From: Candidatus Zhuqueibacterota bacterium
GTDB taxonomy: Bacteria; Zhuqueibacterota; Zhuqueibacteria; Residuimicrobiales; Oceaniaggregativiventaceae
Direction: 5' to 3'
NCBI GenBank assembly: GCA_014728085.1
Contig: WJMF01000069.1
Location: 25,465-89,464 of the forward strand
DNA length: 64,000 nt
Below, one piece after another: positions 1 through 64,000 of the stretch. Made by a program: the position numbers and the translations under genes. The notes beneath the pieces are model-generated. The model was not told where the DNA came from and ran no database searches. It saw only the letters and a program-made list of their open reading frames with translations. Positions within the stretch are counted from its first letter, which is position 1. Each line of letters opens with the position of its first letter.

Positions 1-312
1 CATTCCCCATGGAGGAAAGAAGAAAAGCCCCAAAAGCATACCAACAATCGAACCCAATACCCCTACCCGGGAAGCACCATATTTTTTTGCCCCGGCTGCA
101 GGGACGATGTAATCAAGCACGGTAACAAACAGGGTGAGAAACGCTAAAATCCATAGCACCCTCGCAGAATAGGGTTCCCAATCTTTAACAATTGCCAGCA
201 AGATCAGGGCAAGATAACTCAACGGGGGTCCGGGAATAACGGGAAGGATACAACCCAATAATCCAATGATGGAAATAATAAATCCCAGTATTATGACCAG
301 GGTTTCCAACAT
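1..312 (-). CDS. DUF456 family membrane protein (3' end outside window)
   Basis: The first 104 codons of a minus-strand gene are visible; it runs off the left edge. The ATG at 312 follows an AAGGAAG Shine-Dalgarno. The protein opens with a hydrophobic helix (MLETLVIILGFIISIIG) and then the GCILPVIPGPPLSYLAL stretch typical of DUF456 proteins. A second hydrophobic segment and a G-rich segment (GVLGSIVGMLLGLFFFPPWG) follow. DUF456 proteins are small inner-membrane proteins of unknown biochemical role, so no function is proposed. The gene is divergent from prfB. Confidence 0.75.
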   Translation of the reverse strand, partial: MLETLVIILGFIISIIGLLGCILPVIPGPPLSYLALILLAIVKDWEPYSARVLWILAFLTLFVTVLDYIVPAAGAKKYGASRVGVLGSIVGMLLGLFFFPPWGM

Positions 313-432
313 TTTCGCTTCCTTTTGTACAACATTTATCTTTAATACATTCTGGAACGCAGGGGGCGCGATGGTCAACGACAAGGCTCCCTCCCGCTTT
401 GGCATTAATCGCCCTTTCAACAAGAGTATTTT

Positions 433-460
433 ATTATAATCATTTTTATTCTTTCCTCAA
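433..460 (-). promoter_or_regulatory. Putative promoter of the DUF456 gene
   Basis: On the minus strand TTGAGG (455-460) and a perfect TATAAT (433-438) are separated by 16 bp. The predicted start of transcription lies about 115 nt upstream of the DUF456 ATG. This was spotted by eye and AT-rich DNA gives chance matches. Confidence 0.4.
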
Positions 461-508
461 AGGCCTTTTTCATAGAATAGAACGCCCCGCCAGCGATATT
501 TCAATTTC

Positions 509-537
509 TTGCTTGTTATCGTAATAAATTGTATATT
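509..537 (+). promoter_or_regulatory. Putative prfB promoter
   Basis: TTGCTT (509-514) and TATATT (532-537) are separated by 17 bp, about 120 nt upstream of the prfB start. The -10 is good and the -35 is weak. It may drive prfB-alr-lysS-lolC-lolE-lolD, which are closely spaced on the same strand. Confidence 0.38.
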
Positions 538-664
538 AAAATCTGTTTTTAGCGCTGCTTGCGGAGGAATTAACCTCTTGTTTACATCGAAATATCCTAA
601 AGCGCATTGAGAAAAAACCGTGTAAATCCGTTTTATGTGAAATCTATTCGTAAAGGTCAAGTCT

Positions 665-1769
665 ATGTTTGAAGAACTTGAGGAAAAAATCACCTCCTAT
701 AAAGAGAGAATCGCCAGTCTAAGGAGGTATCTTTGACATTGAGAAAAAAGAAAAAGAAATAGCGGAACTGGAGAAGAAAACCCGGGTCTCAGGTTTTTGG
801 GATAATAATGAAACCGCCCAAAAAACAATGAAAGAGATCAGCAGTCGCAGAGAATGGATTGACAAATGGTCGGATCTGGCTGAATCGCTGCAATCCCTCA
901 AAGAGTTGACTATCCTGGCTGCAGATGAAAGCGACACAAAAATCGGTGCCGAGCTGCTAGAAGAAGCCGAAATGTTGGCAAAGAAACTGTCTGATCTGGA
1001 ATTTCAAAAAATGCTCGGCAACCCGGAAGATAATACCAATGCCATTTTGACCATCCATCCGGGAGCCGGAGGAACCGAGTCCCAGGATTGGGCCCAGATG
1101 CTTATGCGAATGTACCTGAGGTATATCGAAAGAAAGGGATTCAACCAGGAAACTCTGGATTTTCAGGCCGGAGATGAAGCAGGCATAAAAAGCGTAACCA
1201 TTGAAGTGAAAGGACCCTATGCGTATGGTTATCTCAAAGCCGAAGCCGGCGTTCACCGCCTTGTCAGGATCTCACCATTTGATGCCAATAAAAGGCGGCA
1301 TACCTCATTCGCATCGATCTTTGTTTATCCCGAAGTCAATGAAAATATAGAAATCGATATTGAAGAAAAAGATCTGCGAATCGACACTTACCGGGCAAGC
1401 GGTGCCGGCGGTCAACATGTAAACAAAACCAGCTCTGCGGTACGAATCACACATCTTCCCACGGGAATCGTGGTTCAGTGTCAGAATGAACGCTCGCAAC
1501 ACCGGAATCGGGAAGCGGCAATGAAAATCTTGATGTCAAAACTTTACCAGTTAAAACTGGAAGAAGAAGAGTCTAAACGCAACAAATTGGAAAACTCTAA
1601 AAAAGAAATCGCATGGGGTAGCCAGATTCGTTCCTACGTATTCCATCCTTATAATATGGTCAAAGATCACAGAACCAATGTTGAAACCAGCAATATTAAC
1701 CGGGTTATGGATGGTGAACTGGACGAATTTATCCATGCATATCTTATTCAAAAAGCTGAAAAAAAATAA
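665..1769 (+). CDS. prfB: Peptide chain release factor 2, with programmed +1 frameshift
   Basis: RF2 recognises UGA and UAA stop codons and triggers peptide release. The gene starts at ATG 665 (AAAGG upstream). It reads 23 codons to an in-frame TGA at 734-736 and continues in the +1 frame from GAC at 735, giving about 367 residues, the normal RF2 length. The shift site is the conserved AGGAGG-TAT-CTT-TGA-C cassette. In the main frame the SPF tripeptide (in RISPFDANKRR), which specifies UGA recognition in RF2, and the catalytic GGQ (GAGGQHVN) are both present. RF2 normally terminates at this TGA when abundant, so the gene is autoregulated. Annotation from the first ATG in the main frame (828) would lose about 55 residues. 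It heads a dense plus-strand run, with alr 12 bp downstream. Confidence 0.96.
722..737 (+). promoter_or_regulatory. prfB programmed +1 frameshift signal
   Basis: The sequence AGGAGGTATCTTTGAC contains an internal Shine-Dalgarno (AGGAGG, 722-727), the slippery CTT (731-733), the in-frame stop TGA (734-736) and the following C. This matches the arrangement known from many bacterial prfB genes, in which slow decoding of TGA by scarce RF2 permits slippage from CTT to TTT. Confidence 0.93.
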
Positions 1770-1781
1770 AAAACACAAATC

Positions 1782-2888
1782 ATGAACTCTGCAGTTGCGG
1801 AAATTGATCTATCGGCGATAGAGCATAATATTAAACAAATCCAGGCAAAAGTTGATCCTGCCGATGTAATGGCTGTCGTCAAAGCGAATGCATACGGACA
1901 TGGAGCCGTTCAGGTTAGTAAAACCGTTCTTGATGCCGGTGTTAAATATCTGGGCGTTGCACGGCTTGAGGAAGCAACAGACTTGCGTAAAAGCGGCGTC
2001 CGGGCTCCCATACTCGTCTTCGGCGGCATTCAGGAAAACGAAAAAGAATATGTTGATCATCGTCTGGATGCAACAGTATTTGATCCCTCTCATCTGAATC
2101 ATATAGCTGCGTTGGATAAAGCTATAGCTGTTCATATCAAAGTGGATACCGGTATGGGACGGCTCGGCATACCCTGGAAAGAAGCTTTGCCGTTCATTAA
2201 ACAGTGCAACTCCGCTGCAAACATTATTATTAAAGGCCTTTATACCCATTTTGCCACCTCGGATGAAGCGGATAAAAAATATGCACATTTACAACTGGAA
2301 CGCTTTAAGCAAGTTTTGCAACAATGCCGGGATACAGGCATAGAGTTCCCCTATATTCATGCAGCAAATAGCGGTGCAATTCTCGATTTGCCGGATACCT
2401 ATTTCAATCTGGTTCGGCCGGGGATAATGATTTATGGATACTATCCCTCTGACGAGACCAGCGAATCCATTCCCTTAAAACCGGTAATGACCTTTAAGAC
2501 GCGCGTAATTTACCTCAAAACCGTAAAAAAAGGAACCAGCATAAGTTATGGACGCGTTTATGCCAGTAAAAGAAAAACCCGAATCGCGACGCTGGCGGCA
2601 GGATATGCCGATGGTTACAACCGGCTGTTAACGAATACCGGCAAAGTATTAATTAAGGATCGGATCTTTCCGGTTGTCGGCAGAGTATGTATGGATTATA
2701 TAATGATCGATCTCGGCCTCGACAACAGTGTTAACATCGGCGATGAAGCGATTTTATTCGGCAACCATGAATCGGTCAATGTTTTATCGATTTGCCAAAA
2801 ACTTGATACCATTCCCTATGAAGTGACCTGCTGGGTCTCGAACAGAGTTCCCAGAGTTTATAAAAATGAGGTACTCTCTTATGACTGA
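1782..2888 (+). CDS. alr: Alanine racemase
   Basis: This PLP enzyme interconverts L- and D-alanine for peptidoglycan synthesis in the cytoplasm. Its 368 residues match the family length. The N-terminal barrel carries the PLP lysine in VMAVVKANAYGHGA (near residue 34). The C-terminal domain has the second catalytic base, the tyrosine in GTSISYGRVY, followed by LAAGYADGYNR and VGRVCMDYIMIDL. The start at ATG 1782 lies 12 bp after prfB with no strong Shine-Dalgarno, so expression probably depends on readthrough or coupling. The 3' end overlaps lysS by 8 bp. Confidence 0.95.
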   Translation: MNSAVAEIDLSAIEHNIKQIQAKVDPADVMAVVKANAYGHGAVQVSKTVLDAGVKYLGVARLEEATDLRKSGVRAPILVFGGIQENEKEYVDHRLDATVFDPSHLNHIAALDKAIAVHIKVDTGMGRLGIPWKEALPFIKQCNSAANIIIKGLYTHFATSDEADKKYAHLQLERFKQVLQQCRDTGIEFPYIHAANSGAILDLPDTYFNLVRPGIMIYGYYPSDETSESIPLKPVMTFKTRVIYLKTVKKGTSISYGRVYASKRKTRIATLAAGYADGYNRLLTNTGKVLIKDRIFPVVGRVCMDYIMIDLGLDNSVNIGDEAILFGNHESVNVLSICQKLDTIPYEVTCWVSNRVPRVYKNEVLSYD

Positions 2889-4383
2889 AGAATTACAAGA
2901 CTTGAATCAAGTGATGAAAGTGCGCCGGGAAAAGCTGGAGCAATTAAGGAAAAACGGCACAGAACCATTTGCTTATCGATTCGATAGAACGCATATGGCA
3001 AGTGATATCATCAAAGATTATGAAAACCTTACCGATAAATCCGTGGCAATCGCCGGACGAGTTATGGCCCTGCGGAGAATGGGTAAAGCCGCTTTTGCCC
3101 ATATTATGGATATATCCGAACGAATCCAGATATATATTCGCAAAGATAAAGTCGGCGAAGAGAAATTTGAACTATTCAAATTGATAGATATTGGCGATAT
3201 TATCGGTATTGAAGGTACTGTCTTCAAAACCAGAACCGGAGAAATAACAGTGCTGGTATCCGGTCTGGACCTTTTAACCAAAAACCTCCGCCCCCTGCCG
3301 GTGACTAAAGAGGTTGAAAAGGATGGCAAAACCATAACATATGACGCCTTTTCCGATACCGAACAACGATACCGCAAACGCTATGTTGACTTGATTACCA
3401 ATCGCGATGTGATGAATGTATTTATCAAACGATCTCAAACCGTTACGGCAATGCGCGACTTTTTGAATAACAAAGGATACCTTGAAGTCGAAACCCCCGT
3501 TTTGCAGCCAATCTATGGCGGCGCCTCAGCCCGGCCCTTTGTTACCCATCATAATGCGCTGGACATAGAACTCTATTTGCGAATCGCCGATGAACTTTAT
3601 CTCAAGCGACTGATCGTCGGAGGTTATGAAGGCGTATATGAAATTAGCAAAGATTTTCGCAATGAAGGAATCGACAGGACGCATAACCCGGAATTTACCA
3701 TGATGGAACTTTATGTGGCCTATCAGGATTACAATTTTATGATGAATCTGTTTGAGGAAATGATCACTTTTATCGCCAAGCGCGTTAACAGGGCTCTGAA
3801 ATTAACTTATCAGGGTCACGATATTGATTTGACGCCCCCCTGGGATCGCCTCTCCTTTTTTGATGTGCTCGAAAAATATACCGGAAAAAATTTCTATGGT
3901 AAAAATCAAACGCAGGTAGCAGCCATAGCTGAGGAACTGGATGTTCCCATTGAAAAAGAGTGGGGAACGGGTAAACTTTTGGATGAAATATTTGGCGAAA
4001 AAGTTGAACCCCATTTGATCCAACCCGTGTTTATATGCGATTATCCCCTTGAATTGTCGCCGCTTGCCAAAAAACACCGCAATGATTCAAACCTGGTGGA
4101 ACGATTTGAACCCTTTATCGCAGGACGGGAAATCGGCAATGCATTTTCAGAACTAAATGATCCCGTTGATCAAAAGGAACGCTTCAAAACCCAGATGGCC
4201 TTACGGGCACTCGGAGATGACGAAGCACAGGTTCTGGATGAAGATTATATCCGGGCCCTTGAATACGGCATGCCTCCGACCACAGGATTGGGCGTGGGGA
4301 TCGATCGACTCGTTATGTTATTGACCGATTCTGCATCCATCCGTGATGTCATCTTTTTCCCAACCATGAAACCAGAAAAGTAA
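2881..4383 (+). CDS. lysS: Lysyl-tRNA synthetase, class II
   Basis: The protein charges tRNA-Lys. It has about 500 residues: an N-terminal OB-fold anticodon-binding domain (near residues 50-150) and a class II catalytic core. Motif 2 is visible in FRNEGIDRTHNPEFTMMELY and motif 3 in GLGVGIDRLVMLLT. I prefer ATG 2881 because GAGG lies about 9 nt upstream; an in-frame ATG at 2866 would add five residues inside alr. The gene overlaps alr by 8 bp and is followed by a LolC/E permease after 2 bp, so all are probably co-transcribed. Confidence 0.95.
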   Translation: MTEELQDLNQVMKVRREKLEQLRKNGTEPFAYRFDRTHMASDIIKDYENLTDKSVAIAGRVMALRRMGKAAFAHIMDISERIQIYIRKDKVGEEKFELFKLIDIGDIIGIEGTVFKTRTGEITVLVSGLDLLTKNLRPLPVTKEVEKDGKTITYDAFSDTEQRYRKRYVDLITNRDVMNVFIKRSQTVTAMRDFLNNKGYLEVETPVLQPIYGGASARPFVTHHNALDIELYLRIADELYLKRLIVGGYEGVYEISKDFRNEGIDRTHNPEFTMMELYVAYQDYNFMMNLFEEMITFIAKRVNRALKLTYQGHDIDLTPPWDRLSFFDVLEKYTGKNFYGKNQTQVAAIAEELDVPIEKEWGTGKLLDEIFGEKVEPHLIQPVFICDYPLELSPLAKKHRNDSNLVERFEPFIAGREIGNAFSELNDPVDQKERFKTQMALRALGDDEAQVLDEDYIRALEYGMPPTTGLGVGIDRLVMLLTDSASIRDVIFFPTMKPEK

Positions 4384-4385
4384 CC

Positions 4386-5615
4386 ATGTTTTACGAACTC
4401 TTTATAGCCTGGCGCTATTTGAAAAACCGACGAAAAACCGGCATTTTTTCCGGCATTACGCATATTGCCGTTGCCGGCGTGGTTATTGGTGTGGCTGCAT
4501 TGGTTATTGCCCTGTCGGTTATGAACGGCTATGAAACCGAGGTGAGGTCGAATTTTATCGACGTTTTTGCTCATGCAAGAATACGGGCTTATCTAAACCG
4601 CGGTATAGAAAACCATCGGTCCCTGGTCGATACGCTGGAAAAAATTCCCGACATCAAAGCGGTTACCCCCTATATCTCGGATAAAGCTCTGCTCAAAGCG
4701 GAACTCGACCAAACCAGTATTTTCGTGCGCGGCGTTGATCCTGAAACGGTTACCGGTGTAACCAACATCGCGCGAAACATCGTCAAAGGAGAACTCTCCT
4801 TCGAAACCTATAGCAGATGGCCGGGTATCGTTCTGGGATCGCATCTGGCAGAACGCATGGATTCCAACCTGGGTGATGACATTCTGTTGGTCAGTCTGGC
4901 CAACTCTTCGTCTTTTTACGATATGCCTCAAAAATTAAAATTCCGTATCACCGGAATTTTGAAAACGGGTTTTTACGACGTCGATAATAACTATGCCTAT
5001 ATCCATATCAAAGATGCACAAACCCTATTCGGTATGCGAAACAAAATAAGCGGTCTGGAACTCCAATGCAAGGACTACAGATCTGCAAGCAAAGTGGTTG
5101 ATCAGATCAATCTAAAACTGACGACGATGAATCTCTCTTATGTTGCCGAATCCTGGAAAGAGATGAACAGCAATTTGTTCGCCTGGGTGCAGATTCAAAA
5201 ATGGGCATTCTTCATTGTCTTGAGTTTGATTATTTTGGTAGCGGCATTTAATATCACAAGTACTCAAATCATGGTTACCATGGAAAAAACGAGAGATATC
5301 GGCATTCTTAAAGCGATGGGTGCCCGCAACAACGATATTCAGCGTATCTTTACATTAGCAGGTTTGATCATTGGTGTTATAGGCGCCGTTTTCGGCAGTC
5401 TGCTCGGTTATCTTCTCTGTCTGGCACAATTGAAATGGAGAATCCTTTCTTTGCCATCGGATGTATACATCGTCGACTGGCTTCCGGTATTGATCAAAGC
5501 ATCAGACTTTATTATCATAAGTATTACGGCCTTGCTCATCGCTTACATAGCCTCTGTTTATCCGGCCAGACGAGCAGCGCGACAAGACCCTGTTCGCTCT
5601 ATTAGAGAAGAATAA
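4386..5615 (+). CDS. LolC/LolE-family lipoprotein-releasing permease (first copy)
   Basis: This is an inner-membrane permease of the LolCDE system, which extracts outer-membrane lipoproteins from the inner membrane. At 409 residues it fits the family. The N-terminus has a cytoplasmic start with YLKNRRKTGIFS, a first membrane segment (near 25-47) ending in ALSVMNGYETEVR, a large periplasmic domain (about 50-265), and three C-terminal membrane segments with the FtsX-type sequence TMEKTRDIGILKAMGA. It is about as long as and similar to the next gene, so the two probably form the LolC/LolE pair. Which is functionally LolC cannot be decided from sequence reading alone. Confidence 0.9.
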   Translation: MFYELFIAWRYLKNRRKTGIFSGITHIAVAGVVIGVAALVIALSVMNGYETEVRSNFIDVFAHARIRAYLNRGIENHRSLVDTLEKIPDIKAVTPYISDKALLKAELDQTSIFVRGVDPETVTGVTNIARNIVKGELSFETYSRWPGIVLGSHLAERMDSNLGDDILLVSLANSSSFYDMPQKLKFRITGILKTGFYDVDNNYAYIHIKDAQTLFGMRNKISGLELQCKDYRSASKVVDQINLKLTTMNLSYVAESWKEMNSNLFAWVQIQKWAFFIVLSLIILVAAFNITSTQIMVTMEKTRDIGILKAMGARNNDIQRIFTLAGLIIGVIGAVFGSLLGYLLCLAQLKWRILSLPSDVYIVDWLPVLIKASDFIIISITALLIAYIASVYPARRAARQDPVRSIREE

Positions 5616-5629
5616 TCCATTCATCCAAA

Positions 5630-5645
5630 GGATAGAATCATATCC
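5630..5645 (+). promoter_or_regulatory. Shine-Dalgarno-sequestering inverted repeat before the second LolC/E gene
   Basis: GGATA (5630-5634) and TATCC (5641-5645) form a perfect 5-bp inverted repeat with a 6-nt loop. The 5' arm holds the only Shine-Dalgarno-like sequence and the 3' arm abuts the ATG at 5646. A hairpin would mask the ribosome site, but five mostly A-U pairs are only marginally stable. Confidence 0.35.
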
Positions 5646-6881
5646 ATGAAACTAGAATATTTTATAGCCAAGCGTTATCTTCGCTCTAAAAGAAAAACAA
5701 AGTTTATCTCCCTGATCACCTATATTTCCATTTTTGGTATCGTTATTGGCGTGGCTGCCCTGACCATCGTTTTATCCGTTATGAATGGATTTGAAGAACA
5801 AGTGCGTTCGCGTTTTCTGGGAGCGGATGCTCACGTCAAGGTACTTGCTCTTCACGACAATGGCATCAAGCATTATGGCTTTTTGATGAATGAAATCCAA
5901 AATACAGCACACATCAAAACCATGTCACCCTTTATCAGCGAGAAAGGTTTGATCAAATCAAAACGAACCCAGGCTGGAGTTGTTGTACGGGGAATAGACA
6001 AAAGATCTGCTGCAGAGGTTTTGGATTTAGGCAGAAATGTCGTTTATGGCAACTTGAATCTCAGCACGACAACAGAAATTGAAGGAGACACTTTGCCGGG
6101 GGTTGTTCTCGGCTTTCAGCTTGCACAGCGGCTTCAGGTTATTCTCGGAGATGAAGTGGCCGTTTTTAGCCTCACGGGATTACGTCATTTTCAGGATATA
6201 CCGGACGTTAAAAAATTCAGGGTTACCGGTTATTTTGAAACCGGATTGTATGAATTTGATGATATCATTGCCTATATTTCCCTCGAATCAGCTCAACAAT
6301 TGTATCAGATGGATAAAAAGGTAAACGGCATCTGGATAAAGCTCGATCACTATTCTCATGCTGATCAGGCTGCCCGGGAAATCAATACAAGAATCGGTTT
6401 TCCATATCAGGTATTGACCTGGAAAGACATGAACCCGAATCTCTTTGCCTGGATGGAAATAGAAAAGTGGGCTGCGTTTGTGATTCTGAGCCTCATCATA
6501 ACAGTGGCTGCTTTTAACATCGTCAGCACTTTAATTATGGTCACCCTGGAAAAAACGCGCGAAATCGGCATTTTAAAATCCATGGGAGCATCGTCTGTTA
6601 TCATTCGGCGCATCTTCACCTATCATGGCTTTATCGTTGGAGTGGTGGGAACCGTTGTGGGATGTGTCGCCGGTTTTGTTTTTTGTTTTGTTCAGCAATA
6701 TTTCAGAATCTTTTCGCTTCCAAAAGATATATACATTATCAGTTGGCTGCCGGTAAAAATGCAGCTGACCGACTTTATTTTAATCGGGATTGCTTCAATT
6801 GTACTCACATTTTTGGCGGCTGTTTATCCGGCTCATAAGGCCTCCCGCCTGGATCCGGTAAAATCTATCCGTTATGAATAA
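5646..6881 (+). CDS. LolC/LolE-family lipoprotein-releasing permease (second copy)
   Basis: This 411-residue protein is a paralogue of the preceding permease. It shares the layout YLRSKRKTKFISL, a first membrane helix ending in VLSVMNGFEEQVRSRF, a periplasmic domain and three C-terminal helices with TLEKTREIGILKSMGA. Both proteins also share a motif before the second helix (WKDMNPNLFAWM here, WKEMNSNLFAWV in the first copy). It probably forms the other half of the membrane heterodimer driven by the ATPase encoded 18 bp downstream. It starts 30 bp after the first copy. Confidence 0.9.
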   Translation: MKLEYFIAKRYLRSKRKTKFISLITYISIFGIVIGVAALTIVLSVMNGFEEQVRSRFLGADAHVKVLALHDNGIKHYGFLMNEIQNTAHIKTMSPFISEKGLIKSKRTQAGVVVRGIDKRSAAEVLDLGRNVVYGNLNLSTTTEIEGDTLPGVVLGFQLAQRLQVILGDEVAVFSLTGLRHFQDIPDVKKFRVTGYFETGLYEFDDIIAYISLESAQQLYQMDKKVNGIWIKLDHYSHADQAAREINTRIGFPYQVLTWKDMNPNLFAWMEIEKWAAFVILSLIITVAAFNIVSTLIMVTLEKTREIGILKSMGASSVIIRRIFTYHGFIVGVVGTVVGCVAGFVFCFVQQYFRIFSLPKDIYIISWLPVKMQLTDFILIGIASIVLTFLAAVYPAHKASRLDPVKSIRYE

Positions 6882-6899
6882 CAAAATGAAAGCCAGATC

Positions 6900-7607
6900 A
6901 TGACAGCAGAAAAAAACATTTTAGAGATCGACGATCTGTATAAAACATATCATATAGAGGGTGCCCAGGACGTACGGGTTCTGAAAGGTATTCACCTGGA
7001 ACTAAAAGTAGGAGAAATCGTTACTATCTATGGCCCCTCTGGTGTTGGTAAAAGCACTCTTTTACATATCATTGGTGCACTTGACCGCCCTACAAAGGGA
7101 AAGGTTAAGATCGATTCGAAGAATATTTTTAGCTTGACCGACACAAGATTAGCCATGTTTCGCAATCGCACTATAGGGTTTGTCTTTCAATTTCACCATT
7201 TGCTACCGGAATTTTCAGCGCTGGAAAATGTCATGATCCCGGGGATGATTGCACGACAGAACCGGGAAGAGGTAAAAAAACAGGCGATCGATTTACTCAA
7301 AAGCGTAGGCCTGGCGGCACGCCTGGACCATCGACCCCGTGAATTGTCCGGAGGCGAACAACAAAGAGTCGCTGTCGCCAGAGCACTGGTAAATAATCCG
7401 AAATTGCTCCTGGCCGATGAACCCTCTGGAAATCTCGATATGCGAACTGCAGATGCTCTGCACGAATTATTGTGGTCCCTGAGCCGGGATTTTAAAAAAA
7501 CCCTGGTTATCGTCACCCACAACCCTGACCTGGCAACCCATTCAGACCGCGTCATCGAGTTACTGGACGGGAAGGTTAAAAGTGATATAAAACCCAAATT
7601 GGCATAA
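6900..7607 (+). CDS. lolD: LolD-like lipoprotein-releasing ABC ATPase
   Basis: This is the cytoplasmic ATPase that powers lipoprotein release by the two adjacent permeases. Its 235 residues carry Walker A (GPSGVGKST), Q-loop (FVFQFHHLLPEFSALENV), signature LSGGEQQR, Walker B with catalytic Glu (LLLADEPSGNLD) and the H-loop (VIVTHNPDL). FQFHHLLPEFSALENVMIP is typical of LolD-type MacB/FtsE-like ATPases. It follows the permease pair by 18 bp. No clear terminator was seen downstream. Confidence 0.93.
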   Translation: MTAEKNILEIDDLYKTYHIEGAQDVRVLKGIHLELKVGEIVTIYGPSGVGKSTLLHIIGALDRPTKGKVKIDSKNIFSLTDTRLAMFRNRTIGFVFQFHHLLPEFSALENVMIPGMIARQNREEVKKQAIDLLKSVGLAARLDHRPRELSGGEQQRVAVARALVNNPKLLLADEPSGNLDMRTADALHELLWSLSRDFKKTLVIVTHNPDLATHSDRVIELLDGKVKSDIKPKLA

Positions 7608-7754
7608 TAATTGGAACAAGTAAAACCATAACGAGTAAAACTCTATAATTATTTGTTTTTTAGACAACAGTTGGGTTACCAACGACTCTGTTTTGTCGCA
7701 TTTTTGATTCAAATGTCCTGTTTTGAGATCAAGAAAACCTCTGAAATTTTACCC

Positions 7755-7784
7755 TTGCGGTTTGTGCTTATAATTTGTTATCTT
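7755..7784 (+). promoter_or_regulatory. Putative clpC promoter
   Basis: TTGCGG (7755-7760) and TATCTT (7779-7784) are 18 bp apart, in the 235-bp gap between lolD and clpC. No CIRCE element and no CtsR-type heptad repeat was seen. The match is modest. Confidence 0.3.
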
Positions 7785-7842
7785 AAAATAGGTAAATATA
7801 CGTGATAACATTCAATAAAAATCCAAGCAGGAGTATGAGTAT

Positions 7843-10335
7843 ATGAAGAACAATTTTTCCAGTCGTGTACAAATGGTCATCCAGTTTGCCAGAGATGAAG
7901 CGCTTCGTTTGGGACACGATTATATAGGAACCGAACATCTTCTCCTTGGCCTGATACGGGAAGGCGAGGGGATAGCGATAGAGATATTACAGTCATTGGG
8001 CGTGGATCTCGAAGAGATCAAGAATGCCATCGAAGACGCCGGCAGAGCTTCGGGAGACACGATGACCATTGGCAATATTCCCTTTACCAAACGAGCGGAA
8101 AAAATTCTAAAAACAGCCTATATGGAAGCAGACCGGCACAAATCCGATATTATCGGCACAGAACATCTGCTATTGGCTCTGGTGAAGGAAAAAGAAGGTC
8201 TGGCGGCGCAGATTTTAAACAGTTTCGAAGTCACCTATGAAGCGGTAAGTCAGGAACTCGAAAAATTGCTGCAAGGCAGCTCCTCAGCACAGGGAGATGC
8301 TGAGGGACAGGCCGCCCGTTCACAGACACCGGCCCTGGATCATTTTGGCCGTGATTTGACCGAAATGGGGCGCCATGGTGATCTTGATCCGATTATCGGC
8401 AGAGAAATGGAAATCGAACGTGTTGCACAAATCCTGAGTCGACGTAAGAAAAATAATCCGGTACTCATAGGAGAACCAGGCGTTGGCAAGACCGCTATCG
8501 CTGAAGGATTGGCTCTGCGAATCATAGAAAAAAAAGTGCCCCGAATTCTATATAATAAAAGAGTGGTGACCCTGGATTTAGGCGCCATCGTCGCCGGCAC
8601 CAAATATCGCGGTCAATTCGAAGAAAGAATGAAAGCGATTATCAATGAATTGATTAAATCAAAAGATATTATACTTTTTATTGATGAATTGCACACCATC
8701 GTTGGAGCCGGGGGAGCCTCTGGTTCTCTCGATGCTTCCAATATGTTCAAGCCCGCCTTGTCACGTGGAGAGATTCAATGTATTGGCGCCACAACATTGG
8801 ATGAGTATCGCCAATTTATCGAAAAAGACGGCGCACTGGAGAGAAGATTCCAGAAGGTGATGGTCGACCCTCCTAATCTCATTGAAACCGAAGCGATCGT
8901 TAAAGGGTTGCAGTCCCGTTACGAATCGCATCATCGGGTAAGATATACGGACAAATCGATTCAACAAATTATTCATCTTTCAGACCGATATATTACCGAT
9001 CGTTTTCAGCCGGATAAATCTATCGATGTGCTGGATGAAGCCGGCGCCAGAGTGCATCTGGCCAATATCGTCGTCCCTAAAGAAATTACCTATCTTGAAG
9101 AAAAAATTAAAAAGACCCGTACGGACAAGGATCAGGTTGTGCGATCACAAAATTTCGAACAAGCCGCCATTCTGAGAGATCGTGAAAAACAACTCGTTCG
9201 AAGCCTGGAAGGGGCTAAATCCCGCTGGAACGAAGAACAGGAGACCTCCTTTGCCGCGGTTACCGATGAAGATGTCTCTCAGGTCGTTTCCATGATGACA
9301 GGGATACCCGTCACACGCGTTGCACAATCGGAATCTTCCAAGCTCTTGACTATGCGCGAGGAAGTCAAAAAACGAATTGTCGGTCAGGATGTGGTTGTAG
9401 ACCTCTTGAGCCGCGCTATCAAGAGAACACGTGCAGGGCTCAAAGACCCCTATCGCCCGATTGGCTCTTTTATTTTTCTCGGCCCCACCGGGGTAGGCAA
9501 AACGCACCTGGCCAAAGAACTGGCTAAATATCTGTTCGAAAGCGAAGATGCCCTCATTCGCCTCGACATGTCCGAATTTATGGAAAAATTTTCAGTCTCT
9601 CGCCTGACCGGAGCACCTCCCGGCTATGTCGGCTATGAAGAGGGCGGCCAATTAACGGAAAAAGTCAGGAGACACCCCTATTCGGTGGTCCTGTTCGATG
9701 AGATTGAAAAAGCGCATCCGGATGTCTTTAATATTCTTTTACAGATTCTCGATGAGGGTCATGTGACGGATTCGCTCGGGCGGAAGGTGAACTTTAAGAA
9801 CACAATTCTGATTTTAACCAGCAATATCGGCGCTCGAAAAATCAACAAGAATATTAATTTCGGCTTTGAAAGCACGTCAAAAGATGAAAATGCCGGTTAT
9901 GAAACCATGAGGAGCCGGATTATCGAAGAATGCAAAAATCTCTTCAATCCGGAATTTATTAATCGCGTTGATGATATTGTGGTTTTCCGTCAGCTGGATC
10001 AACAGGACATGCTGAAAATCGTCGATATTGCCCTGGAGGAAATGTTATCAAAGGTTGCCAGTCGCAGTATTGAAATCGAATTAACCAAAACCGCCAAAGA
10101 ATTTTTGGCTGAAAAAGGGTTTGATCCTGTCTATGGAGCCCGGCCTTTGAAACGGACGATTCAAAAATATATAGAAGATCCTCTTGCAGAAGAAATCCTG
10201 AAAGATCGTTTCAGTGACGGCAGTAAAATCCGGATCAAAAAAAGAGGAGATCAACTCGATTTCTCGGAAGCAGCTTCATCGAAATCCAAACCCAAGGGCA
10301 AATCGAGAACGCGAAGGATAAAAAACGAAAAATAA
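7843..10335 (+). CDS. clpC: ATP-dependent Clp protease ATP-binding subunit ClpC
   Basis: This AAA+ unfoldase feeds substrates to ClpP or disaggregates proteins. The 830 residues show two N-terminal Clp_N repeats (about 1-145, with HDYIGTEHLLLGLI and DIIGTEHLLLALV) and a first AAA module with Walker A GEPGVGKT (near 210-217). A UVR-type coiled segment (near 425-460, FEQAAILRDREKQL) identifies ClpC rather than ClpA or ClpB. A second AAA module has Walker A GPTGVGKTH (near 547), and the C-terminal tail is basic. The start ATG 7843 has AGGAG 9 nt upstream. A strong terminator follows. Confidence 0.95.
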   Translation: MKNNFSSRVQMVIQFARDEALRLGHDYIGTEHLLLGLIREGEGIAIEILQSLGVDLEEIKNAIEDAGRASGDTMTIGNIPFTKRAEKILKTAYMEADRHKSDIIGTEHLLLALVKEKEGLAAQILNSFEVTYEAVSQELEKLLQGSSSAQGDAEGQAARSQTPALDHFGRDLTEMGRHGDLDPIIGREMEIERVAQILSRRKKNNPVLIGEPGVGKTAIAEGLALRIIEKKVPRILYNKRVVTLDLGAIVAGTKYRGQFEERMKAIINELIKSKDIILFIDELHTIVGAGGASGSLDASNMFKPALSRGEIQCIGATTLDEYRQFIEKDGALERRFQKVMVDPPNLIETEAIVKGLQSRYESHHRVRYTDKSIQQIIHLSDRYITDRFQPDKSIDVLDEAGARVHLANIVVPKEITYLEEKIKKTRTDKDQVVRSQNFEQAAILRDREKQLVRSLEGAKSRWNEEQETSFAAVTDEDVSQVVSMMTGIPVTRVAQSESSKLLTMREEVKKRIVGQDVVVDLLSRAIKRTRAGLKDPYRPIGSFIFLGPTGVGKTHLAKELAKYLFESEDALIRLDMSEFMEKFSVSRLTGAPPGYVGYEEGGQLTEKVRRHPYSVVLFDEIEKAHPDVFNILLQILDEGHVTDSLGRKVNFKNTILILTSNIGARKINKNINFGFESTSKDENAGYETMRSRIIEECKNLFNPEFINRVDDIVVFRQLDQQDMLKIVDIALEEMLSKVASRSIEIELTKTAKEFLAEKGFDPVYGARPLKRTIQKYIEDPLAEEILKDRFSDGSKIRIKKRGDQLDFSEAASSKSKPKGKSRTRRIKNEK

Positions 10336-10369
10336 AAAAAAGGCGAGTCAGTTGACTCGCCTTTTTTTT
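10336..10369. terminator. Bidirectional intrinsic terminator between clpC and the M48 protease gene
   Basis: GGCGAGTC and GACTCGCC form a perfect 8-bp stem around an AGTT loop (10342-10361). The stem is preceded by a run of A and followed by eight T, so it can end transcription from clpC (+) and from the convergent protease gene (-). It overlaps the last two bases of the latter gene. Confidence 0.9.
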
Positions 10370-11822
10370 ATTCCTCTACGATCTTTACCAGATCGCCTTT
10401 TTCAATCCGGTCATTCATCGACAAACCATTCAACAGAATAATATCTTCCAGATGCCCGGCGGCAACCCCCATGCTGCTCAGTACCTCTTTTGCAGAACCG
10501 GAACGCCTGCTTTCTCTGACCTTCAGGCGGGCAGGTTTGACATTGATCTTTTGCGGATCGGTTAATCGTCTAAACCCCTGCATGGTGTTGGAAAAAAGCG
10601 ATTGATTTTGTGAAAAAACCTCTTTCCCGCTTAATCCATGAATGGTAAATACAGAGTTGTCCTTTTGAACAAAATAGGACATAACCTGTAAGAGTTGCTG
10701 TTGATCGGCTATTTCTGAAATCAACCGTTCTGCAGCCATCCCGTTGACTTTAACGGACTTTCTGGACAATACCGTTGCTTCGGTTTGGCTGACAAATTCC
10801 GATGCCGATTGAGCAGAATTGGCGTTTTGTTGAACGGTTAACATGAGCAGAGCATCCTCGGAAGAAGATATCATTTGTACCTGTGATGGTGTGTTGTTGA
10901 CTTTCCAGTTTGATGGCACAGGAACGACAAACGTCATGACCGGATGATAGAATGCATTCTCTTCAACATATCCCTGACGAGGATCTTCACCGAAAATCAT
11001 GCCATCTAGCCTGCGTAAATACGCCTCTTCCTTGACAGCGTATTGTTTTTCAGGTGTTTTTGCCTTCCAGGCCGCAGCTTTTTCGTTTACAGCTTTTACA
11101 CGGTTTTCCGGATTTGGATGGGTGGAAAACCATTCCGGTAAACCGCTCTGGCCTGAAGATGGATGGAGTCGCTCCAGAGTCTGAAAAAATTGCGCCATAG
11201 CCGTTGCATCATATCCCATCTTTACTGAATACTCTACTCCCAGGTCATCGGATTGTCGCTCATTATCACGACTAAACTTTAAAAAGAGCAAACCGACTCC
11301 GAATTGAGCCATACCGGCATATTCTCTGAATTTTTCCGAGAGCATTGAACCAAGGCCGAGACCAAGATTCGCCAGCGTAGAGCGGCTGTACTGCACCGCA
11401 CTGTGTCGTGCTGCAATGTGCCCCAGCTCGTGCCCCATAACCCCGGCGAGCTCGGCCTCGCTGTTGAGATAGGCTAAAATCCCTCGGGTAAAATAGACAA
11501 AACCGCCGGGTACGGCGAACGCGTTAACCACAGAGGCATCCAAGACCCGGAATGTGTAAGGTAAATCAGGACGATGAGTAACAGCAGCCATTCTGCTCCC
11601 CAAATCCTCCAGGTAGCGATTCAAATCTTCATTCTCATAAATCCCATACGTCTGAATAATTTGAGCATCTGTTTGCTTTCCCAGCGCTATTTCATCTTGT
11701 TTTGACAGCAACATTAATTCCCTGTCACCTGTTACCGGATTCACGGCACAAGAGAGAATCCAGCTTACACAGACGAATACAAACAATGTTACAATTGCCA
11801 TACCCGCTGTTCTTGCTTTCAT
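10368..11822 (-). CDS. M48-family zinc metalloprotease lipoprotein
   Basis: This is probably a periplasmic lipoprotein protease of the BepA/YfgC type, involved in outer-membrane quality control. The signal peptide ends in a lipobox with Cys25 (WILSC). The zinc motif HELGH is at 131-135, the downstream Glu-containing helix is SDDLGVEYSV, and the M48-typical LPEWFSTHPNPENRV follows. The C-terminal half (about 280-484) is less conserved, with a basic linker and a final segment reading GSAKEVLSSMGVA and LNGLSMNDRIEKGDLVKIV that resembles the end of a LysM-like domain. The ATG at 11822 follows GAGAGG. It lies 21 bp downstream of the nucleotidase gene, probably co-transcribed. Confidence 0.88.
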   Translation of the reverse strand: MKARTAGMAIVTLFVFVCVSWILSCAVNPVTGDRELMLLSKQDEIALGKQTDAQIIQTYGIYENEDLNRYLEDLGSRMAAVTHRPDLPYTFRVLDASVVNAFAVPGGFVYFTRGILAYLNSEAELAGVMGHELGHIAARHSAVQYSRSTLANLGLGLGSMLSEKFREYAGMAQFGVGLLFLKFSRDNERQSDDLGVEYSVKMGYDATAMAQFFQTLERLHPSSGQSGLPEWFSTHPNPENRVKAVNEKAAAWKAKTPEKQYAVKEEAYLRRLDGMIFGEDPRQGYVEENAFYHPVMTFVVPVPSNWKVNNTPSQVQMISSSEDALLMLTVQQNANSAQSASEFVSQTEATVLSRKSVKVNGMAAERLISEIADQQQLLQVMSYFVQKDNSVFTIHGLSGKEVFSQNQSLFSNTMQGFRRLTDPQKINVKPARLKVRESRRSGSAKEVLSSMGVAAGHLEDIILLNGLSMNDRIEKGDLVKIVEE

Positions 11823-11843
11823 GATACACCTCTCAGTTGTTGA

Positions 11844-13343
11844 TTATAACTTTACCATTCTTTCATCCACCGGTTTATAGATATTCGGATTCTGGCTCAC
11901 ATAATCAATCACCAGATCGGAAATCAAATATCCGGTTTCCTGAACGGTTGTCGGCACAAAATTAAAATAATTTTCAGCATGCCCCATTACAAAATCAACA
12001 GTTGCACCGGTATAACGGGCATTCGGATCAACCGGACTTTTCGATATTTCTGCGGAGATGATTTGGACGGAATCTTTTTCAAACGTACGGTATCGAAATG
12101 TCAAACCTGAAACCTGCAAAATACCATAAGCATCACTTACCATCGCCTTTGCATTATGTCTGATCATGGTCAATAGCTCCTGTCCACTGCACTCAAAGGT
12201 CACCACATAATTGGCAAACGGTAATACTTCATTTATATCTAGTTTGGTTAACGCTCCCGTAAATAAGCTTTTCCTGATCCCTCCACTGTTCAAGACTGCA
12301 AAATCCGCGTCCGTTTGCTTGCGCAATACATCTGTAAAAAAATTACCCAAATCACTCTCTTCATGACTGCTTTTAATCAGTTTGTCATGTATCCTGCCAA
12401 TAACAGCACCATAATTATCCTGGATCATTTTATCATATTTTTCAACCAGACTCTGCATCTCCGGGTCAGCATTCTTAACAGAATCAACAAATGTCGGAAT
12501 CAGTTCATAGGTATATTCGCTAACGGTATCTGCGTCTACCATCACTTCCAGTCTACCCAGGTTCGTGGTTTTGGAGCCGGCTTGCAGGACAAGAATACCG
12601 TTGTGCTTTTTAACATCCTCAACCCTGGTGTGACTATGACCACCGATGATAATGTCGACACCATGAAGCCTGGCTGCCAGCTCCACATCGTCCTCATGAC
12701 CAACATGGGTAAGCAATAAGATAAGGTCTGTTTTTGAGTCAATCTCATCGATTGCGGCTTGAGCCGTTGAGACCGCATCCCGTACGGTTATCCCTTCCAT
12801 GTTTTTTCCCAGCACAAGCCGATCCAGCCCCGGCAACAACAATCCGATCACTCCGATTCTTAAACCCGAAACCTCATAAATATTACAAGCCCCGGGCGCG
12901 AGCAAAGAGTCGTGATACATGGTGTTTGCTGATAAAACATCAAAGTCGGCCAGATCTACCAGATCTATCAAATTGGCGACTCCCTCATCGAATTCATGAT
13001 TGCCGATGGCCATGGCATCATATCCAATGAGATTCATCATCTCTACAAACCCTCCCCCCCTGGCCCCTTTAATCTTTATTTTTGAAAGCGGTGTACCTGT
13101 CATGATATCACCTGCATCAAGAACCAGAGTTTCGTTTTCCACCCGTTCCCGGTTCATATAATATTTCAGCGCGACCATGCCGCCGATGAGGGGTTTCTCT
13201 TCCCCTTCTATCCATGTGGCCGGGAGAGGTGTATACTGACAATGCATATCATTGGTATGTAAAATAATCACTTTACCCGAGCGCTGTTTTGCACAAGAGA
13301 GCAGCAGCACTATCAACAGCAGGATTACCACTATTCGCTTCAT
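11844..13343 (-). CDS. 5'-nucleotidase / UshA-like metallophosphoesterase lipoprotein
   Basis: The enzyme probably hydrolyses nucleotides or UDP-sugars outside the cytoplasm for phosphate and nucleoside salvage. A lipobox ends at Cys17 (VLLLSC). The metallophosphoesterase domain has ILHTNDMHC, DAGDIMTGT, GNHEFDEG and GGHSHT, the metal ligands of the family. The C-terminal 5'-nucleotidase domain (about 310-499) carries NSGGIRKSLF and the FANYVV stretch. The 499-residue length is normal. The usual start MKRIVVILLL has a weak purine-rich Shine-Dalgarno. The substrate cannot be fixed from sequence alone. Confidence 0.9.
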   Translation of the reverse strand: MKRIVVILLLIVLLLSCAKQRSGKVIILHTNDMHCQYTPLPATWIEGEEKPLIGGMVALKYYMNRERVENETLVLDAGDIMTGTPLSKIKIKGARGGGFVEMMNLIGYDAMAIGNHEFDEGVANLIDLVDLADFDVLSANTMYHDSLLAPGACNIYEVSGLRIGVIGLLLPGLDRLVLGKNMEGITVRDAVSTAQAAIDEIDSKTDLILLLTHVGHEDDVELAARLHGVDIIIGGHSHTRVEDVKKHNGILVLQAGSKTTNLGRLEVMVDADTVSEYTYELIPTFVDSVKNADPEMQSLVEKYDKMIQDNYGAVIGRIHDKLIKSSHEESDLGNFFTDVLRKQTDADFAVLNSGGIRKSLFTGALTKLDINEVLPFANYVVTFECSGQELLTMIRHNAKAMVSDAYGILQVSGLTFRYRTFEKDSVQIISAEISKSPVDPNARYTGATVDFVMGHAENYFNFVPTTVQETGYLISDLVIDYVSQNPNIYKPVDERMVKL

Positions 13344-13377
13344 TCTTCACTCTTTCTTTGTAATATTATACAGAGAG

Positions 13378-13406
13378 TTGTTTTTAACCGGTATATTGGT
13401 TATCTT
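13378..13406 (+). promoter_or_regulatory. Putative Nudix-gene promoter with inverted repeat in the spacer
   Basis: TTGTTT (13378-13383) and TATCTT (13401-13406) are 17 bp apart. The spacer contains AACCGGTATATTGGTT (13386-13401), an imperfect palindrome with perfect AACC/GGTT outer arms, which could be an operator. On the opposite strand a perfect TATAAT (13365-13370) lies just upstream of the nucleotidase gene, but its -35 is weak. Confidence 0.33.
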
Positions 13407-13440
13407 GGATTTTTACAGAGCAAACCGACGAGGCTCTTGC

Positions 13441-14022
13441 ATGAATGTTAAAATAAAAAATTTTCAAACAATATACCAGGGCTTTTTAACTCTGGAAAAA
13501 GCAACTCTGCAATTTGAAAAATTTTCCGGAGAAATGAGCAAAGAGGTGGAGCGATTAAATGTTAGTCGTGGAGATGCTGTCGCTATTCTTCTATATAATT
13601 CAAAAAGAAAAAAAGTGATTCTGGTGGAACAATTTCGCTTCTCGGCATATACGGCAGCACCGGATCAGGCCTGGATGCTGGAAGCAATTGCCGGATCAAT
13701 TGAAAAAAATGCAAAAACAAAAGAAACCGCTGTCAGAGAGATTGCCGAGGAGAGCGGTTATCACATTCACAAGTCGCAACTCACTGACCTGGGATTATGC
13801 TTTCCGAGTCCCGGCACAACATCAGAACGAATTTATCTATATGCGGTAGATATCGCCAACACTCCCAGGACCAGCGCCGGAGGAGGTGTCGAACAGGAGA
13901 ATGAAGATATACGTGTCCGGGAATTCGATTATGATGAAATTTTTATCCGGTTACAAAAGCACGAGATACCGGATGCCAAAACCATAATACTATTGCAATG
14001 GCTTGAAAACACTCTGGTTTGA
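13441..14022 (+). CDS. Nudix hydrolase, ADP-ribose/nucleotide-sugar pyrophosphatase type
   Basis: The likely role is hydrolysis of ADP-ribose or a nucleotide sugar in the cytoplasm. The 193-residue protein starts at ATG 13441, preceded by GAGG. The core Nudix box is seen in GSIEKNAKTKETAV followed by REIAEESGY; the REUXEEXGU part is intact, but the conserved Glu seven positions after the box's first Gly is Ala. VILVEQFRFSAY and the LEAIAGSIE lead-in are typical of the NudF/NudK group. The open frame extends upstream to 13252, but that part is a hydrophobic antisense shadow of the nucleotidase gene. Confidence 0.85.
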   Translation: MNVKIKNFQTIYQGFLTLEKATLQFEKFSGEMSKEVERLNVSRGDAVAILLYNSKRKKVILVEQFRFSAYTAAPDQAWMLEAIAGSIEKNAKTKETAVREIAEESGYHIHKSQLTDLGLCFPSPGTTSERIYLYAVDIANTPRTSAGGGVEQENEDIRVREFDYDEIFIRLQKHEIPDAKTIILLQWLENTLV

Positions 14023-14080
14023 CAAATGCGCTTTCAGGACCCCTGCCGTTATCAACGTTTGAGTGGCCGGCCGTGAATCA

Positions 14081-15277
14081 CTATTCCATAATATCGCGGT
14101 CGACGATTTTGCCGGGATGAGTGCCCAACCGGGGCCAAATTTTCCTTCCGGGATAAATACTCGTATGTATGCCGAGGCTGACATGATCGGCCAGGATGGC
14201 GCCGAGCTTATGACGTCGGCTATCCACCAGCTTACCCTTGATCATTGATTTGATATTGTTACCATCATGGCGTTTGTTTGCCGTTATTGAACCGCCACCG
14301 ATATTACAGCCCTCGCCGATCACACTATCGCCGATATAGCTCAAATGGGCGACAGTAGATCCGCTCATGATCAGAGAATTTTTAATTTCCACACCCTGGC
14401 CAATGCGGCATTCATCCCCGATAGAGGAGTGTTTTCGCAGGTAACAATTGGGCCCAATGTTGCAATTGTCTCCGATAATAACCGGCCCCTCGATACAAGT
14501 TCCCGACTTGATGATGGTTCCTTTACCTATTCTAACCGGTCCATGCAAAACTACATGTTCTTCAACTGTGCCCTGGTTTTCCATGCCGGTCAACTCTGGC
14601 ATAAAAAATTCCTGATGCGTGAGTAAATCCCAGGCATAACCTGTCGGCAACCAAAATCCATTTATGGGCAATACTTTAAAATCCCGTTCCTCCATAACCT
14701 GCAATATGGCATCGACGATCTCGATTTCACCGCGTTCACTAAAGGAGGTTTTTTCAATTTTCTCAAAAATATCCGGCTGGAACACATAACAGCCGATATT
14801 GGCAAGATTTCCTATTGGTTCTTTTGGCTTTTCCACCAGATGTAAAGCCCTGCTTTTTTCATCAACCTCATAAACACCATAAAGAGAGGGATCTTCCACC
14901 TTTTTGGCCAGGGCACCATCATCCAGTTCGATCAGATGCTTCAAATCTTCACGGGCAAAAAGATCATCACCGTTCATTGCCACAAACTTGCCGTTAATGA
15001 AGGGTTTTGCCTGTAAAATAGCGTCCCCGGTTCCCAATTGTTTTTCCTGCTCTTGATATATCAAGTCAATATTTTTATACCGGTTACCCAGCATCGATTT
15101 AATCATCTCCTGCCGGTAACCGACGATTAAAATCACTTGATCAAAAAGACCCTCCATCTGATCAAGACTGTGCATAATCAATGGTCGATTCATGATGGGA
15201 AGTAACGGTTTTGGCCTTGTCAGGGTAAGGGGATAGGTGCGCGTACTTTTACCCGCAACCATAAGTACTGCTTGCAT
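14081..15277 (-). CDS. GlmU-like sugar-phosphate nucleotidyltransferase with left-handed beta-helix domain
   Basis: The N-terminal domain (about 1-235) resembles nucleotidyltransferases that activate sugar 1-phosphates: MQAVLMVAGKSTRTYPLT, RPKPLLPI and MNGDDLF. The C-terminal domain (about 245-398) has hexapeptide repeats of a left-handed beta-helix (GPVIIGDNCNIGPNCYL, IGEGCNIGGGSITANKRHDG), as in GlmU and archaeal ST0452-type enzymes. A bifunctional role in making a UDP- or dTDP-activated sugar is plausible, but the substrate is unknown. ATG 15277 has AGAGGA 8 nt upstream; an in-frame ATG eight codons earlier lacks one. The 3' end is convergent with the Nudix gene. Confidence 0.82.
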   Translation of the reverse strand: MQAVLMVAGKSTRTYPLTLTRPKPLLPIMNRPLIMHSLDQMEGLFDQVILIVGYRQEMIKSMLGNRYKNIDLIYQEQEKQLGTGDAILQAKPFINGKFVAMNGDDLFAREDLKHLIELDDGALAKKVEDPSLYGVYEVDEKSRALHLVEKPKEPIGNLANIGCYVFQPDIFEKIEKTSFSERGEIEIVDAILQVMEERDFKVLPINGFWLPTGYAWDLLTHQEFFMPELTGMENQGTVEEHVVLHGPVRIGKGTIIKSGTCIEGPVIIGDNCNIGPNCYLRKHSSIGDECRIGQGVEIKNSLIMSGSTVAHLSYIGDSVIGEGCNIGGGSITANKRHDGNNIKSMIKGKLVDSRRHKLGAILADHVSLGIHTSIYPGRKIWPRLGTHPGKIVDRDIME

Positions 15278-15303
15278 ATGGAATCCTCTGATTTTTTTCA
15301 CTT

Positions 15304-15525
15304 TTATTTAAACTTGACAGCCACACCTGTAGCATTCTTTTTTACATCAACATAAACGCTTTTTTTGTTTATAGGTCGACGCCGGGGACCTCGGCCGACA
15401 ATTGCATGATGGTTCCTGATATACTTTTACCTGTCGACATTATACTCTACCAACATAATACCATCAACACCAATTCCTTTGCCTTCTTTTCCCGGTTGAC
15501 CTTTCCATTTCTGTAGATAAAACAT
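15304..15525 (-). pseudogene. Possible decayed short ORF in the 340-bp gap before the aldo/keto reductase
   Basis: The gap 15278-15617 has no confident gene. On the minus strand an ATG at 15525 opens a 32-codon frame (MFYLQKWKGQPGKEGKGIG onwards) that ends at TAA 15427-15429. The same frame then stays open for 40 more codons to TAA 15304-15306 (YIRNHHAIVGRGPRRRPINK, then VYVDVKKNATGVAVKFK). The composition looks protein-like rather than random, suggesting a remnant interrupted by one stop. There is no Shine-Dalgarno and I do not recognise a family. Confidence 0.2.
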
Positions 15526-15561
15526 GATACTATAATATAAAGATATAAAATAGATTGTATT

Positions 15562-15590
15562 TTGACAATATGATTATTAGTTTATAAAAA
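15562..15590 (+). promoter_or_regulatory. Putative promoter of the aldo/keto reductase-symporter operon
   Basis: A perfect TTGACA (15562-15567) precedes TATAAA (15583-15588, 15-bp spacing) or TAAAAA (15585-15590, 17-bp spacing). It lies about 30 bp before the aldo/keto reductase start, so the leader would be short. Confidence 0.4.
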
Positions 15591-15602
15591 ATTTTTAGTA
15601 AA

Positions 15603-15617
15603 AGGATCGAGTATCCT
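15603..15617 (+). promoter_or_regulatory. Shine-Dalgarno-sequestering inverted repeat before the aldo/keto reductase
   Basis: AGGAT (15603-15607) and ATCCT (15613-15617) pair perfectly around the 5-nt loop CGAGT. The 5' arm is the Shine-Dalgarno and the 3' arm ends one base before the ATG at 15618. The design resembles that at 5630-5645. Confidence 0.35.
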
Positions 15618-16610
15618 ATGCATCACAGAAATTTTGGCAAAACAACTCTAACCCCCAGTGAAATCGGTTTTGGTGCCTGGGGTATTGGTGGACCGGCCAT
15701 GGCCGGTGATGTACCTATCGGCTGGGGACAGGTCAATGACGAGGAGTCAAAAAAGGCTTTACAAAAAGCCTTTGATCTGGGTGTCAATTTCTACGATACC
15801 GCAGATTTTTATGGCCTGGGCCATTCAGAAGAATTGATCGGAGAGGTACTCGGCAACAAACAAGATATTATCATTGCCACAAAAGTGGGTCACAAACTAT
15901 CATCGGATAACTCTATCCTGCTGGACTATAGCAAAAATCATATTCTAAGAGCCTGCGAAGCCAGCCTAAAACGATTAAAGCGGGAATGTATAGATTACTA
16001 TCAGCTGCATTCAGCAAAACTGGAGCACCTCAAACAGGGTGAATGCATTGATGCACTGGAATCATTACGGCAGGCGGGCAAAATTAAGTATTGGGGTATT
16101 TCCCTGAATACATTCAATCCCTGGCCGGAGGGAGAGTATTTGATCGATAATCAATTAGGTGACGGATTCCAGGTTGTATTCAATATTATCAATCAACGCG
16201 CGTTTCGCTTTATCCAGCAAGCTCACCAGGCCGGCTATGGTATTATCGCACGAATGCCCCTGCAGTTCGGATTGTTAACCGGCAAGTTTACAAAAGAAAC
16301 AAAATTTCCGCAAAATGATCACCGCCACTTCCGCTTGACGCCATCCATCCTCGAGACTTCCCTGGACCTTCTGGAAAACGCCTGGCCAATTGCTGAAAAA
16401 TATTATATTTCTAAAACCAGCCTGAGTCTCAGTTTTATCCTGAGTTTCAAGGAGATCTCCACGGTAATACCCGGAATCAAAACAACCGAACAAGCAATCC
16501 AAAACACAAAAGACATTATCAAACTGGACAATGAAGACCAGGACTTTCTCATCGATCTTTATGAAAAAGCTCTGTTCAAGCTTGTGGATATGATGGAAAA
16601 GGAGAAATAA
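15618..16610 (+). CDS. Aldo/keto reductase
   Basis: This NAD(P)H-dependent oxidoreductase has 330 residues, the usual size. The catalytic tetrad is visible: Asp and Tyr in NFYDTADFYGLGHSEELIG, Lys in IIIATKVGHK and His in CIDYYQLHSAK. The C-terminal cofactor region has TVIPGIKTTEQAIQN. It heads a plus-strand cluster with two amidohydrolase-fold proteins and a sodium symporter, so a role in uptake and breakdown of a small carbohydrate or hydroxy acid is likely. The substrate is unknown. Confidence 0.9.
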   Translation: MHHRNFGKTTLTPSEIGFGAWGIGGPAMAGDVPIGWGQVNDEESKKALQKAFDLGVNFYDTADFYGLGHSEELIGEVLGNKQDIIIATKVGHKLSSDNSILLDYSKNHILRACEASLKRLKRECIDYYQLHSAKLEHLKQGECIDALESLRQAGKIKYWGISLNTFNPWPEGEYLIDNQLGDGFQVVFNIINQRAFRFIQQAHQAGYGIIARMPLQFGLLTGKFTKETKFPQNDHRHFRLTPSILETSLDLLENAWPIAEKYYISKTSLSLSFILSFKEISTVIPGIKTTEQAIQNTKDIIKLDNEDQDFLIDLYEKALFKLVDMMEKEK

Positions 16611-16642
16611 AGATATCGACAACAGACGGGAGCGGAGATCTT

Positions 16643-17392
16643 ATGATTCCATTATTCGATGTACAAAACGGCTTTGCCGGTACGACCAAAGGAGAAATCA
16701 CGGTCACGCGAAGGGAAAATTGTTTACGGCAAATGGACAAATGCCAAATTGAAAAAAGCCTCGTCAGAATCGTGCCGGACAAGCTGGAACTGGATATCGT
16801 ATACTCAAATCTTAAATTATATGAGAACTGTGCCCATACGGATCGCCTTGTCCCCTGTCCGATAATGGTGCCCAACACGGCAAATGACATCGGTACCGAG
16901 GAACACCAGGTCGAACAAGCGCTGGAAAATGGTGCCGGGGCCGCCTGCTTGCGCTTTGCCACAGATCATTGGCTGCCCGAGGAGTGGGTAGACAAAAAAC
17001 TGCTGGACCTTTTAAATCATTATCAACTACCGGCATTCATACAATCCACCAACTTACCCCTGGAAAAATTCGCGGAATTGGCCGCCCGCTTTCCGGACCT
17101 GGCATTTATCTATGCGAATGCGGGATACCGGGATCAGCGTCTGTTCATACCGCTTTTAAAAAATTTTAAAAATATATACCTCTCTCTGGGAACCCGGTAC
17201 ACGGTTCACGGCGGTATAGAACAGTTGGTGACGCTGGTAGGCCCGCAACAGCTCTTATTCGGCAGTGGTTTGCCATCCAGCGAACCGATGAGCGCTATTA
17301 TGCAACTCGTCTATTCAGAAATTGATGAGGAGTCTAAACGATTAATCGGAGCCGGCAATCTGAATAATCTTATAAAAAGGATAAGATCATGA
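16643..17392 (+). CDS. Amidohydrolase-2-fold protein lacking recognisable metal ligands
   Basis: The 249 residues resemble the TIM-barrel amidohydrolase-2 group by layout: a first strand PLFDVQNGFAG, a middle PDLAFIYANAGY and the final LLFGSGLPSSEPM. The metal-binding residues are not in place: there is no N-terminal HxH, and the GSDxP aspartate is Gly (GSGLP). It is translationally coupled to the next gene by a 4-bp ATGA overlap; that gene retains these motifs. A non-catalytic partner or regulatory subunit is plausible. GGAG precedes ATG 16643. Confidence 0.6.
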   Translation: MIPLFDVQNGFAGTTKGEITVTRRENCLRQMDKCQIEKSLVRIVPDKLELDIVYSNLKLYENCAHTDRLVPCPIMVPNTANDIGTEEHQVEQALENGAGAACLRFATDHWLPEEWVDKKLLDLLNHYQLPAFIQSTNLPLEKFAELAARFPDLAFIYANAGYRDQRLFIPLLKNFKNIYLSLGTRYTVHGGIEQLVTLVGPQQLLFGSGLPSSEPMSAIMQLVYSEIDEESKRLIGAGNLNNLIKRIRS

Positions 17393-18171
17393 ATGCGTTG
17401 CTGCAAAAAGCAAGAGAAGGAAACCCTCTGGGGATCGATATGATCGATATACACGGTCATATTGGAAGATATGCCTTTGCAATACCGACTCTGAACGTCA
17501 AAAGTATTGTCGACTCGATGAACAAACTCGGTATTCAAAAAACGATTTGCAGCCATATGCATTGTATGGGACAAAATGCAGAAAATGGAAATGAAGAAGT
17601 TTATAAAGCGATTCAAGCCTATCCCGGTCGTATCGAAGGGTATATCTCCATCTATCCTTTCTCCCGTGAGCATGTTGAAATTGTGGTGAAAAAATGGTTA
17701 AAGGCAGGATTTGTTGGTATAAAACTTCACAATGCCAATGGTTTGCCTTATACCCACCCCCATCTGGAGCCGGCTTATAAAATCGCAAATCAACGTTACC
17801 TGCCGATTCTTTTTCATACCTGGGGCGATGAAAAGGAATTTGAAGAAATTGAAGAAATATCATCGAGTTACCAGAATCTCTCCATCCTTATGGCCCATTC
17901 CGGCGCCTGTAAAAAAGAAAAATATGCAGAGTTTGCCCTCAAACATCAAAATGTATATCTTGATGTTACCTTTAGCAGTGCACCCGCAGGATTGCTGGAA
18001 TACTTTACTGAAAGGATCGGTGCCCAACGCATTGTGTGGGGATCAGATGTCTACTTTTTAAATCAGGCACAGCAGCTCGGCAAAGTGGTTGGTTGTAACC
18101 TGTCACAACAAGAGAAATCTCTCATTCTCTATAACAATGCCAGACAACTTTTGGACCGTATTCAACGCTGA
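17389..18171 (+). CDS. Amidohydrolase-2 family metal-dependent hydrolase
   Basis: The 260-residue TIM-barrel protein has MIDIHGHIGRYAF (HxH metal site near residues 22-24), GIKLHNANG, ILFHTWGDE, LMAHSG and VWGSDVYF, the ordered motifs of the amidohydrolase-2 group (hydrolases and decarboxylases). The ATG lies inside the stop of the preceding paralogue-like gene (ATGA overlap), so equal expression is expected. A symporter gene follows 16 bp later. Reaction and substrate are not known. Confidence 0.8.
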   Translation: MNALLQKAREGNPLGIDMIDIHGHIGRYAFAIPTLNVKSIVDSMNKLGIQKTICSHMHCMGQNAENGNEEVYKAIQAYPGRIEGYISIYPFSREHVEIVVKKWLKAGFVGIKLHNANGLPYTHPHLEPAYKIANQRYLPILFHTWGDEKEFEEIEEISSSYQNLSILMAHSGACKKEKYAEFALKHQNVYLDVTFSSAPAGLLEYFTERIGAQRIVWGSDVYFLNQAQQLGKVVGCNLSQQEKSLILYNNARQLLDRIQR

Positions 18172-18187
18172 GACAGGGGATCAAAAT

Positions 18188-19762
18188 ATGGAACCAGGCA
18201 AGCTCTTGATGAATGAATGGATGATGATTCTCTTTTTTATCCTTTGCATAAGCTTTTGGGGATTTTATCTAAAAGAAAAAGCGGGGACCGACCTTTCCAG
18301 TTCTTTTCTCGCCGGCAGAAAAGTACCCGGCTTTATCGGCTCGCTCTCAACGGTTGCCACCAACATGAATGCAAATGATTTTATCGGCGGGGCCGGAGCC
18401 GTGTATGCAATGGGCCTGGTGATGCTGCATCAAACCTATATCAACTGCCTGGTGATCCTGTTTCTCAGTCTCTTCCTTATGCGAAAACTGCGCCAGCATA
18501 ATGTCTTCACATTGGGTGAATGGCTCCGTAAAAGATATAATAATAGTGTCGGAAATATGTACAGCATTATATGGGCTTTCATTTGGATGCTGTTTAATCT
18601 GGGCCTCTATATTTATGCCGGCGCCCTGGTCCTGCATACGCTTGTCGGTTGGAATTTATATCTCTCTATCGTTATTCTCACTTTGATTGCAGCGACTTAT
18701 ACCCTTCTTGGCGGATTCGGAGCCGTTGTCGCCACTGATGTGGTGCAAATCTTTTTAATGTTTTTTCCCTTTATCTTTTTGGTCATTTTGATTTGGCAGC
18801 AAGTCGGCTCGCCCGGGGAACTGCTGGCAAGCTTGCCCGGCAATAAAGCGGATCTCTGGGGCAAAGAAACCCCTTTTGGCCACCTCGGAATAACGATTTT
18901 TGGCATGTTGTTCCTTTCTATAAGCTATTGGGGAGCAGAAGCGCAAATTTTACAACGCCCGCTTTCAACAAAAAATCCCAATCAAGCTGCGATCAGCTAT
19001 ATCGGTGCCGGGTTCTGGTATGCCTTGCTCTCTCCTCTGGTTATATTTATACCGGCACTGGCCGCAATTAAACTGTTTCCGGGTCTACCAAATAACGATT
19101 TCGCTGTCCCTATGCTTATCAAAACCTTTTTGCCCCCCGGATTGTACGGTATTACGATCGTGGGACTTTTGGCTGGTATCTTTTCCAGTTGTGATTCTCA
19201 AATCAATGCGTTTTGCACAATGTTTACAACTGACATCTATAAAAGAATGATCAATCCAAAATGCCCGGAAAACAACCTTTTGAAAATTTCAAAAATATCA
19301 GGTGTGATTTTTACCCTCGCAGCCATTGGTACGGCCCTGATTTTTTCCTATGCTGAAAACGGGATGTTTCTGCTGGCCATCGGTATTCTCGCCACGATTA
19401 TGCCCCCGTTCGGAGCCGTCACCATATTAGGGGCCATATGGAAAAGGTCCAGTCCCCGGGCAGCATTTTCAGGCTTGATCGCCGGTTTTACAATTGCAAT
19501 CATTTTGTTCGCTTTAGACCTGAGCGGAAAATTGAATTTTTTGGCTCAAGATACGCTATTTTTCCGCGCAATGATTGCATTTTTAACAACAAGCTTTTAT
19601 GTCGTGATAATTAGCCTGTTCGATTCGCATCATCAGAATGTGGATCAGAAAAAGGAAAAATTTTACACCAAACACTGGTTCAACAATCCCAATATCCTGG
19701 GACTCATTCTGGCAATTACGATAGTATTAATGTATATATTGATTACAGTACTGAGTACATAG
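18188..19762 (+). CDS. Sodium:solute symporter (SSS family)
   Basis: This is a multi-pass inner-membrane transporter coupling Na+ to uptake of a small organic solute. It has 524 residues with about 13 hydrophobic segments. The conserved opening FLAGRKVPGFIGSLSTVATN and NANDFIGGAGAVYAMG are typical of SSS proteins. Later motifs include TYTLLGGFGAVVATDVVQ and AGIFSSCDSQINAFCTMFT DIYKR-like sequence. ATG 18188 has AGGGGA 7 nt upstream; the open frame extends upstream inside the amidohydrolase gene, but that start lacks support. It is probably the transporter for the substrate handled by the neighbouring hydrolase and reductase. Confidence 0.9.
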   Translation: MEPGKLLMNEWMMILFFILCISFWGFYLKEKAGTDLSSSFLAGRKVPGFIGSLSTVATNMNANDFIGGAGAVYAMGLVMLHQTYINCLVILFLSLFLMRKLRQHNVFTLGEWLRKRYNNSVGNMYSIIWAFIWMLFNLGLYIYAGALVLHTLVGWNLYLSIVILTLIAATYTLLGGFGAVVATDVVQIFLMFFPFIFLVILIWQQVGSPGELLASLPGNKADLWGKETPFGHLGITIFGMLFLSISYWGAEAQILQRPLSTKNPNQAAISYIGAGFWYALLSPLVIFIPALAAIKLFPGLPNNDFAVPMLIKTFLPPGLYGITIVGLLAGIFSSCDSQINAFCTMFTTDIYKRMINPKCPENNLLKISKISGVIFTLAAIGTALIFSYAENGMFLLAIGILATIMPPFGAVTILGAIWKRSSPRAAFSGLIAGFTIAIILFALDLSGKLNFLAQDTLFFRAMIAFLTTSFYVVIISLFDSHHQNVDQKKEKFYTKHWFNNPNILGLILAITIVLMYILITVLST

Positions 19763-19773
19763 AGGTAAATTCG

Positions 19774-19992
19774 ATGGCAAAAGAGGAATATGATTTAAAG
19801 ATCTGGCTTCCGGGCTCAATTGTCCTTCTGGGGATCGGCTTTTTTACTATAGCAACCCCTTTCTTTACACAACTAGACCATCAAAGCCTCCTTCTGGATT
19901 TAATCTCCGGCGGCTTGTTGATCGCTATCGGATGTATCGGCCTTTTAATCGGTAGGTCTTCGCAAAAGAAGGGACAAAGCGTTGACTCTTGA
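19774..19992 (+). CDS. Small two-helix membrane protein, unknown function
   Basis: A 72-residue protein with two hydrophobic segments (IVLLGIGFFTIATPFF and DLISGGLLIAIGCIGLLIG) and charged ends. It follows the symporter by 11 bp with AGAGG before the ATG, so it may be an accessory subunit of that transporter. Its last 11 bp overlap rsgA. I do not recognise a family. Confidence 0.65.
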   Translation: MAKEEYDLKIWLPGSIVLLGIGFFTIATPFFTQLDHQSLLLDLISGGLLIAIGCIGLLIGRSSQKKGQSVDS

Positions 19993-20989
19993 ACAGCTCG
20001 GCTGGGATGATTTCTTTGTGCAACAGATTCCTGCAAAGGATTTCGACCTGGTTGGCCGAATTTGCTCTGAATTTAAAAAAACCTACAAAGTATTATCTGA
20101 TCAGGGTGAGTTTGAAGCGGTCATCCCCGGGAAATTTTACCATAATAGCCGGAATAAAAATCTTCCGGTGGTCGGAGACTGGGTTTTGGGTAAAAACATA
20201 AACGATAATCAAATCGTCATTACACACCTCCTCCCGAGAAAAAATAAATTTTCCCGTAAAATTAAAGGACACGGCCTTGAAGAACAGGTCATAGCTGCCA
20301 ATTTAGATTATATTTTTATCGTTTCCGGATTGGATGATGAATTTAACGTGCGCAGAATAGAGAGGTATATCCTCCAGTCGCAAAAAAGCAGTGCCCAACC
20401 CGTTCTGATATTGAACAAAGTGGATATTGACGACAATATCAAAAGCAAGAGAGCCGCAATCCATAAATCATTTAAAAATACTCCTTCATTATTTATCAGC
20501 GCTCTAAAAAATAAAGGACTCTCGCAGATCAAAAAGCTGTTAAAAGATGGCAAAACCGGGGCCCTGTTGGGGTCTTCAGGCGTAGGGAAAAGCACGATAA
20601 TAAATCGATTGATGAACAAAAACATTCAAAAAACAGCCGATCATAAGGGAAAATTTAGTCACGGCACACATATTACCACCCGCCGGGAGCTTTTTCTGTT
20701 ACCTTCCGGTGGAATTTTGATCGACACTCCGGGCATGAGGGAACTACAGCTTTGGGAGGGAGAAGAGAGTATTCAAACAGCCTTTCATGATATCACAGAA
20801 CTGGCACAACACTGCCGCTTTATGGATTGCAATCATCGACAAGAACCCGGTTGTGCGGTTAAAAAAGCAATTGAAAACGGAGAAATCGATTCGGAACGGC
20901 TTGATCACTTTATAAAGCTGAAAGAGGAAATTGATGAAACCCAAAAAGGGATTCAGTGGCATTCAAAACCGAAAAGAAAGCGGCGTTAA
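19982..20989 (+). CDS. rsgA: Ribosome small-subunit-dependent GTPase RsgA
   Basis: RsgA is a circularly permuted GTPase that helps late maturation of the 30S subunit. The permuted order is clear: G4 ILNKVD, then G1 GSSGVGKST, then G3 DTPGM. The N-terminal OB fold spans about residues 1-95. The C-terminal zinc knuckle has CRFMDCNHRQEPGCAV. The start is TTG at 19982 with GAAGGGA about 8 nt upstream, overlapping the preceding small gene by 11 bp. Length (335) is normal. Confidence 0.93.
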   Translation: MTLEQLGWDDFFVQQIPAKDFDLVGRICSEFKKTYKVLSDQGEFEAVIPGKFYHNSRNKNLPVVGDWVLGKNINDNQIVITHLLPRKNKFSRKIKGHGLEEQVIAANLDYIFIVSGLDDEFNVRRIERYILQSQKSSAQPVLILNKVDIDDNIKSKRAAIHKSFKNTPSLFISALKNKGLSQIKKLLKDGKTGALLGSSGVGKSTIINRLMNKNIQKTADHKGKFSHGTHITTRRELFLLPSGGILIDTPGMRELQLWEGEESIQTAFHDITELAQHCRFMDCNHRQEPGCAVKKAIENGEIDSERLDHFIKLKEEIDETQKGIQWHSKPKRKRR

Positions 20990-21112
20990 GCGTATTCCTG
21001 TTTTACCGCTCGGAAGGATAAATCATGTAGGAACATATTTGAATAATTTTTGTTATAACTATTGAATAATCTTTTTTTTTGACGTATCTTTTTTGTTTAA
21101 TTTAAGAAAGCA

Positions 21113-21532
21113 ATGATAGAATCTGGCACCATAATTTCTATAGAGAATGAACTCGCCACGGTCAAGATACACCGTGGGGAAAAGTGTGAGAGTTGTCATC
21201 TGTGTGATTCTTTTGGTTCCAACGAGATGAACCTGGTTGCCCTTAATCAAGCCGGAGCAGGTATTGGGGACATTGTTGATATTAAAGTAGAACCCGAAAA
21301 AGTGATCAAGCACTCGCTTTTAATCTTCATCCTGCCGATTATAGCTATGATTTTTGGTTATTGGATCGGTATAACCCTGGTCCCGGAAGCAAGCGGTGAA
21401 GGAAGTGGAATACTGGGGGCTTTTATTGCGTTGCTCCTTGTCTTTATAATCATCCGGCTTTATAATCATCACTATTCAAGAAATGAAAAATGTGCTGCAA
21501 AAATAATAGGATTCTCAAGTGACCATTCATAA
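21113..21532 (+). CDS. RseC/MucC-like positive regulator or SoxR-reducing protein
   Basis: The 139-residue protein fits the RseC family: a soluble N-terminal domain with a cysteine cluster (KCESCHLCDSFG) followed by two membrane helices (HSLLIFILPIIAMIFGYWIG and GILGAFIALLLVFIIIRLY). Members modulate sigma-E in gamma-proteobacteria or join Rnf-linked SoxR reduction, and are common near electron-transport genes. Neither partner is in the window. Its 3' end overlaps the C25 protease gene by 14 bp. Confidence 0.75.
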   Translation: MIESGTIISIENELATVKIHRGEKCESCHLCDSFGSNEMNLVALNQAGAGIGDIVDIKVEPEKVIKHSLLIFILPIIAMIFGYWIGITLVPEASGEGSGILGAFIALLLVFIIIRLYNHHYSRNEKCAAKIIGFSSDHS

Positions 21533-24500
21533 ATTGATATTTTTGCTTTTCTTGTTATTTCCGGCAATTCTGGTATTTCCGCAAACCAGTGATATTAAAA
21601 TCCTGTCTGCCAGGGATAACAGTCTGGTTGTGGAATTTTCACCACAGGAATGGCAGCAACACACCAAAAAGCTGGACAATAAAACATATTCAAAGTTTGC
21701 TTTCAAAGGTGCAGAAATGATGGGCGAGCCCGGATCGCCTCAGATTCCGGTCAAAGTGTTCACACTGGGAATTCCAGAAAACGCATCCACAGAGATCGAA
21801 ATTGTCGATTTGACATTCGAAGAAATCAACAATGTTCTACTGTTACCGGTGCCGTTTTCCTCCAATAAATCTCTTGGCACAGCTTTTAGTTACGTACCTG
21901 TACAAAATATTTACGCTTCTGCCGACGCCCTTCCGGCGGATCATGTTGTTACCGGTGATCCCTTTATTTTCCGCAGCCAAACCGTACAAAAATTGGTTTT
22001 GCAACCCCTGCAATTTTTCCCCGCACAAAAAAAGATTAAAAAAATCAACCGGATGACCATACGAATAGGGTTTTCAAATCACTATAGCCGTTCGTTCCAG
22101 CCGATGAAAGATGAACACTTTTATCAGAACCTGCTGAATTATGAACAAGCAAAAAAATGGCGCCACAGTCAACCCAGACCCAAACGTTCCACCTATAAAC
22201 TGGACCCCGATGCCTGGTACAAGCTCACCATCCAGGGTGATGGAAGCGGTGGAAAAGAAGGGATTTACAAGGTTACGGCATCCCAACTGCAAGACGCCGG
22301 TATACCTGTCGGTTCCATAGACCCCCGCACCCTGCAGCTCTATAACAATGGTGGTAAACCCTTGCCCGTGGACATCAGCATACCACGCCCGGATAGTTTG
22401 ATCGAAAACCCAATCCAGGTTGTTGGTGAAGAAGACGGCGCCCTGAATGCCGGCGATTATATTCTGTTCTACGGACGATCTCTTGAAGGTGTGGAATACA
22501 ATCAGAGTATAGGGGAATACGATCATTATATTAATCCCTATTCCCATGAAAATGTATACTGGCTGACCTTTGGTAAGGGTGCCGGTAAAAGAATCGCAAA
22601 ACGCCCCTCTCTGTCTACCGAGGGTCTCACCCCCGAACCCGGTTTTCGTCAAACTGTTTTTTGGGAACAGGAAAAGCATAATATCTTCGGTTCCGGCAGA
22701 GACTGGTTTGGATATCAAATGGGTAAAATCCAAAAATCATTTACCCACACCTTCGAGACCCCTGATGCGACGGCAGATGACAGTACAGTTGTCCGGTTTC
22801 AATTAGCGGTTGTCACCAACGGTCTGCATCCCTTTCGCTTTTTTGTGAACGAGACCTTTCTTTCCGAAACCAGTATCCGGGGATACTCCACCAGGAACAA
22901 CTATAATTATGTTCTGGACGATGTAACCTTGAGCAAGCAGAGCCTCATAGACCGCGATCAAAGCAATCTGGTGATCGAATACCCCGTGGAATCGGATTTA
23001 TTCATCTCCTACGTCGATTGGGTAGAGATAGAATACGACCGTCAGTTTATCGCCAAAGATGAACAGCTTGTTTTTACCAGTCCGCCGGAAAACAAAATTG
23101 CACATTATCAAATCGAGGGCTTTGCCGGCAATAATATTCGCATCCTCGATATTTCAGATATTTCTTCCATTGAAGAAATCGAAAACACCCTCATTCAGAA
23201 CAAAAATGTATCGTTCGCCGAGCAGGCGACCGATTTGGTTCCGACAAAATATATTGCCTTTACCCCGGCTGCCTATCGTTCTGTATCCGCAATTGAAAGA
23301 GAAGACAGAACGGATTTGCGCTCTGCCCGCTCTGCGGATTATATCATCATTACGCACGAAAAGTTTATTCAACAGGCACAAGAGTTGGCAAGTCTGAGAG
23401 AGACTTATTCAACTCAACGTCTCGAAACACAAGTTGTAACGATTTCTTCAGTTTTCAATGAATTTGGCTGGGGTATCCCGGATGTGGCTGCCATCAGAGA
23501 TTTTCTCGCCTGGGCTGACAAACACTGGAATGCTCCCCAATACGTTCTCCTTTTTGGGGATGGCCACTATGATTACAAAAATATTTTAAACTTCAATACA
23601 CCAAATCTTATTCCCCCCTTTGAAACCAGAGACCGTCATGAAAATTATTCCAGAACGTCTGATGATTGGTTTACCTATACGAAAGGAACCACAGCCGGCA
23701 TGCAGATGGCAATCGGACGGATTCCGGTTCAATCGATTGCTACGGCGCAAGCGGTTGTGCAAAAAATCATACAATATGAAACAGATGAAAGCTTTGGCGA
23801 CTGGCGTAAAGTGTTGACCATAATAGGTGATGACGAGCTGGGAGAATATGGTGAAGAACTTGAGCACACCCGCCAGGCAGAAACACTTGCTGAAAGTCAT
23901 GTTCCGGCAACTTTTGATATCGAAAAAATTTACCTCATGGAATACCCGCCGGTTCGTACGGCAAGCACAACAGGAATAACCAAACCAACGGCAACCGAAG
24001 ATCTTTTACACCGGATTAATCGGGGTACTCTGGTTTTGAACTTTATCGGACATGGCAACGACGAACTCTGGACCCATGAACACCTCCTGACCAGAACAGG
24101 CGATTTCGACCGTATTCAAAATGAAAATCGCCTTCCTTTAATTGTCGCTGCGACTTGCGAATTTGCTTACTGGGATCAACCCCAAAAACAAAGCTTTGCA
24201 GAAGATTTACTCAATGTCGCCGGCCGTGGTGCGGTAGGCCTCATCGCCTCCTCGCGGGCAGCTTTTTCCTCCGACAATGCCGCCTACAACTATGCACTTT
24301 ATGATAAACTCTTTTCACCCTATCAAAGCAGCGGCATGACCGAAAGGATCGGAATGGCCTCTCTGCTGGCAAAACAAAACACATTGAGCCGCGACAACAA
24401 GGAAAAATACCATGTTTTGGGTGACCCCACTTTGAGATTACGCGCTCCCCGTTATCGCGCAATTATCGAAACTATCGAGCCGGATACCATCCAGGCCTTG

Positions 24501-25499
24501 CGGAAAACCAAAGTGACCGGACACATTGAAAAGGATAATGCCCTGTGGAATGATTATAATGGCAAAATTTATCTGAGGATTATGGATTCCAAAAACAGGA
24601 AAACCTATGAAACAGAAGGAGGCTTGTCAATAAGCTACCTGCTACCCGGCAATGGACTCTTTCGCGGCAGCGCTGATGTTGAAAATGGACACTTTGCGGC
24701 GGATTTTATCGTCCCCAAAGACATATCCTATGGAGGATCGCAAGGCAAAATCAGCGTCTATTTCTGGAATCAGTCGGCAGAAGGAACCGGTTATAGAGAA
24801 AAATTGATGGTCGGGGGTACAGCAAAAAACCTGATCGATCATACCGGCCCCTACATACGTGCCTATTTTCATCAACCCAATTTTTCTGCTGGAGATTATA
24901 TACGTCCCAGCGATACTTTGCATGTAGAAATCAGCGATTCTCTCAGCGGTATCAATATTACCGGTGAAATCGGCCACCAAATCAACATGACCTTTGACAA
25001 TGATATCTTGAATTCGAGAAATATTACCGATTTTTTTGAATATGATCCAAACAGTTATATTACCGGGAAAATACACTATCCGCTCTATAATCTCTCCCTG
25101 GGTAAGCATCAGGTGGAAATTAAAGCATGGGACAATTCGAACAACTCTTCTATCTATGAAACCTGGTTTACCGTTGTTGAAGATTCAATCCTGAAAATCC
25201 GCGACCTGCTAACCTACCCGAATCCGATGACAGAAGAAACAGCGTTTTGTTTTGAAATCACTCAGGATGCAAACGTATCGATCAAGGTATTCAGCCTGGC
25301 AGGAAGGCTATTAAAAACATTTCATCCAGTTTATACTCAGGCCGGCTATAACGTTCTGCCCGAACGCTGGGACGGCACAGACGAGGAAGGTGACTATCTC
25401 GCCAATGGTGTCTATCTCTATAAATTAACCGCAAAATCATCCTGGGAAGGCAAGGAGCATAAAATCAACAAAATCGGAAAAGTCATTATCGCACGTTAG
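21519..25499 (+). CDS. porU: PorU-like C25 cysteine protease, type IX secretion sortase candidate
   Basis: PorU removes the C-terminal domain of type IX secretion cargo at the outer membrane. The 1326-residue protein starts at GTG 21519 with AGGA upstream and a signal peptide (LIFLLFLLFPAILVFPQ). The PorU-type N-terminal module reads GIYKVTASQLQDAGI, DPRTLQLYNNGGKPLP and LNAGDYILFYGR. The C25 catalytic domain (about 600-975) has His845 in FIGHGNDELW and Cys880 in AATCEFAYWD. An Ig-like region leads to a C-terminal FlgD-like sorting domain with LTYPNPMTEETAF. Sequence reading cannot separate PorU from a secreted C25 protease with certainty, but the N-terminal module favours PorU. It overlaps the convergent glycosyltransferase gene by 14 bp. 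Confidence 0.8.
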   Translation: MTIHKLIFLLFLLFPAILVFPQTSDIKILSARDNSLVVEFSPQEWQQHTKKLDNKTYSKFAFKGAEMMGEPGSPQIPVKVFTLGIPENASTEIEIVDLTFEEINNVLLLPVPFSSNKSLGTAFSYVPVQNIYASADALPADHVVTGDPFIFRSQTVQKLVLQPLQFFPAQKKIKKINRMTIRIGFSNHYSRSFQPMKDEHFYQNLLNYEQAKKWRHSQPRPKRSTYKLDPDAWYKLTIQGDGSGGKEGIYKVTASQLQDAGIPVGSIDPRTLQLYNNGGKPLPVDISIPRPDSLIENPIQVVGEEDGALNAGDYILFYGRSLEGVEYNQSIGEYDHYINPYSHENVYWLTFGKGAGKRIAKRPSLSTEGLTPEPGFRQTVFWEQEKHNIFGSGRDWFGYQMGKIQKSFTHTFETPDATADDSTVVRFQLAVVTNGLHPFRFFVNETFLSETSIRGYSTRNNYNYVLDDVTLSKQSLIDRDQSNLVIEYPVESDLFISYVDWVEIEYDRQFIAKDEQLVFTSPPENKIAHYQIEGFAGNNIRILDISDISSIEEIENTLIQNKNVSFAEQATDLVPTKYIAFTPAAYRSVSAIEREDRTDLRSARSADYIIITHEKFIQQAQELASLRETYSTQRLETQVVTISSVFNEFGWGIPDVAAIRDFLAWADKHWNAPQYVLLFGDGHYDYKNILNFNTPNLIPPFETRDRHENYSRTSDDWFTYTKGTTAGMQMAIGRIPVQSIATAQAVVQKIIQYETDESFGDWRKVLTIIGDDELGEYGEELEHTRQAETLAESHVPATFDIEKIYLMEYPPVRTASTTGITKPTATEDLLHRINRGTLVLNFIGHGNDELWTHEHLLTRTGDFDRIQNENRLPLIVAATCEFAYWDQPQKQSFAEDLLNVAGRGAVGLIASSRAAFSSDNAAYNYALYDKLFSPYQSSGMTERIGMASLLAKQNTLSRDNKEKYHVLGDPTLRLRAPRYRAIIETIEPDTIQALRKTKVTGHIEKDNALWNDYNGKIYLRIMDSKNRKTYETEGGLSISYLLPGNGLFRGSADVENGHFAADFIVPKDISYGGSQGKISVYFWNQSAEGTGYREKLMVGGTAKNLIDHTGPYIRAYFHQPNFSAGDYIRPSDTLHVEISDSLSGINITGEIGHQINMTFDNDILNSRNITDFFEYDPNSYITGKIHYPLYNLSLGKHQVEIKAWDNSNNSSIYETWFTVVEDSILKIRDLLTYPNPMTEETAFCFEITQDANVSIKVFSLAGRLLKTFHPVYTQAGYNVLPERWDGTDEEGDYLANGVYLYKLTAKSSWEGKEHKINKIGKVIIAR

Positions 25500-26589
25500 C
25501 CCCTGATGTTAAGACGTGCTGAATCTCATGCAAAAACCGCCTTTTGGCGGTTTGTACCCACCGCAGATAAGCTTCATAGCTAATATTCCGGGACAAGGCG
25601 TCATCAATACTTTCCCGGTCGAATCGATTCGCCGCCCTGCCCAGTTTCGCATTATCATTTAAATCATATGCATTGATAATCTGATCATAGTGCTTTGAAA
25701 CCGGAATGACCACGATCGGTTTTTTCAAACAAAGCGCCTCACAGGCAGTTTCAAATCCTCCGGTGGTGATTACAGCTTTTGAAGTGGCCATGGCCTCTAA
25801 AAATCGATCGCCATTTAACTGATAAAAGATTACATTTTCAAGAGCTTCAAGTCTCTCCGGTACTTTTGACCGATCCCAAAAACATATACTCTTCAGATCG
25901 GGGTTTTTTTGATGAAGCGAAATGATATCGCGGCTATAGCCATCATTCAGGATATAAAAGAGATAATGACTGTAATTCCGAACGGATAATTTCAGGATAT
26001 AATCGCGCAACAAAGGAGGCATAACCACAATCTTCTTGTGGCGACCACCGGATAAGGGATAAAACGAAAGCGCTAAAAGCCGTTCTGCCCCGATTGCTGT
26101 AATTCGTGTAACCATTTTTGCCGCCCATTTGTTTATTGCCCTACCCGGAGGAAATCGGAAACCAGGATGAAGGAATAAATACTGATGCCCGACACAAATA
26201 ACAGGACTTTGCGGCCGGTATAACAACGAATAAAAGCCCGCAAGCGGCTCAAAAAAATTGATGATAATATCCGGGCGTGTCCTTTGTACCGTTTTTTGCA
26301 TACAGCGTACGGACTTGATATAACGACCGATTTGCCAACATGTGGACAATAAAGAAACAAAGGCTTTAATCGAACGGTTTTGTGAATCCCGAATATAATT
26401 TGGACTGTCGTAATAGACAAGAGTTGTATTTATTTTTTTAATAAAATAGTCGGGAATCGTTCTTTGCGGACTCTGTCCGGTCATGACGCCGACAAGCTTG
26501 TGCCCTGCGGCGTTTAAAATTTCCTGTAATGCCAGCGCCTGTGTCAGATGACCTCTGCCCTCGCCCTGTACAATGAATAAAAATTTCAT
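25486..26589 (-). CDS. MurG/GT28-like glycosyltransferase
   Basis: The 367-residue protein begins with MKFLFIVQGEGRGHLTQA, a nucleotide-sugar glycosyltransferase (GT-B) N-terminal signature. Near the C-terminus it has AVITTGGFETACEALCLKK followed by PIVVIPVSKHYDQIINA, the donor-binding loop of the GT28-type family. Start 26589 is chosen because the family motif begins there, although the Shine-Dalgarno is weak; an upstream extension to 26670 is Cys-rich and unlike the family. The likely role is transfer of a sugar to a lipid or glycan; donor and acceptor are unknown. It is divergent from the PHP gene and convergent with the C25 protease gene. Confidence 0.78.
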   Translation of the reverse strand: MKFLFIVQGEGRGHLTQALALQEILNAAGHKLVGVMTGQSPQRTIPDYFIKKINTTLVYYDSPNYIRDSQNRSIKAFVSLLSTCWQIGRYIKSVRCMQKTVQRTRPDIIINFFEPLAGFYSLLYRPQSPVICVGHQYLFLHPGFRFPPGRAINKWAAKMVTRITAIGAERLLALSFYPLSGGRHKKIVVMPPLLRDYILKLSVRNYSHYLFYILNDGYSRDIISLHQKNPDLKSICFWDRSKVPERLEALENVIFYQLNGDRFLEAMATSKAVITTGGFETACEALCLKKPIVVIPVSKHYDQIINAYDLNDNAKLGRAANRFDRESIDDALSRNISYEAYLRWVQTAKRRFLHEIQHVLTSGANVR

Positions 26590-26647
26590 CTCTTTTTTCA
26601 AAAGTCCGAAACCTATACAACTAAAACAAACTTGACAAATAAATTGA

Positions 26648-26676
26648 TTGATAAATCGGGATCTATTCATTATATA
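26648..26676 (+). promoter_or_regulatory. Putative promoter of the PHP metallohydrolase gene
   Basis: TTGATA (26648-26653) and TATATA (26671-26676) are 17 bp apart. Transcription would start about 30 nt before ATG 26714 or 95 nt before ATG 26777. Confidence 0.42.
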
Positions 26677-26713
26677 TTAATATCTTGTCAGATCGGAATC
26701 TCATCTGACCGCT

Positions 26714-28381
26714 ATGCCCTATCCGTTTGAATCTCTCGGGTCCGAAACGAAATACCACGAAGGAATAGTTTACTCGATGTATTTTGATCCGGTAATTTTT
26801 AAATATGCTTCTATATTGGCAATATTCCTCTTATATGCTGAAATTCACTTTCGTGTAAAGGGATTATTCAATCGTTTATTTGTAAAAGAACCTGAAATGA
26901 TAGCGGACATTCCGCATCGCATTCAACCCGGAAAAGCTATCCCCATTTTAATTCTTATAAACGATGCCCATCTCTACCCGATCACCTTGCTTACCATCGA
27001 TATCAATATAAGCATAATGGATAAAAAATATCACAAAAGATTCAGGTATTGTGAATTCATCGATCAGCCTTTGGTGTATGAAATTCTTTATTTCAATCTC
27101 CCGAAGCGCCGTTTGACAACAGCCCGTATTGACGTCTCCTTTATTTATGAACAGAATGGCAAACAAAAAATATGTCATAACGATAATTACCGGCACTCCA
27201 GCCATGCATCGCTCGAAACCATCATTGATGAACACCCTCTGCCCCGACTGGAAAACTGGTACTATGGTGACCTTCATTATCACAGTTACTATACACGCGA
27301 CCAGGTAGAATTCGGCGCACCGATAGAGGTTGCCAGAATCATGGCCGAAGCTATGGGATTGCATTTTATCGGCTGTACTGATCATTCTTATGATCTGGAT
27401 GATCAGCGGGAAAACTATCTGCAAAACGATCCCGAATTATCCAAGTGGACTGACTTGTGGCGGAGTATAGAAATGCTTAACCGAAATAATAATTCGTTCG
27501 TTGTTCTCGCCGGGGAAGAACTTTCTGTCGGCAACCACTATAAAAAAAATGTACATATGCTCATTTTCAACAACAAATCCTTCATTCATGGATCGGGCGA
27601 CGGTGCTGAGAAATGGTTCGCCAATACACCGGAAAACCAGATACCCTCAGTACTGGAAACCCTGGACAATGAAGCCCTGGCATTTAGCGCTCATTCGGCT
27701 ACTCTGCCTCCGCTTTCACAGCGCCTGCTGATTAACCGTGGGAAATGGAGTCGTATAGATCACAGTTATCCTCGCTTAAACGGTCTCCAATTCTGGAATG
27801 GCCATAACATGAAATCTTTTAAAAAAGGCAAAGAAAGCTGGGTTCAACTATTACTCCTGGGACACAAAAAAACCATAATAGCCGGAAATGACGCCCATGG
27901 TAATTTTAGTCGATTTCGGCAAATACATATACCGTTTTTTTCCTTAAAGGAGAATGAACACGAAATATTCGGAGGTGTAAAAACCGCGATCTTGACAAAA
28001 AACCCGCTGTCAAGAGCAACTCTCGTGAAAGCGCTCAAGCTGGGGCGAACAGTAATAACGGATGGACCCTTTGCATATTTTGAGCTGCAAAAGGGAAAGA
28101 GGATCTTTCACCTCGGTGACAAGTTTCCCCATAAGACCGGTATCCTCAGGATCCGGGGAAAATCAACTCCGGCTTTCGGAATGATCAAATCCGTTGCCCT
28201 TTTTGTCGGCGATTGTGATGAAAAAAAAGAAAAATGTTATTATTATCCGGCAGACACCTATGAACTCGAGCATCTTGAGGAGATCGACACCCTGCCGGGA
28301 AATGGCTATATTCGGCTCGAGGTTCTCACGACCCTTAACCGCCAATTACTCAGCAATCCAATCTATCTCGGCCAGGACTAG
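26714..28381 (+). CDS. CehA/McbA-like PHP-domain metallohydrolase, membrane-anchored
   Basis: The 555-residue protein has an N-terminal hydrophobic segment (FKYASILAIFLLYAEIHF), a beta-rich region, and a PHP phosphoesterase domain. Metal-site motifs follow in order: YGDLHYHSYYTRDQVEFG, IGCTDHSYDL, VLAGEELS, AFSAHSATLPP and IIAGNDAHGNFSRF. This matches the CehA/McbA family of metal-dependent hydrolases with phosphodiester or ester substrates. ATG 26714 has no good Shine-Dalgarno; ATG 26777, with AAGGAA about 11 nt upstream, would remove 21 residues and is an equal candidate. The stop overlaps that of the opposite-strand R3H gene. Confidence 0.78.
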   Translation: MPYPFESLGSETKYHEGIVYSMYFDPVIFKYASILAIFLLYAEIHFRVKGLFNRLFVKEPEMIADIPHRIQPGKAIPILILINDAHLYPITLLTIDINISIMDKKYHKRFRYCEFIDQPLVYEILYFNLPKRRLTTARIDVSFIYEQNGKQKICHNDNYRHSSHASLETIIDEHPLPRLENWYYGDLHYHSYYTRDQVEFGAPIEVARIMAEAMGLHFIGCTDHSYDLDDQRENYLQNDPELSKWTDLWRSIEMLNRNNNSFVVLAGEELSVGNHYKKNVHMLIFNNKSFIHGSGDGAEKWFANTPENQIPSVLETLDNEALAFSAHSATLPPLSQRLLINRGKWSRIDHSYPRLNGLQFWNGHNMKSFKKGKESWVQLLLLGHKKTIIAGNDAHGNFSRFRQIHIPFFSLKENEHEIFGGVKTAILTKNPLSRATLVKALKLGRTVITDGPFAYFELQKGKRIFHLGDKFPHKTGILRIRGKSTPAFGMIKSVALFVGDCDEKKEKCYYYPADTYELEHLEEIDTLPGNGYIRLEVLTTLNRQLLSNPIYLGQD

Positions 28382-28854
28382 ATCAATTTTATTTTTTTAA
28401 ATATCCGTTTCAATCCTCGACCAAAGACATTGGGCTTTATCTCGACATGCCGTTCATATCCTTCACCCTCGCTTGCAGAGGTGATCAGATCGTTTCCTTT
28501 TAAAAAATCATGAATAATAAACCGTTCATAACTGCTCATATGAGGTAAAACCACTGTCTCGCCATTATCAATGGCAAGCTGGGCCTTTTCTTCGGCATAC
28601 TTTCGCAGATTTCCGACAGGATATATTTTTAATTCGTGAACGTCTCCACGACGATAGGTTTTTGTGACAATATCAGGATCATGATCAAAATGCCTGTGAA
28701 CCAGTTTACGTTCAAACGCATTTAACTCGGAAAGCGTAATCGGAACGATTGAACCATCCAATTCCTTTTTTATCTTTTCAATTAAATTTTTTATCTTTAT
28801 ATCGTCCTGTCGATCATTAAATCTTCTATGATCTGATTTTCTATTTCTTTCCAC
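28378..28854 (-). CDS. R3H-domain nucleic-acid-binding protein with duplicated R3H-like motif
   Basis: The 158-residue protein is Jag/KhpB-like in its R3H part but lacks a KH domain. A clear R3H domain lies near 110-150: LPHMSSYERFIIHDFL, then SASEGEGYERHVEIKP. A second, weaker copy lies upstream (near 40-82): ITLSELNAFERKLVHRHF, then VTKTYRRGDVHELKIYP. R3H domains bind single-stranded nucleic acid. The N-terminus is basic and the C-terminus is very basic (GLKRIFKKIKLI). The GTG start at 28854 has AAAGGA upstream. It is the last gene of the ubiA-dtd-maf-rodZ-mpl operon. Confidence 0.75.
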   Translation of the reverse strand: MERNRKSDHRRFNDRQDDIKIKNLIEKIKKELDGSIVPITLSELNAFERKLVHRHFDHDPDIVTKTYRRGDVHELKIYPVGNLRKYAEEKAQLAIDNGETVVLPHMSSYERFIIHDFLKGNDLITSASEGEGYERHVEIKPNVFGRGLKRIFKKIKLI

Positions 28855-28895
28855 TTCTATTTTTTCCTTTCCAGTTATTTCAACTTGTAATCTGT

Positions 28896-30314
28896 CTATT
28901 GTTTATCCAGATCGATTAATTTTTCATGAATCCCCCCAAAACCGCCATTGCTAAACGTAATGAGCACGTCGTTTTCTTCGATATGCCTTTTTACATATTG
29001 AACGATTTCATCAATACTTTGAAAATTCTGCACCGTTCTGTGCTCGCTGTTCAGGTCCTGCACAAGTTTTTCTATTGAAAGTATTTGACCTGCCGGCGCT
29101 TTGTCCGGTCGATGAATCGGCGCCAGTAAAATCACATCAGCAACCTGCAGTGCCTCTGCGAGCTCTCTTTGAAAAATATTCCTTCGCATTGTAGCAGACC
29201 GGGGTTCAAAGAGTGCCCAGATACGACGAGAAGAATACTTTTTTCGAAATCCCGAAAGGGTTTCCCGAATGGCAGTCGGATGATGACCAAAATCATCATA
29301 TAGCTCTGCACTTTTAACCAACCCTTTAAATTCCAATCGTCTTTTAATTCCGGCAAAACAAGAAAGCGCTCTCAATATCTCATTACGTTTTATACCCTCA
29401 TGATGCGAAACGGCAATGGCTGCCAAAATATTGCGGACATTGTGCTCCCCGCTTAAAGTCGTTTTCACACGTCCCCAAAAATCTCCCTTGTACAGTACAT
29501 CAAAACGCATACCTTTAACGCCTATGGTAATATCTTCTGCCTTCCAGACAGCATGTTGATCTTTTATTGCAAATGTGAGTACAGGGCAAAAAGCCTTTTG
29601 ACTTATCTCCACAACATTCTGAAAATCAGAACATATAGCTAAAAGTCCATTACGCGGTATCAAATTGACAAATCGCTTGAATGCCAATTTAATTTCATCC
29701 AACGAATTGTAAATGTCGGCATGGTCGAACTCTAAATGATTGATAATACCTATATCAGGTATATAACGCAGAAATTTCGCCACTTTATCAAAATAGGCAG
29801 AATCATATTCGTCTCCCTCTACAATAAAATACTCATCACCTCCTACCTGATAGCCACGGTCAAAGTTTTTTGGAATACCACCAATTAAAAACCCGGGATT
29901 TCTGCCGGCCCTCTGAAAAATCCAGGCCAGCAGCGAACTCGTCGTCGTCTTACCATGAGTCCCGGTTACCACCAAAGAGCGTCGACCGCGAATAAAATAT
30001 TCCCGTAATGCATCCGACAACGAGATATAGGGGATATGATGATCCAGGACATATTCAATTTCTTCATTTCCCCGCGATATCACATTGCCGACCACAACCA
30101 GATCCGGAGCCGGCTGCAGATTCTTTTGCGAAAATCCCTCAAAAACATCAATATTATGTTCTGACAAAAACGTACTCATCGGCGGATAAACATCGGAATC
30201 GGAGCCATAGACTTTGTATCCACTCTCTTTTAACATTGCTGCCAGCGAAGCCATGGCGGTTCCGCAAATCGCCATAAAATATATACGTTTGGGTTGTTTG
30301 TTTGTTTTAATCAC
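28896..30314 (-). CDS. mpl: UDP-N-acetylmuramate:L-Ala-gamma-D-Glu-meso-DAP ligase
   Basis: Mpl attaches recycled cell-wall tripeptide to UDP-MurNAc. The 472 residues start with IYFMAICGTAMASLAAMLK, followed by GSDSDVYPPMSTFL, the Mpl-type N-terminal domain. The Mur-ligase ATP site is VVTGTHGKTTTSSLLAW; later come IINHLEFDHADIYNS, GEHNVRNILAAIA and YDDFGHHPTAIRETL. The sequence following ICG distinguishes it from MurC. The start is GTG at 30314. It sits 14 bp after rodZ on the same strand, linking peptidoglycan recycling with morphogenesis. Confidence 0.9.
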   Translation of the reverse strand: MIKTNKQPKRIYFMAICGTAMASLAAMLKESGYKVYGSDSDVYPPMSTFLSEHNIDVFEGFSQKNLQPAPDLVVVGNVISRGNEEIEYVLDHHIPYISLSDALREYFIRGRRSLVVTGTHGKTTTSSLLAWIFQRAGRNPGFLIGGIPKNFDRGYQVGGDEYFIVEGDEYDSAYFDKVAKFLRYIPDIGIINHLEFDHADIYNSLDEIKLAFKRFVNLIPRNGLLAICSDFQNVVEISQKAFCPVLTFAIKDQHAVWKAEDITIGVKGMRFDVLYKGDFWGRVKTTLSGEHNVRNILAAIAVSHHEGIKRNEILRALSCFAGIKRRLEFKGLVKSAELYDDFGHHPTAIRETLSGFRKKYSSRRIWALFEPRSATMRRNIFQRELAEALQVADVILLAPIHRPDKAPAGQILSIEKLVQDLNSEHRTVQNFQSIDEIVQYVKRHIEENDVLITFSNGGFGGIHEKLIDLDKQ

Positions 30315-30328
30315 GTTGTTCTTTCTCT

Positions 30329-31138
30329 CTACCGCGGAAATTGCGAATCTGAAATCGATTCAACACCATTCTCATCTATCCGGATATTCTCGACCCGCCT
30401 TAAACTGTCCTCAATGACGAGCTTCCTCCCATCGACTTTCAAATCCAAACCGGGGACGTTTCCGATTTTCAAATAGTATCTCTGACTTGTCCACTCTCTG
30501 CTGTCACCGGGTAAAAACATAACTTCCTCTGATATCGTATCGCCATGAATAATTTTCATCCATGTGGATTCTTTTGCAACGACATTCAGGTTTAACATTT
30601 TTGCTGGATCTATTTCAGGTGATTGCTGAGCCACCGAATCTGCAACTGCATCGCTTAAACGCGGTATTTCGATTTCATGCACCTGTTTTGTTTTGGAATC
30701 CTCGCTCTGAGGCCAGAGGAGAAAAAGTAAAATAACCACTGCTGCTGCTACCGTCAGCAGCCAAAAAACGCTTCGATCCAAAACGGTTTTGAGCTTACCA
30801 AAAACATCCGTAAAAGAGACGTCCTCCTGCTTGTGGTTAGACTGGGAACCGGCGGCCCCTTCTTCACTCTCCGGTGCAGCTAATATCTGGGCTTGTTCAT
30901 ATTCCTGAACCAGCTTTTCACCATCCAGTTCCAAAGCTTCTGCAAACGCTCTCAAAAATGCCTTTACATACAAAGAGGGCAAAAAGTCCAGTTCACCGGA
31001 TTCCAGTTTTTTCAAAAACGCCTTGGAAATTTTCGTCCGCCGGGAAATTTCTTCAACCCGAATGGCCCTGGACTTACGTGCCTCCGACAACTCGCTGCCG
31101 ATTTTTTGATGTATCTCTTCTCTCTTGTTATTGTTCAT
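30329..31138 (-). CDS. RodZ-like helix-turn-helix membrane protein
   Basis: RodZ links MreB filaments to the membrane. The 269-residue protein has an N-terminal Xre-type helix-turn-helix (IGSELSEARKSRAIRVEEIS, then KAFLKKLESGELDFLPS) and YVKAFLRAFAEALELD. A linker leads to a single membrane helix (WLLTVAAAVVILLFLLW, near 134-150) and a C-terminal DUF4115-like domain (about 180-269). Order and length fit RodZ. The start overlaps the maf stop by 11 bp. Confidence 0.82.
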   Translation of the reverse strand: MNNNKREEIHQKIGSELSEARKSRAIRVEEISRRTKISKAFLKKLESGELDFLPSLYVKAFLRAFAEALELDGEKLVQEYEQAQILAAPESEEGAAGSQSNHKQEDVSFTDVFGKLKTVLDRSVFWLLTVAAAVVILLFLLWPQSEDSKTKQVHEIEIPRLSDAVADSVAQQSPEIDPAKMLNLNVVAKESTWMKIIHGDTISEEVMFLPGDSREWTSQRYYLKIGNVPGLDLKVDGRKLVIEDSLRRVENIRIDENGVESISDSQFPR

Positions 31139-31757
31139 GATGATGCTTTAAATCGTTCGAAAGGTGAGAGGATGTGAATTCTCTTAATGTTTTATAAAAT
31201 TTTGCCAATGGAAATCCTACTACATTATAAAAACAGCCTTCTATTCTTCTCACAAATACAGCACTCAGATCCTGAATACCATAAGCACCGGCCTTATCCA
31301 TTGGACTCTTTGTTTCAATGTATCGTTTAATCTCAAAATCTTCCAGTGTCCTGAAATAGACTTTGGTCATTTCATAGTCACTAATTGCATTCCCGCTCGA
31401 TGTATCGATCAACGAAAACCCGGTATACACACGGTGAACTTTTCCACTTAATGCTTTCAACATCGAGTAGGCCTCGTGGCTATTTTGGGGCTTTCCCAAA
31501 ATCTTGCTGTCGAGAACAACAATGGTATCCGCGCCAATAACAATGCTGTTTTCTGCGCCGGCAGCAACATCCCTGGCTTTATGTAGCGATAACAAGAGGA
31601 CATGCTTTTGTGGATCTGATTCTAAAAATTGATCCTCGTCAACACGGCTGGGTTTTATGGAAAAAGGGAGACCGATCAAAGACAAAAGTTGCGCCCGGCG
31701 GGGCGAAGCAGATGCCAAAACAAAAGTATCAGGATGTATTCGGTCGAACAAGCTCAT
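31128..31757 (-). CDS. maf: Maf-family nucleotide pyrophosphatase
   Basis: Maf proteins hydrolyse non-canonical or pyrimidine nucleoside triphosphates. The 209-residue protein carries LASASPRRAQLLSLIG, the HKARDVA region, IGADTIVVLDSKILGKP, and KSPMDKAGAYGIQDLSAVFV. ATG 31757 is preferred because family homology begins at SLFDRI; a longer frame to 31805 lies inside dtd. It follows dtd by 4 bp and overlaps rodZ by 11 bp. Confidence 0.9.
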   Translation of the reverse strand: MSLFDRIHPDTFVLASASPRRAQLLSLIGLPFSIKPSRVDEDQFLESDPQKHVLLLSLHKARDVAAGAENSIVIGADTIVVLDSKILGKPQNSHEAYSMLKALSGKVHRVYTGFSLIDTSSGNAISDYEMTKVYFRTLEDFEIKRYIETKSPMDKAGAYGIQDLSAVFVRRIEGCFYNVVGFPLAKFYKTLREFTSSHLSNDLKHHHEQ

Positions 31758-31761
31758 AAAT

Positions 31762-32211
31762 TTAACGCTTTTCCTCACTGTCCAGCATAATCGTAACCGG
31801 TCCATTGTTGGAAATCTTTACCAACATATCGGCTCCAAACTTACCGGTCGTCAGTCGCAAGCCGCTTTCTTTGAGTTTTTCCACAACATAATTATACAAC
31901 GGTTCAGATATCCCGGGCTTTGCAGCTTTAATAAAGCTCGGCCGCCTGCCTTTCCGGCAATCTGCATATAAAGTAAATTGAGAAATCACCAAAAGATCCG
32001 CCCCGACATCCATCGCAGACAAATTGACCTTTCCGTTGTTATCTTCAAATATACGCAAATTGACTATTTTATCAGCTAAATAATCAGCAGCTTTTTTGTC
32101 ATCACCCTCTTTGATGCCGAGTAAAATCACCAGTCCCTGTTCAATAGCGGCGTATTCTTTTCCCTCAATAACCACGGAAGCAGATGAAACTCGCTGTAAT
32201 AATCCTCTCAT
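31762..32211 (-). CDS. dtd: D-aminoacyl-tRNA deacylase
   Basis: Dtd removes D-amino acids wrongly attached to tRNA. The 149-residue protein starts MRGLLQRVSSASVVIEG and has the active-site sequences ISQFTLYADCRKGRRPSF and the cross-subunit NGPVTIML (SQxT and GP motifs). Length is normal. It lies 16 bp downstream of ubiA and is followed closely by maf. Confidence 0.95.
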   Translation of the reverse strand: MRGLLQRVSSASVVIEGKEYAAIEQGLVILLGIKEGDDKKAADYLADKIVNLRIFEDNNGKVNLSAMDVGADLLVISQFTLYADCRKGRRPSFIKAAKPGISEPLYNYVVEKLKESGLRLTTGKFGADMLVKISNNGPVTIMLDSEEKR

Positions 32212-32227
32212 AATAAACTCTGAAAAA

Positions 32228-33097
32228 TCAACCCATCCAAATCGCCAACAAGCCTGCCAGCATATCCGCCTTTAAAAGCACGGATAATCTGCCCAGTTCT
32301 TGCGTATTCGGCTTTTTCCACAGGACTATTATAGTATAAATAATCACCGTATGCACTAAAAAGATAACCAGGATCAGATACCACTGACCGTAGATATCGA
32401 GAATATAGGGTACTAAAGTGGCTATCAGTAGTACAAGAAAAATCGATATCGCCAAAATTCTGGAAATCCGAAAACCGTATCTAACGGGAAGGGTACACGC
32501 ATGAAAGGCTCGATCACCCTTTGCGTCTTCCATATCTTTGATGATTTCTCTGCCGAAATGCATTAAAAAAGCAAAACATGCCGGGATAATCCCATAAATC
32601 GCTTTGCCGACAGCAGCGCTACCATAAACAAATGCCAAACCGGTCATAACGCTGACCAGCATATTCCCCCACAAAACCGTTCTTTTGAAAAAAGCGCTAT
32701 AGGCATACAATAAAAATACGGATATTAAAGCCAGCGTTATGGTTGTCGCATTGATCAGACAACTGGCTAAAAAACCCAACATAAAGCAAATAATAGCAAA
32801 CCACCAAATCTGTTGACGCGCTAAAAGTCCGCTCGGAATTGGTCTTTCGGGTTTATTTATTTTATCAATCTCAAAATCGTAATAATCATTGATGGCGTTT
32901 GCCGCTGCAGTTAAAAATGCAGCGGAAAGACAGGCATAAAAAACAGGATTATAGGATCGTATCGAGCCCGTCATCATCGCTGCAACCAGTACGGAAAAAA
33001 CCGCAATCAACACATTTACCGGTCGACTGGCCCGGTATAATCCCTTCACCGTTCTCAATGATTCTCTTTCTCGAATAGAAAAAATTTTTTTATTCAA
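32228..33097 (-). CDS. UbiA-family prenyltransferase, DGGGP synthase-like
   Basis: The 289-residue membrane protein has about eight hydrophobic segments. Its first Asp-rich motif is NAINDYYDFEIDKINKPERP, followed by IPSG, and the second is GREIIKDMEDAKGD. These resemble archaeal (S)-2,3-di-O-geranylgeranylglyceryl phosphate synthase, which forms the second ether bond of archaeal lipids. FCB-group bacteria are known to carry such homologues. A menaquinone- or haem-type prenyltransferase is the alternative. No ATG starts the frame: TTG 33097 is the most upstream start and sits almost on the predicted transcription start, so TTG 33058 or GTG 33049, preceded by AGAAAGAGAA, may be used. It heads the operon leading to dtd. 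Confidence 0.78.
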   Translation of the reverse strand: MNKKIFSIRERESLRTVKGLYRASRPVNVLIAVFSVLVAAMMTGSIRSYNPVFYACLSAAFLTAAANAINDYYDFEIDKINKPERPIPSGLLARQQIWWFAIICFMLGFLASCLINATTITLALISVFLLYAYSAFFKRTVLWGNMLVSVMTGLAFVYGSAAVGKAIYGIIPACFAFLMHFGREIIKDMEDAKGDRAFHACTLPVRYGFRISRILAISIFLVLLIATLVPYILDIYGQWYLILVIFLVHTVIIYTIIVLWKKPNTQELGRLSVLLKADMLAGLLAIWMG

Positions 33098-33102
33098 TTT
33101 TC

Positions 33103-33131
33103 AATATAATATGGATGTGAGCAAAATGCAA
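33103..33131 (-). promoter_or_regulatory. Putative promoter of the ubiA-dtd-maf-rodZ-mpl operon
   Basis: On the minus strand TTGCAT (33126-33131) and TATATT (33103-33108) are 17 bp apart. The predicted transcription start coincides with the most upstream TTG codon of the prenyltransferase gene, giving either a leaderless message or a later start codon. Confidence 0.4.
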
Positions 33132-33173
33132 GAACTATTCCGCTGCTATTGCCGCGAGGGAATATAGGACCCT

Positions 33174-36100
33174 TTATTTTACTAAAAGTAGTCGGCGGAG
33201 TTTGGAGTATTGATTTGCCTTAAAAACGATAAAGTATATACCACTTGAAACAGCATTGCCTTCCAGGTCTTCTCCCAACCAGTTAATACAATGTCGACCT
33301 GCCGGCAGGGTGTCCTGGATAAGTATATCCACCGTCTGACCCATAATATTGATAATCTTTAGCACAACGCTGCTTTTTTCAGGCAACTGAAAATGAATCG
33401 ATGTTTGACTGTTAAATGGATTGGGATAATTTTGTTCGAGATAATAATTCAAAGGCTGAATGGTACCGATTTCTTCTATTCCGGCAACAGCTAAATGTTT
33501 ACCCTCGTTGTCACGCAAATCAATTTGATTGATCTTTATGGGAGAGCTTTCCCATTGTTGGAGTTTAAAATCAACACTTAATAATTGGTGGGTTCCCTTT
33601 TGCACAGGAGAACGGTTTACCGATAAATTTGCAAAAGAAATATCCAAAAAGCCGGAGGTTGAAAAATCACTAAAAAATGCGTATTGATCGCTGGAATTGT
33701 TTCCTCTGCCGGCATATACTCTTTTTATCGACAGACTGGAGGGAATGTATTGCAAAACAATATGTCCCATGGAAACATCATTTACCCCATCAACATAAAG
33801 AATTGCTGTGTAATGATCTGAACCTTTTTGTATATCCCAGAAACATCGCTTAAGGGTTGATTTCTGAATGGTATTGTCTTGTTGTTTATTGTGATTGAAC
33901 CAGTTCCACATTTGGGCAAACACGAACAAATCTTCATAATTGACAAGTTTATCGGCAACAGTAGCAATCAGAGGAATTTTACCATTCGCCGGCCCAATAT
34001 CACCTTTTCTGTCATTAGCGGGTTTCCAATAGGTCGAAAAGAGAGCGAAATCCTGCATGTCTATATCGCCATCTGCATCAAAATCACCTGTCAGATTTTC
34101 CAGAGGATAAACTTTCGCTCCGGCGGTGAGAGCAACAATTGTAGAAAGATCCGTCCGCCACAATTCTGCTGATTGGATATCAAGATTGCACGTATTTTCA
34201 TTTAGGACCTTAAACTCTATAGAACAAAGATTTCCAAAACCGAACATACCCCTGGTTGTATCCTCATAAACAATCCTTAGATCGATAACCAACTCGCCTT
34301 CACTTATATCAAAATCCAGGTCAGCGGAGACGGTATTGGACTCAAAAAAATCACCTTCCGTAACTTGAACAGCGCTTAGCCGGGTTGGATCATAGGTAAC
34401 TTTAAAGCGACCGGACTTGAAAGCGTTTACCTGATCTACAAAGAGATTGACAAAAAAAGATTCATTTTTTACCCCGACAACCTCCGCGGGCGATATAGAA
34501 ACGGAAGGGGATAACAAGCTGAATCGCGTGTTGGTCGAACCGCCTTTTTCTCCCCGCTCTATCACAACCGAAATATTGCGCACCTTGACTTCGGATTGTT
34601 GTGCTTGAAATATAATTCGATGCTGCGACGAAATAATACTCTGAATCAAATCAAAAGCCGACTTGAAACCGCTTTCAATATCAAAAACCAAGCCACCGGA
34701 TTTTTCTGATAGAGTGCGATAAGACTCTGTATCCATAGCAATACTGAACAAATGCAATCGGTTATCCAAAATGGAATTTGTAACCGAATCAAGAACGGCG
34801 CTGGAGGCAACAGAACCGTTCAGGGGAGAATCCGTACATAAAAGAGCAAATCTTTGTCCATATGTTCGAAAATCGAACGCCTCGATTGTGCTCAGTGCCT
34901 TCGGTAGCGATTGAGACGCTGCATTATTCTTATAGGATATCACATCAAACCAACCCATCAGTTCGTTTAAATCCGATGTAAAGGAATACGCAAACTCAAC
35001 CTCCTCGTGATAGGTAATCAGAGCATAACGGGGGATGAATCCTTTTGCTTTCAGAATATTATCAAGTGTGGATATACTTGTTTGCAATGCTTCTATTTCA
35101 GCTTGCATGCTCGAAACGGTATTGAGAATGAATACAATATCCATAAATATATTATCGCCCGCCGTAATATTTTCGATACTCTCTATCGGTCGGCTGAGGC
35201 CATTTTCTAAAAGCGAAACCTGATCAGCACTTATATTGTCGACAGTTCTGTTGGACGTCTGATCAAAAACACTAAGATAGCAGGAAACATCCGGAAAATT
35301 CCACGATTCAATTTGATGGATATTCACATAATATCCGCTCAGATTGGTTTCGCTGCTTGCCGGAATGATTTGCAGAATAAGGCCTCCATCACCCACGATC
35401 ATACCCTTCAGAGGCGAAACAAGGGCAATGTCATTAAGGTCGGATTCGACCCGGGTATCCACCTTTTCCCAGGTCTTTCCCCCTGTACGGGTCTTAAAAA
35501 GAGTACCCTGATCACCGATTGCATAGCCGTTCACAAGATCACTGAATACAACGGCATTGAGAGGAAGATCCGATACTTTTTTTGAAATCCAGGTTTCTCC
35601 ACCGTTCGAGGTTTGACATATTTCTCCCTCCGAAGTGACCGCCCAGCCTCTTTTGCTATCTAAAAAACACAAATCACGAATCGTTGACGTCACTCCGCTG
35701 ATTTGATCTTGCCAGGACCTACCGGCATCAACCGTTTTCATAATTCGGCCCAACGGGCCTGCGACCCAACCTGTCGTATTGTTGATAAAATCCATTGCAT
35801 AAAAAGCCAACGGATCGTTGCGGTAGCGATGCAACCAGTTGTTTCCGGCATCGGTGGTCTGTTTAACAATGCCCTTGTCACCTATAGCCCAACCGATGGA
35901 ATCAGAAACAAACTCGAGTGCGTAAAAAGCATATTCAGATGAACTGAATTTTTGTTGCCAGGTCTTGCCGCCATCTTTACTTTGTAAAATCATTCCCGAG
36001 TTTTGACTGTTTTTACCAACAATCCAGGCATCTGAATGACTTGTAAAATAGACATCATAGAGTTGATGATTGCCGGGTAACGGATTCTGATTCCACAGTG

Positions 36101-39100
36101 AACCACCATCTTCGGTGGTGGCGAATAAACCTTTGGAGCCTATCACAACGGCTTCGAGTGAGTCTTTAAAGAAAATTTTATGTAAATTGTCGCGAATCGA
36201 CGTCGTTTTTTGGTTTAACTGAAAATTATAGCTCCATACCGGCAGGGTTGCAGCAGAAGCCTGTGAAGCGGTTGTCGCCCTTGCGTAGCTCCCATCCGTA
36301 CTATAGGCAAATGCAGCATAATAATATTTCATTTCCGGAGAAAGACCGGCATCTATAAATCCGGACAGCTTGCCAGTATAGACCACAATACCATCTGAGG
36401 TGTTTTTGGGAAAAGATCTCGAATTGCGCAGCACCATAACACCATCAAAGTTCGGCGAGGATGGATTCTGCCAGCGACAGTAAATCTTATCGGGTGCCGC
36501 CGCAGAGGCGATAAATCCTTTGACATTTTCGATAACTCTGCCGTACCGGTAACGATCAAAATCATAGCCGCCTTTATCCGCTTTTTGTACGAGAACCTCT
36601 ACATTCCGGCCTTTATCATCTTCATCGATATTGTGCGTGTTATAGGTACATACGTATTGTGATGATATGATCAACCCGATATGATCCACAATCCGAGCAA
36701 AATCGCTGTTTATATCGAAATAAAATCCGCCTGTTTGAACGGCCAGTTGATGAAACTGTTCAAAATTGGGACCAGCAATATCCGCAACAATTCTCTTTTC
36801 CTGCAGCAGATCAGTGATGGATTCAGTGGTATGCAGAGTCGTACCATCTCCCGGATCTCCGGCCTGATGATATTCGGCATCAGTAATAAGAATCATCAAT
36901 CGCTGGCTGATTCCCCTGAAACTCAATTCGCCGGCTTTTGCCATACCTTCGAGTGCATTTTCTTTATAATCTCCACCACCGACCGGAGACAGGGTTTCAA
37001 TCCACTGCTTAAACTGGACAATATCATCGGTAAAATCAAAAGTGCGTTCAACTTTATCGCTAAAAGAAATCAAAGCCAGACGGTAATCAATTCCTTTGGC
37101 AGCCAGGGAATCTGCAAAACTGGAAGCTCTGTTTTTCAAATCCTCAATTTCTTGCGTCATGCTTGCTGTCACATCAAAGACGAATACGATATCAGCCTTT
37201 CCGCCGGAACTGGTATTGATCTGCTCAAAAGCTTCAGGAGCTTCTTCGACGCCATCTTCCTTGACCAGAATATCGCCCATTTCGATATCTGAAACCGGCT
37301 GAAGTGTTTTATCATCCACAATCGTAATAAAGTTAACAATCGTGGGAAAGCGGCTGATATCGATGCTGTTTATGGTAACCTTGTAACCCTCTACATCCAC
37401 ATCATCCAGTGTTGTCGCGTAACAAAAGGCCCCGTTTTGCAATTCGGAAAAGCGGTTATAGTGATCGAAAGCAAAAGCTGAATAGTAATAAGTAGTTGCC
37501 GGATCGACATCATAATCGATAAAATTTTCACCGGTACCCCGGTAAACCTCTGCGCCATCATAAGGATGAGAAGGGAATATATCCTTTCTTCGAAGGATTT
37601 TACAACCTGAAAATTCTGGCTGTGCAGGATTATCCCATGTCAGCTCAATAGCATCTGAGCCTCTGGTTTCACAAACCAAGTTTTGAATGCTATTCGGTTG
37701 CTCCTCAGATAAATCCAGTTTGATAATCGTGCCCCGATCACCTACCGCCCAGCCGCAGACCTGATTGATAATCACAATATCGTTTAGGTCTTCCGTGGTT
37801 CCGCTGTTGTCTATCCCCCAGGATTGACCGCCATTGCTCGTGCGCAGAATAACACCATTTGATCCGGCAATAAATCCCAGATTGGGATTGATGAAATCAA
37901 TCGAGTTTAAGGGATCATCCCCATATCTGGTTAATTCTTCCCATTTTTCACCCCCGTTTTTCGAATGCAAAATCACCCCGCGACTGGTTACGATAAAGCC
38001 GGTATTGGAATTAACAAAATAAACATCCAGCAAATCCGGACGCTCGCCACCAATGTTTTTTGAAATCCAGTCTTCTCCGCCATTGTTTGTAAACAAGACC
38101 GTATTATGTTCTCCAACGACCCATCCGGTATCGGCATTGAGAAAAAATAAATTGAACAAATCCTCGCTCGTGCCACTATTCAGACTCTGCCACTCTATTC
38201 CGCCGTTTACCGTCTTTTCGATTTTGCCGGATGCTCCGACCAGATAACCGACTTTTGAATCCAGCATGAAACATTCCCGAATAGCTCCCGGCGATGGGCT
38301 GGGAAAACGCATCCAGTTATAGCCGCCATTTTTCGTACTCAACAGTAAAGCATTCCCCTTGTCGTCATAGCCACCAATCCACCCCAGCGAATGATCGCGA
38401 AAGAGTATATCATGAAAATGGAACGTCTCATTTTCCGGAATAACATCCCAGCCGGCTCCACCATTGGTTGTGGCCAATATTTTACCGTTTTCACTAACCG
38501 CCCAGGCAGTCAGACTGTCGACAGCGCTAATCGCAGTCAGGTCTGTGAGAAAACCGGATTTTTGCTGACGCCAAATGGTGGGATATTGTACTTCCGGTTG
38601 AACGACAATATAATCAGATCTCGTTTTGTAAAAATAGTTGTCTTTGCTTTTTATCCGCAGTTGAACGCTATAACTACCGGCAGTTGTATATTCAAAAGCC
38701 GGAAAGCGGTCATAAGAATCAATTTTCCCGTCTCCATCAAAATCCCAGGCCCACTCTGCAATAGCAGAGAGCGAATTGTTGGAAGATAGAGCAACAATCT
38801 TTGGCTTTCTAAGCGATCTGACCTCTGCATCGGGACGATCGACTTGAATGACATTAACAGATTCGATTTTCACGCTATCAAGAGAAAACACTACATCCCC
38901 TATATACCAATAATCTCCGTCCCCGTTGACCGGTACGTTGATCGTGTTCATCAAGCCGTTTCGATCATAAATATCCAAATAGGCACCTGACTCGCTTAGT
39001 GCCGGATATTTGGAATAGTTTTCAACATATAATCGATAACGATTCAGTTGAGGTTGATAAAGCGTAATAATTTCCGGACCAAAGCCCCGGTTAAAATCCT

Positions 39101-40415
39101 GATTACATATCGCCCAGGGCGGCCCTGTATTTTGGCCTTGTTGTTGTGAAGAAATATCATATATTCTGCCGGACAATTCAGGCGTCAACAAATGCAAATC
39201 GAGATCACCCGGGCTCTGCCCCCAATGCAGTTCGAAACGATACTGGTTCTCTTTTAATAGAGGAGATAGTAATATATTAAATATATTCGGTTTATTTCGC
39301 TCCAGCCGGACTTTGGTTTGTATAGACGCGTAACCCGGTGCTATAATCGAAATAAGCTGCGAACTCTGCAAGCTGTTGTCATATAATTGAACCTGTAAAG
39401 GCGCATGACCCTTTCTGGGAACAGCATAAAAATCCGGAACCACCTCAAGCAAATCGATATTCCTGATCCTGTACCCTCCGGTGTCATCTGTGGTTGTGGT
39501 TAAATCGCCAATAGATACCCTGGCGTTATCAATCACATTTCCCGATTCGGCGTCCATTACACGTCCCATGATCAGGGGAAAATCATTCTTGCCCTCCCCC
39601 AGTGTTACGGTAACAGCTGTATAGCGACCGGGTGAAGATTTCGCTTCCGCCCGTATAACCGGTTTACAACCGACAGTGGGCGAATATCCGGACGTTGCAT
39701 TAAACTTTTGCCTCCATTCCCCACGAGTCAAAATGATTCTATCCGGCACGTTCAAACAGGACGGCGCCGAAGAGGTAAGAAAAATGGTGTCGTTCACTGC
39801 CGTATCTCCAGGGACGCATTCAAACCCTATACCGGTATAGAACGATGCCATAGTCGAGTCCGGAATCAGGCGTAGCTCAGGTCGCTTTTCTGCCGAAAAT
39901 CTCAATGCAAAACGCTCGATATCCAGATCGGTTCTGGCATAAAATTCCAGCCGTGAGCCGATCCACTGACGCAGATCTCCGTACCAGTATTCCCTGGAAG
40001 GAAGCAGTGAAAATTCTGTTCTGGGCTCCCCTGAGCAGAAAGCGCGCAAAAATGGTCCTCCGTCTCTACCCCCAACCGGGAACCATTGCATAACACTTTC
40101 TTGCGTATTCCAGCGTTCATAGCCATTGTTAAAAGTATGTAAAGAGATCGAGTCGGTTTTACCCACCAGCTTGAAATCATCCACATCAAAACGGATGGCC
40201 GAGGCGGAATAATTGATTTCAAACCACACGCTCTTTACATCACTAAAAATCTCAAAAAACTTGCTGCTATCCTGCGGATTGAATGCATCGGGGATTATCG
40301 GGATGGATACTTTTGTCCATTGATTTTGGTCGGTTATTGATGATATATTTCTCTCAACAATTTGAGGAAATGCAACGGAATATAATATTGATATATAGAA
40401 AAAAATCTTTTTCAT
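33174..40415 (-). CDS. Giant modular surface protein with Ycf48-like propellers, two VWA domains, cohesin/dockerin-like modules and T9SS sorting domain
   Basis: The 2413-residue protein has a signal peptide (MKKIFFYISILYSVAFPQ). Approximate order: an N-terminal beta-rich region; a carboxypeptidase-regulatory-like domain (282-380); a PKD-like domain with AWDFDGDGKID (540-605). Then come two parallel modules, each with Ycf48/BNR-like repeats (618-905 and 1405-1690, motifs like GWAVGDRGTIIK and TSNGGQSW), a connecting segment and a VWA domain (1070-1270 and 1750-1940). Next are a cohesin-like domain (1980-2100), dockerin-like repeats (2105-2165, GDFDADGDIDMQDFALF), another cohesin-like domain (2195-2310) and a T9SS domain with QNYPNPFNSQTSI. 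The first VWA MIDAS reads DVTAS; the second reads NTVSS, losing the first Asp. GGGAGC precedes the ATG. It is probably exported by type IX secretion for adhesion or assembly; its ligand is unknown. Confidence 0.85.
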   Translation of the reverse strand: MKKIFFYISILYSVAFPQIVERNISSITDQNQWTKVSIPIIPDAFNPQDSSKFFEIFSDVKSVWFEINYSASAIRFDVDDFKLVGKTDSISLHTFNNGYERWNTQESVMQWFPVGGRDGGPFLRAFCSGEPRTEFSLLPSREYWYGDLRQWIGSRLEFYARTDLDIERFALRFSAEKRPELRLIPDSTMASFYTGIGFECVPGDTAVNDTIFLTSSAPSCLNVPDRIILTRGEWRQKFNATSGYSPTVGCKPVIRAEAKSSPGRYTAVTVTLGEGKNDFPLIMGRVMDAESGNVIDNARVSIGDLTTTTDDTGGYRIRNIDLLEVVPDFYAVPRKGHAPLQVQLYDNSLQSSQLISIIAPGYASIQTKVRLERNKPNIFNILLSPLLKENQYRFELHWGQSPGDLDLHLLTPELSGRIYDISSQQQGQNTGPPWAICNQDFNRGFGPEIITLYQPQLNRYRLYVENYSKYPALSESGAYLDIYDRNGLMNTINVPVNGDGDYWYIGDVVFSLDSVKIESVNVIQVDRPDAEVRSLRKPKIVALSSNNSLSAIAEWAWDFDGDGKIDSYDRFPAFEYTTAGSYSVQLRIKSKDNYFYKTRSDYIVVQPEVQYPTIWRQQKSGFLTDLTAISAVDSLTAWAVSENGKILATTNGGAGWDVIPENETFHFHDILFRDHSLGWIGGYDDKGNALLLSTKNGGYNWMRFPSPSPGAIRECFMLDSKVGYLVGASGKIEKTVNGGIEWQSLNSGTSEDLFNLFFLNADTGWVVGEHNTVLFTNNGGEDWISKNIGGERPDLLDVYFVNSNTGFIVTSRGVILHSKNGGEKWEELTRYGDDPLNSIDFINPNLGFIAGSNGVILRTSNGGQSWGIDNSGTTEDLNDIVIINQVCGWAVGDRGTIIKLDLSEEQPNSIQNLVCETRGSDAIELTWDNPAQPEFSGCKILRRKDIFPSHPYDGAEVYRGTGENFIDYDVDPATTYYYSAFAFDHYNRFSELQNGAFCYATTLDDVDVEGYKVTINSIDISRFPTIVNFITIVDDKTLQPVSDIEMGDILVKEDGVEEAPEAFEQINTSSGGKADIVFVFDVTASMTQEIEDLKNRASSFADSLAAKGIDYRLALISFSDKVERTFDFTDDIVQFKQWIETLSPVGGGDYKENALEGMAKAGELSFRGISQRLMILITDAEYHQAGDPGDGTTLHTTESITDLLQEKRIVADIAGPNFEQFHQLAVQTGGFYFDINSDFARIVDHIGLIISSQYVCTYNTHNIDEDDKGRNVEVLVQKADKGGYDFDRYRYGRVIENVKGFIASAAAPDKIYCRWQNPSSPNFDGVMVLRNSRSFPKNTSDGIVVYTGKLSGFIDAGLSPEMKYYYAAFAYSTDGSYARATTASQASAATLPVWSYNFQLNQKTTSIRDNLHKIFFKDSLEAVVIGSKGLFATTEDGGSLWNQNPLPGNHQLYDVYFTSHSDAWIVGKNSQNSGMILQSKDGGKTWQQKFSSSEYAFYALEFVSDSIGWAIGDKGIVKQTTDAGNNWLHRYRNDPLAFYAMDFINNTTGWVAGPLGRIMKTVDAGRSWQDQISGVTSTIRDLCFLDSKRGWAVTSEGEICQTSNGGETWISKKVSDLPLNAVVFSDLVNGYAIGDQGTLFKTRTGGKTWEKVDTRVESDLNDIALVSPLKGMIVGDGGLILQIIPASSETNLSGYYVNIHQIESWNFPDVSCYLSVFDQTSNRTVDNISADQVSLLENGLSRPIESIENITAGDNIFMDIVFILNTVSSMQAEIEALQTSISTLDNILKAKGFIPRYALITYHEEVEFAYSFTSDLNELMGWFDVISYKNNAASQSLPKALSTIEAFDFRTYGQRFALLCTDSPLNGSVASSAVLDSVTNSILDNRLHLFSIAMDTESYRTLSEKSGGLVFDIESGFKSAFDLIQSIISSQHRIIFQAQQSEVKVRNISVVIERGEKGGSTNTRFSLLSPSVSISPAEVVGVKNESFFVNLFVDQVNAFKSGRFKVTYDPTRLSAVQVTEGDFFESNTVSADLDFDISEGELVIDLRIVYEDTTRGMFGFGNLCSIEFKVLNENTCNLDIQSAELWRTDLSTIVALTAGAKVYPLENLTGDFDADGDIDMQDFALFSTYWKPANDRKGDIGPANGKIPLIATVADKLVNYEDLFVFAQMWNWFNHNKQQDNTIQKSTLKRCFWDIQKGSDHYTAILYVDGVNDVSMGHIVLQYIPSSLSIKRVYAGRGNNSSDQYAFFSDFSTSGFLDISFANLSVNRSPVQKGTHQLLSVDFKLQQWESSPIKINQIDLRDNEGKHLAVAGIEEIGTIQPLNYYLEQNYPNPFNSQTSIHFQLPEKSSVVLKIINIMGQTVDILIQDTLPAGRHCINWLGEDLEGNAVSSGIYFIVFKANQYSKLRRLLLVK

Positions 40416-40450
40416 AAAATTGCTCCCGGGCGATATCTCATCGTCTATAT

Positions 40451-41281
40451 CTATCGAACCCGCACTGTACCATTGAGAGATACAACCGTAATCGGCTTTG
40501 CTTCCTGGTCGAATATTCCGAGGTTCGTATCGACACTGGGATCGGCGATGATCGTGACAGCTGTTGAATCATTTTTCAGCGTTCGAAATTCCAATTCAAT
40601 CAGGTCGCCATTACCCTCTACCGCTTTGGATGCCGGCAAGATACTGAAAAAACATTCCGCAATTCCCTTTTCATTATCCAGCTTTTGATGCAAAATCGCC
40701 ACTTGCCCGCCATTATGAGATAAAAAATCCATACACGGCGCCATGGAATTGAGCTGCAGGATCTCGGAATCATATTCGAGTCGTATACCCGCAGTTGCAA
40801 GCCGTTCAATATGCCGCGTACTGATACGTAAATGCAGGTCAGCGGATGAATGCACGCTCGTATCCGAAGGTGTTATGATCAAAGCAGGAGAAATAAAACG
40901 AAGTACAATATTGACTTGTTGATCTTCTCCCGGGTTTAAATCCACGGTGTTTGAACCGCTCAACAATTTTACCGAATTCACCCAGCCATTGACCGTAAAG
41001 GTGCGGTTCTTACCTGCGGGCACCTGAATAGAAACCGAAGCACCGGCCTGATCCATATTCATCTCTTTCGAGAGAGTATCCATATTTGCAGCAGAAACCA
41101 TTAACTCCATCCTGGTAAGAACATGGCAAACAGCTGACCGATTTAATCCGGCCAGGGTGGTGTGGATCGTCATCGAATCATTTTTATCAGGCCCAAAGGG
41201 GTTGTAGGTCTGACATGATATTGAAAAAACAAAGACCCAAAAAGTAATGAATAACCTGGGTTTCATCGCGCTGATCATCAT
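40451..41281 (-). CDS. Cohesin-like-domain lipoprotein
   Basis: The 276-residue protein has a signal peptide ending in the lipobox-like FSISC (Cys near 23), so it is probably membrane-anchored. A first beta-rich domain (about 35-130) precedes a cohesin-like domain (about 140-276). This has the pattern of cohesins and related bacterial Ig-like folds: AGIRLEYDSEILQLNSM, a hydrophobic core GDLIELEFRTL and a final strand VVSLNGTVRV. The giant gene starting 35 bp downstream encodes dockerin-like repeats, so an interaction is possible. Start 41281 is one of three close ATGs; AAGAG lies upstream. Confidence 0.65.
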   Translation of the reverse strand: MMISAMKPRLFITFWVFVFSISCQTYNPFGPDKNDSMTIHTTLAGLNRSAVCHVLTRMELMVSAANMDTLSKEMNMDQAGASVSIQVPAGKNRTFTVNGWVNSVKLLSGSNTVDLNPGEDQQVNIVLRFISPALIITPSDTSVHSSADLHLRISTRHIERLATAGIRLEYDSEILQLNSMAPCMDFLSHNGGQVAILHQKLDNEKGIAECFFSILPASKAVEGNGDLIELEFRTLKNDSTAVTIIADPSVDTNLGIFDQEAKPITVVSLNGTVRVR

Positions 41282-41294
41282 AAAACTCTTGTAA

Positions 41295-42104
41295 TTAATA
41301 CCATTGAACCGATATGGTCACATTGGCTTCTTTTTCTTGTTGTTCTTTCGTTATGTAATAATATGCTCCACCTGCAGTCGTTGCCATGGTTAACCAAAAC
41401 CAGAGTTTTTTATAAAACGGGGTCCCGCCTTGCCGGCTGAATGTTTTCAAGCGAACTTTTTCCCCGCGCAACTCGGCAATTTCATCATCTGTCAAAAATC
41501 GCACTTCAACAAATTTGGTTTCGGCAAGATTTCCAAATTCGTCAAGAGCCCGGATTTGATAAAATATATAGGGATATTCTGTGATTTTTTCAGGTAAGGT
41601 TGCACCATATTGATACCCTGACAGGGAAACGGTTACGTTTGAGGTTGAAATATATCCTCTCAAGCCTTCTTTGTTCAGAACACGGTAGAAACGGTCTCCG
41701 GTTCGGGACACAAAAAGCCGGGTTCCCGCGGCAACGCTTGATAAAATCGGTGACTGCGTATTCGCTTCTGAATAAACACGGGCTGAATCAGAATTCACTG
41801 TGACTACAACCGGAACTGTTTTTTCTTTTTCCATGCCGGGAAAATCCCCTTCCACTGCCTTGCCACCATACTTTATTTTGATTGTCGAACGTCGAATCCT
41901 GTTGTTGTCACCGATATAAGCAATAATATTAAAGGATTCACCTCTTCTTCCAACATTGATAACCTCATGAGCGATAACGGGGACTGTCGTATCGAGTTCC
42001 AACGTGGCAGATGTCATTTCCATCAGCGGTGCAGCGAACAGGTAAAAGGGTAAACATAGTAACAAACAAAATGTGATTGTTTCAAAGCATTGCCAATGTT
42101 TCAT
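41295..42104 (-). CDS. SH3-domain protein with C-terminal membrane helix
   Basis: A 269-residue exported protein: signal peptide (FCLLLCLPFYLFAAP), a beta-rich domain (about 30-95), a bacterial SH3-like domain (about 100-158, VNSDSARVYSEANTQSPILS then GTRLFVSRTGDRFYRVLNKE), a second beta-rich segment, and one C-terminal hydrophobic helix (LWFWLTMATTAGGAYYYI) near residue 240. SH3b domains often bind peptidoglycan or proteins. GAGGAGA precedes ATG 42104. It starts the three-gene operon that ends with the giant surface protein, and may tether or export its products. Confidence 0.65.
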   Translation of the reverse strand: MKHWQCFETITFCLLLCLPFYLFAAPLMEMTSATLELDTTVPVIAHEVINVGRRGESFNIIAYIGDNNRIRRSTIKIKYGGKAVEGDFPGMEKEKTVPVVVTVNSDSARVYSEANTQSPILSSVAAGTRLFVSRTGDRFYRVLNKEGLRGYISTSNVTVSLSGYQYGATLPEKITEYPYIFYQIRALDEFGNLAETKFVEVRFLTDDEIAELRGEKVRLKTFSRQGGTPFYKKLWFWLTMATTAGGAYYYITKEQQEKEANVTISVQWY

Positions 42105-42251
42105 ATTGCGACGCTCTCCTCGCTCATTTTTATACGATCAAAACAATATGCCGTTATATAGTTCTATTAAAATCATCAACTTAAACAGAACAGCCATATA
42201 AGTCGATATAATAGAGCAAATAACAGGCCAAAGAATAAAGAGCGAGTAAAA

Positions 42252-42289
42252 AGCCGCAAAATCAAAAAATTAAAATCGATTTTGCGGCT
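42252..42289 (-). terminator. Intrinsic terminator downstream of greA
   Basis: AGCCGCAAAATC (42252-42263) and GATTTTGCGGCT (42278-42289) form a perfect 12-bp stem with a 14-nt loop. On the minus strand the stem is followed by about five U. It lies just after the greA stop. Confidence 0.85.
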
Positions 42290-42313
42290 CGTATGGGTAA
42301 AAAAATGTTTTGT

Positions 42314-42784
42314 TTAAAAAATTTTTTCAACTCGATAAGTTATCGTGCCGGCGGGAACTTTGATTTCTACGATTTCTCCGATGGTTTTCCCCAATAAAGC
42401 TTTGCCCACCGGAGAGTCGACGGAAACAGCTTCAAGATCAAAGGTGCTGAATTCAGTGGTTGGAACGAGTTCGTATTCAATAATCTCTTCTGTGCCTGTA
42501 TCCACCAATTTTACTTTTTTGCCCACCACGACGCGCTTGCCGTCCGATGCGGACTCGTCCAGTATACGGGCCCGGGATAACATCTCCTCAAGCCGGGAAA
42601 TTTTTCGTTCCACAATCTCCTGTTTTTCTTTTGCCGCAGCATATTCGGCGTTTTCTCGCAGATCGCCGTGCTCACGCGCATCAGTAATATCTTGAATGAT
42701 TTTAGGACGCTCCCTGTATTTTAAGGTATGCAACTCTTTCGATAATTTTTGGTGCTGATCCTTTGAAAGATAAACAGCCTTCAT
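42314..42784 (-). CDS. greA: Transcription elongation factor GreA
   Basis: GreA rescues backtracked RNA polymerase by stimulating transcript cleavage. The 156 residues have an N-terminal coiled coil (about 5-75, with ITDAREHGDLRENAEYAAAK at its tip, carrying the conserved acidic pair) and the C-terminal globular domain with SPVGKALLGKTIGEIVEIKV. ATG 42784 has AAGGAG 7 nt upstream. It is monocistronic: its own terminator lies downstream and a terminator-like hairpin lies in its leader. Confidence 0.95.
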   Translation of the reverse strand: MKAVYLSKDQHQKLSKELHTLKYRERPKIIQDITDAREHGDLRENAEYAAAKEKQEIVERKISRLEEMLSRARILDESASDGKRVVVGKKVKLVDTGTEEIIEYELVPTTEFSTFDLEAVSVDSPVGKALLGKTIGEIVEIKVPAGTITYRVEKIF

Positions 42785-42822
42785 ATAAACTCCTTATTAT
42801 TCCAAGATCAATTTGAGCCAAT

Positions 42823-42851
42823 AAAAAAAAGGCCTTTTCAGAGGGCCTTTT
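42823..42851 (-). promoter_or_regulatory. Terminator-like attenuator in the greA leader
   Basis: On the minus strand AAAAGGCC (complement of 42844-42851) pairs with GGCCTTTT (complement of 42827-42834) around a 9-nt loop and is followed by several more U, giving an intrinsic-terminator shape. It lies about 40 nt upstream of the greA ATG and about 40 nt after the predicted transcription start, so it can end transcription before the gene. Confidence 0.6.
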
Positions 42852-42894
42852 GCGGTTAGCAAAAAAGAGAACATATTCTTTATGTCGCTTCTAA

Positions 42895-42923
42895 AAGCTA
42901 CTAAAAAAACCCTTATGTGTCAA
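42895..42923 (-). promoter_or_regulatory. Putative greA promoter
   Basis: A perfect TTGACA (42918-42923) and TAGCTT (42895-42900) are 17 bp apart on the minus strand. Transcription would start near 42888, giving a roughly 65-nt RNA if it stops at the leader hairpin and a leader of about 100 nt to greA. Confidence 0.5.
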
Positions 42924-43060
42924 TGAAAATTTTCATCTTTTTTTATTAGAATTTTTTGTCAGAAGATTGTATATTGAACTCTTTGATAAAAGCCGGGAAA
43001 AAATTTTACCGTCATCCGGAAAAATTTTCGGGCCAATACAAACAAAAAACACAGGCAAGT

Positions 43061-43582
43061 ATGAAACGAAAAGTAGTGGTCATCACAACAGGGGGAACAA
43101 TTGAAAAAATTTATGATGAGGATAGCGGAACGCTGAGCAATCGCGGTTCGCACCTGCGACAAATGTTAAAAAGATTGCGTCTGCCCTATACGCATGTGGA
43201 ACATCACGATCTAATGAGCAAAGACTCCCTGGACATGACAGAAGAAGACAGGAAGAAACTTGTCGCAACGGTCGAAAAGCTTCTGAACACCGTTCCCATC
43301 ATCATCCTGCACGGAACAGATACCATGCAGGTCACGGCAGAAAGATTATATGAAACATTCGCTGATTTATCCGCTCCGATCATTCTCACCGGTGCAATGA
43401 AACCGTTCGGATTCGAGGATTCGGATGCGCTTCAGAATTTCACCGAAGCCCTGATTGCATCAGAACTCGTCAAGCCCGGTGTCTACATTACCATGCACGG
43501 TAAAATTCATGTGATGCCGGGTGTTCGCAAAAACCGTCAGCATCGTACCTTTGAAAAGAGTGATGATCCGTTGCAGGATTAA
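43061..43582 (+). CDS. Short asparaginase-domain protein
   Basis: The 173-residue protein corresponds only to the N-terminal domain of type I/II L-asparaginases: VVVITTGGTIEKIYDED with the catalytic Thr, and IIILHGTDTMQVTA with the second Thr/Asp pair. The C-terminal domain is absent. Short single-domain versions exist in other bacteria, so this is probably not a truncation. ATG 43061 is preferred over an upstream in-frame ATG at 42956, whose extra 35 residues are not family-like. Real asparaginase activity is uncertain because the active site normally borrows residues from the missing domain. Confidence 0.75.
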   Translation: MKRKVVVITTGGTIEKIYDEDSGTLSNRGSHLRQMLKRLRLPYTHVEHHDLMSKDSLDMTEEDRKKLVATVEKLLNTVPIIILHGTDTMQVTAERLYETFADLSAPIILTGAMKPFGFEDSDALQNFTEALIASELVKPGVYITMHGKIHVMPGVRKNRQHRTFEKSDDPLQD

Positions 43583-43693
43583 CCGGTGATGTATATTTGC
43601 TCTTGCCTGTTTTTATCAAGACATTTCGTTTGATTTTATCTCTTTTTTTTTTTACTATTAGAAAACAATATAGCTATAACTCTGGAGGAAAAT

Positions 43694-45145
43694 ATGTCGA
43701 TACTCAGCGATTTAGAGCCAAAGCGTCTCTGGAAACATTTTGATGAAATACGCAAAATCCCTCATCCTTCCCGAAATGAAAAACAACTGGCAGATTATGT
43801 GATTTCTGTGGCCAAAAAGCTTAATTTGGAATATGAAGAAGACAACGTCCACAATGTTCTGATCAAAAAACCGGCAACACCCGGTCACGAAAATGCAAAG
43901 TCCGTGGTCCTCCAAAGTCACCTGGATATGGTTTGTGAAAAAAATTCTGACAAAGAATTTGATTTTGAAAAAGATGAGATTGAAGTGGTAAAAGAAGAAG
44001 AGTGGCTGACGGCGAATGGAACAACATTGGGGTCCGATAATGGCATTGGAATTGCCACCGCTCTGGCAATCCTTGAAGATGATAACCTGGTGCATGGACC
44101 CATCGAAGCGCTTTTCACCGTCGATGAAGAGACCGGGCTCAATGGTGCCATGAATTTGTCATCCGACTGGCTTGAAGGCAGAACCATGATCAATCTGGAC
44201 AGCGAAGATCTCGGTATATTTTCCATTGGATGTGCCGGAGGCGCTGATACATTGATAACATTACCATTACATCGTAAACAAGCCAAAGGAGATGCTTTGC
44301 TCAAAATTCACCTTGCAGGACTGCGGGGCGGGCACTCCGGACTCGACATCAACGAGGGACGGGGAAATGCGGTAAAAATTTTGACCCGGCTTTTATATCA
44401 AATCAACAAAGACCTCCCGGTCGAAATTGTCTGCATGGATGGCGGAGACAAGCACAATGCTATTCCCCGTGAAGCGATTGCGCAAATCGTCTGTGATGAT
44501 GCCAAAACAGATGATATCAAAAGCTGGTTCGATAAAGCTATGAAAGATATCAGAATTGAATTTCAGCCGGTGGAAAAAGACATTACCTTAAAACTACAAA
44601 AGCTCACAGAAGACCTTCCGCACGTCCTGGATGAGAATTCACAAAACACCCTTCTCGCCCTGATTTTTGCCTTGCCGCACGGTCCGCTGGCGATGAGCAG
44701 AGCCATCGAAGGACTGGTTGAGACATCAAATAATGTCGCTTCTGTTAAATGCTCGGAAAAGGAAGCAAAGTTGCACCTCAGTAGCCGGAGTTCAAATGGT
44801 GCCGCTCTGAAAGCTACCCGGGATAAACTGACAGCAATCGGTACCCTTGCCGGCGCTGACATTGACAAACCAGAAGGTTATCCCGGATGGTTGCCCAATC
44901 TCGATTCCGATATTCTCCAGGTCGCACTGGATACATATAAAAAAACCACGGGAGAAGAGGCAAAATACGAAGCCATTCACGCCGGCCTCGAATGCGGACT
45001 AATTGGGGATAAATATGAAGGAATGGATATGATTTCACTGGGGCCGACGATTAAACATCCCCATTCCCCCGAGGAAAAAGTTCATATCGGTACAGTAGAA
45101 ACCTTTTACAAGCATGTCTTGAGTATGCTGGAAACTCTGGCCTGA
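43694..45145 (+). CDS. pepD: Aminoacyl-histidine dipeptidase (PepD, M20 family)
   Basis: This cytosolic zinc dipeptidase cleaves Xaa-His and other dipeptides. The 483 residues show the M20 metal sites: VVLQSHLDMVCEK, GTTLGSDNGIGIATALAIL, FTVDEETGLNGAMN and INLDSEDLG. A lid domain with GLRGGHSGLDINEGRGNAVK follows, and the last ligand region is AIHAGLECGL. The start ATG 43694 has GGAGG 5 nt upstream. A strong terminator follows. Confidence 0.93.
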   Translation: MSILSDLEPKRLWKHFDEIRKIPHPSRNEKQLADYVISVAKKLNLEYEEDNVHNVLIKKPATPGHENAKSVVLQSHLDMVCEKNSDKEFDFEKDEIEVVKEEEWLTANGTTLGSDNGIGIATALAILEDDNLVHGPIEALFTVDEETGLNGAMNLSSDWLEGRTMINLDSEDLGIFSIGCAGGADTLITLPLHRKQAKGDALLKIHLAGLRGGHSGLDINEGRGNAVKILTRLLYQINKDLPVEIVCMDGGDKHNAIPREAIAQIVCDDAKTDDIKSWFDKAMKDIRIEFQPVEKDITLKLQKLTEDLPHVLDENSQNTLLALIFALPHGPLAMSRAIEGLVETSNNVASVKCSEKEAKLHLSSRSSNGAALKATRDKLTAIGTLAGADIDKPEGYPGWLPNLDSDILQVALDTYKKTTGEEAKYEAIHAGLECGLIGDKYEGMDMISLGPTIKHPHSPEEKVHIGTVETFYKHVLSMLETLA

Positions 45146-45173
45146 GTTTTATCCATCCCTGTTCCGCTCTTTC

Positions 45174-45204
45174 AAGCCCAAAGCGTTTGCTTTGGGCTTT
45201 TTTT
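45174..45204 (+). terminator. Intrinsic terminator after pepD
   Basis: AAGCCCAAAGC (45174-45184) and GCTTTGGGCTT (45189-45199) form a perfect 11-bp stem with a GTTT loop, followed by more T. It ends the pepD transcript about 30 bp after its stop. Confidence 0.92.
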
Positions 45205-45239
45205 ATGGAAAAAATTGGGATCACCACCTGTTTTTATTC

Positions 45240-45268
45240 TTGCAGAGTAATTTCATGTAACTTATAGC
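45240..45268 (+). promoter_or_regulatory. Putative promoter of the adaptor-permease operon
   Basis: TTGCAG (45240-45245) and TATAGC (45263-45268) are 17 bp apart, about 70 bp before the adaptor start. Both hexamers are modest matches. Confidence 0.35.
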
Positions 45269-45335
45269 TTTCTGTTCACGTATTTATCATAGAGAGAAAA
45301 CGTTAAACCAGATATATTTGGGAGGCTCTTCGTTC

Positions 45336-46448
45336 ATGGCCATAAAGAAACGAAAACCAGGTTGGATTATCGGAACGATTGCCCTGGTCATCATCACAAG
45401 TGTGGTTTTGTTTGTCGTTATCAAAAATTCCAACAACAATTCATCTGAAACTCAACAATCCGTCGTCAGGGTCGAAAAGACCAATATCATTAAAAAAGCG
45501 ATGGCATTGGGTGCCATTGAAGCGAAAATAGAAATTGCTGTCAAGTCTAAAATTTCCGGAGTGGTTGGAAAACTCTATGCCGACGTTGGGGACTATGTGG
45601 AACAGGGAGAGCCTCTCCTGGAAGTCAAGCCCGATCCCACACCCCTTGAATTGGCTGAAGGCAAAAGGAATGTTGAAAGAAAAGAGATAGACGCTAGAAA
45701 GTTAAAGAACGAACTGGATCGTCAAAATCAACTAAAAGAACGGGGATTGATATCGAATCAGGATTTCGAAGATATCCGTCAGCAATACGACCAGGCTGTA
45801 TTGGAACATCAAATTGCCATCGAGCAACTGGAATTGCTTGAGAAAGGCAAAGTGCGGATTGCCAATACCAATATTGAAACCGTAATCAAAGCACCGATTA
45901 CAGGCTATATTTTGGAAAAATCAGTCAATGTTGGAGACCCGGTTGTTCCGTTGACCTCTTATCAGGCCGGTACCGAATTGATGAAAATGGCGGATATGGA
46001 AGAACTGATTTTCCGCGGTACAATCGATGAGATTGATGTCGGCAAGATACGGGAAGGGATGCCGGCGAAATTGGAAATCGGAGCCTTGCCAGGCAAAACT
46101 GTCGAAGGCGTGGTTTCGTTAATCTCGCTAAAAGCAAAAAAAGAAGACAACACAACCGTTTTTCCGGTTGAAATTGAACTTTCGCAAATCGGCGATGTTG
46201 TGTTGCGGGCAGGTTTTTCCGCCAATGCCAATATCATTATCGCCAGAGAAGACAGCATTCTGGCTATTCCGGAAAGAGTGGTCACTTTTCGCAATGATTC
46301 GGCTTTTGTACGGATTCTATTCGAGGACGGAAGTTCGGTCGAGAAATATATCGAAACCGGCCTCAGCGATGCGATTAAAATTGAGGTTACATCCGGTCTG
46401 CAAGAAGGACAAAAGGTCCTTGAAAAAAAAGTAAGGGATATTATCTAG
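45336..46448 (+). CDS. MacA/HlyD-like periplasmic adaptor protein
   Basis: The 370-residue protein is an efflux adaptor of the RND/MacA type. An N-terminal membrane anchor (WIIGTIALVIITSVVLFVV) is followed by a biotinyl-lipoyl half (SGVVGKLYADVGDYVEQGEP), an alpha-helical hairpin (about 95-175), the second lipoyl half (APITGYILEKSVNVGDPVVP) and a beta-barrel domain. ATG 45336 has GGAGG about 10 nt upstream; a TTG six codons earlier is disfavoured. It precedes two MacB-type permeases, so it probably couples them to an outer-membrane channel. No TolC homologue is in the window. Confidence 0.88.
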   Translation: MAIKKRKPGWIIGTIALVIITSVVLFVVIKNSNNNSSETQQSVVRVEKTNIIKKAMALGAIEAKIEIAVKSKISGVVGKLYADVGDYVEQGEPLLEVKPDPTPLELAEGKRNVERKEIDARKLKNELDRQNQLKERGLISNQDFEDIRQQYDQAVLEHQIAIEQLELLEKGKVRIANTNIETVIKAPITGYILEKSVNVGDPVVPLTSYQAGTELMKMADMEELIFRGTIDEIDVGKIREGMPAKLEIGALPGKTVEGVVSLISLKAKKEDNTTVFPVEIELSQIGDVVLRAGFSANANIIIAREDSILAIPERVVTFRNDSAFVRILFEDGSSVEKYIETGLSDAIKIEVTSGLQEGQKVLEKKVRDII

Positions 46449-46458
46449 ATATAGAATA

Positions 46459-47694
46459 ATGGCTCAATTATTTGATACAATACGGGAAATCTTTCACTAT
46501 CTCAGACAGTATAAAGCGCGTACCTTTATGACGATGTTTGGTATCATTTGGGGTACGATCAGCATAGTCGTTTTGCTGGCATTCGGAATGGGCGTAAAGC
46601 ATGCCATGAGTAAAAACATGCACGGCATCGGGGAAGGAATTGTTATCCTGTGGTCGGGCAAAACCGGCAAACCATTCCAGGGTTTCAATCGCGGCAGACA
46701 AATTCACTTTCGAAAATCCGATGTAGATTTAATGCAATCCGAAATAAAAAACATAGATATGATAAGTCCTGAATACAGCACATGGCGAGCAGCGATCCAT
46801 CGAGGCAGCAAATCAATAAACCCCAATATTACCGGTGCCAATGAAGAATATGGCCTTATGAGACACGAAAGGCCCCGGCGTCAGGGGCGCTGGTTAAACA
46901 AACTCGATATCGAAGAAAAACGCAGAGTTGTTTTTCTGGGTAATGATCTAAAAGAATTTTTGTTCGGGGATGAAGAAGCAGTGGGTCGATATGTTAATAT
47001 TGGTGATTCACCTTTTCTGGTCATCGGTGTGCTCAGAGAAAAAACTCAGGCGTCTTCCTACAATTCACGTGACAAAGATCGGGCGTTTATTCCCTATACC
47101 ACCTTTCGATCGTTTTTTGGCCACAGGTATCTCAGCAATATTATCTATAAAATGCACAATCCAACTCTGAATGAACAAACCCGGAAACGCGTTTATCAGG
47201 TCCTCGGTAAAGAGCACAAATTCGATCCTGAAGACAGCGAAGCTTTGTGGATCTGGGATACTTCCGAGTCAGATGAGTTTATATATTATTTCTCTCTTGG
47301 ATTCAATATCTTTATGGGAATTATTGGAATAATGACTCTAACAGTAGGTGGCATTGGACTTGCCAATATAATGTATGTTGTGGTTCAGGAACGTACAAGA
47401 GAAATCGGCATCCGCCGGTCAATCGGAGCTAAACGCAGGCATATTATGCTTCAATTTATGACCGAGGCAATCATCATTATAGGTTTTGGCGCCTTTATCG
47501 GATTTACCGCATCTCTTTTGCTCGTCAAGTTGATCGGTATGTTACCCTTTGATGAATATGTCGGCAATCCGACAATATCCTGGCCGGTTGTGGCTGTCTC
47601 CATATCTGTACTTGGTCTTATCGGCATTATCGCAGGATTTTTCCCGGCAAGAAAAGCGGCAAACATGACAGTAATCGATTCCATCCGATTTTAA
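46459..47694 (+). CDS. MacB-type ABC transporter permease (first copy)
   Basis: A 411-residue permease with an N-terminal helix (TFMTMFGIIWGTISIVVLLAF), a MacB-type periplasmic domain (about 45-280) and three C-terminal FtsX helices containing ANIMYVVVQERTREIGIRRS. There is no fused nucleotide-binding domain: no Walker A or signature motif is present. With the adaptor upstream (10 bp gap) and a paralogous permease downstream (13 bp gap) it looks like a MacAB-type exporter of unknown substrate whose ATPase is encoded elsewhere. Confidence 0.88.
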   Translation: MAQLFDTIREIFHYLRQYKARTFMTMFGIIWGTISIVVLLAFGMGVKHAMSKNMHGIGEGIVILWSGKTGKPFQGFNRGRQIHFRKSDVDLMQSEIKNIDMISPEYSTWRAAIHRGSKSINPNITGANEEYGLMRHERPRRQGRWLNKLDIEEKRRVVFLGNDLKEFLFGDEEAVGRYVNIGDSPFLVIGVLREKTQASSYNSRDKDRAFIPYTTFRSFFGHRYLSNIIYKMHNPTLNEQTRKRVYQVLGKEHKFDPEDSEALWIWDTSESDEFIYYFSLGFNIFMGIIGIMTLTVGGIGLANIMYVVVQERTREIGIRRSIGAKRRHIMLQFMTEAIIIIGFGAFIGFTASLLLVKLIGMLPFDEYVGNPTISWPVVAVSISVLGLIGIIAGFFPARKAANMTVIDSIRF

Positions 47695-47707
47695 GCAGGA
47701 AACCATT

Positions 47708-48952
47708 ATGCATATATTTGTTTTATTGAGTGAATTTTTTCAGGACATTAAAAAACAAAAAATGAGGGCATTTCTGACCACCTTTGCCATCACCTGGGGG
47801 ACGTTGGCGGTTATTTTGCTGATGTCCTTTGGATCCGGTCTCAATTTCCGCATGCGCGAAAGCCTGCTAAATGCCGGTGACCGCATCATCACGGTTTATG
47901 GATCTCAAACCAGAATGGAATATCAGGGGCTACCCGTAGGTCGCAGAATTCGCTTTGCTGAACGCGATATTCCTCTTTTAAAACAAAACATTCCCGAAAT
48001 AGGCTGGATCAGCGCTCAGGCAGGACGGTCCGTTCAACTGCGAAACGAGCAAAAAAGCGCCACCACCCATATGGAAGGCGTTTATCCACAGTTCAAAGTT
48101 TTACGTCGCATGTATCCGCAGCCGGGAGGACGGTTTATTAATGACATAGACCTGACGCAAAAACGCCGCGTCGTTTTTCTGGGATCGGTCATCGCTGAAG
48201 AACTCTTTGGAACAGAAGGCCCGATCGGAAAACGACTGGACATCGACGGCGTGCCTTTTAAAGTTATCGGCATTTTACCCGGCAAGCTGCAAACATCGAT
48301 GAATAATGGGCCGGATGACAGACGCGCCATTATACCTCTGTCTACATTTATGAGTTTGTACGGCTGGAGATATATCAACTCGATTATTGTAAAACCATAT
48401 AAGGACAACTATTCAGACCAGGTTAAACAACAAATCTATCAGGTTCTCGGTAAAAAACACCGTTTTGACCCAAAAGATGAACGGGCCATTGCCGTTTGGG
48501 ACATGGCAGAAGGTATAAAAATCCAAGATCGCGTTTTTCTGGGCATCAAAATATTTCTCGGCGTATTGGGTTCTATGACCTTGATCGTCGCCGGGGTAGG
48601 AGTCGCCAATATCATGTATGTGGTGGTGAAAGAGCGTACCCGGGAATTTGGCATCAAACGCGCTATTGGAGCCAAAAAACGGCACATCATGTTACAAATC
48701 ATTTTTGAATCCCTCTTGATTGCAGCAATCGGCGGTGCCGGTGGTATACTGTTATCATATTCGATCATTAAACTCATCTGGATGGTGCCTGCCGGAGATG
48801 GAGCCATGCAGTTCCTTGGCCGACCTCTCATGTCATCCGAGGTGATGTTGTTATCCGTTTCGGTATTGGGTGTTATCGGCTTGATGGCAGGATTTTTCCC
48901 GGCCAAAAAAGCGGCTCAGGTCAATCCGGTAGAAGCGTTACGCTATGAATAA
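47708..48952 (+). CDS. MacB-type ABC transporter permease (second copy)
   Basis: This 414-residue paralogue of the preceding permease has the same layout: an N-terminal helix (FLTTFAITWGTLAVILLMSF), a periplasmic domain with KLQTSMNNGPDDRRAIIPL, and C-terminal helices with ANIMYVVVKERTREFGIKRA. It probably heterodimerises with the first copy. No ATPase motifs are seen in it or in the next gene. Confidence 0.88.
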   Translation: MHIFVLLSEFFQDIKKQKMRAFLTTFAITWGTLAVILLMSFGSGLNFRMRESLLNAGDRIITVYGSQTRMEYQGLPVGRRIRFAERDIPLLKQNIPEIGWISAQAGRSVQLRNEQKSATTHMEGVYPQFKVLRRMYPQPGGRFINDIDLTQKRRVVFLGSVIAEELFGTEGPIGKRLDIDGVPFKVIGILPGKLQTSMNNGPDDRRAIIPLSTFMSLYGWRYINSIIVKPYKDNYSDQVKQQIYQVLGKKHRFDPKDERAIAVWDMAEGIKIQDRVFLGIKIFLGVLGSMTLIVAGVGVANIMYVVVKERTREFGIKRAIGAKKRHIMLQIIFESLLIAAIGGAGGILLSYSIIKLIWMVPAGDGAMQFLGRPLMSSEVMLLSVSVLGVIGLMAGFFPAKKAAQVNPVEALRYE

Positions 48953-49079
48953 AAAAGATTCCATCCGATATAATTAAGAACCGTTTTTTCCCTTGAACAC
49001 TCCCGGATTTGACTATCTTTATCTGCGAAATCGAACCGGAACAAGACAAATTTCTCAATGTCCGTGCAATGCCCCATAT

Positions 49080-49108
49080 TTGACTTGCTTTTTCAGTATA
49101 CCTATTTT
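49080..49108 (+). promoter_or_regulatory. Putative promoter of the propeller/SpoIIE gene
   Basis: TTGACT (49080-49085) and TATTTT (49103-49108) are 17 bp apart. Transcription would start near 49115, which supports the start codon at 49218 over any upstream one in the open frame from 48993. Confidence 0.45.
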
Positions 49109-49217
49109 ACCTTTAATCATCATCCCCTGTTTACCAGTCCCGGCATCGACATATCTGGGTACAAAAAAGATTGAAAACCTGAGAATTAAAAGCGTGATTT
49201 ATACTTTTTTGAGACAG

Positions 49218-52200
49218 ATGAACATTTACAAAATGGACTTGTTTAAAGGGTTTCTTTTTCCGGCTATATCCTTTTTTCTTTTGTTGCCCTTTCATGTCAT
49301 GCCGGCCCAATATACCAATTTAAGCTTTGAGGAAATTTCCATAGAAGATGGCCTGTCACAGAGCATCGTAAATTGCATTATTCAGGATAATGTCGGATAC
49401 TTGTGGTTTGCAACAGAAGATGGCCTCAATAAATATGATGGATATCATTTCACCATATTCCGCTATGATCCGGGTGATGACAATAGTCTTAGCTATAATG
49501 AGATTCGCTCTATCTATCAGGACACCTCCGGTAATTTTTGGATCGGCTGCTTTTATGGCGGGCTGAATAAATATGATCCCAAAGAAAAAAAATTCACACA
49601 TTATCTGCATAGTGAAGACAATCCGTCTAGTCTGAGTCATAATAATGTCGAAGCAATCACTGAGGACGAAGAGGGGAATCTCTGGTTCGGCACCGATTTT
49701 GGATTAAACAGATATGACAGAAAAACAGATAATTTTTATGTCTATCTAAATGATCCCGAAAACCCCAATAGTTTGAGTCACAATACCGTTAACGATCTAT
49801 TCATTGATCTGGACGGTAGTCTCTGGGTTGCGACAGACAAAGGGTTAAACCAATATAATGCAATCCATGACCAGTTTACGATTTACCAACACGATTCATT
49901 TTCCCATATCGGTCTGAGCAACAATGTCATCACATCCATCTGTCAGGACAACAACGGTATTTACTGGATTGGAACAGAAAACGGCTTGAACCGCTTTAAT
50001 CGCGACAAAAACGAATTCATAGCGTATTATCACCAATCGACCGACCCCCACAGCCTCAGCCATAACATGATCAATACAATTTATCGGGATTCCAAAGGCT
50101 ATATCTGGGTCGGCACCGAAGGCGGTGGAATCAATATCTTTGATCCCCCAAAAAATCACAGCCGTAAAATCAACTTTATAAATTATCAAAATGATCCTCT
50201 TGATGCCACCAGCCTGAGTAAAAATGAAGTTCGTTGTATTTACGAAGACCGGTCGGGTATCATTTGGCTTGGCACTTATGGCGGAGGAAGCAATAAAGTA
50301 CAAAAACGAACAAAACAATTCAGCATTTACAGGGCTGTCCCGAATAATCCCAATAGCTTACCCAGTGAAATTGTCTGGTCTTTCTATGAAGACCCTTCCG
50401 GTATTCTATGGATAGGGACGCACGGTGGAGGCCTGACCCGGTTGGACAGAAAAAATAATCAGTACACACATTTACAACATAACCCCAACGACCCAAATAG
50501 CCTCAGCAACAATATCGTAAGAATTATTTACCCAGATCCTTCTGACCCGAATTGCCTCTGGATTGGAACCCACGGAGGCGGTCTCTGTAAATTTGATATC
50601 CCTACAAAAACATTTATCTGCTTTTTGCACGATCCCAATGATCCTGCGAGTATCAGCCATAATGAGCTGCGCTCCATTTATAAGGATCGATCCGGAACGC
50701 TCTGGATCGGCACCAATGGAGGCGGTCTCAACCAAATGATATCTCAGGACAACCTAACTCTTTTTAAACATTATCGCCACGACCCTAACAACAACCACAG
50801 CCTGAGCAATGATTATGTAAGAGTAGTATATGAAGCGCCTGAAGAAGCGGGTAAAACTCTATGGATCGGCACCCAGGGGGGAGGCCTTGAAAAATTTGAC
50901 AGAACAACCGGGAAATTTTTACATTATCAACATGATCCGGACAATATCAATAGCCTGAGTAACAATTATGTTCTCTCCATGTACGCCGATTCGTGCGGAA
51001 TGTTTTGGATTGGCACATGGGGAGGAGGAATATGCAAGTTCGACCGTAAAACGGAATCCTTTAAAAACTACACGATGCGGGACGGCTTGCCCCAAAACGA
51101 AATATATGGATTCCTGCAAGCTGAAGACGGCGACCTCTGGATCAGTACGAATAATGGTCTTTCAAAATTCAATCCAAGAACAGAACATTTTAAAAATTAT
51201 AATATTCAAGACGGTTTGCAAAGCAACGAATTTAACGGCGGTGCTTTTTACAAAAGCGACGACAATGAGATGTTCTTCGGCGGTATTCACGGATTTAATG
51301 CCTTCTTCCCGGAAAATATCAAAGACAACATCCACGTTCCACCAATTGTCCTTACCTCGATGCTAAAATTTAACCGGGAATTTCCATTGTCTAAACCTTT
51401 AACCGACTTGAAAGAAATTACATTATCCTATAAAGATTACATATTTTCATTCGAATTTGCCGCTCTTGATTTTACTTCGCCAATGAAAAATAAATATGCC
51501 TATAAAATGGCAGGACTGGATGAGGTTTGGGTTCAGACCGATGCCTCGAAAAGATTTGCAACCTATACAACGCTTGCACCAGGAAAGTATATCTTCAAGG
51601 TGAAGGGGTCGAATAATGACGGCGTCTGGAATGAAAAAGGAACCTCCATAAATATCGTCATTACGCCTCCATTTTGGAAAACGTGGTGGTTTATACTGAT
51701 TATTGCTTGTGCACTTGCAATGATGATCCTTTTACTCTACAAAAGAAGATTGCATAACATTAAAATGAAAATTGAATTGCAAGCCGCACATGATGCCCAA
51801 ATGTCAATTATGCCGCAATCTGATCCAAAACTTGAAGGCTTTGACATTGCCAGCACCTGCCTTCCGGCAAACGAAGTGGGAGGAGACTTTTTTGATTACC
51901 TTTGGCGGGATGAAAAGCACACTGAACTGGTTATTGCTATCGGTGATGTTTCGGGTAAAGCCATGACTGCAGCAATGACCGCTGTTATGGCCAGTGGCAT
52001 AGTCAACGCCAAGGTATACAAAAACAGATCTATGCAAGAAATAATGACAAAAACAAATGTTCCGGTATATCATAAAACCGAAAAAAAAGTCTTCATTACC
52101 CTGTGTCTGGCCTTGTTAAACAGCACAAAAAAAGAGCTCTGTTTTTCGAACGCCGGTTTAATGGAACCGTTGTTGATCTCCAATGGTTCTATCAACTATT

Positions 52201-52502
52201 TGAAATCACTAGGGCCGAGATACCCTTTGGGTGTAGCCCAAGATACTGTTTATAAAGAGAAAAAGGTCGCCTTGAAAAGCGGAGATGTTTTGATTCTACT
52301 GACTGACGGTATTTTAGAGGCGCAAAATCGCAGCAAAAAAATTTATGGTGAGAAGAATTTGTTGCAGTTGTTAAACAGAATCGACACAACTGAACACTCT
52401 GCCAGAATTATTGCAGAACAAATTATCAAAGACGTGGAAAAATTTACAGGAAAGGCCGCACAGCACGATGATATCACCATGGTGGTTGTAAAGATCAAAT
52501 AG
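49218..52502 (+). CDS. Two-component-type propeller sensor fused to SpoIIE/PP2C phosphatase
   Basis: The protein of about 1094 residues has a signal peptide (GFLFPAISFFLLLPFHVMPA), 14 Reg_prop-type propeller blades (about 35-695, motifs such as LWIGTHGGG), and a Y_Y_Y domain (about 755-818, YAYKMAGLDEVW). One membrane helix (WWFILIIACALAMMILLLY, near 825) leads to a cytoplasmic RsbU/SpoIIE-type PP2C domain (about 855-1094). There, ANEVGGDFFDYL, IAIGDVSGKAMTAAM, LLTDGILEAQN and HDDITMVVVK carry the metal-binding Asp residues. The usual outputs (histidine kinase, HTH) are replaced by a phosphatase that would act on an anti-anti-sigma factor; none is nearby. ATG 49218 is chosen from the signal peptide and a weak GAGA. 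It may sense a periplasmic ligand. Confidence 0.88.
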   Translation: MNIYKMDLFKGFLFPAISFFLLLPFHVMPAQYTNLSFEEISIEDGLSQSIVNCIIQDNVGYLWFATEDGLNKYDGYHFTIFRYDPGDDNSLSYNEIRSIYQDTSGNFWIGCFYGGLNKYDPKEKKFTHYLHSEDNPSSLSHNNVEAITEDEEGNLWFGTDFGLNRYDRKTDNFYVYLNDPENPNSLSHNTVNDLFIDLDGSLWVATDKGLNQYNAIHDQFTIYQHDSFSHIGLSNNVITSICQDNNGIYWIGTENGLNRFNRDKNEFIAYYHQSTDPHSLSHNMINTIYRDSKGYIWVGTEGGGINIFDPPKNHSRKINFINYQNDPLDATSLSKNEVRCIYEDRSGIIWLGTYGGGSNKVQKRTKQFSIYRAVPNNPNSLPSEIVWSFYEDPSGILWIGTHGGGLTRLDRKNNQYTHLQHNPNDPNSLSNNIVRIIYPDPSDPNCLWIGTHGGGLCKFDIPTKTFICFLHDPNDPASISHNELRSIYKDRSGTLWIGTNGGGLNQMISQDNLTLFKHYRHDPNNNHSLSNDYVRVVYEAPEEAGKTLWIGTQGGGLEKFDRTTGKFLHYQHDPDNINSLSNNYVLSMYADSCGMFWIGTWGGGICKFDRKTESFKNYTMRDGLPQNEIYGFLQAEDGDLWISTNNGLSKFNPRTEHFKNYNIQDGLQSNEFNGGAFYKSDDNEMFFGGIHGFNAFFPENIKDNIHVPPIVLTSMLKFNREFPLSKPLTDLKEITLSYKDYIFSFEFAALDFTSPMKNKYAYKMAGLDEVWVQTDASKRFATYTTLAPGKYIFKVKGSNNDGVWNEKGTSINIVITPPFWKTWWFILIIACALAMMILLLYKRRLHNIKMKIELQAAHDAQMSIMPQSDPKLEGFDIASTCLPANEVGGDFFDYLWRDEKHTELVIAIGDVSGKAMTAAMTAVMASGIVNAKVYKNRSMQEIMTKTNVPVYHKTEKKVFITLCLALLNSTKKELCFSNAGLMEPLLISNGSINYLKSLGPRYPLGVAQDTVYKEKKVALKSGDVLILLTDGILEAQNRSKKIYGEKNLLQLLNRIDTTEHSARIIAEQIIKDVEKFTGKAAQHDDITMVVVKIK

Positions 52503-52522
52503 AACCAGATATAGTGTTCACC

Positions 52523-52554
52523 AGAGGGTACACCGAATCCGGCATACCCCCTCT
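52523..52554. terminator. Possible hairpin terminator between convergent genes
   Basis: AGAGGGTA and TACCCCCTCT pair with a small bulge, extended inside by CCG/CGG around AATC. It lies between the propeller/SpoIIE gene and the convergent methyltransferase gene. There is no real U-run, so termination is uncertain. Confidence 0.3.
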
Positions 52555-52620
52555 TTCTCCTCAAAAACCGCAGCGTCTTAATGTCTCTAAAAAATTAAAT
52601 TTATAAATAAAAATCCATAG

Positions 52621-53202
52621 CTATCTTCGTTTCTGAAACAAAAGGACGATCTGGCTAGAGGATTTTTCCGATGCGATACAAGCCATCTCCGCTTTCTCAA
52701 TAATTGCGTCGGTTGAGTGATAATAGAGCGGAATTCCTCCCGCTTTCCTCAAGCAGGTGAACCAGGTCGAAGGAGATATGGTGAAAAGAAAGTACCCCCC
52801 CGGTCTAATGACATCATGAACTGCACTCAGCAGAAAATCAGGATTGCGGAAATATTCCAGCAGCCCAACGGCAACGACCAAATTATAACAATTTTTACGA
52901 AGAGGCAAACATTGAGCATTTGCCTGGACAAGATAATGGTAGGATTTTTTGCGACAACGATTCAGCATCTGCCTGGATTTATCAATGCCGGTGATATCCA
53001 ATCGGGATGACAATATCCGGCTTAAAGTGCCGGTCCCACATCCTAAATCCAAAACCGGTCCCTCTATCGAGACGGCCTGCCCCAGAACTTTTTGGATGTT
53101 TGCCAGTTCGAGTTTGAGGATCCGGTTTAGCGGCCAATATTCTCTTATTTGGTCGTAAAAACACGCTTTTAGACCCCAAATATCAATCATCATTGTCGAC
53201 AT
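52621..53202 (-). CDS. Class I SAM-dependent methyltransferase
   Basis: The protein of about 193 residues has a Rossmann SAM-binding motif (PVLDLGCGTGTLSRIL), an acidic end of the second strand (DITGIDKSRQML), ANAQCLPLR, VVAVGLLEYFRN and RPGGYFLFTISPS. The substrate is unknown; small metabolite or lipid methylation is typical for this group. The start is uncertain among ATG 53202, 53193 and 53190, which lie in or over the end of the broken FG-GAP gene; the frame stays open further upstream but reads through that gene out of phase. GGGAAG precedes 53202 at 11 nt. Confidence 0.75.
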   Translation of the reverse strand: MSTMMIDIWGLKACFYDQIREYWPLNRILKLELANIQKVLGQAVSIEGPVLDLGCGTGTLSRILSSRLDITGIDKSRQMLNRCRKKSYHYLVQANAQCLPLRKNCYNLVVAVGLLEYFRNPDFLLSAVHDVIRPGGYFLFTISPSTWFTCLRKAGGIPLYYHSTDAIIEKAEMACIASEKSSSQIVLLFQKRR

Positions 53203-53922
53203 CAGCTGCAGTACTTCCCAGCTGCCCGAAAAAATTCGAATTTTCAGCAGGGCCCTCACAACCTCTGATCCCCCGGTGAAAAAAACCAGACCCGTCATTA
53301 ATATACATTTCATTGGCCTCCCCCCAGTTGGTCTGATAAAGATCCAAATCACCGTCTCCTTCAATATCGAGGACAACAGCGCTTTGGGTATTTGTTGAAT
53401 GCATTTCCAAACCGAGAGAATCAGCCGCAATGCGGTAAGCTCCTGATGTCTGTTTCACAAACAATCTATTCTTTGCTTTGTAATTTAGATTGTCAACGCT
53501 GAATTGGGCAGTGCAAAGATCCAGATTTCCATCATTGTCAACGTCTGCATTGATTATGCTGGATGTGACTCCCTGGTTATCAACTCCATAGGTGGCACCT
53601 TTTTCGATGAATATATAGCGGAAAGGTTCGATTTGACCTTCAAAATGAAAACTGGCCTGCAGAACATTGTCAAGATAAAGATGAATGCGTGACCTTGTCC
53701 AAACGACTTTGAACCGACAGGTGTGGTTTTTATTCCAATATTGTATTTTTTTAATACGAGTTTCCTCTCTCGACCAACGGCCATGGGGATGGGCGAGAAA
53801 TTTATAATGCGTCGCCCCCTCAGCCGGTCCCGTATATCCCTTTCCGGTTCGAATGCTTAAAACTGCGGGCAGGGCAAACTGACCTTTTGATAAACAATAC
53901 CCTCAAATGATCGGATATGCAT
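53183..53922 (-). pseudogene. Broken lectin-like / FG-GAP repeat surface protein, paralogue of the next gene upstream
   Basis: From about 53905 to 53183 one minus-strand frame stays open with no ATG or GTG start and no TTG before 53464. It encodes a lectin-like beta domain (HYKFLAHPHGRW, VVWTRSRIHLYLDNVLQASF, FEGQIEPFRYIFIEKGATYG) and then FG-GAP repeats (DVDNDGNLDL, DIEGDGDLDLYQTNW). The first part aligns with the adjacent T9SS lectin-like protein (YFKFLAAPRG, FEGQTVPFKYIFLGTDNLIWG). An ATG at 53922 (MHIRSFEGIVYQK) joins it if one base is added to the AAAA run near 53890. The frame stops in the middle of an FG-GAP motif (ADVDNDD) at 53183. It is truncated at both ends and probably a decayed tandem copy, unless an assembly error is involved. 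Confidence 0.6.
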
Positions 53923-53935
53923 AAGAAAATTGCAA

Positions 53936-54943
53936 TTAACGCAGCAGGGTTGCTTTAAATATGTCCTGAAAAGCCGGAGAGTCCAGTCGAACAAAGTAAA
54001 CGCCGCTGGGCAATGGGTCGTTTCGATCACTTTTACCATCCCAGACAATCTGATATCGCCCCATCTGTTTATGGCCGCTTTCAAGGGTCTTGACGATCTC
54101 GCCTCGAAGATTATAAATACATAGTGAGAATTGAGTTTCTTCAGCCAGTGTATACTCGATAATAGTGGAGGCATTAAACGGATTGGGATAGGCCGGTATA
54201 AGCCTTGAGGTATAAGGCGCTTCTTTATCATCAAGATTGGTCATTTTGCGGCCATAGATTTCCAAGCCGGAATATACAGGACCTGGTTGAGCGCCATATC
54301 CCCATATGAGGTTGTCGGTTCCGAGGAAAATATATTTAAATGGTACTGTTTGACCTTCGAATTTCAAATTTGCATATTCTACATCATCCATGTAGCATAA
54401 AATTCTCTGACGATTCCATGAAATTTTAAATTCATATTCATGATTGAGATCCCATTTGTGAGCGGCATCGAAACAGCGAACCTCAAGACGCGTATCGAAT
54501 CCACGCGGTGCTGCCAGAAATTTAAAATAAGCCAGACTGTCATTTTTTAGCCACAGGTATTTGTTCCCCGTTCTAACATTGCACCAGGAACCATCCGTAT
54601 AAAAGATAGACTTGTCACCGCATTTGCATGAGTACAGGTTTATGATTTGTTGTTTGCCTCGTTCATTTTGACTTTCGGGATCAAAATTCTTGGCGCGAAC
54701 AATAAAAGTTCCCTCATAAGGTAAAGCCTTTTGTAATTCTATAAACAGCTGGCTTTCTACGCTTGTGGCTTGCCATCCCTCTCCCTTGATAAACGTTCCC
54801 CCTTTATTGATCATGGAGCAAAGTTCAGATTCAAGCAAATGGTCGAGGTTGGCACTAAAAATAAGTTGCTCTCCATCTCTTTGTGCAAAAGCAATCGTTG
54901 AGAATAGTAAGCAAAACAAGATGATGCTTTTTCGTTGTCGCAA
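53936..54943 (-). CDS. Lectin-like secreted protein with T9SS sorting domain
   Basis: A 335-residue exported protein: signal peptide (IILFCLLFSTIAFAQ), a concanavalin-like beta-sandwich (about 20-245), and a C-terminal T9SS/FlgD-like sorting domain with AYPNPFNASTIIEYTL, LRGEIVKTLESG and PLPSGVYFVRLD. The start is TTG 54943 with AAAGGGA 8 nt upstream; no ATG is available. It would be exported through the type IX system and processed by the PorU-like protease encoded at 21.5 kb. A broken paralogue lies 13 bp downstream. The ligand is unknown. Confidence 0.8.
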   Translation of the reverse strand: MRQRKSIILFCLLFSTIAFAQRDGEQLIFSANLDHLLESELCSMINKGGTFIKGEGWQATSVESQLFIELQKALPYEGTFIVRAKNFDPESQNERGKQQIINLYSCKCGDKSIFYTDGSWCNVRTGNKYLWLKNDSLAYFKFLAAPRGFDTRLEVRCFDAAHKWDLNHEYEFKISWNRQRILCYMDDVEYANLKFEGQTVPFKYIFLGTDNLIWGYGAQPGPVYSGLEIYGRKMTNLDDKEAPYTSRLIPAYPNPFNASTIIEYTLAEETQFSLCIYNLRGEIVKTLESGHKQMGRYQIVWDGKSDRNDPLPSGVYFVRLDSPAFQDIFKATLLR

Positions 54944-55010
54944 GGTTGGTCCCTTTATAATAGTGAAACAGCTATTTGGAATACCGGGTGAGTATTAATC
55001 GAACGCCAGA

Positions 55011-55035
55011 CACAACTCATAAATCAGGAGTTGTG
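55011..55035 (-). terminator. Possible hairpin downstream of adenine deaminase
   Basis: CACAACTC (55011-55018) and GAGTTGTG (55028-55035) form a perfect 8-bp stem with a 9-nt loop, about 33 nt after the deaminase stop on the minus strand. No U-run follows, so it may stabilise the 3' end rather than terminate. Confidence 0.3.
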
Positions 55036-55067
55036 GGTCGGCAGGCCGGAAAAAAAATCATAAAATG

Positions 55068-56777
55068 CTAATTGACAAATAAATCGACATGGGTAAAATT
55101 ATCCACATCTACGAGTCCTTTATCGGTCAGCTTTAATTTTGGAATTACGGGCAACGCCATAAAAGACAATGTCATTAGCGCATCGTCAAGTTTGATGCCC
55201 AAACGCCTGGCGGCTTGATCGAGTTCACTAACTTTTGTGCTGACAAATTCAAGCGGTTTATCCGAAAGCAGGCCGGCAATTGGCAGAGCAAGCGAATCCA
55301 GGATGCGATCCTGATCAACAACAACAATGCCTCCCCCCATTTTGTTGATCGTAATAACCGCTCGCTGAATATCCTGATCATCAACACCCAACACGATAAT
55401 ATTATGACTGTCATGACCGATTGAGGTGGCAATTGCCCCGCGTTCTATACCAAACCCTTTAACCAATCCTTTGCCGATATTACCGGTAGCGCGATGACGT
55501 TCCACGACAAACAGCTTGGCAATATCATTTTGAACGTCAGCACTGACATAACCATTTTCGATTTTGCAGGGCAACTCAAGATAGTCAGTGGTGATTTGTT
55601 GCGGAACAATACTGATGACGCGACAGGTCTTGCCGCGTGCCTTGATCCTGAATTCATCCCCCTCCAGCCATTTGATATTCACTGAACTGCGTAGAGGTGT
55701 TGGAGTCTTTTGGGGGACATCATAAACGGGAACGCCATCAACAGCAACCAGCCGTCCGCTTTTGTAGACGCGCTTGATAGTAAAAGACTCGAAAGAATCA
55801 AATACAACCAGATCTGCCATTTTCCCGGGTGCAATCGCACCCAACTTACGCAAACCAAAATATTCAGCAATGTTGAGAGTTGCCAGGCGAATGGCAATAA
55901 ACGGATCCAGATCATTTTGGATCGCTGTTTTGATTAAAAAATTTATATGTCCTTCGTGCAAAATATCATTGGGATGACGGTCATCGGTACAAAACATACA
56001 GCGGCGTTCATTCTCTGTCGTTACCAGTGGCAATAAATCAAGCAGATTCCGCGTTGCCGAGCCTTCGCGAATCATGATATACATACCGCGTTCCAGTTTT
56101 TCCTTCGCTTCCTTTGCGGTAACGCATTCATGGTCCGATTCAATTCCGGCTGAAATATATGCATTCAAATCTTTACCGTTAAGCCCGGGGGCATGACCAT
56201 CAATTCGTTTGCCATGAACGATCTTGACTTTGTCAAGCATATCGGGATTCATATCGAGAATACCGGGATAATTCATCACCTCTGCCAATCCCAAAACATG
56301 AGGTTCCCGCAGAAAGGGGAAAATATCAAATGCCCGTAATTCTGAACCAGCGGTCTCCAGGGGGCTTGAAGGGACACAGGAGGAAAGCATAAAGAATACA
56401 TTCAAAGGATTATACTTGCTCGACTCCATCATATAACGAATACCTTCATAGCCCAGCACATTGGCGATTTCATGAGGATCGGTAATAACAGAAGTCGTGC
56501 CCAGGGGGACGACCGCACGGGCAAATTGCGGCACCTCAACCATAGAGCTCTCAATGTGGACGTGAGCATCGAGAAAGCCAGGTGCCACATAGAGCCCCTT
56601 CAAGTCGATCTCTTTTCTGCTTTTATACCCTTTACCCAATGCCACAATAGTATCTTTGTGAATCACAATATCAGTCTTCATTATAGAAGAATTGTACACA
56701 TTGATCACCTGAGCATTGCGGAGAACAAAGTCAGCCTTTTCAATTCCACGTGCAATTTTTATATCAGTTTCAATCAT
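55068..56777 (-). CDS. ade: Adenine deaminase
   Basis: The enzyme converts adenine to hypoxanthine in purine salvage. The 569-residue protein of the amidohydrolase superfamily has GLYVAPGFLDAHVHIESSMV with the HxH metal site, GTTSVITDPHEIANVLG, IDGHAPGL, ESDHECVTAKEA and MFCTDDRHPNDILHEGHI. The C-terminal domain has GIERGAIATSIGHDSHNIIV. ATG 56777 has AGGA 5 nt upstream and overlaps the nucleoside phosphorylase stop by 8 bp. The pair forms a purine salvage unit. Confidence 0.95.
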   Translation of the reverse strand: MIETDIKIARGIEKADFVLRNAQVINVYNSSIMKTDIVIHKDTIVALGKGYKSRKEIDLKGLYVAPGFLDAHVHIESSMVEVPQFARAVVPLGTTSVITDPHEIANVLGYEGIRYMMESSKYNPLNVFFMLSSCVPSSPLETAGSELRAFDIFPFLREPHVLGLAEVMNYPGILDMNPDMLDKVKIVHGKRIDGHAPGLNGKDLNAYISAGIESDHECVTAKEAKEKLERGMYIMIREGSATRNLLDLLPLVTTENERRCMFCTDDRHPNDILHEGHINFLIKTAIQNDLDPFIAIRLATLNIAEYFGLRKLGAIAPGKMADLVVFDSFESFTIKRVYKSGRLVAVDGVPVYDVPQKTPTPLRSSVNIKWLEGDEFRIKARGKTCRVISIVPQQITTDYLELPCKIENGYVSADVQNDIAKLFVVERHRATGNIGKGLVKGFGIERGAIATSIGHDSHNIIVLGVDDQDIQRAVITINKMGGGIVVVDQDRILDSLALPIAGLLSDKPLEFVSTKVSELDQAARRLGIKLDDALMTLSFMALPVIPKLKLTDKGLVDVDNFTHVDLFVN

Positions 56778-57615
56778 GTGTTCCTGTCGATATATTATAA
56801 AGTTTAACAAATGTTTTCAAAAAGAGTTCCAGTTGCACAACGGCGAGATTTGCCCGTTCAGTAACTTCCCGATGGGTCAATATAGAATCCGTCAAGCCCG
56901 TGCTCAGATTTGTAATCAGGGAGATCCCAAGCACTCTTAAATGTCTCTGGGCCGCAATAATGACCTCAGGAACGGTTGACATTGAAACCGCATCCACCCC
57001 TAACATTTTCAACATTCTCACCTCCGAAGCGGTCTCATAATTCGGCCCGCTTACCCAGCAAAAAATACCTTGCCTAAAATCGACGTTTGAACGTTTTCCG
57101 CTCTTTAATGCGAGGTTTATTAATTCCTGATCATACGGTTCACTCATATCGGGAAAGCGGGGACCGAGCTGGTTTTTACCATCACCGATAAGCGGATTGT
57201 TAAAGGCGAAATTTATATGATCCCGGATGATCATCAGATCTCCGGGTTTAAACTCGGGATTAACACCACCGCTAGCCGTCGTTAATATCAGTGTTTTGAT
57301 TCCCATGCTGGCTAAAAGATGGATGGGATAGGTAATGACCGACAAGGGATATCCTTCATAAAAATGTGTTCGTCCCTGAACAAACAAACAGAGCATCTCA
57401 TCTATTCTGCTAAAAACCCATCTACCTTTATGACCCGGAACCGAAGATCGTGGATAATGGGGAATTTCATCTGTCGGGATGACTTGCAGCGGCGGAAAGG
57501 CAGACACCACCCTGCCCAATCCTGAACCCAAAACAACAGCAATCCCGGGTGTTTCTGAATAAAATGGAGATAAAAACGCCAAGGAAGAAGATATTTTGCT
57601 TTTTAAATCGACCAT
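56770..57615 (-). CDS. Purine-nucleoside phosphorylase (trimeric type)
   Basis: The enzyme releases purine bases from nucleosides by phosphorolysis. The 281-residue protein has VVLGSGLGRV (phosphate site), QGRTHFYEGYPL, TTASGGVNPEFKPGDLMIIR, GPNYETASEVRML, VDAVSMSTVPEVIIA and SLITNLSTGL. Asn in the last motif favours 6-oxopurine nucleosides (inosine, guanosine) over methylthioadenosine. ATG 57615 has AGGA 6 nt upstream; an upstream TTG start at 57669 is unlikely. It is coupled to adenine deaminase by an 8-bp overlap. Confidence 0.92.
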   Translation of the reverse strand: MVDLKSKISSSLAFLSPFYSETPGIAVVLGSGLGRVVSAFPPLQVIPTDEIPHYPRSSVPGHKGRWVFSRIDEMLCLFVQGRTHFYEGYPLSVITYPIHLLASMGIKTLILTTASGGVNPEFKPGDLMIIRDHINFAFNNPLIGDGKNQLGPRFPDMSEPYDQELINLALKSGKRSNVDFRQGIFCWVSGPNYETASEVRMLKMLGVDAVSMSTVPEVIIAAQRHLRVLGISLITNLSTGLTDSILTHREVTERANLAVVQLELFLKTFVKLYNISTGTHD

Positions 57616-57719
57616 CCAGTCCTGTAAATACTGTTTTGATAAAATACTATAAATAAAAAAAAGTTGCAAGACCGATTTGGAAGGAAAACAAAAAAATCAA
57701 AACGACTTTGAAAAATTCC

Positions 57720-59492
57720 TTAAAATTCATTCACCAGGCGGATATGCAATTTCCCGTTCATAATACCATCCCCTTCACCCAGGCCGTAATCAATACCCAT
57801 AACCCCTAAACCGGTTTCAAGGCGAAATCCGATTCCATATCCGACTTTGAGGGTCGTTCCGATGTTCGAAATATCCCCGTTTCTGGAATAATAGCCTGAA
57901 TCCAGAAACGCAAATACCCGGGACCTTCGGCCGAAAATATATCTATATTCCAGATTCGTCCAGGCCACACTGCTGCCGAGAAACTGATCTTCCCGATATC
58001 CGCGCAGACTCTGCGCCCCGCCCAGGCGATATAGATCCGACAAGGGAACCAAGTCTTCATTGCTTTTCAGTTGGCGGCCGTGCAATGAAAATGAAATGAC
58101 TTGTCTCGCAAATAAAGGTATAAACACCTCGAGATCGAGTAGATATTGCTTGTTATCAATCTTTCTTTTGAGTTTCATCTCCTCGACCAGTGTCTCTGGC
58201 CCAAGATTCTTTTTGCGGCCAAATTCAACACTTGTCCGGTAATAAATGCCTTGCTGCGGATTAATCAAATCATCTCTTGTATCATAAGAGAATCCAACGG
58301 TTCCCGATATTTGACGACTGGAAGGAATCCCGAGTATATAGCTGCCAACGGAATCCGGCGTGACCTGCCTTCTGCTGATATTGGCCACAGCGGAGAGGTT
58401 ATATGAAACGGGTAGCTCAAAATCCATTGCTATATTGCGTTCAATATAGGTTGTATCCTGTATCAATTGAGCAAAATGCACGCCGACATGAAAAGGTAAC
58501 CTGGCAACCCAGGGTTCCCGGTAACGGAATTCCATCTCCTGGGTTTTCCGATCGCGTTTTTGCCAGTGAACGAACAAAGAACGCCCGGTACCGAGCAAAT
58601 TTCCCAACGAGATTTCCAGCAAACCGGTAAAATATCCTTTTTCTTCATCTGTACCCGGATTGTAACCAAGGACACCATCAAATCGGCTACTGGGGCCTTC
58701 CTCAATCTGAAGCAACAATCCTCCTTCATTGCCTTCAGACCAATAGAGTTTAGGCGGATAAACACGGATAAAATACCCCAAACGCATCAACCGCGATTGG
58801 ATTCGATTTATTTTGTCTTGTCTGTACAGCTCTCCGTCTTTGATTCCTGTTTCGCGCCGGATCACATAATCCCTGGTGGTTTCGTTACCGGTAATTTGGA
58901 TTTCCCGAAGATATAATTTCGGTCCTGTTCGTGCCCGAAATGCAAAATCAAAACAAGATTCGTTTTCCTGAACCGAATCCAGTCGTATGGCTTTCAGATC
59001 AAAACGACCAAATGGATATCCCAGATTGGAAAGGCGGTTGAGTTCGTCATCCAGATTGCGTTCAAAATGGGTTGGAATAAAACAGGCACCGGAACGACTA
59101 TTGATACGTTTTTTCATCTCATTGGCAAGCGAATCCTCTATGCCCCTAAATCTATATTCACCCATTCGCACCTCCCTTCCCTCCTGAATGTAGAGGGCGA
59201 GTCTTGCTGTCGTACTGTCCGGGGCAATATAATATACCAGAGAATCGATACGGGTATAAGCCATACCATTCTCTTTATATCGCTGCAAGAGCTCTGTACT
59301 CTTTTTAACCAACTGATCGCTGTTAAAAACCTGACCTTCGTGCATGTCAAACCAGTCTTTGGCTCGGGATTCCGAAATCGACTCCAGACCATAAAAATCA
59401 ATTCGGGATATGCGGATCTCGCCGGCGCCGATAAGAATGGTATGCCAAATCAGCAAAAGGAAAAGTCCTGTTTTCTCGATTCTAAAAAACAT
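57720..59492 (-). CDS. Omp85-family (BamA/TamA-like) outer-membrane protein
   Basis: Omp85 proteins insert or secrete outer-membrane proteins. The 590-residue protein has a signal peptide (FLLLIWHTILIGAGE), about three POTRA domains (25-100, 105-190, 190-270; ISRIDFYGLESISE and LREIQITGNETTRDYVI) and a 16-strand-type barrel (about 270-590). The conserved loop motif is LGGAQSLRGYREDQF and the protein ends in a terminal Phe. The three POTRAs fit TamA or a specialised Omp85 rather than BamA, which usually has five. It starts 11 bp after the large barrel gene, suggesting it assembles that protein. AAAGG precedes ATG 59492. Confidence 0.85.
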   Translation of the reverse strand: MFFRIEKTGLFLLLIWHTILIGAGEIRISRIDFYGLESISESRAKDWFDMHEGQVFNSDQLVKKSTELLQRYKENGMAYTRIDSLVYYIAPDSTTARLALYIQEGREVRMGEYRFRGIEDSLANEMKKRINSRSGACFIPTHFERNLDDELNRLSNLGYPFGRFDLKAIRLDSVQENESCFDFAFRARTGPKLYLREIQITGNETTRDYVIRRETGIKDGELYRQDKINRIQSRLMRLGYFIRVYPPKLYWSEGNEGGLLLQIEEGPSSRFDGVLGYNPGTDEEKGYFTGLLEISLGNLLGTGRSLFVHWQKRDRKTQEMEFRYREPWVARLPFHVGVHFAQLIQDTTYIERNIAMDFELPVSYNLSAVANISRRQVTPDSVGSYILGIPSSRQISGTVGFSYDTRDDLINPQQGIYYRTSVEFGRKKNLGPETLVEEMKLKRKIDNKQYLLDLEVFIPLFARQVISFSLHGRQLKSNEDLVPLSDLYRLGGAQSLRGYREDQFLGSSVAWTNLEYRYIFGRRSRVFAFLDSGYYSRNGDISNIGTTLKVGYGIGFRLETGLGVMGIDYGLGEGDGIMNGKLHIRLVNEF

Positions 59493-59503
59493 TTTTCAAA
59501 CCT

Positions 59504-62500
59504 TTAACGAAAAGCTGCCGTAACTTGTGCCCTGCCTGTATGGATTACCCTGTCGCGTTCAGGCTCATTTCGACCATAATACGACAGCGTTGCCTGTATG
59601 GTGTCTGATATTCTGTAATCAAAGCGCACATCCCACCGCAATGATTGCCCCATACTTCTGCCATTGGCCATTTCATATGGAATGGGACGGTCATCGGGGG
59701 TTGCATCGACCTGGCTCCATTCAATATTTCCCCTTACTCTTCCACGTTCTCTCAAGGAATAGGAAATTCGGGGTATGATAGAAAACGCCTGCACCGTTGT
59801 CGGTTCAATATAGGCGCGATCTTGTTCATAAGAGGCCCGACATTGAAGCGCAATCTCAAATCGTTGATCGGGTCGGTAAGAGAGATCAACATCAGCTTGT
59901 GATGTGTGTATATCTCGGTCCTGCCGGCCGGCATAAAAAAAGCGGCGCAGCGTACGCTCCCGCATGAGCTCCGTCTTGCTGTTTAAAGAAGAGGTCAACC
60001 GGGAAATCAGACGAATCGAATTTTCACGTTCGCTCCTGTCCTGTCCGCCTTCCAGGTATTGATTGTTTTTTTCATCTCGCTGTCTAAAGCGATATCGAAG
60101 GGAGAAATCTCTGCTGTGCTCGAATAGATAAAGATCCTGTCTAAAATTTATGTTTCCCACGATCGTATTGGTGGGATGCTGAAATCTTTTCAAGTTAAGC
60201 AAATAGATATCCCAAACATCTTTGTCCTGCGTTCTCTCCTCAAGCGAAATAAAACTTTCACTCGAAAAAGCTTTAATTGCCTTTTTCCACCAGCGTTGTT
60301 CGGGATTGCGCTGTAATCTGGAAAAAAAGCGTGTCGGCTCTAACCTGATTCGAGCACTGGTTTTCAATTCAATTACGGGAATAAACTGATCTGTCGTCAA
60401 CACTCTCATAATATAATCACCAAGAGGATCATTTACATATTCGTTGAGATCCTCGTCAAATCGATAATTGCCATCTCCCTCACTGACTTTGATATAGATG
60501 CGTTCCTTCTTGGCCGTTGCTGTATTGGAAATTTGATAATTCAGTTGTGTGTTGAGCGCGTTTTTCCAGGGTGAATATCGGGTCGTAATTTCAGCCAAAT
60601 CCGTTCTTACCGAACTCTGTTGCGGATCAGTATATGACCGGCGACGATGCGTAAAAGCCATGGTTCCGGAAAAAGACCCTATGCGGTGCCATTGCATTCG
60701 TAGCGATTGAGTTGAAGCCGTAGATTTTTTTGTAAACTGATCCATCGATGTGTAATCACTGTCATCCCTATATGTCATTTCTGCTGTTGCAGAAAAACGA
60801 CTGCCGGGAATAAATTCAATGCCGGCATCAACCTCATCGAATTTGAATCCGGTATACAAGGAATCGGACCAATTTTCCTTTTTAACTTCCCCCTCATAAT
60901 TTGCAAAAGGTTTAAAATGCCAAAACTGAACCCGAGTATTCCCCCGTTGGCGCCACCATTCTCCATCCACTTTATTCCTATCATCATTCTTGCTGATGCT
61001 CTCGATACGGTACTGATAGGATGGCCAGCCTTTTTTTTCAAACCAGCTGGATAATTGAGATCGCGTTGAGGCAAAATAATCCCCTTTTTTGATGTTGCCA
61101 TATTCACCGCTTATCTGCATAAAGGAACGAGGCAAATATTTTACGTTAATTTCCCGAACATCCTCCTGCCTTTGAAATGATTCGCTCAGGTCCCATTTGC
61201 GATTGTATTCGATTTCTGTTGTTCTATCGATATCCCGAAAACGATTGTTGATCTTTCGCCATTTTGCCGAGAGATCAATACTTCCCAGGTGTTTCTTCAA
61301 CAAGCGCAAAGAGTCGTTCTGAATTGTCAACTGCCAATGTTGTGCAACGCCGTCATTGTCATTGTCGTCAATCGATGAATATATGTTTCGATCCAAACTG
61401 CTCAGAGCGATTTCCGATTGCAAAGAAATTGCAGGATGTGGATTGATTTCGAGGTCAAAATCAAGCAAATATTGATTTTGAGGGGTTGCCAAAAGTTGTA
61501 CCGGTGCATAGCGTCCACGATGATCCCCAATATATTCATAAACCCCTCCCCCCTTGTATTCATATGCGCCATTGCCACTACCGACATCTGAAAAGGAAAC
61601 ATTGTAATCACCGGAATCCTGGCCCACATGGACGAAAACGCTGTCTTCAGTAAGACGGTATCGTCCATTGCCTTCCCCGACAAAAGTTGCCCCATCCTGT
61701 ACTGCTTCATCCGGATTGTCCCCGGCATTTTCCAATATTCTGCGCTTGTCATCAGTGAGGACAAAATCGAGCGGATTTTCCTTGTCGTCGGCTTCTCGAA
61801 TAAAAGAAGAACCAAATTGAATGCGATCATGCCAAAAGCTTGTGCGTGAATAAAAGGTATAAAGATGCCGCCTGAAATTCTCATCTGAATATTGAAAATC
61901 AACGACAATGCGGGAATCGGAAGTGATAAGCCTCCTTCGGGTGAAGGTCAGTTGTCCGGCAGCATAATCAATTACATAATCATTGGATTCGCCACGTACC
62001 ATAGCTTCGCCATCAATATAAACCCGTTCGGTGCCAGCCAATATGATGATATCAATCTGCCCCTGATCCCCTTTTAGCTGGTATGGTCCCTGGTATCCTT
62101 CCCTGCCCTGAATAGACTGGGAGCGGTACTTTCCACGAGAAACGGCAACCGAGGCAAGTGCCTTCGTATTTCCATAATCCACCTGTCCCATTGCGCCTTG
62201 TAATTTTCGGTTATATTGCGCAAAACGCGATGCCTGCAATTCTACATTATAATCGCCCATGGTAGCAGAAAGATGAGGCGATTTAATTCTGACAAAGACT
62301 TTGTCGATTTCTTGCAGATTTTGTGTTGTCCCTTCAGGTTGAATAGGCGTACTCTGATCCGTCAGAGCAGCGGTGACGTTTACATCCCTGGCAATTTCTC
62401 CGCTTATGTTAATATTCAATGCAGAGTTTACTTTGAGACCTCGATTGTTTCCAACCGTTATCCCCCGGGTAATACTACCGCTTTTATTTAGCCGTGAAGC

Positions 62501-62914
62501 ATAGTTTTCTTCAGGGGTTTCAGCTTCTATTGCCGGCAGTTCAGCTGTACCGGTCGGAGCACCGAAAACCCGTTTGAATAACTTTCGATGATAATAATTT
62601 TTTTTGATTTTATAGGGAAATATCTTGTAAATAATCCTGATTTTAGCCTGGTTGGGAACCCCCTGTCGAAAACGAATCTCTCCGTCTATGGCATTCAAAT
62701 TATATTCGGAATCTGAGAGTCGGGTACCATCGATAAACACCCGTTCAGAATTTTCAATGATCAGGCTGTCCGGCAAAAGATAAGGACCTTTACGATCCTG
62801 CCCCATAATGACAAAATCTTTTTCAAATAGAGAAAAGCTTTCAATCTTGCCGACGGTTTGAGCTAAACTATACCCCGATCCGCAGAAAATAAGTATGAGA
62901 ATCCACTGCCGCAT
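59504..62914 (-). CDS. Large presumed outer-membrane beta-barrel protein, unknown function
   Basis: The 1136-residue protein has a signal peptide (LILIFCGSGYSLAQ) and is otherwise rich in alternating aromatic and polar beta-strands, with many Tyr/Arg/Phe strand ends over the last 800 residues (for example FSLRYRFRQRDEKNN and WDVRFDYRISDTIQATLSYY). The N-terminal part (about 15-200) contains two short beta-rich segments and SGSITRGITVGNNRGLKVNS, then DVNVTAALTDQSTPIQPEG and LQEIDKVFVRIKS. I believe similar blocks occur in large uncharacterised surface proteins of FCB bacteria and am not certain of a SprA link. It lies between an NHL-repeat gene (18 bp) and the Omp85 gene (11 bp) on the same strand. 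ATG 62914 has AAAGGTGA upstream. Confidence 0.65.
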   Translation of the reverse strand: MRQWILILIFCGSGYSLAQTVGKIESFSLFEKDFVIMGQDRKGPYLLPDSLIIENSERVFIDGTRLSDSEYNLNAIDGEIRFRQGVPNQAKIRIIYKIFPYKIKKNYYHRKLFKRVFGAPTGTAELPAIEAETPEENYASRLNKSGSITRGITVGNNRGLKVNSALNINISGEIARDVNVTAALTDQSTPIQPEGTTQNLQEIDKVFVRIKSPHLSATMGDYNVELQASRFAQYNRKLQGAMGQVDYGNTKALASVAVSRGKYRSQSIQGREGYQGPYQLKGDQGQIDIIILAGTERVYIDGEAMVRGESNDYVIDYAAGQLTFTRRRLITSDSRIVVDFQYSDENFRRHLYTFYSRTSFWHDRIQFGSSFIREADDKENPLDFVLTDDKRRILENAGDNPDEAVQDGATFVGEGNGRYRLTEDSVFVHVGQDSGDYNVSFSDVGSGNGAYEYKGGGVYEYIGDHRGRYAPVQLLATPQNQYLLDFDLEINPHPAISLQSEIALSSLDRNIYSSIDDNDNDGVAQHWQLTIQNDSLRLLKKHLGSIDLSAKWRKINNRFRDIDRTTEIEYNRKWDLSESFQRQEDVREINVKYLPRSFMQISGEYGNIKKGDYFASTRSQLSSWFEKKGWPSYQYRIESISKNDDRNKVDGEWWRQRGNTRVQFWHFKPFANYEGEVKKENWSDSLYTGFKFDEVDAGIEFIPGSRFSATAEMTYRDDSDYTSMDQFTKKSTASTQSLRMQWHRIGSFSGTMAFTHRRRSYTDPQQSSVRTDLAEITTRYSPWKNALNTQLNYQISNTATAKKERIYIKVSEGDGNYRFDEDLNEYVNDPLGDYIMRVLTTDQFIPVIELKTSARIRLEPTRFFSRLQRNPEQRWWKKAIKAFSSESFISLEERTQDKDVWDIYLLNLKRFQHPTNTIVGNINFRQDLYLFEHSRDFSLRYRFRQRDEKNNQYLEGGQDRSERENSIRLISRLTSSLNSKTELMRERTLRRFFYAGRQDRDIHTSQADVDLSYRPDQRFEIALQCRASYEQDRAYIEPTTVQAFSIIPRISYSLRERGRVRGNIEWSQVDATPDDRPIPYEMANGRSMGQSLRWDVRFDYRISDTIQATLSYYGRNEPERDRVIHTGRAQVTAAFR

Positions 62915-62932
62915 AAACGTACCATCACCTTT

Positions 62933-63841
62933 TTAATTGACCCGCAGTTCAAAAACGTGGATGCAGTGACGATTAAAGTCCGCGGCATAAAGACGATTTT
63001 CAAAGAGAGCAATATCGCTAAAAAAAGAGTTCGCAAAACCCTTCAGCCGGCTGCAATCGATTCTTCTCCCTTTTAGGGTAAAAAAGAAAAAAGACGGGGG
63101 ATCCGTTTCTGCAACGCAGAGAATATTGTTTTGATATAAATCCAGACCGGTAGGCTTGTTTAGTGTATCTGTTCCGATTTCAAAAATATAATTGCCAAAA
63201 TAATCAAATATCATGATGCTCTGCCTGCCCTGGTCCGAAATATAGATTAGATCATCTCTGGATATAACACACTGTTTTGGATCATAAAGCGCTCCCTCTC
63301 CCCAATCATAGCTTCCGAAACTCATTTCAGGCTCAAACTGGGCATTCAATTTTAATACTTTGGCCATTTCTCCATCAATAACAAACAAGTCCTGATGCAA
63401 ACTCGCCGTTAGAGAAACCGGATATTGCAGATCAAATCGCTCTTCCTCTCTCCGGTTTGATGAAATAGAATGTATCCAGTGTAAATCCTTATCGTATCTC
63501 TCGATTCGACTGTTTTCATAATCTGCAACAAAAACATCCATACCGCTCTGAATAATAATATCCATAGGGCGCTGGAACTGTTCCACTCCCCATCCAAAAC
63601 CACCATTAAAAGTGATCAGGCTTCCACTTTGATCAAACTTTTGAATGCGATGGTTGCCGGTATCCGCAACATAAATATTTCCGTTCATGTCGGTATCTAT
63701 CCCCATCGGAGCGTTTAGGTCTCCCGGTTTTTCTCCCTGTTCACCAAAAGAAAAGAGATGAAACAGTGCTACCGCATTTTGCGCCGCTGCGAATTGAGCC
63801 GAAACAAGAAAAAGGACAATTATATAACTATATTTACTCAT
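62933..63841 (-). CDS. Exported NHL-repeat beta-propeller protein
   Basis: The 302-residue protein has a signal peptide (YSYIIVLFLVSAQFAAAQ) and about six NHL-type repeats: LNAPMGIDTDMNGNIYVADT, NHRIQKFDQ, GMDVFVADYENSRIERYDK, LIYISDQGRQSIMIFD and LYAADFNRHCIHVFEL. Such propellers bind proteins or ligands in the periplasm or at the surface. ATG 63841 has GGAGGA 8 nt upstream; an open frame extends to 63979 but is not signal-peptide-like. It is the first visible gene of the minus-strand operon with the giant barrel and Omp85 genes. The 159 bp beyond it (63842-64000) hold nothing I can support. Confidence 0.8.
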   Translation of the reverse strand: MSKYSYIIVLFLVSAQFAAAQNAVALFHLFSFGEQGEKPGDLNAPMGIDTDMNGNIYVADTGNHRIQKFDQSGSLITFNGGFGWGVEQFQRPMDIIIQSGMDVFVADYENSRIERYDKDLHWIHSISSNRREEERFDLQYPVSLTASLHQDLFVIDGEMAKVLKLNAQFEPEMSFGSYDWGEGALYDPKQCVISRDDLIYISDQGRQSIMIFDYFGNYIFEIGTDTLNKPTGLDLYQNNILCVAETDPPSFFFFTLKGRRIDCSRLKGFANSFFSDIALFENRLYAADFNRHCIHVFELRVN

Positions 63842-64000
63842 ATTGATATTCCTCCATGAGTAATGAGACAAAAATGGGACAGACTGCACGCCCCGAACAA
63901 GGGCAAAGACCTTGATAATATTGTGCTTGTAGCAATTGGTTTGAAAGATATCTATGGGAATGTGCAAATGATTTGCCAAACATCACGGTATTTTACTATA

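Follow-up and report, generated by a model that had tools for sequence, protein, structure and literature searches.

This study examined the greA locus within the window, a 64,000-nt stretch of contig WJMF01000069.1 from Candidatus Zhuqueibacterota bacterium (order Residuimicrobiales, referred to here as the order). The features of the locus, in the direction of transcription, were as follows:

42918..42923 (-): -35 element TTGACA of the greA promoter, read from the sequence; TTGAC(A/T) is kept at all 20 of the order's greA loci
42895..42900 (-): -10 element TAGCTT, with a 17-nt spacer to the -35 element, read from the sequence and conserved in the order
42888 (-): expected greA transcription start, +/- 2 nt, placed 7 nt past the -10 element
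42857..42864 (-): possible weak antiterminator arm TTTTTTGC, pairing with GCAAAAGG at the 5' arm of the hairpin; not significant against shuffles
42827..42851 (-): predicted 8-bp terminator hairpin AAAAGGCC-CTCTGAAAA-GGCCTTTT, about -9 kcal/mol, beginning near +38; based on sequence and shuffles, and unlike the +1 hairpin of the relatives
42823..42830 (-): U tract of eight T, then ATT; expected stop site of a leader RNA of ~65 nt, from the sequence
42790..42795 (-): ribosome binding site AAGGAG, assigned by eye
42314..42784 (-): greA, 156 aa, ATG at 42784 (Pfam PF03449, E 2e-25; PF01272, E 3.9e-17)

The arms of the hairpin, AAAAGGCC (42851-42844) and GGCCTTTT (42834-42827), enclose the loop CTCTGAAAA on the minus strand, and four of the eight T in the T run are also base-paired within the stem. 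The promoter, hairpin, and U-run described in the original prediction were verified on this strand, and a start near 42888 with a stop at 42823 gives the leader RNA of ~65 nt that it had proposed. The encoded protein carries the GreA residues D41 and E44, which were invariant across 16 members of the order. The promoter spacer is T-rich beside the -10 element (TTTTTATTAG; window 42918-42888) in nearly all order members. A divergent gene of ~173 aa, in which Pfam identified an asparaginase N-terminal domain only, lies at 43061-43582 (+), and the same asparaginase-like neighbour apparently adjoins greA in loci L014, L016, and L018.

The hairpin of the window is by itself only modestly above chance, and the comparison with other genomes carries the case. 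It comprises 8 bp, four of them A-U, and a 9-nt loop (p about 0.015); an equal or stronger terminator was reached by 15/1000 dinucleotide shuffles of the 105-nt leader and by 18/1000 shuffles of the 240-nt intergenic stretch. The folding energy of the whole leader was not unusual (z -0.19). A generic scan of the window detected neither the promoter nor the hairpin because the -10 element matches TATAAT at only 3/6 positions and the loop measures 9 nt. The AAAAGGCC...GGCCTTTT hairpin occurs twice in the whole genome, the copy in the greA leader included. For the antiterminator candidate TTTTTTGC/GCAAAAGG, shuffles matched the occlusion in 23% of cases, and in 5.6% when energy was also considered.

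Across 60 related genomes, GreA searches located greA in 20 members of the order, counting the window's genome. The results revealed a promoter, a hairpin, and a T-run at all 20 loci. The 17-nt spacer was present in 20/20 promoters, and the -10 element was TAGYTT in 18/20 and TACAAT in 2/20. An automatic terminator rule, defined as a hairpin with dG <= -8 plus a T-run, was positive in 18 of the 20 leaders; the two that it missed (L014 and L016) have long loops. In the 19 relatives, a long stem with the consensus (G)CAAACCGAATCGG...CCGATTCGGTTTG(C) begins some 4-8 nt past the -10 element, that is, at approximately +1, and is followed by the T-run, giving an expected leader RNA of 41-57 nt (median, 46). 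Many loci place the hairpin 18-60 nt upstream of the ATG, and this short distance leaves little space for a further promoter. The upstream gene was divergent at 15/20 loci, the window among them, so at most loci no incoming transcript would have to be stopped.

The stem of the relatives covaries. Two-sided changes were observed in 11/17 pairs across the 19 genomes, and 94.7% of the cells were paired, versus 26-49% for slid controls. G-U cells outnumbered A-C cells by 20 to 6 (binomial p 0.009, ignoring relatedness), and the covariance model gave the greA strand a much higher score than the complementary strand; both results suggest that the selected form is an RNA on the greA strand. The covariance analysis of related leaders called for in the original prediction, which would have been damaged by a lack of leader conservation, thus found conservation instead. 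Two further features of the relatives' leaders were observed. Six stem pairs were invariant across the 19 genomes (L003-L021; 5' arm CAAACCG, 3' arm CGGTTTG), beyond what pairing demands, and L005 and L008 (genus g4) carry the 3' arm again, as TTCGGTTTG, directly past the T-run.

As controls, leaders of other genes were extracted by a mechanical rule from the window and, in five related genomes, from 400 kb of sequence; the gene starts, too, were set mechanically, which trimmed some of these leaders. A promoter combined with a terminator was found in 0/140 of these leaders from the relatives and in 0/17 other leaders of the window, where greA was the sole positive; a terminator anywhere within 300 nt was present in 18/140. 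Shuffled greA leaders gave a mean of 0.8/20 positives. The mean number of T in the 8 positions after the best hairpin was 7.1 in the order, 5.8 in Bacteroidota, and 2.8 in the background; counting began past the final G or C in the stem and thus includes T paired with A, and the best hairpin was selected without a T requirement. No A-run preceded the stem in the greA hairpins examined for T-runs, and a T-run past a stem without such an A-run is the hallmark of intrinsic termination. Model R1, a covariance model built from the +1 hairpin of the 19 relatives, matched the greA leader in 19/19 other greA-bearing genomes, as it must by construction; its remaining matches were mainly to its own complement, to two hairpins that sit at the 3' ends of genes, and to weak sites. 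A role for the +1 hairpin as a regulon element elsewhere was considered and set aside: the two better extra matches (G010 and G011) each lie directly past the end of a gene and resemble ordinary terminators. R1 matched nothing in three genomes of the order: that of the window, and two that are incomplete and yielded no greA.

The genome of the window departs from this pattern. Its best R1 matches had E-values of 1.25 or weaker, none of them at greA. The same promoter is followed by ~37 nt and then by a different, shorter hairpin, which no close relative has. In the simplest reading, the hairpin was replaced here while the terminator function was kept. Across the order, the stop site therefore appears to be conserved and the sequence of the hairpin does not. 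The GraL-like layout claimed in the original prediction consequently stands for the order as an arrangement of promoter, hairpin, and T-run (20/20), whereas the window's own hairpin sequence is not conserved.

Beyond the order, greA loci were picked by similarity to the order's GreA, and the sample is thus biased; within it, 47/52 Bacteroidota greA leaders had a terminator. A terminator lay <=15 nt past a TAnnTTTG-type -7 box in 31/52, compared with 0/105 same-locus controls, and where a box could be placed near the hairpin, the median distance was 5 nt. Where the upstream gene was divergent, 22/24 Bacteroidota loci had the terminator, versus 5/64 control leaders with divergent neighbours. In most Bacteroidota leaders (L032-L111), the hairpin and T-run begin 1-8 nt past a TAnnTTTG -7 box and 20-60 nt ahead of the ATG. 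Among Proteobacteria and relatives, a terminator was present in 5/21 greA leaders, none of which had the -7 box, and in 0/6 loci with divergent neighbours. In the window's class outside its order, 12/22 loci were positive by the rule, with differing stem sequences; the presence of the hairpin was mixed in the other classes of the phylum. Family f10, which belongs to the window's class, had no hairpin at any of its seven loci, where leaders are mostly very short. Six of these loci (L025, L027, L031, L171, L173, and L177) showed a short leader directly past a TATATT-type -10 element. The hairpin appears to have been either lost in f10 or absent ancestrally. Because f10 and the sampled Proteobacteria with divergent neighbours lack the hairpin, greA does not need one. 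One outgroup match, L212, was set aside since its hairpin resembles the terminator of a 5S-rRNA-like sequence. Taken at the sequence level, the early-stop layout would be a widespread and partly known throttle of greA rather than a one-off.

The arrangement resembles that of E. coli, in which a promoter, a short leader, and a terminator hairpin with a U-run precede greA beside a divergent upstream gene. The E. coli GraL terminator stops ~2/3 of transcripts and lets ~1/3 pass, and in vivo GraL mediates repression of greA by active GreA (D41), an effect that was not reproduced in vitro (PMC6829880). Here, too, a putative intrinsic terminator separates the greA promoter from greA, one feature of a GraL-like leader, and the same terminator scanner detected E. 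coli GraL. The RNA sizes are comparable, with 37-59 nt for E. coli GraL and predicted lengths of ~65 nt in the window and ~46 nt in the relatives. The geometry differs: 19 nt precede the hairpin in E. coli GraL, about none in the relatives, and about 37 in the window. The E. coli greA leader shows no sequence similarity to the window or the sampled relatives. Rfam RF01769 (Enterobacteria greA leader), which scored 127.5 bits on E. coli as a positive control, matched nothing in 42200-43200 of the window at E-values up to 1, and an Rfam search of the window and eight relatives found no family, RF01769 included.

In the ranking of attenuated families by Naville and Gautheret (2010), greA/rnk came seventh; they predicted greA 5' terminators in Proteobacteria, bacilli, and Clostridia without naming Bacteroidetes, and saw an antiterminator in every case (PMC2965389). 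The original prediction had regarded such an arrangement as surprising in a distant lineage, a view that is not supported, given the earlier prediction of greA attenuators in several phyla (PMC2965389). In contrast to those attenuators (PMC2965389), the +1 hairpins of the relatives leave no space for an upstream antiterminator, and the candidate in the window is not significant. The literature searched contained no account of greA leaders in Bacteroides, which, given its limited coverage, is weak evidence of absence. As far as could be found in the searchable literature, the occurrence in this phylum, that in Bacteroidota, and the hairpin-first geometry are new.

These findings suggest, with a probability of roughly 0.7, that the greA leader contains a promoter-proximal intrinsic terminator at which part of the polymerases would be released, greA being expressed by read-through. 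Polymerase starting at the conserved promoter would make the hairpin and U-run within ~65 nt (~46 nt in the relatives), and a fraction of the complexes may then dissociate at the U-run; both the termination and its partial extent are deduced from sequence features. Since the stem of the relatives begins at approximately +1, no upstream antiterminator fits there, and regulation would then act through polymerase-bound factors or elongation kinetics and not through a ligand or an alternative upstream fold. By analogy with E. coli, the efficiency of termination might depend on the condition of polymerase in early elongation, GreA included, as negative feedback; we put this forward tentatively and at less than even odds.

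Several alternatives were weighed against partial termination. Stem-loops at the 5' end protect mRNA in E. coli (e.g., ompA), and the hairpin at +1 might chiefly shield greA mRNA from decay that depends on the 5' end, with termination playing a minor part. The stem in the relatives and Bacteroidota does lie within a few nucleotides of the expected 5' end, as protection requires; however, the near-universal U-run directly past the stem, which is not needed for protection and sets these leaders apart from stabilizing stem-loops of the ompA type, and the position of the window's hairpin at ~+38, too far inside the transcript, render this account improbable. The inverted repeat at +1 might instead be an operator, bound as DNA by a repressor of greA; its position would suit one, and the six invariant pairs (CAAACCG/CGGTTTG core) are conserved beyond pairing. 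Against a DNA site stand the covariation, the preference for G-U over A-C (20 vs 6), and the directional T-run, as well as the differing sequences that the window and other families have at the same place; we consider an operator very improbable.

That the hairpin is the 3' terminator of a co-directional upstream gene, located in the greA leader by accident, is hardly credible. Such a neighbour exists at 28/52 Bacteroidota loci and may end 7-60 nt before the hairpin, but the neighbour is divergent in the window and in 14 other members of the order, the promoter sits upstream of the hairpin, and the excess over controls persists at the divergent Bacteroidota loci described above. For the window itself, this role was rejected: the asparaginase-like neighbour is divergent, and nothing enters from upstream on the minus strand. 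The alternative with the most weight, although still unlikely, concerns the window's genome alone, in which the ancestral +1 terminator may have been lost, the present hairpin being a product of chance or decay and greA constitutive. The failure of R1 to find an ancestral hairpin in this genome, the weakness of the present one (reached by 1.5-1.8% of shuffles), and its absence from close relatives agree with such a loss. Against it, the hairpin unites a GGCC/GGCC core with a run of eight T at the expected place, the genome holds only one other AAAAGGCC...GGCCTTTT hairpin, and other families likewise keep the position of the hairpin while its sequence turns over.

Extending partial termination at greA across the phylum and Bacteroidota, one may speculate that greA mRNA opens with its own terminator, so that the decision to terminate would fall when polymerase has scarcely left the promoter; the terminator would serve as an antiterminator-free read-out of early elongation (pausing, backtracking, and GreA occupancy) in a feedback loop, its position kept across phyla while its sequence turns over; this wider proposal is conceivable but unlikely as a whole. 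The FCB-type loci represent natural variants of the GraL circuit, with the hairpin at +1, moved to ~+38 (window), or lost (f10). Such variants would show whether the leader sequence ahead of the terminator matters for the repression by GreA of its own gene. The FCB-type loci would further point to early termination of greA as a general means of controlling GreA, not an enterobacterial oddity.
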